Made by a program: the position numbers and the translations under genes. From an uncultured Desulfovibrio sp. (GTDB lineage: Bacteria > Desulfobacterota > Desulfovibrionia > Desulfovibrionales > Desulfovibrionaceae): DNA of 53,376 nt. The DNA lies in NCBI RefSeq assembly GCF_944324935.1, contig NZ_CALUYG010000017.1, positions 1-53,376 of the forward strand, written 5' to 3'. Every line of letters starts with the position of its first letter. Position 1 is the first letter of the stretch. The notes beneath the pieces are model-generated. The model searched no databases, was not told where the DNA came from, and saw only the letters and a program-made list of their open reading frames with translations. Below, in pieces: positions 1-53,376 of the stretch.

Positions 1-93
1 CGGCTACATTTCCTTACGACAAAAACGAAGTGGGGACAAAGTGGGGACAACTTCCGCCGGAGACGAAAAAAGGACTCACGGCATTACCCGTAA
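1..93 (+). CDS. Possible C-terminal tail of a tyrosine recombinase (partial, left edge)
   Basis: Frame 1 is open from the window edge to a TAA at 91-93, giving about 30 residues rich in Lys and Arg. It contains an 11-bp tandem repeat (gtggggacaaa at 30-40, gtggggacaac at 41-51). Integrase genes next to a tRNA 3' end often finish with a short basic tail of this kind, and tRNA-Thr ends at 108. No catalytic motif is inside the window, so this is a guess from position and composition. It could equally be chance reading through the tRNA terminator, which the frame overlaps. Confidence 0.2.
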   Translation, partial: RLHFLTTKTKWGQSGDNFRRRRKKDSRHYP

Positions 94-99
94 GTCCTT
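66..99 (-). terminator. Rho-independent terminator of tRNA-Thr
   Basis: The arms aaggact and agtcctt extend to a 12-bp stem with one mismatch (70-81 with 88-99). Read on the minus strand it is followed by a run of T, so it terminates the tRNA-Thr transcript. Confidence 0.7.
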
Positions 100-107
100 G
101 TTTTCTC

Positions 108-183
108 TGGAGCCAGCTAAGAGACTTGAACTCTTGGCCTGCTGATTACGAATCAGCTGCTCTACCAACTGAGCTAAGCTGGC
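108..183 (-). tRNA. tRNA-Thr (anticodon CGU)
   Basis: The minus strand folds as a full 76-nt cloverleaf. The acceptor stem is GCCAGCT/AGCTGGC, the anticodon loop is TTCGTAA, the T arm contains GTTCAAGTC, and CCA is encoded at the 3' end (110-108). The anticodon CGU reads ACG. The 3' end faces the left edge of the window, where a terminator and a possible integrase tail lie; tRNA-Thr genes are common island insertion sites. Confidence 0.95.
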
Positions 184-281
184 GCGAAGGGAATAATGCG
201 ACAAATCCGGCAGTGTGTCAAGAAAAAATGTACTTCTTTCAGGGCAGCATTTCTTTCCGCCCATCAGCGCGCGCAGCAACC

Positions 282-1613
282 TCAGAGCAGCCCGAGCCCG
301 TGCAGCAGCACCAGCAGGATGAGCAGCGGTGTGGCGGTACGGCAGAGCTGCCGCACCGCCCGCGGCGTCCAGCCGTCTCCGAGGTGGACAAGCACCTGCC
401 CGCCAGCGGCCGAATAGCCCACGAACAGACAGGTGGCTATGCCGCATACCGGCATGAGCAGCATGGAGGACAGCGCATCATAGAGATCGAAAAAGGTCAT
501 GCCGAACATCCGCGCATCGTTCAAAATGCCGAGCGAGAGCGTGGCCGGGGCCCCCAGCAGCATCAGCCCCGCCAGCACGGCGGGCACGGCCTTTGCGCGC
601 GAACAGCTCAGACGCTCCGCCAGGCAGGACACCGGCACTTCCAGCAGGGAAAGGATGGCCCCCGTGGCGGCGATGCCCGACAGGACAAAGAAGACGGTGG
701 CCAGCAGATGCCCCCCGGGCAGGGAGGCAAAAACGGCGGGGATGGTCATGAACAGCAGCGCCGGCCCCTGCGTCACCTCGAAATCAAAGCTGAACACCGC
801 CGGGAAGATGGCCATGCCGGCCAGCAGGGAGACCAGCAGGTCACAGACCATGACCCTCAGGGCCGTGGCCGGGATATTGACGTCTTCCTTGAAGTAGCTG
901 CCGTAGATGAGCATGCAGCCCATGCCCACGGACATCTTGAAAAAGGCCAGTCCCATAGCCGTCAGGATGACCTCGCCCGAGATGCGCTCCCACTGCGGCA
1001 TGAAGAGGAAGCGCAGCCCCTCCCCCGCTCCCGGCAGGGTCAGGCTGCGGAGGCAGATGCCGAGCAGCAGCAGAAACAGAAGCGGCATGAGCACGCGCGT
1101 CACTTTCTCGATGCCTTTCGACGCTCCGCGCATGATGATGGCGCCCGTCAGGATCAGCACCCCCCATTGCCAGCCCAGCGAAGCCAGCGGATCCCCGGTC
1201 AGCCGGCTGAAGGTCCTCCAGGCCGTATCGGGGTCCGCCGTGGCGGCATCGCCCAGGGCTGACTTGAAGATATAGGCGAATACCCAGCCCGCCACATCCG
1301 AGTAAAATCCCAGGATCACGACACAGCTCAGGATGGCGCCCATGCCGATGAGCCACCAGCGGGAACGCGGCGCAATGACGCGGAAGACATCCACCACATT
1401 GCGACGCCCGGCCCGGCCGATGGCCAGTTCGGCGATCATAAGCGGCAGACCGACGCAGAGCGTGGCCAGCACATAGACCAGCAGAAAGGACGCCCCGCCG
1501 TTCTGGCCCACGAGCGCCGGGAATTTCCAGATATTGCCCAGCCCCACGGCCGAGCCGAGGGTCGCGGCCAAGACGCCGAGCCGGGATGAAAAATGATCAC
1601 GCGCGGCCGCCAT
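282..1613 (-). CDS. NSS-family (SNF) sodium-dependent transporter
   Basis: This 443-aa protein of about 11-12 membrane helices belongs to the neurotransmitter:sodium symporter family, which imports amino acids or related solutes with sodium across the inner membrane. The family signature GSAVGLGNIWKFP lies in the first helix (around residues 20-32), and the unwound sodium/substrate site normally maps there. The start has a GAGGA ribosome site about 7 nt upstream. The length is typical of bacterial members (LeuT-like, MhsT-like). The substrate cannot be told from sequence. It is the first gene inside tRNA-Thr and is followed upstream by a separately started permease on the same strand with about 50 bp between them, so co-transcription is possible. 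Confidence 0.9.
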   Translation of the reverse strand: MAAARDHFSSRLGVLAATLGSAVGLGNIWKFPALVGQNGGASFLLVYVLATLCVGLPLMIAELAIGRAGRRNVVDVFRVIAPRSRWWLIGMGAILSCVVILGFYSDVAGWVFAYIFKSALGDAATADPDTAWRTFSRLTGDPLASLGWQWGVLILTGAIIMRGASKGIEKVTRVLMPLLFLLLLGICLRSLTLPGAGEGLRFLFMPQWERISGEVILTAMGLAFFKMSVGMGCMLIYGSYFKEDVNIPATALRVMVCDLLVSLLAGMAIFPAVFSFDFEVTQGPALLFMTIPAVFASLPGGHLLATVFFVLSGIAATGAILSLLEVPVSCLAERLSCSRAKAVPAVLAGLMLLGAPATLSLGILNDARMFGMTFFDLYDALSSMLLMPVCGIATCLFVGYSAAGGQVLVHLGDGWTPRAVRQLCRTATPLLILLVLLHGLGLL

Positions 1614-1663
1614 ACGGTTTCCTCACAGCAGATGGTCTTAGTGGGTGGACAGGGAAAAGACGC

Positions 1664-2782
1664 TCACGCGGCGGACTGCTCGTCCGTCACATCGTCCTGC
1701 TCCCCGGCAAGCGGCGCATCGGTCCTTGCCGCCGTCGCCGGAGGAAATTCTTCCATGAAGATCTGCCAGAGGGTGACGAACAGCACCGCGAGCACCGGTC
1801 CGGTGATGAAGCCGTCCAGCCCGAAGAGGGCGAATCCGCCCAATGTCGAAAGCAGCACCATGAAATCCGGCAGTTTGGTGTCGCGACCGACCAGGATGGG
1901 CCGCAGGGCATTGTCCGCAAGCCCGATGACGCATACCCCGTACCCCATGAGCACCATCCCGGAAAGCGGTTCGCCGGTCACCAGCAGGTAGATGGCCGCC
2001 GGCAGCCAGACCACCGCCGCCCCGACCACGGGGATGAGCGACAGCAGCGTCATAATGACGCCCCAGAGAACGGGCGCACGCAAGCCCAGCACCGCGAAGA
2101 TGATCCCGCCAAGGGTCCCCTGCACCACCGCCACCAGCAGCGTGCCGCGCACCGTCGCCCGCAGCATGAGGGCAAAGCGGGCAAACAGCAGCTCCTCCCG
2201 ATGATCGCCAAACGGCAGCGCCCGGATGAGCAGCCGGCGGATGCGTTCGCCGTCCCGCAGCAGAAAGAAGGCCAGATAGAGCACGATGGCCAGATCAACG
2301 AACCAGTTGACGGTGCCGCCGCCGATGGTCATGGCCTGCCGGGCCAGATAGCCGCTGACCGTTACGGCGGCGGACGAGGCCACCGCCTTGAGCTTTTCCG
2401 GCCCGTAGCCGAACTTCTCCAGCCACTCGATGACCGTGGGCAACGCCTGCCGCAGCTTGTCCACCATGCGGCCGATCTCGTCAGCGCTGCCGGACAGCCG
2501 CGTGTAGAGCTGCACCAGCTCGGTCAGGCAGGTATAGAGCAGGTAGCCCGCCGGAAGGATGATGAAAGCCAGGCTGACCAGCACCGTGCAAAGGGAAGCG
2601 GTGTTGGCCCCCAGGCCGCGACGTTGCAGCCACTGGCGCAGCGGCATGAACAGCAGGCCGATGACCACGCTCCAGAAGATGTCGTCAAAAAACGGCCGCA
2701 GCATCCAGAGAAAGGCCAGCGTCGCCAGCAGCAGCAGACCAAGAAAGGCGTTGTTCTCCAGGCGCGAAGGCGGAATAGTCAT
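1664..2782 (-). CDS. AI-2E family (PerM/TqsA-like) permease
   Basis: This 372-aa membrane protein has the AI-2E transporter fold: paired N-terminal helices, a central soluble part around residues 90-140, then a helical block with FFLLRDGERIRRLL, VVQGTLGGIIF and a Pro/Gly-rich stretch ending ITGPVLAVL. Members export small molecules or act as Na+/H+ antiporters, and substrates are mostly unknown. The ATG at 2782 was chosen because AAGGAG sits 6 nt upstream. The frame stays open further upstream but that part is low-complexity and not family-like. The C-terminus is acidic and cytoplasmic. The 255 bp between it and the next gene upstream show no other gene. Confidence 0.85.
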   Translation of the reverse strand: MTIPPSRLENNAFLGLLLLATLAFLWMLRPFFDDIFWSVVIGLLFMPLRQWLQRRGLGANTASLCTVLVSLAFIILPAGYLLYTCLTELVQLYTRLSGSADEIGRMVDKLRQALPTVIEWLEKFGYGPEKLKAVASSAAVTVSGYLARQAMTIGGGTVNWFVDLAIVLYLAFFLLRDGERIRRLLIRALPFGDHREELLFARFALMLRATVRGTLLVAVVQGTLGGIIFAVLGLRAPVLWGVIMTLLSLIPVVGAAVVWLPAAIYLLVTGEPLSGMVLMGYGVCVIGLADNALRPILVGRDTKLPDFMVLLSTLGGFALFGLDGFITGPVLAVLFVTLWQIFMEEFPPATAARTDAPLAGEQDDVTDEQSAA

Positions 2783-3037
2783 CTGTGCTCCTTGCAGACT
2801 GCCGATCCTGCGAGGCGGTCCAGCGGGGCGAACCTCTTGCGGCCGCTTCTGTCGGGCCTCTCCTTTCCCGCCGCCCTCACCCGCGGCATGAACGAGCTTG
2901 CCGCCCCCCTGAGCGACGGCAAGCCGGGCGGCAAAACTTCGGGCAAGGCTTCGCTCCCTGCCGTCCGACGGGGAGGGACGCATACGCGTCATTGCCGGCG
3001 CGCATGCGCTCCCTCACCCGCTGAAGCGCTCCGCTTC

Positions 3038-3406
3038 TCAGGCTCGCTCAATGATAAAGGGGATGCAGTGCAGCTCGCGGCTTTTTTCCTGCGTTGAACC
3101 GAGCTTCCAGGGGCTGTCGGCGGCCCAGCCCAGCTTTTCGGCAATGGCCCGGGCCACACCGGCCACGTTCAGCACGGGATGCCGCTGGAAGACCTGCGGC
3201 AGACCGTAGGTAAGGTTGCACACCAGGCACTTGCCGGGACGCTGATGCAGTTCAAAAGCCAGTTCGGCCTTGTCGTCACTGACGTTGCGGCACACCAGAC
3301 GAATATCGTACGCCCCTTCTTCAGCGCCGCCGAAAAGCGCGTCAAAAAAGGCGTCCGTCCGTTCCGCGGGAAAAGCCGTATCCAGAAATGCCTGATCAAG
3401 AACCAT
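3038..3406 (-). CDS. Conserved hypothetical protein, Desulfovibrio type
   Basis: This 122-aa soluble protein starts MVLDQAFLD, with GGAGG 6 nt upstream of the ATG at 3406. It contains RPGKCLVCNLTYGLPQVF, a short Cys-x2-Cys segment, and a basic helix near the C-terminus. I recall near-identical small proteins in other Desulfovibrio genomes carrying meaningless automatic names. No domain of known function is visible. The two cysteines (about residues 64 and 67) could bind metal, but a second pair is absent. A longer reading starting at 3517 is possible but adds sequence with no ribosome site. Confidence 0.7.
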   Translation of the reverse strand: MVLDQAFLDTAFPAERTDAFFDALFGGAEEGAYDIRLVCRNVSDDKAELAFELHQRPGKCLVCNLTYGLPQVFQRHPVLNVAGVARAIAEKLGWAADSPWKLGSTQEKSRELHCIPFIIERA

Positions 3407-3561
3407 GTGTCCTCCACTGGAAGTGTGCATGCTATCGATTGTCCGCCCCGCCCCATCGGCGGCCTCTGCGCCCTGCGGCAGGCCGAGTCCCATTTTCGTG
3501 CCGCTGCGCGGCGACACCCGCCCGTCAGGGAGACCCTGCCCGGCATCCTTCCGCGCAGGCC

Positions 3562-4599
3562 TCAGACTGAAGGCGCGCCATGCCGCAGCCAGTCCATCAG
3601 CGGACCGTCAAGGCTGCGGTCCGTCCGCGGCAGCCTGTCCAGCCGGAACGCCGGCACGAGCTCCGCAGCCGTGACGTCCCGGCGGGCCGGATTGTTCCCG
3701 GCCAGCCAGGCCAGCAGGCCGACGATACGCTCCGGGGGCACGCCTTCCGCCCGCAGACTGCGCAGGGCAAGGCTGTGATGCCGCTTGGCAAGCCGTTCCC
3801 CCTCCGCATCACAGAGAAGGGGAACATGGGCATACGCTGGTATCTCATAGCCCAAAAGTCGCAAAAGGGCAATCTGACGCGGCGTGGAGGAAAGGATGTC
3901 GCGCCCCCGCACCACCTGAGTGATCCGCATGCGTCCGTCGTCCACGGCAACGGCAAGCTGGTAGGCGATCACTCCGTCGGACCGCTGCACGGCGAAATCG
4001 CCGCCGCAGTCATCCAGCCGGAAAGTCTGCGGCCCCTGCGCGGCATCCCGAAAACGGATCGGCTCCGACGGCCCGTGGAAACGGAGGCTGGCCTGCCGCC
4101 CGGCCTGCCGCAGCGCCGCCCGCTGCGCCTCGCTGAGCTGGCGGCAGGTCCCCGGGTAGGGGGCTCCGCTGTCGTCCACATGTGGCGCGCCGGCCAGAGC
4201 GCGCAGCTCCTTCCGCGTGCAGAAGCAGGGATACAGGCAGCCGAGCCGCTCGAGCCGTTGCAGGGCCTGCGCGTAGAGCCCGGCACAGCGACTCTGCACA
4301 TACGGGCCGTACTCTCCCCGTTCCGGCAAAGGATCGCCGCTCCCGGCAGCGGGAAACGCCGGCCCTTCATCCCAGTCCATGCCCAGCCAGCGCAGATCCT
4401 CCAGCACGGCAAGCGCGTATTCGGGCCGCGACCGTTGCGGATCGATGTCCTCCAGCCTGAGGACGATGTCGCCTCCGGCCTGCCGCGCGGCCCACCAGGC
4501 CAGAAGGAAGGCCCAGGCGTTACCCAGATGCAGATAGCCCGTCGGGCTGGGCGCCAGACGCCCCCGGATATGTCCCGCGCCCAACATGTCCCGCGCCAT
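3562..4599 (-). CDS. gluQ: Glutamyl-Q tRNA(Asp) synthetase
   Basis: This 345-aa protein is a truncated class I glutamyl-tRNA synthetase lacking the anticodon-binding half. Enzymes of this type attach glutamate to the queuosine base of tRNA-Asp. Visible motifs are the HIGH equivalent in PSPTGYLHLGNAW (residues 17-29), the zinc ligands CFC then YPGTC as in E. coli YadB, and the KMSKS equivalent RLAKRH. The start at 4599 has GGGAGG 5 nt upstream; an earlier in-frame ATG has no such site. It is somewhat longer than the usual ~300 residues because of inserts in the Rossmann part. The folE2 gene about 3 kb away could supply the GTP-derived precursor of queuosine. Confidence 0.9.
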   Translation of the reverse strand: MARDMLGAGHIRGRLAPSPTGYLHLGNAWAFLLAWWAARQAGGDIVLRLEDIDPQRSRPEYALAVLEDLRWLGMDWDEGPAFPAAGSGDPLPERGEYGPYVQSRCAGLYAQALQRLERLGCLYPCFCTRKELRALAGAPHVDDSGAPYPGTCRQLSEAQRAALRQAGRQASLRFHGPSEPIRFRDAAQGPQTFRLDDCGGDFAVQRSDGVIAYQLAVAVDDGRMRITQVVRGRDILSSTPRQIALLRLLGYEIPAYAHVPLLCDAEGERLAKRHHSLALRSLRAEGVPPERIVGLLAWLAGNNPARRDVTAAELVPAFRLDRLPRTDRSLDGPLMDWLRHGAPSV

Positions 4600-4748
4600 G
4601 TTCCCTCCCTGCCGCCGTCCTTCGCGGTCATGCCCGCAATGCAAAACGGGGAAGCCCTCCGCTCACGCGCGGCGCTTCCCCGAGTCGATCGACGCGACAC
4701 TTTCCCGCCGGCTGCCCGCACTGCGGGCCTCACCTGTGGCGGATGCCG

Positions 4749-5264
4749 TTACTTGTTGTTCCAGGGCATTTTGGCCAGCAGCTTGGCCATGCCGCAAAAA
4801 CCGGTCAGCCCGGCAAAGATCAGTCCGGCGCCCACAAAGGCGCTCAGCCAGATGAAGACCGGGAAGACGCAGGAGGCCAGCAGGCCGAAGAGCACCAGCG
4901 AACCGGCGCCGATCTGGATCTGGCGGTTCATGGGCAGGGGGCATTTTTCGTGACGTTCCACCGGCAGCCCGGCCTTTTCCCAGGCCTCAACGCCGCCGAG
5001 CACCAGCAGCGCGGGACCGCCGGCCACACGTTCCAGCACGTCGGCATTGCTCCGCGTACGCGAACCGGAATGACACATGAAGACGATGGGCTTCTGGTCC
5101 GTGGCGGGGTCCAGTTTCAGGTACGGCAGCGCCGACAGCGGGGCGGCTTCCGCGCCGGGCACGGAGATAGTGGCCAGTTCATCGACTTCGCGCACATCGA
5201 CCAGACGGATCTCTCCGGCTTTCAGGCGCTTGTAGACTTCGACGGGGCTAAGAGACGGCAGCAT
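4749..5264 (-). CDS. Rhodanese-domain protein with C-terminal membrane domain (YgaP-like)
   Basis: Of 171 residues, 1-110 form a rhodanese sulfurtransferase domain with the active-site loop CHSGSRTR (Cys64), and 113-171 form two membrane helices with the DUF2892 pattern. This is the architecture of E. coli YgaP, an inner-membrane rhodanese that carries persulfide on the loop cysteine. The start has GAGG 6 nt upstream. The physiological sulfur donor and acceptor are unknown; in a sulfate reducer it may move sulfane sulfur near the membrane. The gene lies 49 bp downstream of the NlpC/P60 gene on the same strand. Confidence 0.88.
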   Translation of the reverse strand: MLPSLSPVEVYKRLKAGEIRLVDVREVDELATISVPGAEAAPLSALPYLKLDPATDQKPIVFMCHSGSRTRSNADVLERVAGGPALLVLGGVEAWEKAGLPVERHEKCPLPMNRQIQIGAGSLVLFGLLASCVFPVFIWLSAFVGAGLIFAGLTGFCGMAKLLAKMPWNNK

Positions 5265-5313
5265 GTGACCTCACTTTGGTTGGGGGAAAACGACTCTCAC
5301 ACCTTGTATCGCA

Positions 5314-6249
5314 TTACTTCTTGGACGAGGAACTTTTGCGGGACGATCGGGACGCTCCGGCGTCCTTCTTCCCCTGCCGGGACGACGCCCGGGCCTGTGT
5401 CTTGCTCTTGCTGCTCCGGCGCGCGGCGGGAGCGGCCTTTTCCTTGCTTTTACCGCCCTGTCGGGCCGATGCGGCCTTGGACTTGCCGCTCTTGCGGGAA
5501 GTGGCTTTTTCCCGGCTTTTTTTGCGCTGCTCGGACGGCTTGCGCACCTGATCCTTTTTCTTGCGCTGCGTGGAGACCTGCGAAGTCTGCTTGCCCTTTT
5601 TCCGGCTTTCGACCGTTGCTTCCTGCCGCGCCTTGCGGGAACGCTCCATATCGCGGACCGCCCGCTCCTCGGTATACTGCGCCATGCGGCTTTCCGCCTG
5701 CGCCACGAGATCCTGACCATCGGCGTTCATGCTGACCCGCCGTGCGCCGAGGAAGGTATTGTTGAAATAGGGATCATCCAGGGAGCTGATCTTGACCGAG
5801 CTCCGCCGCCGCGGGCTGTGCACGAATTTGCCGTCCCCCACATAGATGCCCGTATGATACCCGCGCCGCGGATGGCGGAAGGCCACGATATCTCCGGCGC
5901 GCATATCTTCCACACGCATGATGCGCTGGCCGATGGCGGATTGTTCCCGCGCCGTGCGGGGCAGTTTGACGCCGACGCTCTGATAGGCCCATTGCACGAG
6001 TCCCGAGCAGTCAAACCCGCCGGGATTGCGCCCGCCGCGGACATAGGGCGTACCGATGACCGAGCGGGCCGTCTTGACCACGGACTGACCGGAGGCCCGG
6101 TCGCGTGCGTCCTCCTGCTGGTTCAGAACGTCTTCCACATTGGCGCGATAGCGGATCAGCAGATCCTTGTCCTGTTGCTTGCGCGCCGTACAGCCGAGCA
6201 TCACGGCAGAGATCAGGAGGATGGTCAGCAGATTGAGTGCTTGCCGCAT
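5314..6249 (-). CDS. NlpC/P60-family cell-wall hydrolase lipoprotein with long basic tail
   Basis: This 311-aa protein has a signal peptide ending in a lipobox-like MLGC (Cys20), then a C40 peptidase domain at about residues 55-170. The catalytic Cys81 is in FDCSGL, with His132 (YHTG) and His144 as the other active-site positions. Such enzymes cut the gamma-D-glutamyl-diaminopimelate bond of peptidoglycan. Residues 190-311 are a repetitive Lys/Arg/Ser/Ala tail with no fold, probably held against the anionic wall or DNA-like polymer. The ATG at 6249 was chosen over an upstream TTG because TGGAG precedes it. An outer-membrane anchor is inferred from the lipobox. Confidence 0.87.
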   Translation of the reverse strand: MRQALNLLTILLISAVMLGCTARKQQDKDLLIRYRANVEDVLNQQEDARDRASGQSVVKTARSVIGTPYVRGGRNPGGFDCSGLVQWAYQSVGVKLPRTAREQSAIGQRIMRVEDMRAGDIVAFRHPRRGYHTGIYVGDGKFVHSPRRRSSVKISSLDDPYFNNTFLGARRVSMNADGQDLVAQAESRMAQYTEERAVRDMERSRKARQEATVESRKKGKQTSQVSTQRKKKDQVRKPSEQRKKSREKATSRKSGKSKAASARQGGKSKEKAAPAARRSSKSKTQARASSRQGKKDAGASRSSRKSSSSKK

Positions 6250-6322
6250 TCGTTCTCCAGACAAGGGTAAACCCGCTTGCGCGGGTTGAAAAACGGTCAG
6301 CCCCGTATATCCATCGAAAATA

Positions 6323-6736
6323 TCAGGCCTTCATGTCCAGGATGACGCCCAGCATATCATCCGCCGTTCGTACGACCTGCGCGTTGGCTTCATAGGTATG
6401 CGGCATGGCCACCAGATCGGCCATCTCCCGCTCCAGACTCGTGCCGCTGGGGAAAAGACTTTCCAGCGGCGTGCCTTCGCCGGCGCCCATATCGCGGGCC
6501 CGCTGGCGCAGCTCGTCATAGGAGACGCGCGTGCCCTCCTGACCGGAAAGGCCGTCCCCCTGAAAAACGGCGTCCAGGCGCGTGCCGCCATTGCCGGAAA
6601 TATCCGAATACTCGGCCCGCTGGGGGTTGAAACCCGCCGTGTTCACGTTGGCGACATTATGCGTAAGGGTCTGCATGCCCGCACCAAATGCGGAAAGAGC
6701 CGTCGCACCAATATCCATGCTGCTTGAAATGCTCAT
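6323..6736 (-). CDS. Stand-alone flagellar basal-body rod/hook-type protein (FlgC-like)
   Basis: This 137-aa protein has the N-terminal rod signature around residues 9-40 (ALSAFGAGMQTLTHNVANVNTAGF) and the C-terminal rod helix from about 105 (DLVAMPHTYEANAQVVRTAD). These coiled ends are shared by FlgB, FlgC, FlgG and FlgE. The middle part is short, closest to FlgC in size. The start has GGAG 8 nt upstream. No other flagellar gene is in the window, so it is outside the usual rod operon. It may be a minor axial component or a paralogue kept for another purpose. Confidence 0.8.
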   Translation of the reverse strand: MSISSSMDIGATALSAFGAGMQTLTHNVANVNTAGFNPQRAEYSDISGNGGTRLDAVFQGDGLSGQEGTRVSYDELRQRARDMGAGEGTPLESLFPSGTSLEREMADLVAMPHTYEANAQVVRTADDMLGVILDMKA

Positions 6737-6776
6737 AGCCTTACTCCCCTTTCCCTGTTTTTATCACAGCCCGCGC

Positions 6777-6799
6777 CAAAAGGCAAAAGGCTTTTTGCC
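6777..6799 (-). terminator. Terminator downstream of folE2
   Basis: The arms ggcaaaa (6782-6788) and ttttgcc (6793-6799) form a short stem with a 4-nt loop. On the minus strand it is followed by TTTTGG. It falls between folE2 and the flagellar-type gene. Confidence 0.45.
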
Positions 6800-6826
6800 G
6801 CGGCCGTCCACGGGCCTCCCCTGCGT

Positions 6827-7621
6827 TCAGCGCCGGCCGGCCTCCAGATGGCGTTCGATGCAGGCAAAGGCATTGTGGCTGTGGATGGATTCCATGCTTT
6901 CCACCTCCACGCGGAACCACGATATCTGCCCGTGCTCCAGCAGACGTTGCGCCACGTTGCGCACCACATCCTCCACAAAGGTCGGCTGCGCGAAGGCATG
7001 CTCGGTCACGAATTTCTCGTCCTCCCGCTTGAGGAGCGTATAGACGGCGGACGAGCCCGAGGCCTCGGCCATCTCGATGAAATCCTCGATCCAGCTGAAG
7101 TGCGTCATGCGGACGGAGAGTCTGATCATGGTCCGCTGACTGTGCGCGCCTTCCCGGCTGATGGCCTTGGAGCAGGGACAGACCGTCATAACCGGCACGG
7201 CGACATCCAGCGAAAAGGACTGCCCCTCATCGGTCAGTTCGCCGGTCAGACGGCACTCGTAGGCCACAAGGCTCTCGCAGCCGGAAGCCGGAGCCGCCTT
7301 GCGCATGAAATAGGGGAAGCAGAAATGCACATAGGCCCGCCGCGCCTCGAGGCGTTCCTTGATGGCGGCAAGCAGACGCCGTACGGACTGATAGCTGATG
7401 GCGTCGTTCCACTCTTCCAGCGCCGCCACGAAGCGGCTCATGTGCGTTCCCTTGAAGGCGGCGGGCAGATCCACGCCCATATCGACGCGGGCCACGGTCT
7501 GCCGGCTGCCTTCCGCCTTGTCCCGCACCAGCAGGGGCATGGTGATGCCCCGCACCCCAACCGTATCTATCGGCAGCGCCACCTGTGGCGCATGACGTTG
7601 CACATCTTCCATATCAGGCAA
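6827..7621 (-). CDS. folE2: GTP cyclohydrolase FolE2 (type IB)
   Basis: This 264-aa enzyme converts GTP to dihydroneopterin triphosphate, the first step toward folate and queuosine, using a metal held by residues unlike those of FolE. The family features are present: VGV at residues 21-23, a Cys pair CPC at 148-150 in [16 protein letters not shown] around His160, and a C-terminal [10 protein letters not shown]. The length is normal. Its start overlaps the end of nikR by 8 bp, so translation is probably coupled. Coupling to a metal-responsive regulator fits the known wider metal tolerance of FolE2 compared with zinc-dependent FolE, but nickel control of folE2 itself is inference. Confidence 0.93.
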
Positions 7622-8033
7622 GGTCCTGTCCTGTGGTTGTTCCGCTGAACGTGCCGTGCTTCACCCCCTTGCAGGAGACAAGGCGGTCGGCAAGGGCGCG
7701 TATGCGGACGGCATCCCCTTTCAATACCAGCACTTCCAGACAATTGTGATGATCAAGATGCACATGCAGCGTCGTGATGATGATGTCGTGATCGTCATGC
7801 TGCATGCGCGTCAGTTTGCGGGCCAGATCATTCTTGTGATGGTCATAGACCAGCGTCAGCGTCCCGGCCGCCTCGACGTCGGCACGCTGCCACTCTTCCT
7901 CCACGAGCGCCTTGCGGATAAGGTCGCGGATGGCCTCCGAGCGGTTGCCGTACCCCTTGCGATGGCACAGCTCGTCAAAGGGCTCAAGGAGCTCCTCATC
8001 CAGTGAAACGCCAAAACGCGTCAGCTTGCCCAT
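7614..8033 (-). CDS. nikR: Nickel-responsive transcriptional regulator NikR
   Basis: This 139-aa protein has an N-terminal ribbon-helix-helix DNA-binding domain ([18 protein letters not shown]) and a C-terminal ACT-like nickel-sensing domain. The four nickel ligands can be placed at His79, His90, His92 and Cys98 in the HVHLDHHNC segment, matching H76, H87, H89 and C95 of E. coli NikR. The start at 8033 is preceded by an AGAGGAA-like site; an upstream in-frame ATG is less likely. It represses nickel uptake genes in other bacteria. No nickel transporter is in the window. It lies 30 bp after a methyltransferase gene and overlaps folE2. Confidence 0.93.
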
Positions 8034-8063
8034 GCGCTTCGTTCCTCTTCTGTCCGGCACGCC

Positions 8064-8798
8064 TCAGCATGCCGCCGGACGCCGGCTGATCTCCCAGACA
8101 TGCACGGTCACGGGCACAGGCTGGGCATAGAGCGCCTCCACCTCCGCGCTGAACACCCGCCGCCCCTGCCAGCCGCCGCCGTGCAGCGCCTGCAGGAAGG
8201 CGTCATACACGCTGCGGCCCGGTTCGGCCAGCCAGGCCACGCCGTCCGCGGCCAGCGCATGCGCCAGAAAGCGCATGACCGGGGCCACAAAACGCTTTTC
8301 GTACATGATGTCGCCGCCCCAGATGCGGTCGATGCCGCCGGGCCTCAGGGCGGGCTGCCGCCAGTCCATGACGGCCCAGAGCGGCCCGGGACATACCTTG
8401 TTATGTTCGGCATTGCGTGCGGCGAAACGCACGGCCTCCATCTCGTAATCCAGCCCCAGCACCCGCGCCCCCAGCCAGGCTCCGACCAGGGCGGTCAGCC
8501 CCAGCCCGCAGCCCAGATCAAGGCAGCGGCGTCCGGCCAGCTCCGCGCGGCGCAGTTCCAGCCAGCGGGCCAGCACCAGACTGGACGGCCAGAGCTCCGT
8601 CCAGTAGGGGAGCCGCTCATCCTCAAAATTCCGCGGGTCTTCGGTCATGGCCTCCCAGAGTTCCTCAAGGTTGGCCGCGCGCAGCAGCTCCCAGGGCCGC
8701 CCGCAGGCCGTCACCCTGATACGGCCGCGGTCATCGGCTCCGGACGCGTCATGCCGGGCGTTGTCGGCCCCGGAACAAGAGGGATCGGACTGCTTCAT
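8064..8798 (-). CDS. Class I SAM-dependent methyltransferase (METTL21/Nnt1-like)
   Basis: This 244-aa protein has a seven-strand methyltransferase core. Motif I is LDLGCGLGLTALVGAWLGA (about residues 95-113), followed by the acidic loop LGLDYE. It also has a WPSSLVLARWL helix before motif I and WGGDIMYEK after it, a pattern seen in protein N-methyltransferases of the METTL21 type. The substrate is unknown. The ATG at 8798 has AAGGG directly upstream, so the spacing is short. The open frame continues far upstream, but that is a shadow of cvpA on the other strand. It heads the minus-strand set that runs into nikR and folE2. Confidence 0.8.
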   Translation of the reverse strand: MKQSDPSCSGADNARHDASGADDRGRIRVTACGRPWELLRAANLEELWEAMTEDPRNFEDERLPYWTELWPSSLVLARWLELRRAELAGRRCLDLGCGLGLTALVGAWLGARVLGLDYEMEAVRFAARNAEHNKVCPGPLWAVMDWRQPALRPGGIDRIWGGDIMYEKRFVAPVMRFLAHALAADGVAWLAEPGRSVYDAFLQALHGGGWQGRRVFSAEVEALYAQPVPVTVHVWEISRRPAAC

Positions 8799-8885
8799 CC
8801 CTTCAGCATAGCCTATTGCGCCGCCGCTGTACAGCCGTGCCCCCCCTGCCCGCCGCTTCCCGGAAAAAACAGGCTGTACGCGCTC

Positions 8886-8914
8886 TTGTGAGGCGCGCCG
8901 CCTTCTGCTAGGCT
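8886..8914 (+). promoter_or_regulatory. Candidate sigma70 promoter for the cvpA-mazG set
   Basis: The -35-like TTGTGA (8886-8891), 17 bp, then -10-like TAGGCT (8909-8914), lie about 37 bp upstream of the CvpA start. The same -10 hexamer is used in the promoter proposed at 17844-17872. Confidence 0.4.
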
Positions 8915-8951
8915 GTCGGCACTTCTTTTTCGAGGCTATTTCGAGGGATCT

Positions 8952-9440
8952 ATGGGACAGGATATTTTTGACGTCATCGTCGTGCTGGTGCTGGTCTTTT
9001 TTACCCTGCGCGGCTTCTGGAACGGCTTTGTGGGCGAAGTGGCCGGGCTGGTCTCCCTCGTGGGCGGCTTGTGGGCGGCGCACAACTTCCACCCCCTGCT
9101 GTCCGGCTACCTGACGTTCATCAGCGAACCGGCCTGGCGGCAGCTTGCCGCCTATGTGCTGATCTTCATCGCCACGCTCGTTCTGGTGGGGGTGCTGGCC
9201 CGCATCCTGCAAAAAGTTCTGTCCTTCAGTTTCATCGCCTGGGTGGACAAGCTGGCGGGCGGCATCCTGGGGCTGGCCAAGGGCCTTCTGCTCTGCTCTC
9301 TTGTGCTGATCGTGCTGCAGAAGCTCATGGGCAACATGGCCTTTCTCCAGAATTCGCGCGCCCTGCCCTATTTCACCAGCCTCATCGAGCAGATCCGGGC
9401 CTGGCTGCCGCCGGACGTACTGAGCCGGTTCAACATCTGA
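8952..9440 (+). CDS. CvpA family membrane protein
   Basis: This 162-aa protein has four membrane helices and the CvpA pattern: FDVIVVLVLVFFTLRGFWNGFVGEVAGL at the N-terminus (helix 1 and turn), then a KLAGGILGLAKGLLL helix after residue 95. In E. coli, CvpA is linked to colicin V production and envelope stress; its biochemical role is not settled. The start has GAGGG 6 nt upstream. The gene is followed by a 160-bp GC-rich gap without a gene and then mazG on the same strand. Confidence 0.85.
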   Translation: MGQDIFDVIVVLVLVFFTLRGFWNGFVGEVAGLVSLVGGLWAAHNFHPLLSGYLTFISEPAWRQLAAYVLIFIATLVLVGVLARILQKVLSFSFIAWVDKLAGGILGLAKGLLLCSLVLIVLQKLMGNMAFLQNSRALPYFTSLIEQIRAWLPPDVLSRFNI

Positions 9441-9600
9441 CGGGACGCAGACGGGGACGCCGCCCGCGGGCGCTCTCCGTTCCTGCCGGCCCGCGCCCAC
9501 GGGACGTCCCGGCCCGCCCGGCAGGGGGATCCCGCCGGGACCCGGTCGAGGGTCGCACAATTGGCGGACAGGGCATGTCGCATCATCAAAGGAAACAGGT

Positions 9601-10404
9601 ATGGAAAAAAACGCGCTTGAACACTTGCGGGAGGTCCTTGACCGCCTGACGGCCGAAGAGGGCGGCTGCCCGTGGGACAAGGAGCAGACGCCCCGCACCC
9701 TTGCCGAGTACATCATCGAGGAAAGCCACGAGCTCGTCAGCGCCATCCGCTCCGGCACGGATGCCGATGTCTGCGAAGAACTGGGCGATGTGGCCTTTCT
9801 GCTGCTCTTTGTGGCCCGGCTCTATGAAAAGCAGGGGAAATTCTCCCTGGATGACGCCCTGGCCCATAACTGCGCCAAGATGATCCGCCGCCACCCGCAT
9901 GTCTTCGGCGACGCGCATTTCGATACGCGGGACGAACAGCTCAAGACCTGGGAGCGGATCAAGCGGGATGAGCACGCCGATGCCGAGGGCCGTCCCAAGG
10001 GGCTCTTCGACAGCCTGCCCGCCAGCCTGCCGCCCCTGACCAAGGCCTATCGCATCCATTCCAAGGCCGCCCGCGTGGGTTTCACCTGGCAGGAGGACGC
10101 GGAGGTGGAACAGCAGGTGGAAGCCGAATGGCTGGAATGGCTGGACGTGTCCGCCGGGGACGACAAGGAGGCCCAGCGGCACGAGCTGGGCGATCTGCTC
10201 TTCAGCATCGCCGAACTTGGACGGCGCAAGGGCATCAAGGCCAGCGAAGCGCTGGACGACGCCAATACCCGCTTCCTCCGGCGCTTCGCACGCATGGAAG
10301 AGCTTGCCCGCGCGCAGGGACGGGACTTTGCCGCCCTGTCGCTGGATGAGAAGGACGAGCTGTGGACGCGGGCCAAGGCGGAAGAAACAGCCGGGAAGGA
10401 CTGA
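9601..10404 (+). CDS. mazG: Nucleoside triphosphate pyrophosphohydrolase MazG
   Basis: This 267-aa protein hydrolyses (d)NTPs to NMPs and pyrophosphate, a housecleaning activity that also lowers ppGpp effects in E. coli. Two MazG domains are visible. The first begins ALEHLREVLDRL and has the metal-binding EESHEL and EELGDVAFLLLF helices at residues 40-80; the second has ELGDLLFSIAEL near residue 198. CPWDKEQT at about residues 23-30 is the usual N-terminal signature. The length is normal. AAAGGA precedes the ATG. The stop is 2 nt before the GTG of the next gene, implying coupled translation. Confidence 0.95.
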   Translation: MEKNALEHLREVLDRLTAEEGGCPWDKEQTPRTLAEYIIEESHELVSAIRSGTDADVCEELGDVAFLLLFVARLYEKQGKFSLDDALAHNCAKMIRRHPHVFGDAHFDTRDEQLKTWERIKRDEHADAEGRPKGLFDSLPASLPPLTKAYRIHSKAARVGFTWQEDAEVEQQVEAEWLEWLDVSAGDDKEAQRHELGDLLFSIAELGRRKGIKASEALDDANTRFLRRFARMEELARAQGRDFAALSLDEKDELWTRAKAEETAGKD

Positions 10405-10406
10405 GC

Positions 10407-12503
10407 GTGCGCCGTCTCCCGTTGCCTGGACGCCGCGGCGTGTGCGGGCCGCGCCTGGGAGGGATCGCCCTGCTGCTCCCCCTGCTTATGGCGGCGCTGC
10501 TGCTGGCGGCCTGCACGACCACGCGCCCCTGGGGCGGCGGCACGACCGCCGTACGGCCGGAAGCACGCCTGCCGCGCGCCGATCCGGGCTATGTGCAGTG
10601 GCTGGAGCGCCAGTCCATGCTGGGGGACGCGCCGCTGCTGGCCGGACAGGTATCGGGGACGGAACGCATCTGGAGCAACAGCGCCCAGAGCAAGAATCGC
10701 TCCCTGCTGCTGACCGCCGCGCCCAACTGGCTGGAGATCGACCCCTCGACCGTCGGCGTGTCCGGCAGCGTCTTCGCCGCGCTGGGCGGCAGTCTGCCCG
10801 CGCTGCTGCGCCAGCTCGGCATCGACGGGCTGTATGTGTCGCCCACGGGCGAACGGGGCGACATCTGGCAGGAAGCGCCGCGCGTCGGCACGGCCGACAA
10901 CGTGACGGCCCTGCACTTCGACAAGACGGTCGGCAATGACGACGACTTCGCCCGTCTCCAGGAACATCTCGAAGCCGCGCACATCCAGCTCGGCGGCGAC
11001 CTGCCGCCCGCGGCCACGGGCCTCGGCCCGGACTTCATCCTGCAGGCCCGCCATGCGCCGCGCTTTGACGGGCTGTACGCCATGATCAGCGTCCCGCGCG
11101 CTCTCTGGGGCGAACTGCCGTCCGTCCCCGGCGAATGGGACTGTCTGCCCCTGCGACCGGAAGCGGTGAGCGTCCTGCAGGCCCGGGGCCTGCTGCCGCC
11201 TACGCTCCTGCGGCAAAAACTGGCCTGGGCCGAGCCCGGCGGCTGGGCCGCCACGGGCGAGGTGCGCGGCACGGACGGCCAGATCCGGCGCTGGGTCTAC
11301 CGTTTTGCGGACGATCCCCAGCGCCCCGTCCTGCTCTGGCAGGATCCGTCGGGACAGGCCCGGCGCATTTTTTCCGCCGCCATCATCCGTCATACGGGCC
11401 TGCAGGGACAGGCGCTGGCCGGCCTGCGGCTGGAAGCCCTGTTCGGCCTCGATGTGCCGGCCCCGGCCGGCGAAGGCGGGGCCGCCTCCCTGTCGGACCG
11501 GCTGACGCCGGGCTACGGCGCGCTGGCTGCCGCCGCGCGCGAAGTGCATCGCTACGGCGGCTGGGCCGTGCAGGCCGACGCCCTGCCGCCCTCGCTGCTT
11601 GCGCCCGTCCTGCGCATGGGCGTGGATTTCTCGCGGGACGGCCTCACCGCCCCCGCCGCGGAATATGCCCTGCTCAGCGGCGATGCCGCGCCCCTGGCCC
11701 GCCTGTTGCGGCAGGCGCAGGAAGACGGGCTGGATCAGAGCCGTCTGGCCCGGGGACTGCACGGCTGGCAGGGGGTGGACTGGCGGCTGCTGCGCGACCT
11801 GCCCGACGGGGAGCGCCTCGTCCGGGAGGCGCAGCGCCTGAGCGGGCTGGACGGCGAGGAGCTCCGCCTCTGGACGACGCCGGCCTCCCTCGCGGCCCGG
11901 GCGCTCGGCCTGGACGAGGCCGCCGCCCTGCGCCCCGAAAATGCCGAAAGCCTGCGCCGAGCCACCCTTGCCCTGCTTGCCTGCCGGGCCGGACTGCCCG
12001 GCCCGCTCTTCATCAGTTTGCAGGAGCTGACCGGCGCGCTGGATGTGCCGCGCAGCGTCTCGCGGGATATCCTTCCCAGCCGCGGGATGGTCCCCCTGCC
12101 CGGCGCAGCGGCGGGCGGCGGTTCCGTCGCGCCCGCTCCGCTGGCCTTTGGTCCCCTGAGGGAACAGCTGGCCGATCAGGACAGCTTCCTCCTGCTGACG
12201 GCCCGGCTGCTGCTGGCCCGTCAGGCCGCCGGGCTCGCCCGGGGGAAACTCGTGTCCGTTCAGCAGGCCGGCGGCTGTCTTGCCCTCTGCTCCACCCTGC
12301 CGGAGGGCGGCTGCTGGCTGACCGTCGTCAATTTCAGCGGTCAGGAGCGCGAATTTTCCGTCCAGCTCCCCGCCGAAGGCGATCTGCTCGATATTTTCAG
12401 CGGCCAGAGCCTTGCCGCCGGCCGTCGTCTTTCCCTGCACCTTGCGGCGCGCCAGTCGCGCCATCTGGTAATGGATACCCACGCTGCCTCTTCTGCCCCA
12501 TAG
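10407..12503 (+). CDS. Lipoprotein with a degenerate GH13 (trehalose-synthase/amylase-like) fold
   Basis: This 698-aa protein starts at GTG 10407, with GGAAGG 8 nt upstream; its signal peptide ends in the lipobox LAAC (Cys36). From residue 100 on, the order of segments follows trehalose synthase-type GH13 enzymes: a barrel strand LRQLGIDGLYVSP, the helix DDFARLQEHLEAAHIQLGGD, a region II equivalent LAGLRLEALFGLDV, and a C-terminal beta part with VVNFSGQEREF and a 'DIFSGQ' turn. The catalytic residues look lost. The region I N-H pair is absent, the nucleophile Asp of region II is Glu, the acid Glu of region III (AEAN in TreS) reads VQAD, and no NHDE is seen. I infer a non-catalytic glycan-binding or structural lipoprotein. 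It is followed 9 bp later by a polytopic GT-C-like protein. Confidence 0.7.
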   Translation: MRRLPLPGRRGVCGPRLGGIALLLPLLMAALLLAACTTTRPWGGGTTAVRPEARLPRADPGYVQWLERQSMLGDAPLLAGQVSGTERIWSNSAQSKNRSLLLTAAPNWLEIDPSTVGVSGSVFAALGGSLPALLRQLGIDGLYVSPTGERGDIWQEAPRVGTADNVTALHFDKTVGNDDDFARLQEHLEAAHIQLGGDLPPAATGLGPDFILQARHAPRFDGLYAMISVPRALWGELPSVPGEWDCLPLRPEAVSVLQARGLLPPTLLRQKLAWAEPGGWAATGEVRGTDGQIRRWVYRFADDPQRPVLLWQDPSGQARRIFSAAIIRHTGLQGQALAGLRLEALFGLDVPAPAGEGGAASLSDRLTPGYGALAAAAREVHRYGGWAVQADALPPSLLAPVLRMGVDFSRDGLTAPAAEYALLSGDAAPLARLLRQAQEDGLDQSRLARGLHGWQGVDWRLLRDLPDGERLVREAQRLSGLDGEELRLWTTPASLAARALGLDEAAALRPENAESLRRATLALLACRAGLPGPLFISLQELTGALDVPRSVSRDILPSRGMVPLPGAAAGGGSVAPAPLAFGPLREQLADQDSFLLLTARLLLARQAAGLARGKLVSVQQAGGCLALCSTLPEGGCWLTVVNFSGQEREFSVQLPAEGDLLDIFSGQSLAAGRRLSLHLAARQSRHLVMDTHAASSAP

Positions 12504-12512
12504 GAGTTGCCC

Positions 12513-14807
12513 ATGAGTCAATATTACCCCGGCCAGCAATCGGACAACGACATTCGCTGTGATACGGGCCTTCCCACCCGGCCCTCACCCGAAAAGCCTC
12601 TTGCCGCCGATGCTCCCGAGGCGGATCCGGCAGCCGGAGCGCCCGACACCAGAAACGCGGCAGCCGATGCGGCCGCTTCGCCGGACAATACGGCGACAAA
12701 CGCGGTGGCCCCGGACGCTCAGGATGCCCCGCATGCGGAGACCGTGACGCCGGCCCGGGAGCCCGCGCCTGCCGAGGAGCCGTCCGCCCCTGCCGCTGCC
12801 TCCCCTGACAGCGCCTCCCCCGCCGGGGAAGCCGGGGCGGAGCAGGCGGCTGCCGACGGCCCCTCCCGGACAGCCTCCGCCGCGACCCGGGGCACGACGG
12901 CCCACATCGATCCGGTTCCCGAAGACGAGGACATCCCCGTGCTGGAAGTGGCCCCGGCGTCGGGGCGCAGCCGTCCCGCCGGACGGGCGCAGCGGCTTTT
13001 CCAGCGGCTGGCCGTCGTGGGGCCGCTGGCGCTCCTCGTCCTGCTGGCCGTGCAGATCTGGCCCGTCTTTCTGACCGGCGGACGCTTCTGCCCCGCGGAA
13101 TGGCCGACGGTGCTGGCGGCGCTCACCAGCCTGCAGGACGGCCAGTGGCTTTGCCCCAGCGGGCCGCAGGGCGCGCAACTGCCGCTGTTGTTCTGGCTCA
13201 TGGGCGGCCTGCACCATCTGCTCCTGACGGCCGGTCTGCCAGATCTGCTCCTTTTCCCCGTCACCTCGACCCTTTGCGGCGCACTGGCCCTGCTGAGCGT
13301 CTGGGTGCTGAGCCGCGTCACGGGCAATGACCGGGAAGCCGCCCTTGCGTCCGGGCTCATGCTGTTGAGCAGCCTGCTCTTTCCCTTCCTCGCGCATTTC
13401 ATGGGCCCGCAGCCCCTGGCAACGGCGCTGACGCTGCTCTCGCTGGCCTGCCTCTGCCGCGGCTGGCAGGCCGCCTCCTCCCCTCTGCTGCTGCCGCTGG
13501 GCTTCGTGCTGGCGGGGCTGGCGGGACTGGCGGGCGGGCTGACCTATGTGGCCCTGCCGCCCCTCACCAGCCTTATCTGGCTGCTCTGGCGGCTGTGCTT
13601 CGGGCGCACCCAGCGGCTGGACGCCGTCCTCGGCTTCCTGTTCATGCTGCTGGTCATTGCCGTCTGGCTGCTGGCGCTCATCGTCCTTGTGGAGGCCGAC
13701 ACCTATCTGCAATCCGTGGTCCGGCAGTTCTGGCACTGGCCCTTCCCGCTTTCCGGCAAGTGGTGGCTGCCCCTTGCGGCGGGCGTGCTGGGCATGGGCC
13801 CGTGGCTTGCCCTCATCCCCTTCGTCTCCTGGGGGCGTGTGCTGCGTCAGACGCCGCATGCGCTGGCCGCGAGCCGCCATGAGGCCTGCGGCACATCCTT
13901 CCTCTGGATAGCGCTGGTTCTCTCGGCCATCCTGAGCCTGCTGGCGCCGGGCCTCAGCGGCTCCGGCCCCCTGCTCTGCCTGCTGGCCATCCTGCTGGGC
14001 CGTGCGCTGCTGCGGCTGTCGGACCTGGGGAGCCGCATCTTCTATCTGGTGGTCGCCCTGCTCTTCCTGCACGCGGGCATGGCGCTCACGGCCTGCGGCT
14101 TCGGCGTCACGCTGGACTGGCTCGTCAACTTCACCTCGCTGAAGCTGACGCCGGAACAGCAGACCGTCGTCCTGCAACTGAGCGGCCTGCCCGTGCTGGG
14201 CATACTCGGCATCCTCTGTGCCGTCACCGTGACCCGGCTGGTGCGCCGCGCCTGGCCGGGAGGGGCCCTGCTGGTCTGTACCCTGCTGGCCTGCGTCCTT
14301 GCCCAGCCGGCCCATCTGCTGCTTACGCCCCAGCTCGGCGCTCAGGCCTCCGTGCCCCTGCCCAGTGCGGAGGAACTGCAAACCTTCCTGACCCAGCGGA
14401 ACGAAAAGCCGCTGCCGCCGTGGTATCCGGCCCCCATCGACCTTCAGGCCCTGCCGCCGGCCGGAGAGGCCCCCGCCACATCCGACGACGCGGACACGAC
14501 GGGCGGCACGACGACGCCCGCCGAAGCGGCCCCGACGCCTGAACCGGCAGCCGAACCGGCAAAGCCGACGCCCGAAGCCCCCGCCGCGACGGAAACACCG
14601 GAAGTCGCGCCTGCCGCGCCGGCGAACGACAGCGCCGAACGGCCCGCGCTCAGAGGGGATGGTACCCATCCGGCGGATGCGGGGACCGCGCCCGACAGAC
14701 AGACGCCTCCGGCCTCCGACGGGCCGACGGCGGAAACACGGGATGCCCCGGCATCCCCTGAACGGACCGCCCCCGATGCCGGGGAACCGGAGGCCGCCAC
14801 CTTGTGA
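12513..14807 (+). CDS. Polytopic GT-C/ArnT-like membrane protein with long Pro/Ala-rich termini
   Basis: This 764-aa protein starts at ATG 12513 with GGAG 6 nt upstream. Residues 1-160 and 640-764 are low-complexity Pro/Ala/Glu/Asp stretches; 165-620 hold about 12 membrane helices. The first large loop follows the ArnT/PMT pattern: SLQDGQWLCPSGPQGAQLPLLFWLMGG aligns with the '..G.WL.P..G..Y..KPPL.YWL' block. Where active members have an Asp-Glu pair before it, this protein reads CPAEWPT, so the Asp is missing. Members normally move lipid-linked sugars onto lipid A or proteins in the periplasm; here activity is doubtful. It forms a transcription unit with mazG and the GH13-like lipoprotein and ends at a strong terminator. 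Confidence 0.65.
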   Translation: MSQYYPGQQSDNDIRCDTGLPTRPSPEKPLAADAPEADPAAGAPDTRNAAADAAASPDNTATNAVAPDAQDAPHAETVTPAREPAPAEEPSAPAAASPDSASPAGEAGAEQAAADGPSRTASAATRGTTAHIDPVPEDEDIPVLEVAPASGRSRPAGRAQRLFQRLAVVGPLALLVLLAVQIWPVFLTGGRFCPAEWPTVLAALTSLQDGQWLCPSGPQGAQLPLLFWLMGGLHHLLLTAGLPDLLLFPVTSTLCGALALLSVWVLSRVTGNDREAALASGLMLLSSLLFPFLAHFMGPQPLATALTLLSLACLCRGWQAASSPLLLPLGFVLAGLAGLAGGLTYVALPPLTSLIWLLWRLCFGRTQRLDAVLGFLFMLLVIAVWLLALIVLVEADTYLQSVVRQFWHWPFPLSGKWWLPLAAGVLGMGPWLALIPFVSWGRVLRQTPHALAASRHEACGTSFLWIALVLSAILSLLAPGLSGSGPLLCLLAILLGRALLRLSDLGSRIFYLVVALLFLHAGMALTACGFGVTLDWLVNFTSLKLTPEQQTVVLQLSGLPVLGILGILCAVTVTRLVRRAWPGGALLVCTLLACVLAQPAHLLLTPQLGAQASVPLPSAEELQTFLTQRNEKPLPPWYPAPIDLQALPPAGEAPATSDDADTTGGTTTPAEAAPTPEPAAEPAKPTPEAPAATETPEVAPAAPANDSAERPALRGDGTHPADAGTAPDRQTPPASDGPTAETRDAPASPERTAPDAGEPEAATL

Positions 14808-14811
14808 TCCC

Positions 14812-14855
14812 GAAGCGGGGAGTTCGTCCGACGGACGGCTCCCCGCTTCCTCTTT
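14812..14855 (+). terminator. Terminator of the mazG-lipoprotein-membrane protein unit
   Basis: The arms gaagcggggag (14812-14822) and ctccccgcttc (14839-14849) form an 11-bp stem with an inner hairpin, followed by ctctttc. It begins 5 bp after the stop codon. Confidence 0.75.
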
Positions 14856-14879
14856 CGGGGGCCGGGCCCTTTCCATCGC

Positions 14880-14907
14880 TTGACGCCGTACGGTTCTTGC
14901 CTCTACA
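14880..14907 (+). promoter_or_regulatory. Candidate promoter of the diaminopimelate dehydrogenase-type gene
   Basis: TTGACG (14880-14885), 16 bp, then TCTACA (14902-14907). Initiation would fall near 14914, giving a leader of about 54 nt with AAAGGA before the ATG. Confidence 0.45.
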
Positions 14908-14967
14908 AAAAAAGACTTTCGCCGCTCCGGCGCTCATCTTCCAAAAACCTTTTCCAAAGGAACGACC

Positions 14968-15891
14968 ATGAAAGAGTTTACGCTTGCCGTGCACAGTCTG
15001 GGGAATATCGGCTGCAAGGTGGTGGAAGCCGCCCTTGCCGCCCCGGACTGCCGCTGCCTCGGCGTCATCCGCCGGGCCGATTCTCTGGGGACGCGCGCGC
15101 AGGATCTGCGCGGCCTGCCGGAATACGCCAGCCTTGCCGACCTGGAAGCGGCGCAGGGCCGCCCAGACGTCATCGCCCTCTGCGGCCCCTCCCGCAGCAT
15201 CCCCGATACGGCCGAAGCCTTCCTCCTCAAGGGATACAACTGTGTGGACAGCTTCGACATCCACACCGACATCCCGCAGAGCGTGGCCCGTCTGGACAAG
15301 GCGGCCCGCAGCGGCAAGGCCGTGAGCATCACCGCCGCCGGCTGGGACCCCGGGACGGACTCAGTCATGCGGGCCCTTTTTGAAGCCATGGCTCCCACGG
15401 GCGTGACCTTCACCAATTTCGGCCGCGGCCGCAGCATGGGCCATTCCGTGGCCGCCCGCGCCATCGAGGGCGTGGCCGATGCCGTGTCCATCACCATCCC
15501 CGTGGGCGGCGGCCGCCATTCGCGCCTCGTCTATGTGGTGCTGGAAGAAGGGCAGAACCTGGCCGACGTCACGGCCCGCATCAAGGCCGACGATTATTTC
15601 GCCCATGACCCGCTGGATGTGCGTCAGTGCCGCGACCGGCAGGAACTCTCCTTTGTGGCCGACCAGTCACACGGCGTCCTCATGGAACGCACCGGCGCCT
15701 CCGGCATGACGGACAACCAGATCCTCAAGTTCGACATGCGCATCAACAACCCCGCCCTCACGGCGCAGATCCTCGTCTCCTGCGCGCGTGCCGCCACGCG
15801 CATGGAAGCCGGCTGCCACACGCTCATCGACGTGCCGCCCATCAAGCTGCTGCCCGGCGAACGCATGGACATCATCACGCGCATGGTGTAG
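14968..15891 (+). CDS. ddh: Diaminopimelate dehydrogenase-type NADP-dependent enzyme
   Basis: This 307-aa protein has the nucleotide-binding start SLGNIG (residues 10-15), then CGPSRS, DSFDIHTDIP and the family segment AGWDPGTDS (around residue 125-133), with FGRGRSMGHS (about 152-161). These match meso-2,6-diaminopimelate D-dehydrogenase, which reductively aminates tetrahydrodipicolinate in one step of lysine and peptidoglycan synthesis. At 307 residues it is a little shorter than the corynebacterial enzyme. AAAGGA precedes the ATG. It is flanked by a terminator upstream and a repeat element downstream, so it is probably monocistronic. Action on another D-amino acid cannot be excluded. Confidence 0.8.
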   Translation: MKEFTLAVHSLGNIGCKVVEAALAAPDCRCLGVIRRADSLGTRAQDLRGLPEYASLADLEAAQGRPDVIALCGPSRSIPDTAEAFLLKGYNCVDSFDIHTDIPQSVARLDKAARSGKAVSITAAGWDPGTDSVMRALFEAMAPTGVTFTNFGRGRSMGHSVAARAIEGVADAVSITIPVGGGRHSRLVYVVLEEGQNLADVTARIKADDYFAHDPLDVRQCRDRQELSFVADQSHGVLMERTGASGMTDNQILKFDMRINNPALTAQILVSCARAATRMEAGCHTLIDVPPIKLLPGERMDIITRMV

Positions 15892-15906
15892 TGGCTGACG
15901 CCACTA
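15889..15906 (+). terminator. Hairpin at the stop codon of the ddh-type gene
   Basis: TAGTGGC and GCCACTA form a perfect 7-bp stem with a TGAC loop; the TAG stop is its first three bases. Only TTCGCTTTG follows, so termination would be weak. It is also the left edge of the repeat unit that follows. Confidence 0.35.
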
Positions 15907-15914
15907 TTCGCTTT

Positions 15915-16084
15915 GTTGGGGGGAGGGGAACCCCCTCGCTCTGCTGTCGATGCCTGTAAGGCTCCTGCGTCGCCTAACAGGCACGGCCCTGAGGGCCGCC
16001 TTTCGGTCGCCGCCGGCGCGAGAGCGGGGTTCCCCTCCCCCCCCCCCAAGCCCCCCACCCTTCCCCCAGCGCGCTTTTGCCGGA
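15915..16084. repeat. GC-rich palindromic dispersed repeat, copy A
   Basis: A perfect 17-nt inverted pair (ggggggaggggaacccc at 15918-15934, complement at 16026-16042) encloses a 91-nt loop. It is followed by a conserved tail, aag-cccccca-c-ccttccccc-agcgcgctttt, ending near 16080. Copy B at 19351-19437 has the same layout with a loop of only 18 nt and matching changes in both arms. The rest of the 420-bp gap to cheW (15892-16314) shows no gene, apart from an AT-poor stretch leading to the cheW ribosome site. Confidence 0.75.
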
Positions 16085-16314
16085 CGGAGGGAAGAGGTGA
16101 CAGGCTTTCGGCAAAAAAATAACGGCCACATGCGCCAATGGGGATGGCGTGCGGCTCCATGCCGGCATGCCCTGGCGCGCCGCCGCATTTGGGTCTCCTG
16201 CGGGAGGCCCCTGCCCGGGAAAGGAATATTTTTTGCCGTTGCCCTATGCCTCTGGCCGCGACTGACGATAAGAAGGGGCAAAGGCAAGGTACGCTTTTCC
16301 CACAAGGAGCAGCT

Positions 16315-16791
16315 ATGGATTTGAATCAGAAAAAACAGGATGACCAGCTCCTCCAGCTCGTGACGTTCAGCATCGGCGAGGAAGAGTTCGGCGTCAACAT
16401 CCTGAAGGTGCAGGAGATCATCCGCACCATGGAGATCACCAAGGTGCCGCGCGCCCCCGATTTCGTGGAGGGCGTCATCAATCTGCGCGGCAAGGTGATC
16501 CCCATCATCGACCTGCGGCGTCGTTTTGGTCTTGCGCCTCGTGGGCATGACAAGAATACGCGCATCATCGTCATCGAGATCAACAACATCATCGTGGGCT
16601 TTGTGGTGGATGCCGTGTCCGAGGTGCTCCGCATACCCGCCAGTACGGTGGAACCGCCGCCACCGGTGGTCGCCGGTGTGGAATCCGACTATGTGAGCGG
16701 CGTCGGCAAGCTCCAGGACCGCCTGCTCATCATGCTGGATCTGGATCGCCTGCTCTCCAGCGAGGATATGGAAGCCCTCAGCAGCATGTAA
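16315..16791 (+). CDS. cheW: Chemotaxis coupling protein CheW
   Basis: This 158-aa protein is a single CheW domain that links methyl-accepting receptors to the CheA kinase at the cell pole. Visible segments are LVTFSIGEEEFGVNILKVQEI (residues 15-35), the highly conserved VEGVINLRGKVIPIIDLRRRF (about 51-71) and VVDAVSEVLRIP (98-109). AAGGAG lies 5 nt before the ATG; a longer in-frame reading starting at 16138 has no such site. The gene stands alone, without cheA or receptor genes nearby, and has its own strong terminator. It may serve a receptor cluster encoded elsewhere. Confidence 0.95.
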   Translation: MDLNQKKQDDQLLQLVTFSIGEEEFGVNILKVQEIIRTMEITKVPRAPDFVEGVINLRGKVIPIIDLRRRFGLAPRGHDKNTRIIVIEINNIIVGFVVDAVSEVLRIPASTVEPPPPVVAGVESDYVSGVGKLQDRLLIMLDLDRLLSSEDMEALSSM

Positions 16792-16810
16792 CCGCCTCAT
16801 TCACAGGATG

Positions 16811-16852
16811 GAAAAAGCCCTTCCGCACATGCGAAAGGGCTTTTTCCTTTTT
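16811..16852 (+). terminator. Terminator of cheW
   Basis: gaaaaagccctt...aagggctttttc makes a long stem (16811-16822 with 16835-16846) followed by CTTTTT. The A-rich left arm lets it also work on the minus strand for the GntR gene. Confidence 0.85.
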
Positions 16853-16991
16853 CATGCCCCGCCTCCGCCCCCGCCGGGGGACGTCCGGCGTGGAAGAGGC
16901 TATGATGCAGGATCACGTCGCACGACCGCCGCTCCCGGCAGCCGCCCTGCCGCACCTCTCCACCGCGGCGAGAACCGTACGCATGGCGCGT

Positions 16992-17657
16992 TCAGCGCCG
17001 AAAGCGCTGCATCTCCTCCCGCACCAGCTCAAGCCCGACCATGATGTTCTCCTGCAGCGTCGTCCGCAGCAAGTCGGCATCTTTGTTGCGCAGGGCGGCA
17101 ATGATGGTGGCGTGCTGCTGGTTGAACAGTTCCTTGTGCTCGGCGGAATAGGCCCGGAGCGTCAGGAATGCCTGCACGAAATCCATGAGGTGTTCCACCA
17201 CCGATACCAGGTGCGGCATGCGCGACAACTGGTAGAGGCGGTGGTGGAACTCCCTGTCCACATGGAAAAAATAGGTCTCTTCGCCGGCGGCTTCCATTTC
17301 CTTTGCCGTCTGCTCCAGCGCGTCCAGCTCCTGCGGCGTGGCCTGCCGCATGGCTTCCTCGGCCAGCGCCGCCTCCAGTTCGCAGCGCTGCTGGTAGATC
17401 AGCTCCATCTCCCGGTAGCCGGGCGGCAGCATGACGATGGCCCCCTTGTAGGGGATGTTCTGCACCAGCCCGGACTTGTCCAGCAGCAGCAGTGCGTCGC
17501 GAATGGGACCACGCCCGACCCCCAGCTGCTGTTCCAGATCCGTCAGGATCAGCCGCGTGCCGGGCAGGGCGCGCCCGCTCATAATCATGTCGCGTATCAT
17601 TTCATACGCCACAAGCGACTTTGTTGCGCTGTTTTTGCTCGCATCGTGTGATTTCAT
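16992..17657 (-). CDS. GntR-family (FadR/FCD subfamily) transcriptional regulator
   Basis: This 221-aa protein has an N-terminal winged helix (MIRDMIMSGRALPGTRL, then LEQQLGVGRGPIRDALLLLDKSGLV, residues 20-65). The C-terminal FCD ligand-binding helical domain carries the metal-type residues DREFHHRLY (about 137-145) and a later HATIIAALRNKD. It is divergent from the HisD/HpsN-type gene, and a regulator in this position usually controls the neighbouring catabolic genes and itself. The ATG at 17657 has no visible ribosome site and its promoter places the transcript start at or next to the ATG, so the message may be leaderless. The inducer is unknown; FCD domains bind small carboxylates. Confidence 0.9.
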   Translation of the reverse strand: MKSHDASKNSATKSLVAYEMIRDMIMSGRALPGTRLILTDLEQQLGVGRGPIRDALLLLDKSGLVQNIPYKGAIVMLPPGYREMELIYQQRCELEAALAEEAMRQATPQELDALEQTAKEMEAAGEETYFFHVDREFHHRLYQLSRMPHLVSVVEHLMDFVQAFLTLRAYSAEHKELFNQQHATIIAALRNKDADLLRTTLQENIMVGLELVREEMQRFRR

Positions 17658-17663
17658 GCAGGC

Positions 17664-17692
17664 TATATACGTTGGCTGACACGGGGGGTCAA
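17664..17692 (-). promoter_or_regulatory. Promoter of the GntR gene (leaderless arrangement)
   Basis: On the minus strand TTGACC (17692-17687), 17 bp, TATATA (17669-17664). The ATG begins 7 nt after the -10, where transcription should start. Confidence 0.65.
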
Positions 17693-17819
17693 TACGCCTC
17701 CCCCCCTTTCCCGGACGCGACGGCGCAGTCCCTGCTTCCGGTCGGCCGCACCCGGCGTCCGTTCCCGGATGCTTGGACGTATCATGTGCTACTTCCACAC
17801 GTTATTGACACAGAAAATT

Positions 17820-17843
17820 TTTCATAAAATATTTCATAAAATA
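17820..17843. promoter_or_regulatory. Candidate operator: 12-bp tandem repeat
   Basis: tttcataaaata occurs twice in exact tandem, directly before a -35 element, in the 355-bp divergent region (17658-18012) that otherwise holds no gene. It is strikingly AT-rich against a GC-rich background. A period of 12 bp puts the copies on nearly the same helix face. The binding protein is probably the divergent GntR regulator, by position only. Confidence 0.45.
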
Positions 17844-17872
17844 TTGACTTCCCGCGTGAGGAAGCCTAGGCT
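17844..17872 (+). promoter_or_regulatory. Promoter of the HpsN-type gene cluster
   Basis: TTGACT (17844-17849), 17 bp, TAGGCT (17867-17872). Another TTGACA lies at 17805-17810, followed 17 bp later by AATATT. The leader would be about 130 nt. Confidence 0.5.
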
Positions 17873-18012
17873 GATCTCAACGACAGGGAAACAGCCCCGA
17901 AGGGCAGCCGCCCTGCCCCGGACGGAAGGATCAAGCGCCCGCGACGTTTCGCCCGCTTTATCAGACCCAGAGGAAACACGCGCCACAGGCGCAGAGAGCA
18001 AGGAGAGTCGTC

Positions 18013-19323
18013 ATGCGTTACCTCAAGCAAGCCACCAAGTCAGCCGAAGGCAACAGCCGGGAAGCCCGCGCCGTCGTCGAACAGATGCTGGAAGACATCC
18101 GCGCGGGCCGTGAGGATACCGTGCGCGCCCTGGCCAGGAAATTCGACAAATGGGAACAGGAGTTCATCCTCAGCGACGCCAAGCGCGAGGAACTCATCGC
18201 CATGGTTCCTGAAAGCGTCAAGCGCGATCTGGAATTCGCCCACAGACAGGTTGCCGGCTTTGCGAAGGCCCAGCGCGAGAGCATCGGCGAATTCGCAACC
18301 GAAGTAACGCCCGGCGTGGTGCTGGGACAGCGCATCGTGCCCATGGATGTGGCCGGCTGCTATGTGCCCGGCGGCCGTTTTGCCCACGCCTGCTCGGCCA
18401 TTATGAGCGTGGCCACGGCCAAGGCCGCGGGCGTGCCCTTCATCGTGGCCGCCACCCCGCCCCGCGGCGAACACATCGACCCGGCCACCTGCTATGCCAT
18501 GCACATTTCCGGCGCGGACATCATCCTGGAAATGGGCGGCGTACAGGCCATCGCCAGCATGGCGTACGGTCTCTTTACCGGCAAGCCCGCCAACATCCTC
18601 GTCGGCCCGGGCAACGCCTATGTGGCCGAAGCCAAGGCCCTGCTGAGCGGTTCCGGCCTTTGCGGCATCGACGTCTTTGCCGGCCCCACGGAATCCGGCA
18701 TCATCGCCGAGGGAACGGCCGACCCCATGACCGTGGCCATCGACCTGGTCTCCCAGGCGGAGCATGGCTACAACTCGCCGGTCTGGCTCTTCACCACCAG
18801 CGAAGAGCTGGGCAACAAGGTGCTTGAGCTCATGCCCAAACTTTGCGCCGACATGCCCAACCCCGACGTGCCGCTGAGCGCCTGGCGCGATTACGGCGAG
18901 ATCGTCCTTTGCGACGACCGGGAAGAGATGGCCGCCGTCAGCGATCATTACGCGCCCGAGCACATCCAGGTCATGGCCGGAGATCTCGACTGGTGGCGCG
19001 CCCGTCTGCGCTGTTACGGCTCCCTCTTCCTTGGCGAAGGCAGCACCGTGCCGCATGGCGACAAGTGCTCCGGCACAAACCATATCCTGCCCACCAGGAA
19101 GGCCGCCTACTACAGCGGCGGGCTCAACGTGCACAAGTTCCTCAAGATATGCACCTATCAGCATATCGATCCCGACAGGAACGACGTCATCGGCGGTACG
19201 GCCTCCCGCCTGTCCCGGGTGGAAGGCATGGAAGGCCATGCCCGCGCCTGCGACTGGCGTCTGCGGAAGTTCTATCCCGGCCGGGAGTGGGACTTCCCCG
19301 TGTACGAGCATCCCGCGTACTAG
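18013..19323 (+). CDS. Histidinol dehydrogenase-family enzyme, HpsN-like (sulfonated alcohol dehydrogenase)
   Basis: This 436-aa protein belongs to the HisD family, which oxidises a primary alcohol to a carboxylate with two NAD+. The catalytic pair Glu316-His317 lies in APEHIQVM; HGDKCSGTNHILPT and YSGG follow the family pattern. It is not next to other his genes. The segments DWWRARLRCYGSLFLGEGST and AYYSGGLNVHKFLK resemble the HpsN branch, which oxidises 2,3-dihydroxypropane-1-sulfonate to sulfolactate. AGGAG is 7 nt before the ATG. The cluster next downstream holds an aminotransferase, a CuyA-like lyase and a racemase. The substrate could also be an amino-alcohol such as cysteinolate. The stop codon overlaps the end of a MITE-like element. 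Confidence 0.8.
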   Translation: MRYLKQATKSAEGNSREARAVVEQMLEDIRAGREDTVRALARKFDKWEQEFILSDAKREELIAMVPESVKRDLEFAHRQVAGFAKAQRESIGEFATEVTPGVVLGQRIVPMDVAGCYVPGGRFAHACSAIMSVATAKAAGVPFIVAATPPRGEHIDPATCYAMHISGADIILEMGGVQAIASMAYGLFTGKPANILVGPGNAYVAEAKALLSGSGLCGIDVFAGPTESGIIAEGTADPMTVAIDLVSQAEHGYNSPVWLFTTSEELGNKVLELMPKLCADMPNPDVPLSAWRDYGEIVLCDDREEMAAVSDHYAPEHIQVMAGDLDWWRARLRCYGSLFLGEGSTVPHGDKCSGTNHILPTRKAAYYSGGLNVHKFLKICTYQHIDPDRNDVIGGTASRLSRVEGMEGHARACDWRLRKFYPGREWDFPVYEHPAY

Positions 19324-19550
19324 GGCCTGTTAACACTATTTGCCGCCTGTTGGGGGGAAGGGAAACCCCTCCGCCAGCGCGGGAGCGGGTTTCCCTTCCC
19401 CCCAAGCCCCCCATCCCTTCCCCAGCGCGCTTTTACCGGAGAAGAGGCAGGAACACGTGGCAACCCCGCCCCCAAAAGCAAGCGGAGCGTGTACAGCTTA
19501 TTTGCTTTATATATTGAAATTATTTGTAAAATTTGTGTTAACAGGCCCTA
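19321..19550. mobile_element. 230-bp MITE-like element with 14-bp terminal inverted repeats and TA flanks
   Basis: tagggcctgttaacac (19321-19336) and its exact complement (19535-19550) face each other. Taking TA as a duplicated target, the element is GGGCCTGTTAACAC...GTGTTAACAGGCCC. Excision with one TA left would give TAC-TAA, so the insertion changed a TAA stop into TAG without altering the protein. It has no coding capacity. TA duplication is typical of IS630/Tc1-mariner-type and some IS5-group elements; the parent element is not in the window. It carries repeat copy B. Confidence 0.6.
19351..19437. repeat. GC-rich palindromic dispersed repeat, copy B
   Basis: The inverted arms ggggggaagggaaaccc (19352-19368) and its complement (19387-19403) form a perfect 17-bp stem with an 18-nt loop. 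They are followed by the same C-rich tail as copy A through agcgcgctttt. Relative to copy A, arm differences occur in pairs that keep base pairing. Confidence 0.75.
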
Positions 19551-19611
19551 AGATCGTCACAGCGACGGCAGGCATCCCCCCTGCCTGCCCACCACCCGCG
19601 AGGAATACGCC

Positions 19612-20814
19612 ATGAAGACATTCACCAAGGATTTCACCCTCCAGGAACCCATCCCCCAGGAAGGCATCGAACTGGCGCTCGGCGTCATGCGGACAGGCCG
19701 CCTGCACCGCTACAACACCCTGCCCGGCGAAAAGGGCTGCGCCGCCGAGCTGGAAGAGGCCTTTGCCGCCTACATGGGCTCCCGATACTGCCTTGCCTGC
19801 GCCTCCTGCGGCAGCGCGCTCTACATCGCGCTCAAGAGCCTGGGCGTCGAGGCCGGGGATACCGTCCTCTGCAACGCCTATACCCTGGCCCCCGTACCCG
19901 GGGCCATCGAGAATGCGGGCGGGAAGATCGAGCTTGTGGAGATCATGGACGACTATACCATAGATATAGCCGACCTGGATGCCAAGGCCGCCCGGACCGG
20001 CGCGCGCTTCTTCCTGCTTTCGCACATGCGCGGCCATATGGCCGATATGGACAAGGTCATGGAGGTCGTGCGCAAGCATAACCTCATCCTGCTGGAAGAC
20101 TGCGCCCACACCATGGGCGGCACCTGGAACGGCAAAAAGAGCGGCACGTTCGGCCATGCGGCCTGCTACAGCACCCAGACGTACAAGCATATGAATTCCG
20201 GCGAAGGCGGCCTGCTCATCACCAACGACGACCTGGTCATGGCCCGCGCCATCATGTACTCCGGCTCCTACATGCTCTACACCGCGCACACGGCCCGGCC
20301 GGACGCCGCCGTCTTCGAGAAGGTGAAGAAGATCACGCCGAACTTCAGCTCGCGCATGGACAATCTGCGCGCCGCGCTGCTGCTGCCGCAACTGAAGCTC
20401 CTCGACGAACGATGTCGCCGCTGGAACGTGCTGCATGATCACATGGCCGCCCGGCTCACGGCCATCCCCGGCGTCATCTGCCCGCGGCGCGACCCCCGTG
20501 AAGGCTATGTGGGCAGCTCCATCCAGTGGAACCTGCCCAAGGCCGGCTATGCCGACATCGAGACCTTCATAGCCAGGTGCGGCGAGCGCGGCGTCTCCGT
20601 CAAGTGGTTCGGCAACAAGGAACCCAGCGGCTTCACCAGCGCCTACGACAGCTGGCAGTACTTCCCCTATCTGGCCACGCTCGACCTGCCCGCCACCCGG
20701 CGCGTACTGGCCACCATGTGCGACATGCGCCTGCCCCTGACCTTCACCGTCGAGGACTGCGACGCCATCGCCGACATCATTGCCGAGGTCATCACGGAAA
20801 TGGATCTGCGCTGA
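19612..20814 (+). CDS. DegT/DnrJ/EryC1/StrS-family PLP aminotransferase
   Basis: This 400-aa fold-type I enzyme has the PLP lysine at residue 192 in TYKHMNSGEGG, preceded by LLEDCAHTMGG with the pyridine-binding Asp. It has the N-terminal CASCGSALYIALKSLG segment of the family. Members transfer an amino group from glutamate to keto sugars or related carbonyls. Here it sits between a dehydrogenase and a CuyA-like lyase, not in a sugar cluster. A role on a sulfonated C3 carbonyl, or in exchanging amino groups with cysteate, is therefore inferred. GAGGA precedes the ATG. The 288-bp gap before it is filled by the MITE-like element, so it may be transcribed from its own or the upstream promoter. 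Confidence 0.85.
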   Translation: MKTFTKDFTLQEPIPQEGIELALGVMRTGRLHRYNTLPGEKGCAAELEEAFAAYMGSRYCLACASCGSALYIALKSLGVEAGDTVLCNAYTLAPVPGAIENAGGKIELVEIMDDYTIDIADLDAKAARTGARFFLLSHMRGHMADMDKVMEVVRKHNLILLEDCAHTMGGTWNGKKSGTFGHAACYSTQTYKHMNSGEGGLLITNDDLVMARAIMYSGSYMLYTAHTARPDAAVFEKVKKITPNFSSRMDNLRAALLLPQLKLLDERCRRWNVLHDHMAARLTAIPGVICPRRDPREGYVGSSIQWNLPKAGYADIETFIARCGERGVSVKWFGNKEPSGFTSAYDSWQYFPYLATLDLPATRRVLATMCDMRLPLTFTVEDCDAIADIIAEVITEMDLR

Positions 20815-20880
20815 TGCGCCGCCTCGTCCGCTTTCGCGCCCGCTTTTTCATCCTCCAACCCAAGCATTGAGGTTTTCAGC

Positions 20881-21882
20881 ATGAATCTCGCCAAATTCCC
20901 CCGTCGCGGCTATGTCACCGACCCCACCCCCCTCGAATATCTGCCCAACTTCAGCAAGGCGCTGGGCGGCAAGGTCAGCATCTACATCAAGCGTGACGAC
21001 CTCCTGCCCGGGACGGCGGGCGGCAACAAGACCCGCAAGCTGGACTTCGTCATGGCCGATGCCCTGGCGCAGGGGGCCGACACCATCATCACCTGCGGCG
21101 CCGTCCAGTCCAACCACTGCCGCCTGACCCTCTCCTGGGCCGTCAAGGAAGGGCTGGACTGCCACCTGGTGCTGGAAGAACGCGTGAAGAACAGCTATCA
21201 TCCCGAGGCCTCGGGCAACAACTTCCTCTTCCAGCTGCTGGGCGTGAAGAGCATCACCGTCGTGCCCGGCGGCAGCAACATGATGGAAGAAATGGGCAAG
21301 GTGGCCGACCAGCTCAAGGCGCAGGGCAAAAAGCCCTACATCGTGCCCGGCGGCGCATCCAACAAGATCGGCGCTCTCGGCTATGTGAGCTGCGCCGAGG
21401 AGACCCTCCGCCAGCTTTTCGACATGGGGCTCAACATCGATCACATGGTCGTGCCCAGCGGCAGCGCCGGGACCCATGCCGGCATCATCGCGGGCATGTT
21501 CGGCAACAATGCGGGCATCCCGGTGACCGGCATCGGCGTCAATCGTCCCAAGCCCGTGCAGGAAGCGGCCGTGCACAAGCTGGCACAGGAAACGCTGGAC
21601 TACATCGGCGCCGGCGTGACCCTGCCCGCCGAAAAGGTGGTGGCTTTCGACGACTATGTGGGCCCCGGCTACTCCCTGCCCACCGACAGCATGGTGGAAG
21701 CCGTGAAACTGCTGGCCCGGACCGAAGGCATCCTGCTCGACCCGGTGTACTCCGGCAAGGCCATGGCCGGCCTCATCGACCTCGTGCGCAAGGGCCATTT
21801 CGCCGACGGCAGCAAGGTGCTCTTCCTGCATACCGGCGGCTCCCCGGCCCTGTACGCCTACCTTGACACCTTCCGCAAGTAA
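20881..21882 (+). CDS. PLP-dependent lyase of the D-cysteine desulfhydrase / L-cysteate sulfo-lyase (CuyA) family
   Basis: This 333-aa fold-type II enzyme of the ACC deaminase family has PLP Lys50 in GGNKTRKL, the substrate loop AVQSNHCRL, and SAGTHAG binding phosphate. Either cysteine desulfhydration to pyruvate, ammonia and sulfide, or cysteate cleavage to pyruvate, ammonia and sulfite, fits the fold. The segments VPGGASNKIGALGYV, GIGVNRPKPVQEAAVHKLAQ and DPVYSGKAMAGLIDLVRKGHF look closer to what I recall of CuyA than of E. coli DcyD; I could not run the comparison. Its neighbours, an HpsN-like dehydrogenase and an aspartate racemase-like gene, support cysteate, the sulfonate analogue of aspartate. 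GAGG precedes the ATG by 8 nt. Confidence 0.82.
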   Translation: MNLAKFPRRGYVTDPTPLEYLPNFSKALGGKVSIYIKRDDLLPGTAGGNKTRKLDFVMADALAQGADTIITCGAVQSNHCRLTLSWAVKEGLDCHLVLEERVKNSYHPEASGNNFLFQLLGVKSITVVPGGSNMMEEMGKVADQLKAQGKKPYIVPGGASNKIGALGYVSCAEETLRQLFDMGLNIDHMVVPSGSAGTHAGIIAGMFGNNAGIPVTGIGVNRPKPVQEAAVHKLAQETLDYIGAGVTLPAEKVVAFDDYVGPGYSLPTDSMVEAVKLLARTEGILLDPVYSGKAMAGLIDLVRKGHFADGSKVLFLHTGGSPALYAYLDTFRK

Positions 21883-21929
21883 CGCTTGCAACCTGCCGGG
21901 GCGGCCACGCCGTCCCGGCAGCCTCAGGG

Positions 21930-22715
21930 ATGACCCGCATGTCTTCGCAGCAGCCCCCCTCCATCGGCGTCCTCGGCGGTCTCGGCCCCTATGCGGGCCT
22001 GGATCTGGTGCACAAGATCTTTGATTGCTGCCCTGCCCACCGGGATCAGGATCACCTCCCCGTCATGCTCTACTCCTTCCCCAACGAGATCCCGCCCCGG
22101 GTGGAATTCCTGCTGGGCAGCAGCCCGGACAATCCCGGCCATGCCATGGGGGAGATCATGGTACGGCTGGCGCAGGCCGGGGCCACGGTCATCGGCATGC
22201 CCTGCAACACGGCGCACAGCGCCCCCATGCTGGACGTGGCCCTCGCGCGCCTGAAGGCCTCCGGCTTTACCGGACGCTTCATCCACATGATCACGGCCAC
22301 CGCGGACCATCTGCGGAAGACCTTCCCCGGGGCCCGCCGCATCGGCGTCCTCTGCACGCAGGGCGCCTACGCCTCGCAGGTGTTCACCCGGCATTTCCAG
22401 GCGGCGGGGCTGGAGGTCCTCTATCCCGACGAAGCCGGACGCGACGCCCTGCAACACGCCATCAGCGATCCGGCCTTCGGCATCAAGGCCTTTTCCCAGC
22501 CCGTCACCGAACGGGCGCGTACGGCCATCGCGGCCCAGGCCGAAAGCCTGCGCGCCCGGCAGGCGGACGTCATCCTGCTCGGCTGCACCGAACTGCCGCT
22601 GGCGCTGGAAGGCAAGGATTTCCAGGGCATTCCGCTTGTGGATCCCACACGCGTGCTGGCGCGCCGCCTTGTCGAGGCCTTCGCTCCCGACATTCTGCGC
22701 CCCGACGCCGGATAA
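21930..22715 (+). CDS. Aspartate/glutamate racemase family protein (YgeA-like)
   Basis: This 261-aa cofactor-independent racemase family member has both catalytic cysteines: Cys92 in PCNTAH and Cys219 in GCTELPL. The N-terminal GVLGGLGPYAGLDL is the family start. It would interconvert D and L forms of an acidic amino acid such as aspartate. In this operon a D/L-cysteate racemase is an attractive alternative because cysteate mimics aspartate. The start is ATG 21930 (an ATG nine bases later is also possible) with CAGGG upstream. It follows the lyase by 47 bp and ends the four-gene set. Confidence 0.85.
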   Translation: MTRMSSQQPPSIGVLGGLGPYAGLDLVHKIFDCCPAHRDQDHLPVMLYSFPNEIPPRVEFLLGSSPDNPGHAMGEIMVRLAQAGATVIGMPCNTAHSAPMLDVALARLKASGFTGRFIHMITATADHLRKTFPGARRIGVLCTQGAYASQVFTRHFQAAGLEVLYPDEAGRDALQHAISDPAFGIKAFSQPVTERARTAIAAQAESLRARQADVILLGCTELPLALEGKDFQGIPLVDPTRVLARRLVEAFAPDILRPDAG

Positions 22716-22903
22716 AGGGCCGCAGGCTGCCGCCGGGAGCCTCCTCACGCCCGGCGGCAGCGCACGGCGGCGCAGACCCGCCGGCGGGCAGCCGCCAGAC
22801 ATCCTGCCGCGCGCCCGCAAGGGCGCACCGGCGATCTTCCAGGCATAGGCAAACTCCTGAAAGGCATCCTGCCGGTCTTTTCAGCCTCCAGCCGGCAGAG
22901 CCC

Positions 22904-22937
22904 CCCCTCCTTTCCGCCGCACACCGGAAAGGAGGGG
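22904..22937 (+). terminator. Hairpin downstream of the racemase gene
   Basis: cccctcctttccg and cggaaaggagggg make a 13-bp stem with an 8-nt loop; the following sequence is cttgtcattc, without a good T run. A second 7-bp pair (ctgccgg/ccggcag) lies just before it. In the 600 bp between the racemase and rpoB (22716-23316) there is no gene. Confidence 0.45.
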
Positions 22938-23010
22938 CTTGTCATTCGTCCGCCATGCGTCCCCGGGCCAGAAAATGCCTCTGTCCGCAAAACATCTCCA
23001 GAAAAAAGAC

Positions 23011-23039
23011 TTGCCAAAAAGTAAAAGTCGGGCTATGAG
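23011..23039 (+). promoter_or_regulatory. Promoter of rpoBC
   Basis: TTGCCA (23011-23016), 17 bp, TATGAG (23034-23039), with an A-rich block (gaaaaaag) just upstream. The leader to rpoB would be about 270 nt. A dedicated promoter is needed because rpoBC do not follow rplL here. Confidence 0.6.
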
Positions 23040-23121
23040 CATTGATTCCTATAACGCATTGGGGGATATTCTGGTCATTACGGCAAAACGCACACGCACG
23101 GCATAATTTTTTTCAGGCAGG

Positions 23122-23159
23122 CAAACGGAACGCCCCGTAAAGAGGGGTGCGCCCGTTTG
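23122..23159 (+). promoter_or_regulatory. Leader hairpin upstream of rpoB (possible attenuator)
   Basis: caaacgg pairs with ccgtttg, and an inner cgcccc pairs with ggggtgcg. The hairpin is followed by tcctttgttg. It sits about 80 nt after the expected transcript start and 157 nt before rpoB. Confidence 0.4.
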
Positions 23160-23316
23160 TCCTTTGTTGCGTCTTTGACCAGAACCCCAAGGGAACTACG
23201 CTTCGGACAGCGGCAGACTGGCGTCGCCCGCAGAGCGTGCGTCCGCCCGGCGGCACGGGGCCACCCCACCCGGCGTCAGGAACCGAAGCGCAACCGCTAC
23301 CCAACTGAGGTACAGC

Positions 23317-27540
<4,224 letters not shown>

Positions 27541-27603
27541 CTGCCGGCATCAGCCGGCCAGAGGCAAGGACTGTAACGAGCTTTTGACAAGCAAGGTAGC
27601 TAT

Positions 27604-31773
<4,170 letters not shown>

Positions 31774-31798
31774 GCGATTCCTTCTCCGTCATCGCGTC

Positions 31799-31828
31799 AA
31801 GCCCCCGGCCCTTGCCGGGGGCTTTTTC
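31799..31828 (+). terminator. Terminator of rpoBC
   Basis: aagcccccggc-ccttgccgggggcttttt: an 11-bp GC stem with a T5 run, 26 bp after the rpoC stop. Confidence 0.92.
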
Positions 31829-31906
31829 GTCCCGTGCCGGTTCCGTCCCGCTCCCGCGCCGAAGCATTTTCCCGCTCGAGACATCCTTTTACCGCACAAA
31901 AGATGC

Positions 31907-31935
31907 TTGCCTAGCCGCCTGCCCTGTGGTATAGG
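31907..31935 (+). promoter_or_regulatory. Promoter of the cytochrome/Hmc-like operon
   Basis: TTGCCT (31907-31912), 17 bp, TATAGG (31930-31935). The leader to the cytochrome gene is about 243 nt and holds a stem (ccgcggac/gtctgcgg, 31963-31983, one G-U pair). No gene is seen in the 411 bp between rpoC and the cytochrome. Confidence 0.55.
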
Positions 31936-32184
31936 CAAAACGCATCCTGTCTTGGCGATACCCCGCGGACTGCACGTCTGCGGGCGTCTTTCGCCCTTCC
32001 CGCAGCATGTCCCGTACGGTTTTCGGCAATGCCTCCGGTCTTGCCTGTTTGCTGTCGCGGCAGCGGGCTTGCCAGACGATGCAATGGATCAGGCGGGTGC
32101 TGGCGCGCGTCGGTGATGCAGCGTGCTCCAGCGGCGGCATGGGCCGTCCGGCTACAATTTTCAGCCCCTTTGACAAGGACTTGT

Positions 32185-32574
32185 ATGAAAGCCCCAAACA
32201 CGAAACAGATGGTTATGGCGTGTGCCGCGTGCCTGCTGCTGCTGGGCCTTGCCCTGCCTTCCGGCGCCACGGCCGAGGAGTACATCCCCTTCCAGAACAC
32301 TGGCATCAGCGGCGCCAAGATGCCCAAGGTCTTCTTCTCGCATGACAAGCATGTGGAATACATGAAGGAAGACTGTGCCGCCTGTCACCGCGACGACACC
32401 CCCGACCAGTTCCTTGATGTGAACGCCCAGCCCGAAGGCAAGAAGGTCGCCTACATGCACGCGACCTGTACGGCCTGCCACATCAAGTATAACGCCGGTC
32501 CGCGCCTTACCGAGTGCCGTACCTGCCACAGCGCCTCTCTTGCCGCGCAGCAGGACGCCGCTGCCGCGAAGTAG
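32185..32574 (+). CDS. Periplasmic triheme cytochrome c (c7/c3-like)
   Basis: This 129-aa protein has a signal peptide of about 29 residues (hydrophobic core ACLLLLGLALPSG) and exactly three CxxCH heme sites: CAACH, CTACH and CRTCH. The order FFSHDKHVEYM...CAACH...HATCTACH...CRTCH follows the class III cytochrome pattern with one heme site missing, as in cytochromes c7. The extra histidines before the first site would be the distal heme ligands. The start at 32185 has AAGGAC upstream; a longer open reading has no ribosome site. It is the first gene of a set with a cytochrome b-like and an HdrD-like protein, so it probably delivers or takes up periplasmic electrons for that complex. Confidence 0.85.
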   Translation: MKAPNTKQMVMACAACLLLLGLALPSGATAEEYIPFQNTGISGAKMPKVFFSHDKHVEYMKEDCAACHRDDTPDQFLDVNAQPEGKKVAYMHATCTACHIKYNAGPRLTECRTCHSASLAAQQDAAAAK

Positions 32575-32628
32575 CGGCCGCTTCCGTCCACGCACAGTCA
32601 ACCTTCGTCCTTCAGGAGGCATCTCCAC

Positions 32629-33315
32629 ATGATCAATTTCGTGACTGGCCCGCTGTTCACCCTGTCGCTTGCGGTTTTCGTGCTGGGTCTCATCTTCCGT
32701 ATGGTCGCCTATGTGGCCGGGCTCGACGGCAAGGCCGACCGTGTGGCCTACCGCTCCCACAAGGAGCGTTCCATCCCCGGCATCATCGCGTCCATCGGCA
32801 AATGGCTCATCCCCGGCGGGACCCGCGGCTGGCGCGTCCAGCCCGTGGCGGCAGTTCTCTTTTTCCTGCTGCATTTCGGCGCCGTGCTCGTGCCTCTCTT
32901 CCTGCTCGGGCACACCGTCATCCTTGAAAATTCCTGGTTCGGCATCTCCCTGCCGGCCCTGCCCGCCGGCCTGGCCGACCTGCTGAGCATCCTCAGCCTG
33001 GTGGCTCTGGTGCTGATCGCCGTGCGCCGCGTCCGTCTGGCCAAGCTGCGCATCCTGACCACCGCGGGCGACTGGCTCATCCTTTTCCTGACCATCATGC
33101 CCTTCCTCACCGGCATCATTGCCCGCTTCGAGCTGTGCGGCAATTATGAAGGCTGGATGCTGGCTCATGTGCTCTTCGGCGAGCTCTTCCTCATCCTTGC
33201 GCCCTTCACCAAGCTTTCGCACATTGCGCTGTTCTTCATGTCCCGCGCCCAGATCGGCATGGACTACGCCATCAAGCGCGGCGGCGCGGCCCGTGGCGGC
33301 GCGTTCCCCTGGTAG
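32629..33315 (+). CDS. HmcE/TmcC-like membrane cytochrome b subunit
   Basis: This 228-aa protein has about five membrane helices of the NarI/DsrM type: residues 8-28, 70-95, 110-135, 145-165 and 175-200. Several in-membrane histidines (LLHFGAVLVPL, LGHTV, LAHVLFGEL, LSHIALFF) could hold two b hemes. Size and position just before a 463-aa HdrD-like gene match HmcE-HmcF of Desulfovibrio, where the pair links the periplasmic cytochrome network to cytoplasmic iron-sulfur chemistry. CAGGAGG precedes the ATG. The order of genes (cytochrome, b subunit, CCG protein) differs from tmcABCD. Confidence 0.82.
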   Translation: MINFVTGPLFTLSLAVFVLGLIFRMVAYVAGLDGKADRVAYRSHKERSIPGIIASIGKWLIPGGTRGWRVQPVAAVLFFLLHFGAVLVPLFLLGHTVILENSWFGISLPALPAGLADLLSILSLVALVLIAVRRVRLAKLRILTTAGDWLILFLTIMPFLTGIIARFELCGNYEGWMLAHVLFGELFLILAPFTKLSHIALFFMSRAQIGMDYAIKRGGAARGGAFPW

Positions 33316-33356
33316 TAGGGCAACCCCAGCATCTTTTCCTTTGAAAGGAGCCTCTA

Positions 33357-34748
33357 ATGTCTGAAATGCTTTGCACCCCAAAGCCGCTGACCACCAAGGA
33401 AGAAATCCATACCCTTCTTCAGGACAAGGGCGGCGCCAAATATTATGCCCAGATGAAAGAACTGAAGGTGGACACGGAAGCCCTTGCGCGCGACGTGGAA
33501 GCGGCCTGTAAGTCCTCTCGCACCCGTACCTGGCTGAGCCTGTGCGCCCGCTGCGGCATGTGCGCCGAAAGCTGCTTCCTCTATCAGGCCAACGATCAGG
33601 ATCCCAAACAGGTGCCCTCCTACAAGTTCCACAGCACGCTCGGCGAGCTGGTACGCCGCAAGGGTCAGGTCGATACCGAATTCATGCTGCACTGCATGGA
33701 AGTGGCCTGGTCCCAGTGCACCTGCTGTAACCGCTGCTCCCTCTACTGCCCGCACGGCATCGATACCGGCGTGCTCATCAGCATTCTGCGCGGCCTGCTG
33801 TTCAAGCACGGCTTCGTGCCGTGGGAACTGAAGATCGGTTCCGGCATGCACCGCGTGTACGGCGCGCAGATGGACGTCACCCAGGAAGACTGGCTCGATA
33901 CCTGCGAATGGATGGTGGACGAAAACTCCGACGAATGGCCGGGTCTGGAGATCCCTGTGGACAAGGAAGACGCGGACATCATGTACATCCTCAATGCCCG
34001 CGAAGTGAAGCACTACCCCGACGACATCGCCAAGGCCGCCATCCTCTTCCATGTGGCGGGCGAAAACTGGACCGTGCCGAGCGAAGGCTGGGAAAACACC
34101 TCCCTCACCATGTTCGCCGGCGACTGGGAAGGTGCGGCCAACAACGTCAAGCGCATCTACAAATCCGTGGAGAAGCTGCGCCCCAAGACGGTGGTCGGCA
34201 CCGAGTGCGGTCATGCCCATCGTGCCACGGTGGTGGAAGGCCCCTACTGGGCCGGTCAGCCGGACGGCGATCCGCCGGTCCGTTTCATGCACTATGTGGA
34301 ATGGGTGGCTATGGCGCTGCGTACCGGCAAGCTCAAGATCGATCCCGCCAAGAAGATCAAGGTGCGCTGCACCCTGCAGGACTCCTGCAACTATGTACGC
34401 AACAATGGTCTGGGCAAGTATACCCGCGAAATTATGAGCTACATTGCTGATGACTTTGTGGAAATGTCTTCCTGCGGCGACCATAACTACTGCTGCGGCG
34501 GCGGTGGCGGCTTCAATGGCGTCGGCCTGTACCGCAAACAGCGTAATGTGGGCCTGAAGATGAAACTCAAGCAGCTCCAGGACACGGGCGCCGAACTGGT
34601 CATCGCCCCCTGCCACAACTGCTGGGACGCCATCCGCGACATGATGGAAGAATACGAAGTCCACAACATCAAGTGGTCCTTCCTCAAGCCTCTGCTCGTG
34701 GACATGATCCAGATCCCCGAAAACATCGAGCATGTGCCCCAGGAATAA
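33357..34748 (+). CDS. HmcF/TmcB/HdrD-like iron-sulfur protein (CCG family)
   Basis: This 463-aa cytoplasmic protein has two [4Fe-4S] motifs, [11 protein letters not shown] (about residues 62-72) and [11 protein letters not shown] (about 121-131). These are followed by a CCG domain: CTLQDSC (about 341-347), [13 protein letters not shown] (about 373-385) and PCHNCW (about 419-424). It resembles the heterodisulfide reductase subunit HdrD and the HmcF and DsrK proteins that face the cytoplasm beside a NarI-like anchor. GGAG is 8 nt before the ATG. A degenerate first CCG module (CGHAHR) is also visible. The substrate in this paralogue is unknown; a DsrC-type disulfide is one possibility. A terminator follows. 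Confidence 0.87.
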
Positions 34749-34773
34749 CTTCCTGATGCCCATTTGACAGCTG

Positions 34774-34801
34774 AAGGCGGCCGGACATCCGGCCGCCTTT
34801 C
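34774..34801 (+). terminator. Terminator of the cytochrome/Hmc-like operon
   Basis: aaggcggccgg-acat-ccggccgccttt: an 11-bp stem beginning 25 bp after the HmcF-like stop, with a short T run. Confidence 0.88.
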
Positions 34802-35344
34802 TGCATTGTTGCAGTGCGCGCATTCGTTTTTTGTGCGATGGCGGCAACGTGTGCCGTGCCTGCCTCTCCCCTTGCCGCTTCTTCCAGCTTCCGGGGCTTT
34901 CTTCCGTACGCGGGGAAGGCGGCCCCTTGCCCCACACTGGATGAGCTTCCCCAAAAAGCAGCCGCTGCACGGGTCGTCAGGGTCCGGCCGGAGGCCACCG
35001 TGTCGTGCACACGGGAGCGCCATGCACACGGTGCGGGAACGTCACGTTTCGGCGCAGCATGTCGTTGGCTTCAGATCATCTGGATGGGTCCTTTTCCTGC
35101 GATCTCGCATCGGAAGCGCCCTTCCACCATATTTGCGGCGCATCCGGCACATCGCACGATGCACGGCAATGCCCTGGCCACAACGTACACGATCTTTCGC
35201 CATGCCACAGCGGGCGGCCTCACGTTTTTTTTTGTTTGCGTATGGAATGGCTGAGTGGCCCCGCAGGCATGCGTCAGCCTGCCCGTCCCTTTGTACCTGA
35301 AGGGATCCAAGCGCACGCTTGTGGGGCTCGACGTGACCCATGCG
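34802..35344. other. Stretch without a recognisable gene
   Basis: These 543 bp lie between two convergent terminators. Open readings on both strands are short, rich in Cys, His and Ser, lack ribosome sites and resemble no family I know. A T9 run is at about 35225-35233 and a small hairpin (caggc/gcctg) near 35265. I found no match by eye to SRP, RNase P, tmRNA or 6S RNA signatures. It may be decayed sequence left by a rearrangement. Confidence 0.4.
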
Positions 35345-35381
35345 AAAAACCATCATTACCAGCCTGGTAATGATGGTTTTT
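35345..35381. terminator. Bidirectional terminator
   Basis: aaaaaccatcattacca and its complement pair over about 16 bp with a very small loop, with A and T runs at either end. It serves the minus-strand hypothetical gene ending at 35434 and could stop plus-strand reading as well. Confidence 0.85.
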
Positions 35382-35433
35382 GCAGGCTGCCCGCAAGCAG
35401 GCCCGTTTCACGCGGGAGGGTCGCCCCCGGCTC

Positions 35434-36486
35434 TTATTTGAAATCTTCCGGGATCTGCTTGATCTCACGGATGTACAGCACATCCCCATTGTTGAGCGCC
35501 ATCGTCTGCCAGCGCGTCTTGCATTGCAGCTTGCCGCCGGCAAGCAAGGCCTTGCCGACATCGGAATCGGCAGCCATCTCAATGGTCCAGTCCTGTTTGA
35601 AAGGCTCCCCAGGCTGAAGCGGAACAGCCTTATCCAGGAATCGTTCCAGAATGGGCTTGCCGTCCTCGCTGAGGATGGACACATGAAGGCTGAAACCATT
35701 GATCCGTTCAGCCGTGGCATTGCGGCCAACGGCGATCACTCTCACGAGCAGGGTCTTGTTGTCTGAGATGACGCCGGCTGCCGCTTCGCAAGTTTGCAAG
35801 GGAAGCGTCGCATTCATCCGCTGCTGCGTGGCCTGGTTTTTCTTGATCATTTGCAGTCGCCTGGCCTCATTGCGCTTCAGCTGGGCTTCACGAAACTGGG
35901 CCACCACCTCGCGCGCATTGGCAAGGTCCGTCACCATCCAGCCTGAGCTCGTGCGCTGCAAGAGGAAGATGAGGTTGAAATCCTTGTCAAGCTGAGGATG
36001 GTGCAGTGTCGCCGAGAGAAAAGCGGTATCGGGATTGCCTGTCCCCGTAGCGTTGAGGGCCAGACTATGCTGCAACTGCTTGACAAAATCGGGGGGCAAA
36101 ACCTCCAGCGGCTGTTGCAAGGCCTCCTCTGGGCTCAGCGCGGCATGCTGCCGGCCCTTTTCCTTGGCAAGAAGGCGTTCGAGCAAATAACTCTGGAGCC
36201 GTCCCGTAATGGCGGTTCGCTGATTGCTTCCCTGCTCGATGAATGGGTAGAATTCCGCAACGCATTGGGCGACATGCTGCGCAAGGCTGGAGAAGTCCAC
36301 CTGCTGTGCGAGCTTTTCCTCATCAATGCTTTTCAGCGTTTCACTGAGCGTATCAAAGGCGCACTGACTGCTTTGACGGTACTGGTAATACTTCCAGCCT
36401 TCCCAGGCGCTGTAGCCCAGGGCAAGCACGAGCAGCACGAGCGCGATCTTCAGCTTGGCTTTCAGCAGAGTTTCCTTCAGGGACAT
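35434..36486 (-). CDS. Hypothetical membrane-anchored protein (DUF2939-like)
   Basis: This 350-aa protein has one N-terminal membrane helix (residues about 11-30, LKIALVLLVLALGYSAWEGW) and a large external part with alternating helices and strands. The beginning (AWEGWKYYQYRQ...FDTLSETLKSIDEEKL) resembles DUF2939 proteins, in which a helical start precedes a repeated alpha/beta domain. A helical run (EAQLKRNEARRLQMIKKNQ) precedes a beta-rich end with VHVS-type strands. No catalytic motif is seen. The ATG at 36486 has AAGGA about 10 nt upstream. Its first 134 bases overlap the 3' end of the methyltransferase gene in another frame. Confidence 0.65.
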   Translation of the reverse strand: MSLKETLLKAKLKIALVLLVLALGYSAWEGWKYYQYRQSSQCAFDTLSETLKSIDEEKLAQQVDFSSLAQHVAQCVAEFYPFIEQGSNQRTAITGRLQSYLLERLLAKEKGRQHAALSPEEALQQPLEVLPPDFVKQLQHSLALNATGTGNPDTAFLSATLHHPQLDKDFNLIFLLQRTSSGWMVTDLANAREVVAQFREAQLKRNEARRLQMIKKNQATQQRMNATLPLQTCEAAAGVISDNKTLLVRVIAVGRNATAERINGFSLHVSILSEDGKPILERFLDKAVPLQPGEPFKQDWTIEMAADSDVGKALLAGGKLQCKTRWQTMALNNGDVLYIREIKQIPEDFK

Positions 36487-37234
36487 ATAACGCATCCTTT
36501 TGCTGTTCTTGAGCGTCGGCACGACACTCCATTACGGCGGCTTCACGCACAAGCGATCCCGCAGCGCCGACACGCACGCCAAGCGGGGTCCCGCGCGCTG
36601 CGGCATCAAAGTCAATCCGCACCATTGCCCAGACACCGACGATTGCCGAGCAAAGTCGCCCGAAGACTCCCATTGGCCCAAGATGACGCTGCAACGAGGC
36701 AAACGGGAGACAACCACTGATCCATTTTCGGCCAGAAAGCCCTTGCACAGCAGCAAACACCTGCCAGAGGAACTGACCTCGGCAGGGAATAGGAAAACGC
36801 CTGCGCAGCATGACTGGCAGAAGCCGCAACAAGGAGCTTCTGTTCCAAAACGTCACAACAAGCCCTCGGGAGGCAATGCGTGCCGCCTCCCGCACGGCTG
36901 AGCGCGTCTGCTCGGCTGTATGGTCGCCGAGATGCAGGATCACCCAGTCGAAGGCGTCCGTCTCGACAGGGAGATCATCATCAACGCCGGCAAGGACCTC
37001 CGTCCCGCAAGGGGCGGTCTGCACCGCAAGTCTGCGCAGCTCGGGGTCGGCGCCCGTCCCGGTAACATCGAACCCGCATTCCCAGAGCACCTGAAGGCAC
37101 GCACCGGCGCCGCAGTTGATCTCCAGCAAATGTGTGTTTCGCCGTTTCCAGGAGGCAATGCTCGCCTGGAGGGCAGCCACACAGCAATGCCACATCCAGC
37201 GCTCACGTTCACTGTCAAGCTGCAGAGTATGCAT
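36353..37234 (-). CDS. SAM-dependent methyltransferase (Methyltransf_11 type)
   Basis: This 293-aa protein has motif I HLLEINCGAGACLQVLWECGFDVTGTG (about residues 34-60) and post-motif DWVILHLGDHT near 95, followed by an ARIASRGLVVTFWNRSSL strand and turn. The start at 37234 has GAGGAG 5 nt upstream. The last ~45 codons run into the next gene in a different frame and have an unstructured Arg/Ala/Gln-rich composition. The ancestral stop may therefore have been lost, or a base error may be present. The substrate is unknown. It lies between the rplL terminator and the hypothetical gene, on the minus strand. Confidence 0.7.
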   Translation of the reverse strand: MHTLQLDSERERWMWHCCVAALQASIASWKRRNTHLLEINCGAGACLQVLWECGFDVTGTGADPELRRLAVQTAPCGTEVLAGVDDDLPVETDAFDWVILHLGDHTAEQTRSAVREAARIASRGLVVTFWNRSSLLRLLPVMLRRRFPIPCRGQFLWQVFAAVQGLSGRKWISGCLPFASLQRHLGPMGVFGRLCSAIVGVWAMVRIDFDAAARGTPLGVRVGAAGSLVREAAVMECRADAQEQQKDALYVPEGNSAESQAEDRARAARACPGLQRLGRLEVLPVPSKQSVRL

Positions 37235-37335
37235 GCATCTCCTCACAGGTCGGACGGTCAGCGGGATACCGCTGAAGCCGAACGAACCCTATACTATACC
37301 ATCGGCAGATTATGGATATGAGATATACTTCCCGG

Positions 37336-37366
37336 AAAAAAAAAGGGTGGAGACGATCCCCACCCT
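37336..37366 (-). terminator. Terminator of the rplKAJL operon
   Basis: On the minus strand AGGGTGG (37366-37360), a 9-nt loop, CCACCCT (37350-37344), then a run of nine T. It ends the ribosomal operon right after rplL, so no reading into RNA polymerase genes is possible. Confidence 0.9.
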
Positions 37367-37393
37367 CTTGTACATGCCGCAAGCAGCAAAACA

Positions 37394-37783
37394 CTACTTG
37401 ACTTCGACAGTCGCACCAGCTTCGGTGAGCTGCTTCTTGGCTTCTTCGGCTTCTTCCTTGGAAACGCCCTCCTTGAGGGTGGAGGGGCAACCGTCCACCT
37501 TTTCCTTGGCTTCCTTGAGGCCAAGGCTGGTGAGGGCGCGCACGACCTTGATGACGCCGATCTTGTTGGCGCCGGCATCCTTCAGGATGACGTCGAATTC
37601 GGTCTTTTCTTCAGCGGCTTCAGCAGCGGCGCCGGCGGCGGGAGCGGCCATCACCATGGCAGCGGCGGGAGCGGCGGCGGAAACGCCGAACTTTTCTTCC
37701 AGTTCCTTGATGAACTCGGAAAGTTCCAGCACGGTCATGTTGGAGATGAACTCGACAACTTGTTCTTTGGTCACGTCAGACAT
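37394..37783 (-). CDS. rplL: 50S ribosomal protein L7/L12
   Basis: This 129-aa acidic stalk protein has the N-terminal dimerisation helix ([25 protein letters not shown]), an Ala/Pro/Met hinge (about residues 36-58) and the factor-binding C-terminal domain with [12 protein letters not shown] and [11 protein letters not shown]. It recruits EF-Tu and EF-G. It is 51 bp after rplJ. In most bacteria the next gene would be rpoB; here a terminator follows instead. Confidence 0.98.
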
Positions 37784-37834
37784 GGTATTCTCCTGAGATC
37801 TTTGGCAAAGTGTTGAGGGGTTGCGCCGTTTGCC

Positions 37835-38359
37835 TTAGGCAGCCTTGGCCTTCTGCTCTTCAATGGCCTTGAGAGCATACAGCATGCCGCGAATGATGTT
37901 GGCAAAGAGCGAAACAAAATTGGTGGGCACAGCGTTCATGGTGCCAAGGACCTGGCCGAGCAGCTGATCCTTGGACGGGAGCGTCGCCAGAGCTTCAACC
38001 TGGGCAGGAGTCATTTCCTTGCCTTCAAGGCTGGCAGCCCGCAGAGAGAAGAGCTTGCTCTTCTTGGCAAAATCGCTCAACGCTTTGGCCACCGCCACCG
38101 GGTCGTCAAATCCAAGGGCAATGGCGCAGTTTTCATGGAACTTGTCCTTCACCACGTCATGCGGCCCACCGGTGAACGCGATCCGGGCCAGGGTATTTTT
38201 GACGACGTAGTATTCGCCGCCAGCCTTGCGCAGGCTGTCCCTGAGGCCCGTCAGCTCTTCCACCGTCATACCCTTGAAATCGGTCAGCACAGCAAAGGAA
38301 GCGCTTTCAGCACGAGACTTGATCGCTTCGATGACTGCTGCTTTTTGAGACCTATCCAC
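37835..38359 (-). CDS. rplJ: 50S ribosomal protein L10
   Basis: This 174-aa stalk base protein binds 23S rRNA and the L12 dimers. [36 protein letters not shown] (about residues 20-55) is the conserved core. The start codon is GTG, with GAGGAG 6 nt upstream. A 155-bp gap with a GC-rich hairpin separates it from rplA, where L10 usually acts back on its own leader. Confidence 0.97.
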
Positions 38360-38515
38360 GTGATACTCCTCACGTTGGGGGTTGCCGTGTGGAATGCCGA
38401 GCCAAAGATAGTCTGGACAGGATATTTACAGAAAACTCTCCCTGTCGTCTTCGACTCGAAATCCCTTGCCTTAGCCGAATGCGGCCGGAGAGGTCTCCGG
38501 CCGCTTTCCGAAGGC
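38360..38515 (-). promoter_or_regulatory. rplA-rplJ spacer with candidate L10 leader structure
   Basis: An 11-bp palindromic stem (gcggccggaga/tctccggccgc, 38481-38504) comes right after the rplA stop, then about 100 nt to the GTG of rplJ. Its position fits the L10 autoregulatory leader or an internal attenuator; no T run follows, so strong termination is unlikely. The kink-turn was not checked. Confidence 0.45.
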
Positions 38516-39223
38516 TTAGCCTTCGAGAAATTTCTTGACCTGGGTCATATCGATCTTGAAGCCCGGGCCCATAGTGGTGGAGACAGCCATGGAGAGCATG
38601 TACGTCCCCTTGGCTCCGGAGGGCTTCAGACGATTGACCGTTTCAAGCAGGGCCTTGAGGTTGCCCAGGATCTTTTCGCTGCCGAAAGAGACCTTGCCAA
38701 GGGGAGCATGCAGCACGCCTGCCTTGTCCACCTTGAAGTCCACACGCCCGGCCTTGAGTTCATTGACGGCCTTGGCGACATCAAAGGTCACCGAACCGGT
38801 CTTGGCGTTGGGCATGAGCCCGCGGGGGCCAAGCTGGCGGCCGATCTGGCCCACCAGAGCCATCACGTCAGGCGTGGCCACGGCGGCATCGAATTCGAGC
38901 CAGCCTTCCTTGACCTTGGCCACGAGGTCTTCGGCGCCCACGATGTCCGCACCGGCGTTCTTCGCTTCGGCCTGCTTTTCACCCTTACAGAACACGGCAA
39001 CGCGCACCGTCTTGCCCAGACCGTGAGGCAGGGTCACGGCGCCGCGCACCATTTGATCGGAATACTTGGGATCGACGCCGAGCCGGATGGCCACGTCGAC
39101 CGTTTCATCAAACTTGGCGAAGGAAGCGGCAAGGGATTTGCTCACAGCGTCTTCGATGCTGAAGCGCTCCTGCAGATTCACACCTTCCAGCGCCTTGCGA
39201 AAATTCTTTCCATGCTTGGGCAT
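38516..39223 (-). CDS. rplA: 50S ribosomal protein L1
   Basis: This 235-aa protein binds the L1 stalk of 23S rRNA and, in many bacteria, represses its own operon. [23 protein letters not shown] and the motif [23 protein letters not shown] (about residues 120-142) identify it. Size is normal. It follows rplK by 112 bp on the minus strand. Confidence 0.98.
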
Positions 39224-39335
39224 GATACTTTCCTTATCGTCTTATCTCCTGTCGGGAGCCATCTTGCGTGGTCCCGGCAGTACAATTGATGCAAACGCGG
39301 GCGGGCTTGCCGCCGCCCAGGGAGCGCACAGCGCC

Positions 39336-39758
39336 CTACTTGACGTCAATGCCCATGCTGCGCGCCGTGCCCATGATGGACTTGACGGCGGCTTCCAGAT
39401 CGACAGCATTGAGATCCGGCAGTTTCAGCTTGGCGATTTCTTCGATCTGGGCCATGCTGAGGCTGCCGACCTTCTTGCGGTTGGGTTCGCCGGAGCCCTT
39501 TTCGATCTTGGCGGCCTTCATGATCAGCACGGAAGCCGGAGGCGTCTTGGTGATGAAGGTGAAGGAGCGGTCAGCGTACACCGTGATCACCACAGGGATG
39601 ATCATGCCCTTCTGGTCCTGGGTACGCGCATTGAACTCCTTGCAGAAGCCCATGATGTTCAGACCGTGCTGACCAAGCGCAGGACCGACCGGCGGAGAAG
39701 GATTGGCAGCACCGGCAGGGATCTGCAGCTTGATCTTGGCGACTTCTTTTTTGGCCAT
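39336..39758 (-). CDS. rplK: 50S ribosomal protein L11
   Basis: This 140-aa protein is part of the GTPase-associated center and needed for the stringent response. [27 protein letters not shown] (about residues 10-36) and [15 protein letters not shown] are conserved. It lies 51 bp downstream of nusG, the usual order. Confidence 0.98.
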
Positions 39759-39809
39759 GTTCTGTTGTCCTTTTGTCTCCGGGGGCAGGGTGAGGCGCCC
39801 GGATCTTTG

Positions 39810-40382
39810 CTAGCCCTTGGAAACCTGCACGAAATCCAGCTCGACTGGCGTCTGACGACCAAAGATCGAAACGGAAACGCGCAGCTTGCCCTTGTCGTAG
39901 TTGACATCTTCCACAACGCCGTTGAAGCCGCCGAAGGGCCCGTCGATAACGCGCACGTCATCGCCACGATCAAAGTTGAACTTGGGTCGCGGCGTTTCCT
40001 GACGGCTCTCCATGAGAGAGAGGATGCGCTCGGCCTCGCTGTCACGCATGGGAGTCGGGCGGTTTTTTCCGCCCACAAAGCCCGTAACTTTGGGAATGGA
40101 TTGCACCAGATGCCAAGAAAGGTCAGTCATGATCATCTTGACCATGATATAACCGGGATAAAACTTGCGGGTCGTCGTCCGCTTTTCGCCGCCCTTGCCA
40201 AGCTCCATCACCTTTTCGGTCGGCACGATGACTTCCTGAATGAGGCCTTCATCCTGGCCGGTGCGGATCATCTCATTGATGGTCTTCTGCACACGCTGCT
40301 CAAAGCCGGAGTAGGTGTGCACGATATACCACCGAGACTTTTTGCCCAGCTCGGAATTTTCGTCAATGACAACTTCATTCAT
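39810..40382 (-). CDS. nusG: Transcription termination/antitermination factor NusG
   Basis: This 190-aa protein has the NGN domain (RWYIVHTYSGFEQRVQKTINEMI, then MVKMIMTDLSWHLVQSIPKVTGFVG) that binds RNA polymerase and a C-terminal KOW domain (GDDVRVIDGPFGGFNGVVEDV) that contacts Rho or S10. The start at 40382 (MNEVVID) has GAGG 6 nt upstream; an upstream reading overlaps secE. It sits 8 bp after secE. Confidence 0.97.
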   Translation of the reverse strand: MNEVVIDENSELGKKSRWYIVHTYSGFEQRVQKTINEMIRTGQDEGLIQEVIVPTEKVMELGKGGEKRTTTRKFYPGYIMVKMIMTDLSWHLVQSIPKVTGFVGGKNRPTPMRDSEAERILSLMESRQETPRPKFNFDRGDDVRVIDGPFGGFNGVVEDVNYDKGKLRVSVSIFGRQTPVELDFVQVSKG

Positions 40383-40390
40383 GGAAAGCC

Positions 40391-40630
40391 TCAGGAGAGG
40401 ATGTACTTGATAAGACTGGAAAGGATGAGATCCACTGTCCCCAGCACGACCGCCATGACCGCCACGATGATCAGAACCACAAGAGTTGCTTTGCGGGTAT
40501 CCTTGACGGTCGGCCAAGTGACCTTGCGCAATTCGGCGCGGGAGTCTTCCACATATTTTGTGAAGCGGGCTACCGGGTTGCTTGCGTTATCCGATCTGGC
40601 CTCTGAAGGTTGTGCTGCTTTCTTTGCCAT
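40391..40630 (-). CDS. secE: Preprotein translocase subunit SecE
   Basis: This 79-aa protein has the cytoplasmic amphipathic helix (YVEDSRAELRKVTWPTVKDTRKAT, about residues 26-49) and one membrane helix (LVVLIIVAVMAVVLGTVDLIL). It is the single-helix form that clamps SecY. It sits between tRNA-Trp and nusG. Confidence 0.96.
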   Translation of the reverse strand: MAKKAAQPSEARSDNASNPVARFTKYVEDSRAELRKVTWPTVKDTRKATLVVLIIVAVMAVVLGTVDLILSSLIKYILS

Positions 40631-40654
40631 GATGCCTACTCAAAGATATAAAAA

Positions 40655-40731
40655 TGGCAGGGCAGGAGGGATTCGAACCCCCAACTTGCGGTTTTGGAGA
40701 CCGCCGCTCTAGCCGTTAGAGCTACTGCCCT
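40655..40731 (-). tRNA. tRNA-Trp (anticodon CCA)
   Basis: The acceptor stem is AGGGCAG/CTGCCCT with a G discriminator and encoded CCA; the anticodon loop is CTCCAAA and the T arm has GTTCGAATC. It is embedded between rpmG and secE, the usual deltaproteobacterial place. Confidence 0.96.
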
Positions 40732-40740
40732 GCGTACCGA

Positions 40741-40763
40741 CCGGGGGGAGGGGATCCCCCCGG
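40741..40763 (-). other. GC hairpin between rpmG and tRNA-Trp
   Basis: ccgggggg and ccccccgg form an 8-bp stem with a 7-nt loop, between the rpmG stop and the tRNA 5' end. There is no T run, so it is more likely an RNA-processing or stability element than a terminator. Confidence 0.4.
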
Positions 40764-40774
40764 CGGAAGAATTG

Positions 40775-40924
40775 TTACCTGGTTTCCCGGTGCACCGTAT
40801 GTTTCTTATCCCAAGGACAATACTTTTTCACTTCCAGGCGACCCGTGGTATTGCGCTTGTTCTTCACGGTGCTGTAGTTACGGCGTTTGCACTCGGTGCA
40901 GGCCAGAATGATATTCACTCTCAT
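40775..40924 (-). CDS. rpmG: 50S ribosomal protein L33
   Basis: This 49-aa protein was read directly from the minus strand: [19 protein letters not shown] at the start, ending [10 protein letters not shown]. The Cys pair CTEC near residues 9-12 and the Cys in KKYCPWDKK (residue 37) indicate the type that keeps part of the zinc ribbon. It is 4 bp downstream of tuf and precedes tRNA-Trp. Confidence 0.93.
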
Positions 40925-40928
40925 GGCA

Positions 40929-42122
<1,194 letters not shown>

Positions 42123-42260
42123 TGTACGTCTCCCTGGAGAAATTTTTTTGCGTTTAAGTATTCGATACCAGAGTATCCCGCTCTCACGGGACACCCGCAT
42201 AATCCCTGTTTGCCAGGGAACGTGCTTGACGGGAAAAACAACTGTTGGGAAACGCAGGAA

Positions 42261-42336
42261 TGGAGCGGGAAACGGGATTCGAACCCGCAACCCTCAGCTT
42301 GGAAGGCTGATGCTCTAGCCGTTGAGCTATTCCCGC
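42261..42336 (-). tRNA. tRNA-Gly (anticodon UCC)
   Basis: The acceptor stem is GCGGGAA/TTCCCGC, the anticodon loop CTTCCAA, the T arm GTTCGAATC, with encoded CCA at 42263-42261. It lies 138 bp upstream of the tuf start codon. Confidence 0.95.
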
Positions 42337-42470
42337 ATACCGGCGATGCTCGTTTGACGGTTGGCCTTCCGAGCCCTTCGGCTTGAGTCCCCAACCGCTG
42401 CACCGTAGTTCCCGACAGCCACCTGTCTCCTACAGTCAAGGCAGTTTTCCAATACAGCCACAAAGCAGTG

Positions 42471-42556
42471 TGGTGGAGGGGGGTGGATTTGAACCACCGA
42501 AGTCTTACGACGACAGATTTACAGTCTGTTCCCTTTGGCCACTCGGGAACCCCTCC
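42471..42556 (-). tRNA. tRNA-Tyr (anticodon GUA)
   Basis: An 86-nt class II tRNA with a long variable arm (GTCGTAAGACTTC region). The acceptor stem is GGAGGGG/CCCCTCC, the anticodon loop CTGTAAA, with encoded CCA at 42473-42471. It is the first gene of the tRNA-tuf-ribosomal operon. Confidence 0.95.
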
Positions 42557-42629
42557 ACAGTCATCTTGCATCAGAAGATGTGCAGTGGGCTGCGGCAGCG
42601 CTTTCGGCGACACACTCGCAGCAACGATG

Positions 42630-42700
42630 CTTTTAGGCGAAACCGGCACGCTTGGCAAGCTTTTTTTTCAAAAAAAATCCCTTTTTTCTTTTTTTATGTC
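42630..42700 (-). promoter_or_regulatory. Strong promoter of the tRNA-Tyr/tuf/rpl operon with UP element
   Basis: On the minus strand TTGCCA (42658-42653), 17 bp, TAAAAG (42635-42630). About 40 bp upstream of the -35 is nearly pure A and T tracts (42660-42700), as in UP elements of rRNA-class promoters. Initiation near 42623 leaves about 67 nt of leader before tRNA-Tyr. Confidence 0.75.
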
Positions 42701-42721
42701 TATCATCACGATTTTACAGTA

Positions 42722-42925
42722 TTAAATTCTGTCCAAATAGAGCCCTTCCAGAAATGTCTCCAGCGCTTCGTCCGCCTGGGCGATGAAGGGCTTGAGGTCG
42801 AAACGCCGCCGGCAGGCGGCGCAATACATATGCGCCTCCCGGCAGGAGCGCTCCACGAGCAGCGCCTGTCCGCAGTGCGGACAAGACAGTGTCGTCTGTG
42901 CCTGGCGTGCGGCAAAATAGGCCAT
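42722..42925 (-). CDS. Small zinc-ribbon protein (dual CxxC)
   Basis: This 67-aa protein has CPHC (residues 15-18) and CAAC (residues 35-38), a metal-binding pair 16 residues apart, followed by RRRFDLKPFIAQADEALETFLEGLYLDRI. It resembles a family of small Desulfovibrio proteins with two CxxC motifs, some of which carry selenocysteine near the C-terminus; here that position would be an ordinary residue. GGAGAA lies about 8 nt before the ATG at 42925, and an upstream in-frame ATG lacks such a site. It is divergent from the qmoA-like gene. Confidence 0.7.
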   Translation of the reverse strand: MAYFAARQAQTTLSCPHCGQALLVERSCREAHMYCAACRRRFDLKPFIAQADEALETFLEGLYLDRI

Positions 42926-43004
42926 ACGTTCTTCTCCTTTTCGCCGAAACTCCTTTTTTCTCCTCCGCCTGTCAAGGTCGGGATGTCCTCTCCCCCGCAG
43001 TGCC

Positions 43005-43033
43005 TTGCCAATCATTCTTCCTTGCGGTACATA
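43005..43033 (+). promoter_or_regulatory. Promoter of the Qmo-like operon
   Basis: TTGCCA (43005-43010), 17 bp, TACATA (43028-43033). The start codon is at 43049, so the untranslated leader is only about 9 nt and shows no ribosome site. Confidence 0.6.
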
Positions 43034-43048
43034 GTCAATCCACTGCCT

Positions 43049-44245
43049 ATGATAGAGACCTCTTTCCCCCGCTTTTCCCCGTCAGCCTCACTTGCCGTCC
43101 TGGGCGGCGGCATGGCTGGTCTGACGGCCGCCGTCGAGGCCGCCGAATGCGGTATCTCCACCCATCTCGTGGAGATCTCTTCCTCTCTTGGCGGTCGTGT
43201 TCGTGCTTTGGCCAGTTATTTTCCCAAGATGTGCCCGCCTTCCTGCGGACTCGAGCTGCTAGAAGGCAGACTGCGGCGTCACCCTCGCGTCAGACTGCAT
43301 CTTTCCACCCGTCTTGCCGGCTATGCCGCATCGGACGGTCGCCACGAGCTCGTGTTGCAGTCGCTTGCCCCGACCGGCGACGGTCAGGACGAGCCGGCAG
43401 CCCCTTCCGCCATCCGCTGTGATGCCGTCATCGTCGCCACCGGCTGGCGTCCCTACCCTGTCGCACACCTGGCCGATCGTGGCGTGGGGCATCCTCTCTG
43501 CCTGACCAACGTGCAGCTTGAACGCCTGCTTTCCCCGGACGGCCCCACCGGCGGACGCGCCCTCCGCCCGGATACGGGCGTACCGCCGCGACGCATGGCT
43601 TTTCTGCAGTGTGCGGGCTCCCGCGACGTCAATCATCTGCCCCATTGTTCGGCTGTCTGCTGTTCCGCCACCCTCAAGCACTGCCGTATCCTTCTGGAGC
43701 GCCTGCCGGATCTGCACATCGATGTATATTATATGGATCTCAGGACGCCGGGGCGGCTCTTTCTGCTGCGCGAGGCCCTGACGGAGCATGAACGCGCTGG
43801 CCGCCTGCGTTTTCTCCCGGCGCGTCCCCATCGTGCCGAGCCGGACGGCGATGGCATCCGTCTGCCCGCTGAGAACAGCCTGACTGGCGAACGCCTGGCA
43901 TACCGCTACGATCTTGCCGTCTGGGCGACAGGCATGCGGCCCAGCCTTTCCCCGCATGACATATCAGCGGCGGCCTGGCCCAATCTGCCGGAAAACTGGC
44001 AGGGACAGCCGCTGCCGCAGGCAGAGACGCTCCCCCTGCCGCTGCTGCTGGACCGGCAGGGATTCGTCATGGAGAGCGGCCAGGCGGGCATCTTTGCGGC
44101 GGGCTGCGCCGTCAGGCCCATGAACGTCGCCGAAAGCGTCCGCTCAGGGGCGGCCGCCGCCATGCGGGCGCTCGCGCATCTGCACCGGGGCACGGGCGCG
44201 GCCGGCACGCGACAGGCTGCCCGCCAGGAGGGGGACCATGCCTGA
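43049..44245 (+). CDS. qmoA: QmoA-like HdrA-type flavoprotein
   Basis: This 398-aa protein starts MIETSFPRF. It has the FAD Rossmann GGGMAGLTAAVEAAE (about residues 19-33), SLGGRVRALASYFPKMCPPSCGLE (about 46-69), AVIVATGWRPY (126-136), and LQCAGSRDVNHLPHCSAVCCSATLKH (about 190-215), all typical of QmoA/HdrA. The complex passes electrons between the menaquinone pool and APS reductase. A ferredoxin-like Cys motif I would expect before the ATGWRPY strand is not visible; residues 90-125 are short and Pro-rich. No aprBA is adjacent. It overlaps qmoB by 8 bp. Confidence 0.8.
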   Translation: MIETSFPRFSPSASLAVLGGGMAGLTAAVEAAECGISTHLVEISSSLGGRVRALASYFPKMCPPSCGLELLEGRLRRHPRVRLHLSTRLAGYAASDGRHELVLQSLAPTGDGQDEPAAPSAIRCDAVIVATGWRPYPVAHLADRGVGHPLCLTNVQLERLLSPDGPTGGRALRPDTGVPPRRMAFLQCAGSRDVNHLPHCSAVCCSATLKHCRILLERLPDLHIDVYYMDLRTPGRLFLLREALTEHERAGRLRFLPARPHRAEPDGDGIRLPAENSLTGERLAYRYDLAVWATGMRPSLSPHDISAAAWPNLPENWQGQPLPQAETLPLPLLLDRQGFVMESGQAGIFAAGCAVRPMNVAESVRSGAAAAMRALAHLHRGTGAAGTRQAARQEGDHA

Positions 44246-46502
44246 TCGTCTGGGGATCTTTCTGCTTTCCTGCCCGGATGCGGAAGAGCTTTCCGCCTGC
44301 CTTGCGGCGCGCTGGGGCACACGCCTGGGGACGATCCGCCGTCTTTCCGCACCGCCATCAGATGAGGAAATGGCGGAGCACTGCCGCCGACACGGCCTGG
44401 ACGCTCTTCTGCTGGTCAGCGACGGTCCGCCCAGCCTGCCGCCGGGATACGCCGCGCCGACCTGGCGTGCGCCCGACGGCACGCGCCTGCCCCTGCACGG
44501 CTGTCCGTTGCCCCCCCTCCCCACCGGTACGGCCCTTGACCGGCAGCATGCGGCCCACTGCCGGCGCAGCGAGCTTTACGCGCCGCCTGACGCTTCCCCT
44601 GCGCCCGCGCCGACCCTCGAACAGACGCGCGAGGCCGCGCGCCAGGCCCGCCATGACTGCCTGCACATGGCCGTGGCGCGCCTGCTGGCGCAGCAGTCCG
44701 TCACCTTGCAGAGCGCACCGTCCCGCAGCCTGCGGCTGCTGATCCTTGGCGGCGGCTGGACCGGCCTTGCGGCGGCCCGTGCGGCGGCCGACTGCGGCCT
44801 GTCCGTCCTGCTGGTCGAAAAAAGCGATGCGCTGGGCGGGGCGGCGCGCTTCCTGCCGCAGGAACTCCCCTGCGCCGCCCCCTGGGACGAAGCAGTCCCC
44901 CTGCGTCTTGATGAACGCATACGGGCCGTGCTGGATCACCCGTCCGTCGAGGTGGTCTGCGGCGTCAGACTGGCCGCGCTCACCGGGCAGCCCGGCGACT
45001 TTCTGGCGACCCTCTCCGACGGCAGCCGCCACGCCTGCGGCAGCGTGCTGCTCGCTACCGGCTGGCAGCCGTCGGGCACGCCCGTCCTGCCGGAGCCGGC
45101 GGGACATCCCGCGGTACTGACGGCATGGGAGTTCATCCGGCAATTCCGCACGGGGCGGATCACGGCCTCCCACATCCTCTTCCTGACGGACACGCTGGCC
45201 CTGGAACAGCAGGCGCTCGAGCGGGCGACGGAAGCGGAACGGCCGGCGCTTCAACGCCGCCTGCGACAACTTGGCGCATCGCATGCCGTCAACAGCCTCG
45301 GCATGCTCAGCCTGGCCCGGGCCGTGGCGGAGCGCTCCCCCGAACTGCGCCCGGCAAGCACGCTGCTTTTCCGCCACATGACGCTTCCCGGCCTCCTGGA
45401 GCGCTACTATCGCAAGGCGCAGGCGCATCCGGCCCTGCGGCTCGCGCGCGGCGAGGCTCTTGCCGTCACCACGGAGGATGCGGGCGTGCGCGTGCGTTTC
45501 CGCCAGCCCGGCCTGGGAGGAGGTGACGGCATAGCGGAACTGACGGCGGATCTGCTCGTACTGCCGGAACGCATGGCCCCCGCGGGCGAAGACGCCATGC
45601 TGCCGCTTTCCGACGGCGATCAGGTGGCGCGGCTGCCTGATTGCGGACGTTTTGACGGCTACGCGGCGTCCAATTTCATCTGTTTCCCCTACGAGATCCG
45701 GCGCACCGGCATTGCCGCCGCGGGCTGCGCCCGCGAGCCGCAGCCCCTGGAAAGCTGCGAGGAAGATGCCCAGGGCGCGGTGCTGACCCTGCTGCGGGAC
45801 ATGCGGGCGGCGGCCCACGGCGTTGCGCCGCATCCCCGCAGCGGCGACGGCGACTGCCCCCGGTTCGATCTTGCCCGCTGCACGCGCTGCAACCGTTGTG
45901 TGGAAGAATGCCCCTTCGGCGCGCTGGAAGTGGACGCCGAGGGACTGCCGCGGCATTATCCGGGCCGCTGCCGGCGCTGCGGCGCCTGCTTCGGCGCCTG
46001 CCCGGAGCGCGTCGTCTCGCTGGCGGGACACAATATGCGCATGGGACAGGACATGCTGGACGCCGTCTCCCTGCCCCCGCCAGACGCCAGTCTCCGGCCG
46101 CTGGCGCTGGTGCTGGCCTGCGAAAATGACGCCCTTCCGGCCCTGCGGACGGCGCAGGCCGGCCAGGGCGCGCATCCGGCCGTACGCATCATGGGTGTCC
46201 GCTGTCTGGGATCGGTCAATATGCAATGGCTGGTGGACGCCCTTACCGGCCATTATGACGGTGTCCTGCTGCTGGGCTGTGCCGACGGCGAGGACGCCCA
46301 GTGCCATTTCGGCACAGGCTCGGCGCTCTGCCGGCAGCGGCTGTGCAATCTGGCGGATACCCTGCGCGAAAGAGGCCTGGATGCCCGCCGGGTGCGCCTG
46401 GAGCCGACAGCCCGCGATGATGCCGCCGTACTGCCTGAGCGCATCGACAACTTTCTGGAAAGTCTGGCGGCGCTGGGGCCCAATCCCTTTACCCGGGATT
46501 GA
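44238..46502 (+). CDS. qmoB: QmoB-like HdrA/MvhD-type flavoprotein
   Basis: This 754-aa protein has a divergent N-terminal flavin-type half and a second FAD Rossmann at about residues 165-195 (LRLLILGGGWTGLAAARAAADCGLSVLLVE). The C-terminal half is very QmoB-like: FPYEIRRTGIAAAGC, two [4Fe-4S] motifs CTRCNRCVEECPFGAL and CRRCGACFGACPERVV (about 547-598), and an MvhD-like end RCLGSVNMQWLVDALTGHYDGVLLLGC with CHFGTGS. The usual N-terminal Cys motif is not obvious. GGAGGGG precedes the ATG. The protein is probably cytoplasmic and passes electrons from QmoA to the membrane subunit or onward. Confidence 0.82.
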   Translation: MPDRLGIFLLSCPDAEELSACLAARWGTRLGTIRRLSAPPSDEEMAEHCRRHGLDALLLVSDGPPSLPPGYAAPTWRAPDGTRLPLHGCPLPPLPTGTALDRQHAAHCRRSELYAPPDASPAPAPTLEQTREAARQARHDCLHMAVARLLAQQSVTLQSAPSRSLRLLILGGGWTGLAAARAAADCGLSVLLVEKSDALGGAARFLPQELPCAAPWDEAVPLRLDERIRAVLDHPSVEVVCGVRLAALTGQPGDFLATLSDGSRHACGSVLLATGWQPSGTPVLPEPAGHPAVLTAWEFIRQFRTGRITASHILFLTDTLALEQQALERATEAERPALQRRLRQLGASHAVNSLGMLSLARAVAERSPELRPASTLLFRHMTLPGLLERYYRKAQAHPALRLARGEALAVTTEDAGVRVRFRQPGLGGGDGIAELTADLLVLPERMAPAGEDAMLPLSDGDQVARLPDCGRFDGYAASNFICFPYEIRRTGIAAAGCAREPQPLESCEEDAQGAVLTLLRDMRAAAHGVAPHPRSGDGDCPRFDLARCTRCNRCVEECPFGALEVDAEGLPRHYPGRCRRCGACFGACPERVVSLAGHNMRMGQDMLDAVSLPPPDASLRPLALVLACENDALPALRTAQAGQGAHPAVRIMGVRCLGSVNMQWLVDALTGHYDGVLLLGCADGEDAQCHFGTGSALCRQRLCNLADTLRERGLDARRVRLEPTARDDAAVLPERIDNFLESLAALGPNPFTRD

Positions 46503-46549
46503 CGGCCTCCATCCCTCGTCCGCCCTCCCGCAAACCGCAAGGATGCCCC

Positions 46550-47827
46550 ATGCCCGCCGCCCCTGACCATCCCTCCTCCGCCTGTCCTCGACCGGACGCC
46601 TCCCGCCTGCTGCGCGATGCCGGCGGCAAGGCGCTCTCCTGCCTGCAATGCGGCATGTGCAGCGTCGTCTGTCCGCACGCCCCCGACATCGCGCCGTGGC
46701 CGCGAAAGGAGATGCTCTGGCTGGGCTGGGGCCGGCACGACCGTCTCCAGCGGGATCCTGACATCTGGCTCTGCCGTGATTGCGGTCACTGTGCCCGGCT
46801 CTGTCCGCGCGGGGCGGATCCCGCCGCCGTCATGGCCGCCCTGCGGGTCGATGCCTGCCGCCGTTTGTCCGGCAATCTGCCGTGGGCCCGGCTGTCCGCC
46901 CGACTGGGCATATGGGGGCTGCTGCTGACGGCCCTGCTGGGCTGGGGCATCGTCTGGCTCGTGCGGGCCGTCCAGACGGGGAGCTGGTTCCCTGTCGCCC
47001 GCACCACGCCGGAGGCAAACGGCATCCTCTTTGCCGCCCTCTACCCCGTGGGGCTCATCGACGCCATTTTCCTGCTGACGACGCTGATCGTCCTGCTCAT
47101 TCTCGGGCGTGGCGCATGCCGGCAATGGCGGGCCTATGCCCCGCCGGGAAAACTGCTGCGCGCTGGCCCGCGGACATCCGCCCTGTCCGACCTCTGGGCG
47201 GTTCTGCGAGATGGTCTTTCCGGGCGGGACTTCGCCCGCTGCCGCATGCCCGCGGCTCCCTTCCCGCCGGAAACCGGAGGAAGGGATGCGGCCGGACAGA
47301 CGACGGATGCGGACACGAGCCGCCCACTGCGCCTGGGCCATCTCCTGCTGACGGGATCCCTGCTCGTCCTGGCGGCGGTCAGCGGCTATGTGGCCGTGGG
47401 CCACTGGGCCGGACTGCTGGGATGGAGCTGGGCCTTTGCCAGCCCCCTCCCCCTGCGCGATCCGGTGAAGCTGGCCGCCAATCTGGCCGCCTTCACCCTG
47501 CTGCTGGGCCTGTGGCAACTGTGGCGCCGCCGCCATGCGGAGCAGCGACATCGCCGTCTCCTGCCGCAGGGCCGGCAGATGCTGCTGTTGTTTTTCGGCA
47601 TCACCCTCAGCGGTCTGGCCGCCCAGTGGCTGCGTCTTGCCGGCACGCCGGCGGCGTACGCGGTCTATACCCTGCATCTGGCGCTGGTCTGGGCGCTTTT
47701 TGCCGGTCTGCCGTGGTCGCCGCTGGCGCATCTGGTCTACCGTACGGTCGCCCTGTTCCGTGTGCGCCGGTACGGCCGCTGCCGCCCTCACACCTTTTCC
47801 GCCTCTTCCGATGCAAAGGACGCCTGA
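46550..47827 (+). CDS. qmoC: QmoC-like iron-sulfur/cytochrome b membrane subunit
   Basis: This 425-aa protein has an HdrC-like start with two [4Fe-4S] motifs, CLQCGMCSVVC (about residues 31-41) and CRDCGHCARLC (about 75-85). It is followed by a NarI/HdrE-like membrane part with about six helices and histidines in place for b hemes (VGHWAGLLG, LHLALVWALF, LAHLVYRTV). LCPRGADP after the second cluster and the LPWSPLAHLVYRTVAL end match QmoC. The start at 46550 has AAGGA upstream. It is 1 bp from the coiled-coil gene downstream. It anchors the complex and exchanges electrons with menaquinol. Confidence 0.82.
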   Translation: MPAAPDHPSSACPRPDASRLLRDAGGKALSCLQCGMCSVVCPHAPDIAPWPRKEMLWLGWGRHDRLQRDPDIWLCRDCGHCARLCPRGADPAAVMAALRVDACRRLSGNLPWARLSARLGIWGLLLTALLGWGIVWLVRAVQTGSWFPVARTTPEANGILFAALYPVGLIDAIFLLTTLIVLLILGRGACRQWRAYAPPGKLLRAGPRTSALSDLWAVLRDGLSGRDFARCRMPAAPFPPETGGRDAAGQTTDADTSRPLRLGHLLLTGSLLVLAAVSGYVAVGHWAGLLGWSWAFASPLPLRDPVKLAANLAAFTLLLGLWQLWRRRHAEQRHRRLLPQGRQMLLLFFGITLSGLAAQWLRLAGTPAAYAVYTLHLALVWALFAGLPWSPLAHLVYRTVALFRVRRYGRCRPHTFSASSDAKDA

Positions 47828-47828
47828 C

Positions 47829-48509
47829 ATGGCCTGCCCCCCGATCGAACGTCTTGTCGTGCCGCTGGAAGACGTGCTGGCGCTCTGCACCGCCGCCTCC
47901 AGCCCGGCCTCTTCCCTGTCCCCCTCGCTGCGGGAGCTGCTCCGCTTCCTGCTGCAGCGCTCCGACCTGAGCGATGTGGCGCTGGACCGGCTGCGGCCCG
48001 TGGCCGTGGCCTGGCTGGTCTGCCTCTGCCCGGACCTCTCCCAGCTGGACTGGGCGGCCGGCGCAAGCGCGCCCGACGGCGAACAGGCGCTCCATGCCGC
48101 CGCCCGCCGTCTGCTGGCGGCCGATGCCGTTTCCGTCATGCCCCTTCAGGGAGCATTGCGGCAGCTTGTCCATTCGCATGCCGACGATTGGGAAGAACGT
48201 CTCCGCACCGCACAGGATCTTGCCGGCCAGGTGAGCCGGCAGGCCGGACGGCTGGCGGAACTGGAACCGGCAGCCGCCGAGCTGCTGCGGGAACAGCGCA
48301 AACTCGAAGCCGCCCAGGCGGAAGTACGGCAACTGCACAGCCGCCTTCGCGCCGCGGAAGACGAACTGGCCCAGCTCCGCCGTCAGGTGGAGCACCTGCA
48401 GCAGTCCGCCCGGACGGAGGCCGCGCCTTCGGCCGAAACGTCCGCCCCGGCGGAAGAGGGATTCGGTTTTGGCAGCCGCCCCGCCGACGACCAGGGTTTC
48501 GGTTTTTGA
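47829..48509 (+). CDS. Coiled-coil protein of unknown function in the Qmo-like operon
   Basis: This 226-aa protein has a helical first half (residues 1-120, Leu/Ala-rich, no motif), a long coiled coil (about 121-195, heptads through QVSRQAGRLAELEPAAAELLREQRKL), and a Glu/Ala-rich end finishing with the repeated GFGFGS and GFGF turns. The TGA of qmoC and the ATG are one base apart, so it is translated with the complex. It does not look like QmoD of D. vulgaris as I know it. It may be a scaffold or assembly factor. No terminator is seen in the 149 bp before manC. Confidence 0.7.
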   Translation: MACPPIERLVVPLEDVLALCTAASSPASSLSPSLRELLRFLLQRSDLSDVALDRLRPVAVAWLVCLCPDLSQLDWAAGASAPDGEQALHAAARRLLAADAVSVMPLQGALRQLVHSHADDWEERLRTAQDLAGQVSRQAGRLAELEPAAAELLREQRKLEAAQAEVRQLHSRLRAAEDELAQLRRQVEHLQQSARTEAAPSAETSAPAEEGFGFGSRPADDQGFGF

Positions 48510-48658
48510 CACGATCCGCCCCGCACCGTGCCGGCAATGCATCGGCCCGGCCTCACGTCCGGCGACTGTTCGCGATCTCTCCCTTTGATTTTTCCCTCTC
48601 CTGCGGTACCCTGTCAGTGAAACCACTGCATGCCGCCTTTTGAGCAAAGGTCGATCCT

Positions 48659-50107
48659 ATGGCGTCACTCTTTCCTGTCATCCTCTGCGGGGGGACCGGC
48701 TCCCGGCTCTGGCCGCTTTCCCGCGCCGGCCATCCCAAGCAATTCATTGAATTCGGCACGAGCAGCCTGCTGGCCGACACCCTTGCCCGCTGCGCACGGC
48801 TGGAACATGCGCAGCTGATCGTCGTCAGCAATGAGGAGCACCGCTTCCACGTCAAGGATGCCGTCAGGGCGTTCCCGGCGGCGGACATCATCCTTGAGCC
48901 CACGCAGCGCAATACCGCACCGGCCATTGCCCTGGCGGCCTTCCGGGCACAGGAGGCCGGGGGAGCACAGGCCCTGCTGCTGGTGCTGCCGGCCGACCAT
49001 CGCATGGATCCCGAAGAGGTCTTTGCCGAGGCCGTATGCAAGGCCCTGCCCGCCGCAGCCGACGGGCGGATCGTCACTTTCGGCATCACGCCTTCGACCC
49101 CGGCCACGGGCTTCGGCTACATCATCACCGGCGCCGAGCTGCCGGGCGGGCTTTATGAGGTCAGCCGCTTTCAGGAAAAACCCGACGCGGCAACGGCACG
49201 CCGCCTGCTGGCGTCAGGCACGGCGCTCTGGAACAGCGGCATGTTCCTCTTCCGGGCGGACCGCTATCTGGAAGAGCTCCAGCGCTTTCGCCCCGACATC
49301 TTTGCCGCCGTCAGCGCCGCCTGGCAGGGACGCCATACGGACGGACGCTTCCTGCGGCCCGCGGCCGAGGCCTTTTGCGCCAGCCTGGCGGACTCCATCG
49401 ACTATGCCATCATGGAGAAGACCGACCGGGCGGCCGTCATCCCCCTGCCCCTGCGCTGGAACGACCTCGGCTCCTGGGAGGCCTTCTACGAGATCAGCCC
49501 GCATGACGACCACGGCAACGCCCGCCAGGGGGACGTCATGCTGGAAGATTGCCGCAACTGCTATCTGCACAGTACCGGACGGCTGCTGGCGGCCGTGGGC
49601 GTGGAGGATCTGGCCGTGGTGGAGACCCGGGACGCCGTGCTGGTGGCCCGCCGCGACCGCGTGCAGGACGTCAAACGCATCGTGCAGCGGCTGGAAAAGG
49701 AAAACCGCCCCGAACATGCCCTGCATCCGCGGGTCTGCCGTCCGTGGGGCAGCTATGAACGTCTGGCGGAAGGCGAGCGCTTTCAGGTCAAGCGCATCGT
49801 GGTGGAACCGGGAGAGACGCTCTCCCTGCAGAAGCATTATCATCGTGCCGAGCACTGGGTGGTGGTGGGCGGCGTGGCCGAGGTGACGCTGGACGATGAG
49901 GTGCGGCTGGTGACGGAAAACGAATCCATCTATATCCCCCAGGGCAGCCTGCACCGCCTCAGGAACCCCGGCAAGCTCCCGCTGCTGCTCATCGAGATCC
50001 AGACAGGCAGCTATCTGGGTGAGGACGACATCGTGCGCATCAGCGACGTCTACGGCCGCACGGATCAGCCGCCCGCCCCCCTCGCAAATCCCAAGGAGAC
50101 ACCATGA
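48659..50107 (+). CDS. manC: Mannose-1-phosphate guanylyltransferase / mannose-6-phosphate isomerase
   Basis: This 482-aa bifunctional enzyme has an N-terminal nucleotidyltransferase, FPVILCGGTGSRLWPLSRAGHPKQF (residues 5-29) with the FQEKPD sugar-binding segment. A C-terminal cupin (about 365-465; RPWGSYERL, LSLQKHYHRAEHWVVV) isomerises fructose-6-P to mannose-6-P. Together these make GDP-mannose from fructose-6-P with the neighbouring mutase. Length is normal for the fused form. The 3' end overlaps the mutase start by 4 bp (ATGA). Confidence 0.93.
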   Translation: MASLFPVILCGGTGSRLWPLSRAGHPKQFIEFGTSSLLADTLARCARLEHAQLIVVSNEEHRFHVKDAVRAFPAADIILEPTQRNTAPAIALAAFRAQEAGGAQALLLVLPADHRMDPEEVFAEAVCKALPAAADGRIVTFGITPSTPATGFGYIITGAELPGGLYEVSRFQEKPDAATARRLLASGTALWNSGMFLFRADRYLEELQRFRPDIFAAVSAAWQGRHTDGRFLRPAAEAFCASLADSIDYAIMEKTDRAAVIPLPLRWNDLGSWEAFYEISPHDDHGNARQGDVMLEDCRNCYLHSTGRLLAAVGVEDLAVVETRDAVLVARRDRVQDVKRIVQRLEKENRPEHALHPRVCRPWGSYERLAEGERFQVKRIVVEPGETLSLQKHYHRAEHWVVVGGVAEVTLDDEVRLVTENESIYIPQGSLHRLRNPGKLPLLLIEIQTGSYLGEDDIVRISDVYGRTDQPPAPLANPKETP

Positions 50108-51483
50108 GCGAACTTGACTGCTTCAAGGCCTATGACGTGCGCGGCGTCGTGCCGGATGTCCTTTCGCCCCGGCTTGCCCGGGCTGCCGGACGTGCCTTTG
50201 CGGTCGAGACCGGGGCACGCCATGTCGTCATCGGGCGGGACGCCCGCCTGTCCGGCCCGCTCCTGCGCGACGCCCTCTGTCTCGGGCTGCGTGAATCCGG
50301 CTGCGCCGTCACGGACATCGGCATGTGCGGTACGGAAGAAATCTATTACGCCGCCTTTTCCCGGCCCTTTGACGGCGGTATCATGGTCACGGGCTCACAC
50401 AATCCCGCCAACGAGAACGGCCTCAAGATGGTCAGGGCCGGGGCCGTCCCCATCAGCGGGGACTCGGGCCTGCACGCCATCCGTGACCGCACGGCGGCGG
50501 AGCTGCGCACGCTGACCGGCGATACGCCGCCCGCGGGCGAACTTGCGCCCCTGCATGCCGCCGGATACCGCGCCGACTATGTGGCCCTTCTGCTGCGCCT
50601 GGCGGGCACGGACGGCCTGCGTCCCCTGAAGATCCATTGCGATGCCGGCAACGGCTGCGCCGGCCTCGTCCTGCGGGAACTGGCCCCGCATCTGCCCTAT
50701 GTCTTCACGTTCAGCAATGAGGAGCCGGACGGACACTTCCCGCACGGGGTCCCCAATCCGCTGCTGCCCGAAAAGCGCGAGGCCACGGCCCGGGCCGTGC
50801 GGGAACACGGCGCGGACATGGGGCTGGCCTGGGACGGCGACTTTGACCGCTGTTTTTTCTATGACCATGAGGGGACCTTCATCGAAGGCTACTACCTTGT
50901 GGGTCTGCTGGCCGAGGCCGTGCTGGAAAAGCACCCCGGCGGCAAGATCGTGCATGATCCGCGCCTTGTCTGGAACACGCAGGAAGTGGTCACGGCGGCC
51001 GGTGGCAAACCCGTCCTCTCCAAGGCCGGCCATGCCTTCATGAAAGAGACCATGCGCGCCGTGGATGCCGTCTATGGCGGCGAGATGAGCGCCCATCACT
51101 TTTTCCGGGACTTCGCCTACTGCGATTCCGGCATGCTGCCGTGGCTCATGGTGGCCCGCATCGTCAGCCGCAGCGGCAAGAGCCTCAGAGAGCTTGTGGC
51201 GACCCGCATGGCGGCTTACCCCTGCAGCGGCGAGATCAACCGCAGCGTGCGGGATGCCGCCGCGGTCATGGAGGCCGTCTATCGGGATTATGCCCCGCAG
51301 GCGCTGGAGGAAAGCCGCCTGGACGGCCTCTCTCTGAGCTTCAAGGACTGGCGCTTCAATCTGCGCCCCTCCAATACCGAGCCTCTCCTCCGCCTCAATG
51401 TGGAAGCGCGCGGGGATGCCGCCCTGATGACGCGCATGACCAAGGCCCTGCTGCACCACATCGACATGGCCAATCACGCCTGA
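50104..51483 (+). CDS. manB: Phosphomannomutase/phosphoglucomutase
   Basis: This 459-aa enzyme of the alpha-D-phosphohexomutase family has the phosphoserine loop TGSHNPANENG (about residues 98-108), the Mg loop DGDFDRC (about 244-250), the sugar loop GEMSAHHF (about 325-332) and the phosphate-binding RPSNTEP (about 421-427). It interconverts hexose-6-P and hexose-1-P, making the mannose-1-P used by the preceding enzyme. It overlaps that gene by 4 bp and is closed by a terminator. The product probably feeds LPS or exopolysaccharide. Confidence 0.93.
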   Translation: MSELDCFKAYDVRGVVPDVLSPRLARAAGRAFAVETGARHVVIGRDARLSGPLLRDALCLGLRESGCAVTDIGMCGTEEIYYAAFSRPFDGGIMVTGSHNPANENGLKMVRAGAVPISGDSGLHAIRDRTAAELRTLTGDTPPAGELAPLHAAGYRADYVALLLRLAGTDGLRPLKIHCDAGNGCAGLVLRELAPHLPYVFTFSNEEPDGHFPHGVPNPLLPEKREATARAVREHGADMGLAWDGDFDRCFFYDHEGTFIEGYYLVGLLAEAVLEKHPGGKIVHDPRLVWNTQEVVTAAGGKPVLSKAGHAFMKETMRAVDAVYGGEMSAHHFFRDFAYCDSGMLPWLMVARIVSRSGKSLRELVATRMAAYPCSGEINRSVRDAAAVMEAVYRDYAPQALEESRLDGLSLSFKDWRFNLRPSNTEPLLRLNVEARGDAALMTRMTKALLHHIDMANHA

Positions 51484-51522
51484 CGTCCGCCGACAACCGC
51501 CGGCATGCCGGCCCCGTCATCA

Positions 51523-51564
51523 AAAAAAGTCTGCCTGGAGCGTATGCCCCGGGCAGACTTTTTT
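51523..51564. terminator. Bidirectional terminator between manB and the SPFH gene
   Basis: aaaaaagtctgcc and ggcagactttttt form a 13-bp stem with A and T runs at both ends, between convergent genes. Confidence 0.92.
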
Positions 51565-51584
51565 CACAGGATATACGCCCGCGC

Positions 51585-52562
51585 TCAGACCTTGCCGCCC
51601 GTTTGGGGCGACTGCGCCGAAAGCCCTTCGCCGGGCCGCAGGAACTGGGTCATCGTGGCCACCATGCCCGCCACATCGCCCACATTGGCGGGGATGATGG
51701 TCGTCGTGCCCTGCCTGGCCAGCTCGCCGAACTTTTCCACATAGGCCTCGGCAAGGCGCAGCTGGGCCGCCGCCACGCCGCCCTGGGCGCCAAGCCGCTG
51801 CGCCACGGCATCCAGACCGTCGGCCGTCGCCTGGGCCACGGTGCGTATCTGCGTCGCTTCCCCTTCGGCCTTGTTGATCATGGCCTGCTTGAGGCCCTCC
51901 GATTCGGCGATGGCCGCGGCCTTGGCGCCTTCGGCAAGATTGATCTGGGACTGCATCTCCCCTTCGGACTGGGCGATGGCCGCGCGCTTTTCGCGTTCGG
52001 CGCGCATCTGTTTTTCCATGGCTTCCATCACCGAGGCCGGGGGCGTGATGTCGCGGATCTCATAGCGCAGCACCTTGACGCCCCATGAGGCGGTGGCATC
52101 GTCCAGCGCTTCCACCACTTCCTGATTGATGCGGGAGCGCTCCTCAAAGGTCTTGTCCATCTCCAGCTTGCCGATGGCCGAACGCAGGGTCGTCTGTGCC
52201 AGCTGGATGGCGCCCCACTCGTAGTCCGAGATGCCGTAGGCGGATTTTTCGGGCGAGAGCACCTGAAGGAACAGCACGCCGTCGATGCTCACGCTCACAT
52301 TGTCGCGGGTGATGCAGGTCTGTTCGGGCACATCCAGCACCTGCTCCTTGAGGGAACGCCGGTAGGCGATGCGGTCAAAAAACGGCATCAGCACATGAAA
52401 GCCGGCATGCAGCACGCCGCGAAACTTGCCGAGCCGCTCGACGACGAAGGCGGACTGGGTCGGCACGATGACCACGCAGCGCGCCAGAAAAACAATGATG
52501 AACAACAGGATGGCCCCGGAAATCAGCCAGGTGACGTCAAATCCCATGCCCCAAAGCTCCAT
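51585..52562 (-). CDS. SPFH/Band 7 stomatin-like membrane protein (QmcA family)
   Basis: This 325-aa protein has an N-terminal membrane helix (about residues 11-33) and an SPFH domain, VVIVPTQSAFVVERLGKFRGVLHAGFHVLMPF (about 30-61). It then has a long Ala/Glu/Lys-rich coiled coil (about 185-260, REKRAAIAQSEGEMQSQINLAEGAKAAA), typical of QmcA/YbbK. Such proteins make large membrane rings in functional microdomains. GGAGGAG precedes the ATG. NfeD is encoded 67 bp upstream on the same strand, the usual pairing. Confidence 0.92.
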   Translation of the reverse strand: MELWGMGFDVTWLISGAILLFIIVFLARCVVIVPTQSAFVVERLGKFRGVLHAGFHVLMPFFDRIAYRRSLKEQVLDVPEQTCITRDNVSVSIDGVLFLQVLSPEKSAYGISDYEWGAIQLAQTTLRSAIGKLEMDKTFEERSRINQEVVEALDDATASWGVKVLRYEIRDITPPASVMEAMEKQMRAEREKRAAIAQSEGEMQSQINLAEGAKAAAIAESEGLKQAMINKAEGEATQIRTVAQATADGLDAVAQRLGAQGGVAAAQLRLAEAYVEKFGELARQGTTTIIPANVGDVAGMVATMTQFLRPGEGLSAQSPQTGGKV

Positions 52563-52629
52563 GCTTCTCCTCCCCGAATCGTTTCGTTATGTTGCGCCCG
52601 GCGGCAAGGCGGAAGATCAGCCGCCCACG

Positions 52630-53124
52630 TCAGCGATCCAGCTTTTCCTCTGCGGGCGTTTGCCGGGCGACGGTTTCGCCGCCGCCGGCCATCACCCGCA
52701 GCACCAGCCCATTTTGCGGCAGCGCGCCGAGGACCCGGACCGACGTCCCCGCCGCCAGGATGGCCTCCCTGTTTTCGGGCACGGCCCGCCAGAATGAGCC
52801 GCCGACTTCCACCACCCCCGGCTGTTCGGCGGACACCGTTTCCCGCACATGCCCGAGCTGCCCTTCCAGCGGATGCGCCACCTCGCTGCCGGGAGACAGC
52901 CGCTTGCCGCTGAAAAGCCGGCGCCAGCGCTGCCGCAGCAGTACGAGACTGAGCAGCGAGACCACCGCAAAGCAGACCACCTGCCAGACAAGCTGGCCAT
53001 CCACCAGCGCAAGCAGCGCGCTTGTCAGCGCACCCAGGCCAAAGAAAAGGAATACTCCTGCCGGGAAAAACGCCTCGATGACGCCAAGCAGGAGGCCGGC
53101 TACCAGCCAGTATTCAGCGCGCAT
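52630..53124 (-). CDS. NfeD family protein
   Basis: This 164-aa protein has three membrane helices (about residues 5-25, 28-48, 50-70) and a C-terminal OB-fold (about 88-155; LEGQLGHVRETV, VEVGGSFWRAV) as in short NfeD/YbbJ proteins. These partner with stomatin-like proteins. GGAG is about 11 nt upstream of the ATG at 53124. The order, nfeD then SPFH gene, matches ybbJ/ybbK-like pairs. A terminator for an incoming minus-strand gene lies upstream. Confidence 0.9.
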   Translation of the reverse strand: MRAEYWLVAGLLLGVIEAFFPAGVFLFFGLGALTSALLALVDGQLVWQVVCFAVVSLLSLVLLRQRWRRLFSGKRLSPGSEVAHPLEGQLGHVRETVSAEQPGVVEVGGSFWRAVPENREAILAAGTSVRVLGALPQNGLVLRVMAGGGETVARQTPAEEKLDR

Positions 53125-53298
53125 ACCCTGTCGTCTCCTGTTGCTGCCGGCGCGCGGCCGCTCCTGGACGGACGATCCGTCCCCTTTGAAGAAGCAGCAC
53201 AGACGCCGGCGGGTCCATCTTTTCCACCAGCTTCACAGCATAGCAGAAAAGCCGTCTTCTGTCATCCTCGCCCGTCCTCGCAGGCTCTGCCGTGGCAA

Positions 53299-53332
53299 CA
53301 AAAAAGGAACCCACCGGCAAAGCCGGTGGTTC
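53299..53332 (-). terminator. Terminator near the right edge
   Basis: On the minus strand gaaccaccggc and gccggtgggtt pair with a 3-nt loop and one bulge, then CCTTTTTTG. It should end a transcript arriving from beyond the window. A smaller stem (gcct/aggc, then TTTTTT) is at 53343-53359 on the plus strand. The 252 bp after nfeD (53125-53376) show no gene. Confidence 0.65.
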
Positions 53333-53376
53333 TTCATATGCGCCTATAAGGCTTTTTTACCAGCCGCGCCCTAACA

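What the first reader, a model, noticed from the sequence alone, without database searches (positions are those of the whole stretch)
16992..22715. GntR-controlled HpsN-DegT-CuyA-racemase cluster: possible sulfonate-to-sulfite pathway
Seen: a GntR/FCD regulator divergent from an HisD-family dehydrogenase outside any his context, a DegT aminotransferase, a CuyA/D-cysteine desulfhydrase-type lyase and an Asp/Glu racemase with both cysteines. Known: HpsN (HisD family) oxidises DHPS to sulfolactate, and CuyA splits L-cysteate into pyruvate, ammonia and sulfite. Inferred: the genes make one pathway. HisD-type enzymes naturally oxidise 2-amino alcohols, so cysteinolate to cysteate is a direct chemical analogue of histidinol to histidine. 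Cysteate resembles aspartate, so the racemase could turn D-cysteate into the L form for the lyase. Sulfite would be the respiratory electron acceptor. I know of no description of this exact gene set.
Basis: partly seen in the sequence, partly recalled or inferred. Interest (0 to 1): 0.78.

Follow-up and report, generated by a model that had tools for sequence, protein, structure and literature searches.

The report
Operon predicted to degrade algal cysteinolate
Four enzyme genes in this Desulfovibrio-like bacterium, with similar sets in many marine bacteria, probably turn cysteinolate, an abundant algal sulfur compound, into pyruvate, ammonia and sulfite; I found no published breakdown route for it in the papers I could search.

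Summary
The genes are there as described: a GntR/FCD regulator (16992-17657, -) and hpsN-like, degT, cuyA and cuyB-like genes (18013-22715, +). The dehydrogenase is HpsN-type; a separate HisD lies elsewhere in the genome. Similar clusters are widespread; on 6 of 9 plasmids opened, a sulfite/sulfate exporter is annotated nearby. First, 75 loci with Gln/His-type HpsN have CuyA 40, CuyB 42, HpsO/HpsP 0; 26 with Glu/Thr/Ser-type have HpsO 14, HpsP 13, CuyA/CuyB 0. Second, that residue (window Gln319, two after the catalytic His) follows context: Gln/His in 63 of 64 copies near CuyA, CuyB or DegT, Thr/Glu/Ser in 43 of 43 near DHPS genes, 44 of 44 in places not used to find it; yet only 3 contrasts are independent (p 0.25). 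A palindrome, ATTTYATRAAAT (17819-17842), recurs at 12 of 13 distinct GntR-type and 0 of 19 LysR-type loci. DegT's step is unresolved (fused to HpsN in one MAG; an iron alcohol dehydrogenase stands in its place in five genomes). Nothing was assayed. Verdict: a new variant of known sulfonate-to-sulfite operons, probably for cysteinolate.

The parts
16992..17657 (-). GntR/FCD transcriptional regulator, divergent (ORF opens at 17798; likely start Met at 17657)
   Evidence: PF00392, PF07729; relatives at related clusters; start
17819..17842 (.). Tandem ATTTYATRAAAT-type palindromes, predicted GntR operator
   Evidence: 2 matches with up to 1 mismatch in 53 kb, 0.08 expected; exact matches at 12 of 13 distinct GntR-type HpsN loci, 0 of 19 LysR-type
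17844..17872 (+). Promoter-like TTGACT-17-TAGGCT abutting the operator (inferred by eye; not reported by the scan)
   Evidence: sequence
18013..19323 (+). HpsN-like, HisD-fold sulfonate alcohol dehydrogenase; GRFAH with His125, Gln248, His251, Glu316, His317, Gln319, Asp350, Lys351, His409
19612..20814 (+). DegT-family aminotransferase, Lys192, HMRG motif
20881..21882 (+). CuyA, D-cysteate sulfo-lyase (PLP)
   Evidence: NF052482 537 bits, cut-off 450
21930..22715 (+). CuyB-like Asp/Glu racemase, diverged
   Evidence: NF052483 190.3 bits, cut-off 190; Cys92 and Cys219; 25-28% to the CuyBs of L016, L017, L019
22904..22937 (+). Terminator-like hairpin between the racemase and rpoB
   Evidence: consensus match only; 8 found, 5.3 expected in the region

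Best explanation
A GntR-controlled operon that breaks down cysteinolate (2-amino-3-hydroxypropane-1-sulfonate). The HpsN-type enzyme oxidises the primary alcohol by four electrons (NAD+) to cysteate, as HisD does with histidinol and HpsN with DHPS. The racemase interconverts L- and D-cysteate. CuyA splits D-cysteate into pyruvate, ammonia and sulfite (via 2-aminoacrylate, which RidA would hydrolyse where its gene is present; recalled chemistry). In this organism the sulfite goes to dissimilatory sulfite reductase. DegT most likely transaminates at C2 and links 3-hydroxy-2-oxopropanesulfonate with cysteinolate (or sulfopyruvate with cysteate), widening the entry. Shown by calls: families, conserved linkage, operator, residue switch, a dsrA gene. 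Inferred: the substrate, every reaction in this organism, DegT's role.
For: HpsN rather than HisD; sulfonate-binding His and Lys kept (roles from PMC11382572). L-cysteate binds CpHpsN like its product. Mutually exclusive neighbours (with bit-score thresholds): 75 Gln/His-type loci have CuyA 40, CuyB 42, HpsO 0, HpsP 0, SlcD 0, ComC 0; 26 Glu/Thr/Ser-type loci have HpsO 14, HpsP 13, CuyA 0, CuyB 0. Residue 321 follows context in 106 of 107 labelled copies, or 92 of 92 if DegT alone is not counted as context, and in 44 of 44 places not used to find the rule, none over 95% identical to those that were. Paracoccus seriniphilus carries both versions on two plasmids. Clusters with HpsN, CuyA and CuyB but no DegT at the locus; five genomes of the same order with the iron alcohol dehydrogenase version have no DegT match at E<=1e-60. 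All 9 DegT-positive of 199 genomes have HpsN (18 of 199) and CuyA (52 of 199). Exporters near 6 of 9 plasmid clusters. DsrA.
Against: No enzyme data. The residue switch has only 3 phylogenetically independent contrasts (2.7 of 3 agree on average, 3 of 3 with CuyA/CuyB contexts only; sign test p 0.25), and this genome's HisD, which takes an amine, has Glu there, so the residue gives no simple chemical reason. One DegT-linked HpsN (L087) has Glu. A remote clade (L118, L120, L121, L237-L239) has Gln without CuyA nearby. 18 of the 62 distinct fresh places had no marker at all (H 7, Q 6, T 5). An HpsO-like gene (53%) lies between CuyA and DegT in L029, a locus without HpsN. In G120 the only HpsN is DHPS-type and its DegT stands alone. 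This genome also has SuyB (72%), so a DHPS-sulfolactate route is possible. Taurinivorans muris has hpsN and cuyA but did not grow on DHPS or cysteate (PMC10507020, passages). No transporter lies at the locus here, unlike two close relatives. The racemase is only 0.3 bits over its cut-off. DegT is not needed by the scheme.
Confidence: 0.57

Rival explanations
1. DHPS route: HpsN oxidises R-DHPS to sulfolactate, an unlinked dehydrogenase makes sulfopyruvate, DegT is the missing sulfopyruvate:cysteate aminotransferase (Coa), then CuyB and CuyA.
For: HpsN is known for DHPS, and the CuyA branch of that route is described with Coa and CuyB genes unknown in R. pomeroyi (PMC11382572). DegT is fused to HpsN in L062 and its family is near-universal in Rhodobacterales, 134 of 149 genomes. 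SuyB in this genome. HpsO-like gene beside CuyA and DegT in L029.
Against: 0 of 75 Gln/His-type loci have HpsO, HpsP, ComC or SlcD over threshold; five genomes with HpsN and CuyA have no DegT match; window residue 321 differs from all 43 DHPS-context copies.
Confidence: 0.21
2. Cysteinolate is first transaminated by DegT to 3-hydroxy-2-oxopropanesulfonate; HpsN oxidises this ketone's alcohol to sulfopyruvate, which DegT re-aminates to cysteate.
For: HpsN-DegT is a tight gene pair, fused in one MAG. DegT enzymes classically aminate ketones (family knowledge, recalled).
Against: Genomes with the cluster but no DegT match. HpsN chemistry on a 2-keto alcohol is not described in what I read.
Confidence: 0.1
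3. A cysteate or D-cysteine operon in which the dehydrogenase and DegT serve an unrelated step.
For: CuyA with or without CuyB, without HpsN nearby, is seen repeatedly.
Against: Conserved joint linkage across phyla and transporter types, shared operator, phyletic co-occurrence; desulfhydrase equivalog models below cut-off.
Confidence: 0.12

Closest known systems
HpsN, R-DHPS 3-dehydrogenase (C. pinatubonensis; PDB 8v35)
   Same: 53% identity to the C. pinatubonensis HN-2 copy; same family, Zn, catalytic and sulfonate-binding residues
   Different: Gln at 321 and Thr at 226 instead of Glu and Ser; no HpsO, HpsP, SuyAB, SlcD or ComDE beside it
CuyA/CuyB cysteate dissimilation (JBC 2024 300:107371; not held, known here only from its citation in PMC11382572 and NCBIfam names)
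   Same: CuyA well over and racemase just over the curated cut-offs
   Different: Extended by an HpsN-type dehydrogenase and DegT; racemase diverged
HpsN-CuyA branch of DHPS breakdown (R. pomeroyi type, PMC11382572, passages)
   Same: Both genes in one genome, CuyA end reaction
   Different: That route uses HpsNOP, SlcD and an unknown aminotransferase; here none of HpsO, HpsP, SlcD is linked
Histidinol dehydrogenase (HisD)
   Same: Family PF00815, passes the NCBIfam hisD model; amino-alcohol to amino-acid chemistry as a model
   Different: 33% identity to this genome's own HisD, which lacks the His and Lys at 126 and 353

Membership tests
HpsN (sulfopropanediol 3-dehydrogenase) | GRY(A/S)H motif with sulfonate-binding His126, and Lys353 | tested here: met
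   GRFAH (Tyr to Phe) and GDK in the window
HpsN (sulfopropanediol 3-dehydrogenase) | Linked HpsO/HpsP pair or sulfolactate-processing enzymes | tested here: not met
   none in the window cluster; 0 of 75 Gln/His-type loci have HpsO or HpsP over threshold
HpsN (sulfopropanediol 3-dehydrogenase) | Oxidises R-DHPS to R-sulfolactate | not testable with these tools
   no assay
HisD (histidinol dehydrogenase) | NCBIfam TIGR00069 cut-off | tested here: met
   385.3 bits, cut-off 243.8; plasmid HpsNs beside HpsO and HpsP are also annotated hisD
HisD (histidinol dehydrogenase) | Closer to true HisD than to HpsN; GSAPL-type motif in place of GRY(A/S)H | tested here: not met
   own HisD is on another contig
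CuyA (D-cysteate sulfo-lyase) | Curated NCBIfam equivalog cut-off | tested here: met
   537.4 bits, cut-off 450
CuyA (D-cysteate sulfo-lyase) | Releases sulfite from cysteate | not testable with these tools
   no assay
CuyB (cysteate racemase) | Curated NCBIfam equivalog cut-off | tested here: inconclusive
   190.3 bits, cut-off 190; 25-28% to the CuyBs of L016, L017, L019
CuyB (cysteate racemase) | Two catalytic cysteines | tested here: met
   Cys92, Cys219
DegT aminotransferase | PLP-binding lysine | tested here: met
   Lys192; motif in 85 of 85 members of the cluster
D-cysteine desulfhydrase (DcyD) | NCBIfam desulfhydrase equivalog cut-offs | tested here: not met
   308.5/429, 289.3/610, 288.1/469 bits; the wider subfamily model TIGR01275 is met, 313.1/289.4

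The most novel reading that the evidence does not exclude
A widespread, horizontally moving cysteinolate pathway, undescribed in the papers I could search: HpsN has switched between DHPS and cysteinolate (perhaps with opposite handedness, since the algal compound is named as the D form and would give D-cysteate, CuyA's own substrate) at least three times, marked by one position beside the catalytic histidine, and versions with demethylating enzymes take N-methylated forms.
Probability: 0.5. Interest if true: 0.75.

Novelty: new variant of a known kind. Interest (0 to 1): 0.62.

Why it matters
Cysteinolate reaches cell contents like those of DMSP and DHPS in marine algae (PMC8703288, passages), yet nine searches of the open-licence library listed no bacterial breakdown route; of the 22 papers with the word I opened passages of four. 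If right, genes now annotated hisD, hpsN and D-cysteine desulfhydrase in many genomes mark a flow from algal sulfonate to sulfite, and to sulfide in sulfite reducers. It would also keep DHPS use from being over-counted from hpsN alone, and residue 321 makes the split testable. It might bear on the R. pomeroyi puzzle of cysteate-transporter transcripts rising beside a diatom that released no detectable cysteate (PMC8027193, passage); its cuyA locus, though, has no HpsN within 8 kb.

Tried and rejected
Rejected: true HisD, although the NCBIfam hisD model is passed. Rejected: DcyD. Found weak: operons without a local DegT in Rhodobacterales as proof that DegT is dispensable, because 134 of 149 genomes of that order carry the family elsewhere, one clade mostly at a glmS/glmU locus; the argument is kept only for the five genomes of the window's order without a DegT match. 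Tried: Tyr/Phe of the GR(Y/F)AH motif as a specificity mark; it follows lineage, not context. Tried: position 226; it separates the Desulfovibrionales and C. pinatubonensis DHPS copies but not the alpha-proteobacterial ones. Tried: the HpsN tree as a two-clade split; the groups are interleaved (5 changes among the 61 rows labelled D, C or O of 74; 3 changes among 107 labelled of 136 rows). The phylum-wide HpsN search gave 6 of 395 genomes and one new labelled place, L174. Considered, not run: structure prediction of DegT, since coordinates are not returned.

Full report
What is there. The window (contig C17 of a 2.7 Mb genome in 89 contigs) holds, between cheW and rpoB, a divergent GntR/FCD gene and four genes on the + strand: an HpsN-like HisD-fold dehydrogenase, a DegT aminotransferase, CuyA and an Asp/Glu racemase. 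Spacers are 355, 288, 66 and 47 bases, with a terminator-like hairpin before rpoB. The best two loci of the named genome collection are a Desulfovibrio MAG and a Mailhella MAG. A dsrA gene is in the genome, so sulfite could be respired.

The dehydrogenase is HpsN-type. Its best solved relatives are sulfopropanediol 3-dehydrogenases (502 bits) against 214 bits for the best HisD; this genome has a separate HisD, 33% identical. The NCBIfam hisD model is nevertheless passed (385 bits, cut-off 244), and HpsNs beside HpsO/HpsP on plasmids are annotated hisD as well. The Zn ligands, the catalytic Glu-His pair and Asp, and the sulfonate-binding His126 and Lys353 of C. pinatubonensis HpsN (roles from PMC11382572, sections read) are all kept.

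The gene set is widespread. Among 89 loci clustered by gene (selected by DegT, so biased towards it) DegT was called in 85, HpsN in 40, CuyA in 27, CuyB in 23, TRAP large permease in 17, RidA in 7 and this GntR in 7. I opened 9 of these 10 (Ensifer adhaerens was not opened): they show compact operons such as LysR, CuyA-DegT-CuyB-TauABC-HpsN, and 6 of the 9 have an annotated sulfite or 'putative sulfate' exporter in the stretch. The eleventh, Roseovarius W115 (38% identity), has no HpsN within 9 kb, though a D-cysteine desulfhydrase-family gene lies 5.5 kb away. In one Phycisphaeraceae MAG contig HpsN and DegT form one 821-aa ORF. In the order of the window's genome, 9 of 199 genomes have DegT, 18 HpsN and 52 CuyA, and all 9 DegT genomes have both others (chance 4e-11 and 3e-6 without correction for kinship; I take the three draws of 199 to be the same genomes, as the handles shown agree). 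In one of the nine, G120, the HpsN is of the DHPS kind and DegT stands alone.

DHPS or cysteinolate? Known HpsN routes use HpsO/HpsP and then SuyAB, ComDE/Xsc, or SlcD plus an unknown aminotransferase and CuyA (PMC11382572, passages). If that last route were encoded here, sulfolactate dehydrogenases should sit near CuyA-linked HpsNs. Over the score thresholds they do not: of 75 loci whose HpsN has Gln or His at position 321, 40 have CuyA, 42 CuyB, 48 DegT, and none HpsO, HpsP, ComC, SlcD or ComDE; one has SuyB in a neighbouring operon (L157), and one (L099) has an SDR that hits HpsO at 78 bits, under the threshold of 140. Of 26 loci with Glu, Thr or Ser there, 14 have HpsO, 13 HpsP, none CuyA or CuyB, one DegT (L087). 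An exception outside this count: L029, a locus without HpsN, has an HpsO-like gene (53%, 254 bits) between CuyA and DegT; that could mean that DegT takes the ketone that HpsO makes. Paracoccus seriniphilus carries both kinds on two plasmids; G193, G034 and G169 each carry one HpsN of each residue type. HpsN with CuyA and CuyB but no DegT beside them occurs in Ruegeria SCSIO 43209 and in L213, L223, L225 and L233. Five genomes of the window's order (G010, G015, G022, G032, G035) have HpsN followed by an iron alcohol dehydrogenase and TRAP genes, with RidA and CuyA in the same cluster in four (G015's contig ends before; its CuyA is on another contig) and CuyB in three, and none of the five has a DegT match at E<=1e-60. 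The simplest chemistry that feeds CuyB and CuyA straight from an HpsN reaction is cysteinolate to cysteate.

The residue switch. In the tree of 74 sequences the two context groups are interleaved. One column separates them: two residues after the catalytic His319 (CpHpsN numbering; window Gln319). I found the rule on one set, wrote it down and tested it on new places, from 149 Rhodobacterales genomes of which 107 have HpsN plus one place: 33 distinct DHPS-context places had Thr 31, Ser 1, Glu 1; 6 CuyA/DegT-context places and 5 with CuyB alone (a context added afterwards) had His. None of these 44 is over 95% identical to a sequence used to find the rule, and at 90% identity they form 36 clusters. 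18 further distinct places had no marker nearby (His 7, Gln 6, Thr 5). In all, 63 of 64 and 43 of 43 labelled copies follow the rule (Fisher 3e-29 without correction for kinship); counting only CuyA/CuyB contexts, 49 of 49 and 43 of 43. With kinship taken into account there are only three independent contrasts; they agree (2.7 of 3 on average, 3 of 3 with CuyA/CuyB only), which cannot be significant (p 0.25). This genome's HisD has Glu there, so I claim a marker, not a mechanism; I have no coordinates and cannot say how far the side chain is from the substrate.

Control. Palindromes of the form ATTTYATRAAAT lie just before TTGACT-17-TAGGCT in the window. Exact copies occur at 13 of 14 rows in which this GntR gene was found (12 of 13 distinct places; L019 lacks it), mostly 36-195 bases before HpsN or before the transporter gene, and at 0 of 19 rows with the LysR gene; of the other 43 rows three have one match: L168, whose contig ends before any GntR, and L163 and L166, far from HpsN in A+T-rich DNA. 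One match also lies in L169, a CuyA locus without HpsN. The iron-alcohol-dehydrogenase version shares the operator, which suggests the same inducer.

Stereochemistry. In the literature it is the other way: CuyB interconverts the two and CuyA prefers D (PMC11382572). The algal compound is cited as 2-L-amino-3-hydroxy-1-propanesulfonic acid and as D-cysteinolic acid (titles in the reference list of PMC8703288); by my own reasoning its direct oxidation would give D-cysteate. HpsN of C. pinatubonensis is selective for R-DHPS, which by the same reasoning corresponds to the L form, so a D-selective relative would have had to change handedness. That is untested.

DegT. It keeps the PLP lysine (85 of 85 members of the cluster) and has Arg in an HMRG motif in all 79 in which the motif search hit (6 gave no hit), where the five solved relatives shown have HLYG or HLFG. 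I suggest transamination of a C3 ketosulfonate but cannot choose between 3-hydroxy-2-oxopropanesulfonate and sulfopyruvate.

Limits. The racemase is borderline (190.3 against 190 bits) and only 25-28% identical to the CuyBs of L016, L017 and L019. The amino-acid permease between GntR and HpsN in two close relatives (L012, L013) is absent here; the genome's best matches to it are 46-47%. SuyB is present elsewhere, next to a gene that looks by eye like a dicarboxylate symporter. T. muris, with hpsN and cuyA, did not grow on DHPS or cysteate (PMC10507020, passages). Papers: passages or sections only were seen of PMC11382572, PMC11131964, PMC10507020, PMC8703288, PMC6278857, PMC9594981, PMC9695272, PMC12636525, PMC8027193, PMC11489063 and PMC9870897; none was read whole.

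Noticed in passing
L102, L106, L109, L047, L052, L056, L076, L079, L211, L212, L217, L218: A GcvT-domain FAD oxidoreductase of the dimethylglycine/sarcosine type (no NCBIfam model over its cut-off for L217), in some with MttB-like, ETF, FolD or PurU genes, sits beside or near HpsN, DegT or CuyA: perhaps for N-methylated cysteinolate. One Thr-type locus (L236) has such hits too.
   Followed up: partly
L067, L073, L089, L092, L093, L096, L098 and L257-L276: A DegT of this family is present in 134 of 149 Rhodobacterales genomes; one clade of 22 rows, 17 of them beside glmS/glmU: a near-core gene of unknown function.
   Followed up: partly
L156-L159, L168: Variant cluster HpsN - iron alcohol dehydrogenase - TRAP - RidA - CuyA, in some with an aldehyde ferredoxin oxidoreductase or aldehyde dehydrogenase and CuyB; same operator, no DegT.
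   Followed up: partly
L240 (and L241): Gln-type HpsN beside three genes that look like SoeABC (recalled; no family over cut-off) and, in L240, an Xsc over its cut-off.
   Followed up: partly
L062 6726-9167: HpsN-DegT in-frame ORF of 821 aa in a Phycisphaeraceae MAG contig.
   Followed up: partly
L029: HpsO-like gene (53%) between CuyA and DegT, no HpsN in the stretch: a hint that DegT may use the ketone made by HpsO.
   Followed up: no
L015, L020: Lone DegT matching only from about residue 64 on, in G120 and in a Desulfovibrio MAG; G120's HpsN is elsewhere, beside SuyAB.
   Followed up: no
L173: Second CuyA in a close relative (G113) with its own CuyB, a GltP/DctA-like symporter (below cut-off) and another GntR: a separate, probably cysteate, unit.
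   Followed up: partly
14968-15891: Diaminopimelate dehydrogenase gene upstream of cheW (TIGR01921 over cut-off).
   Followed up: no
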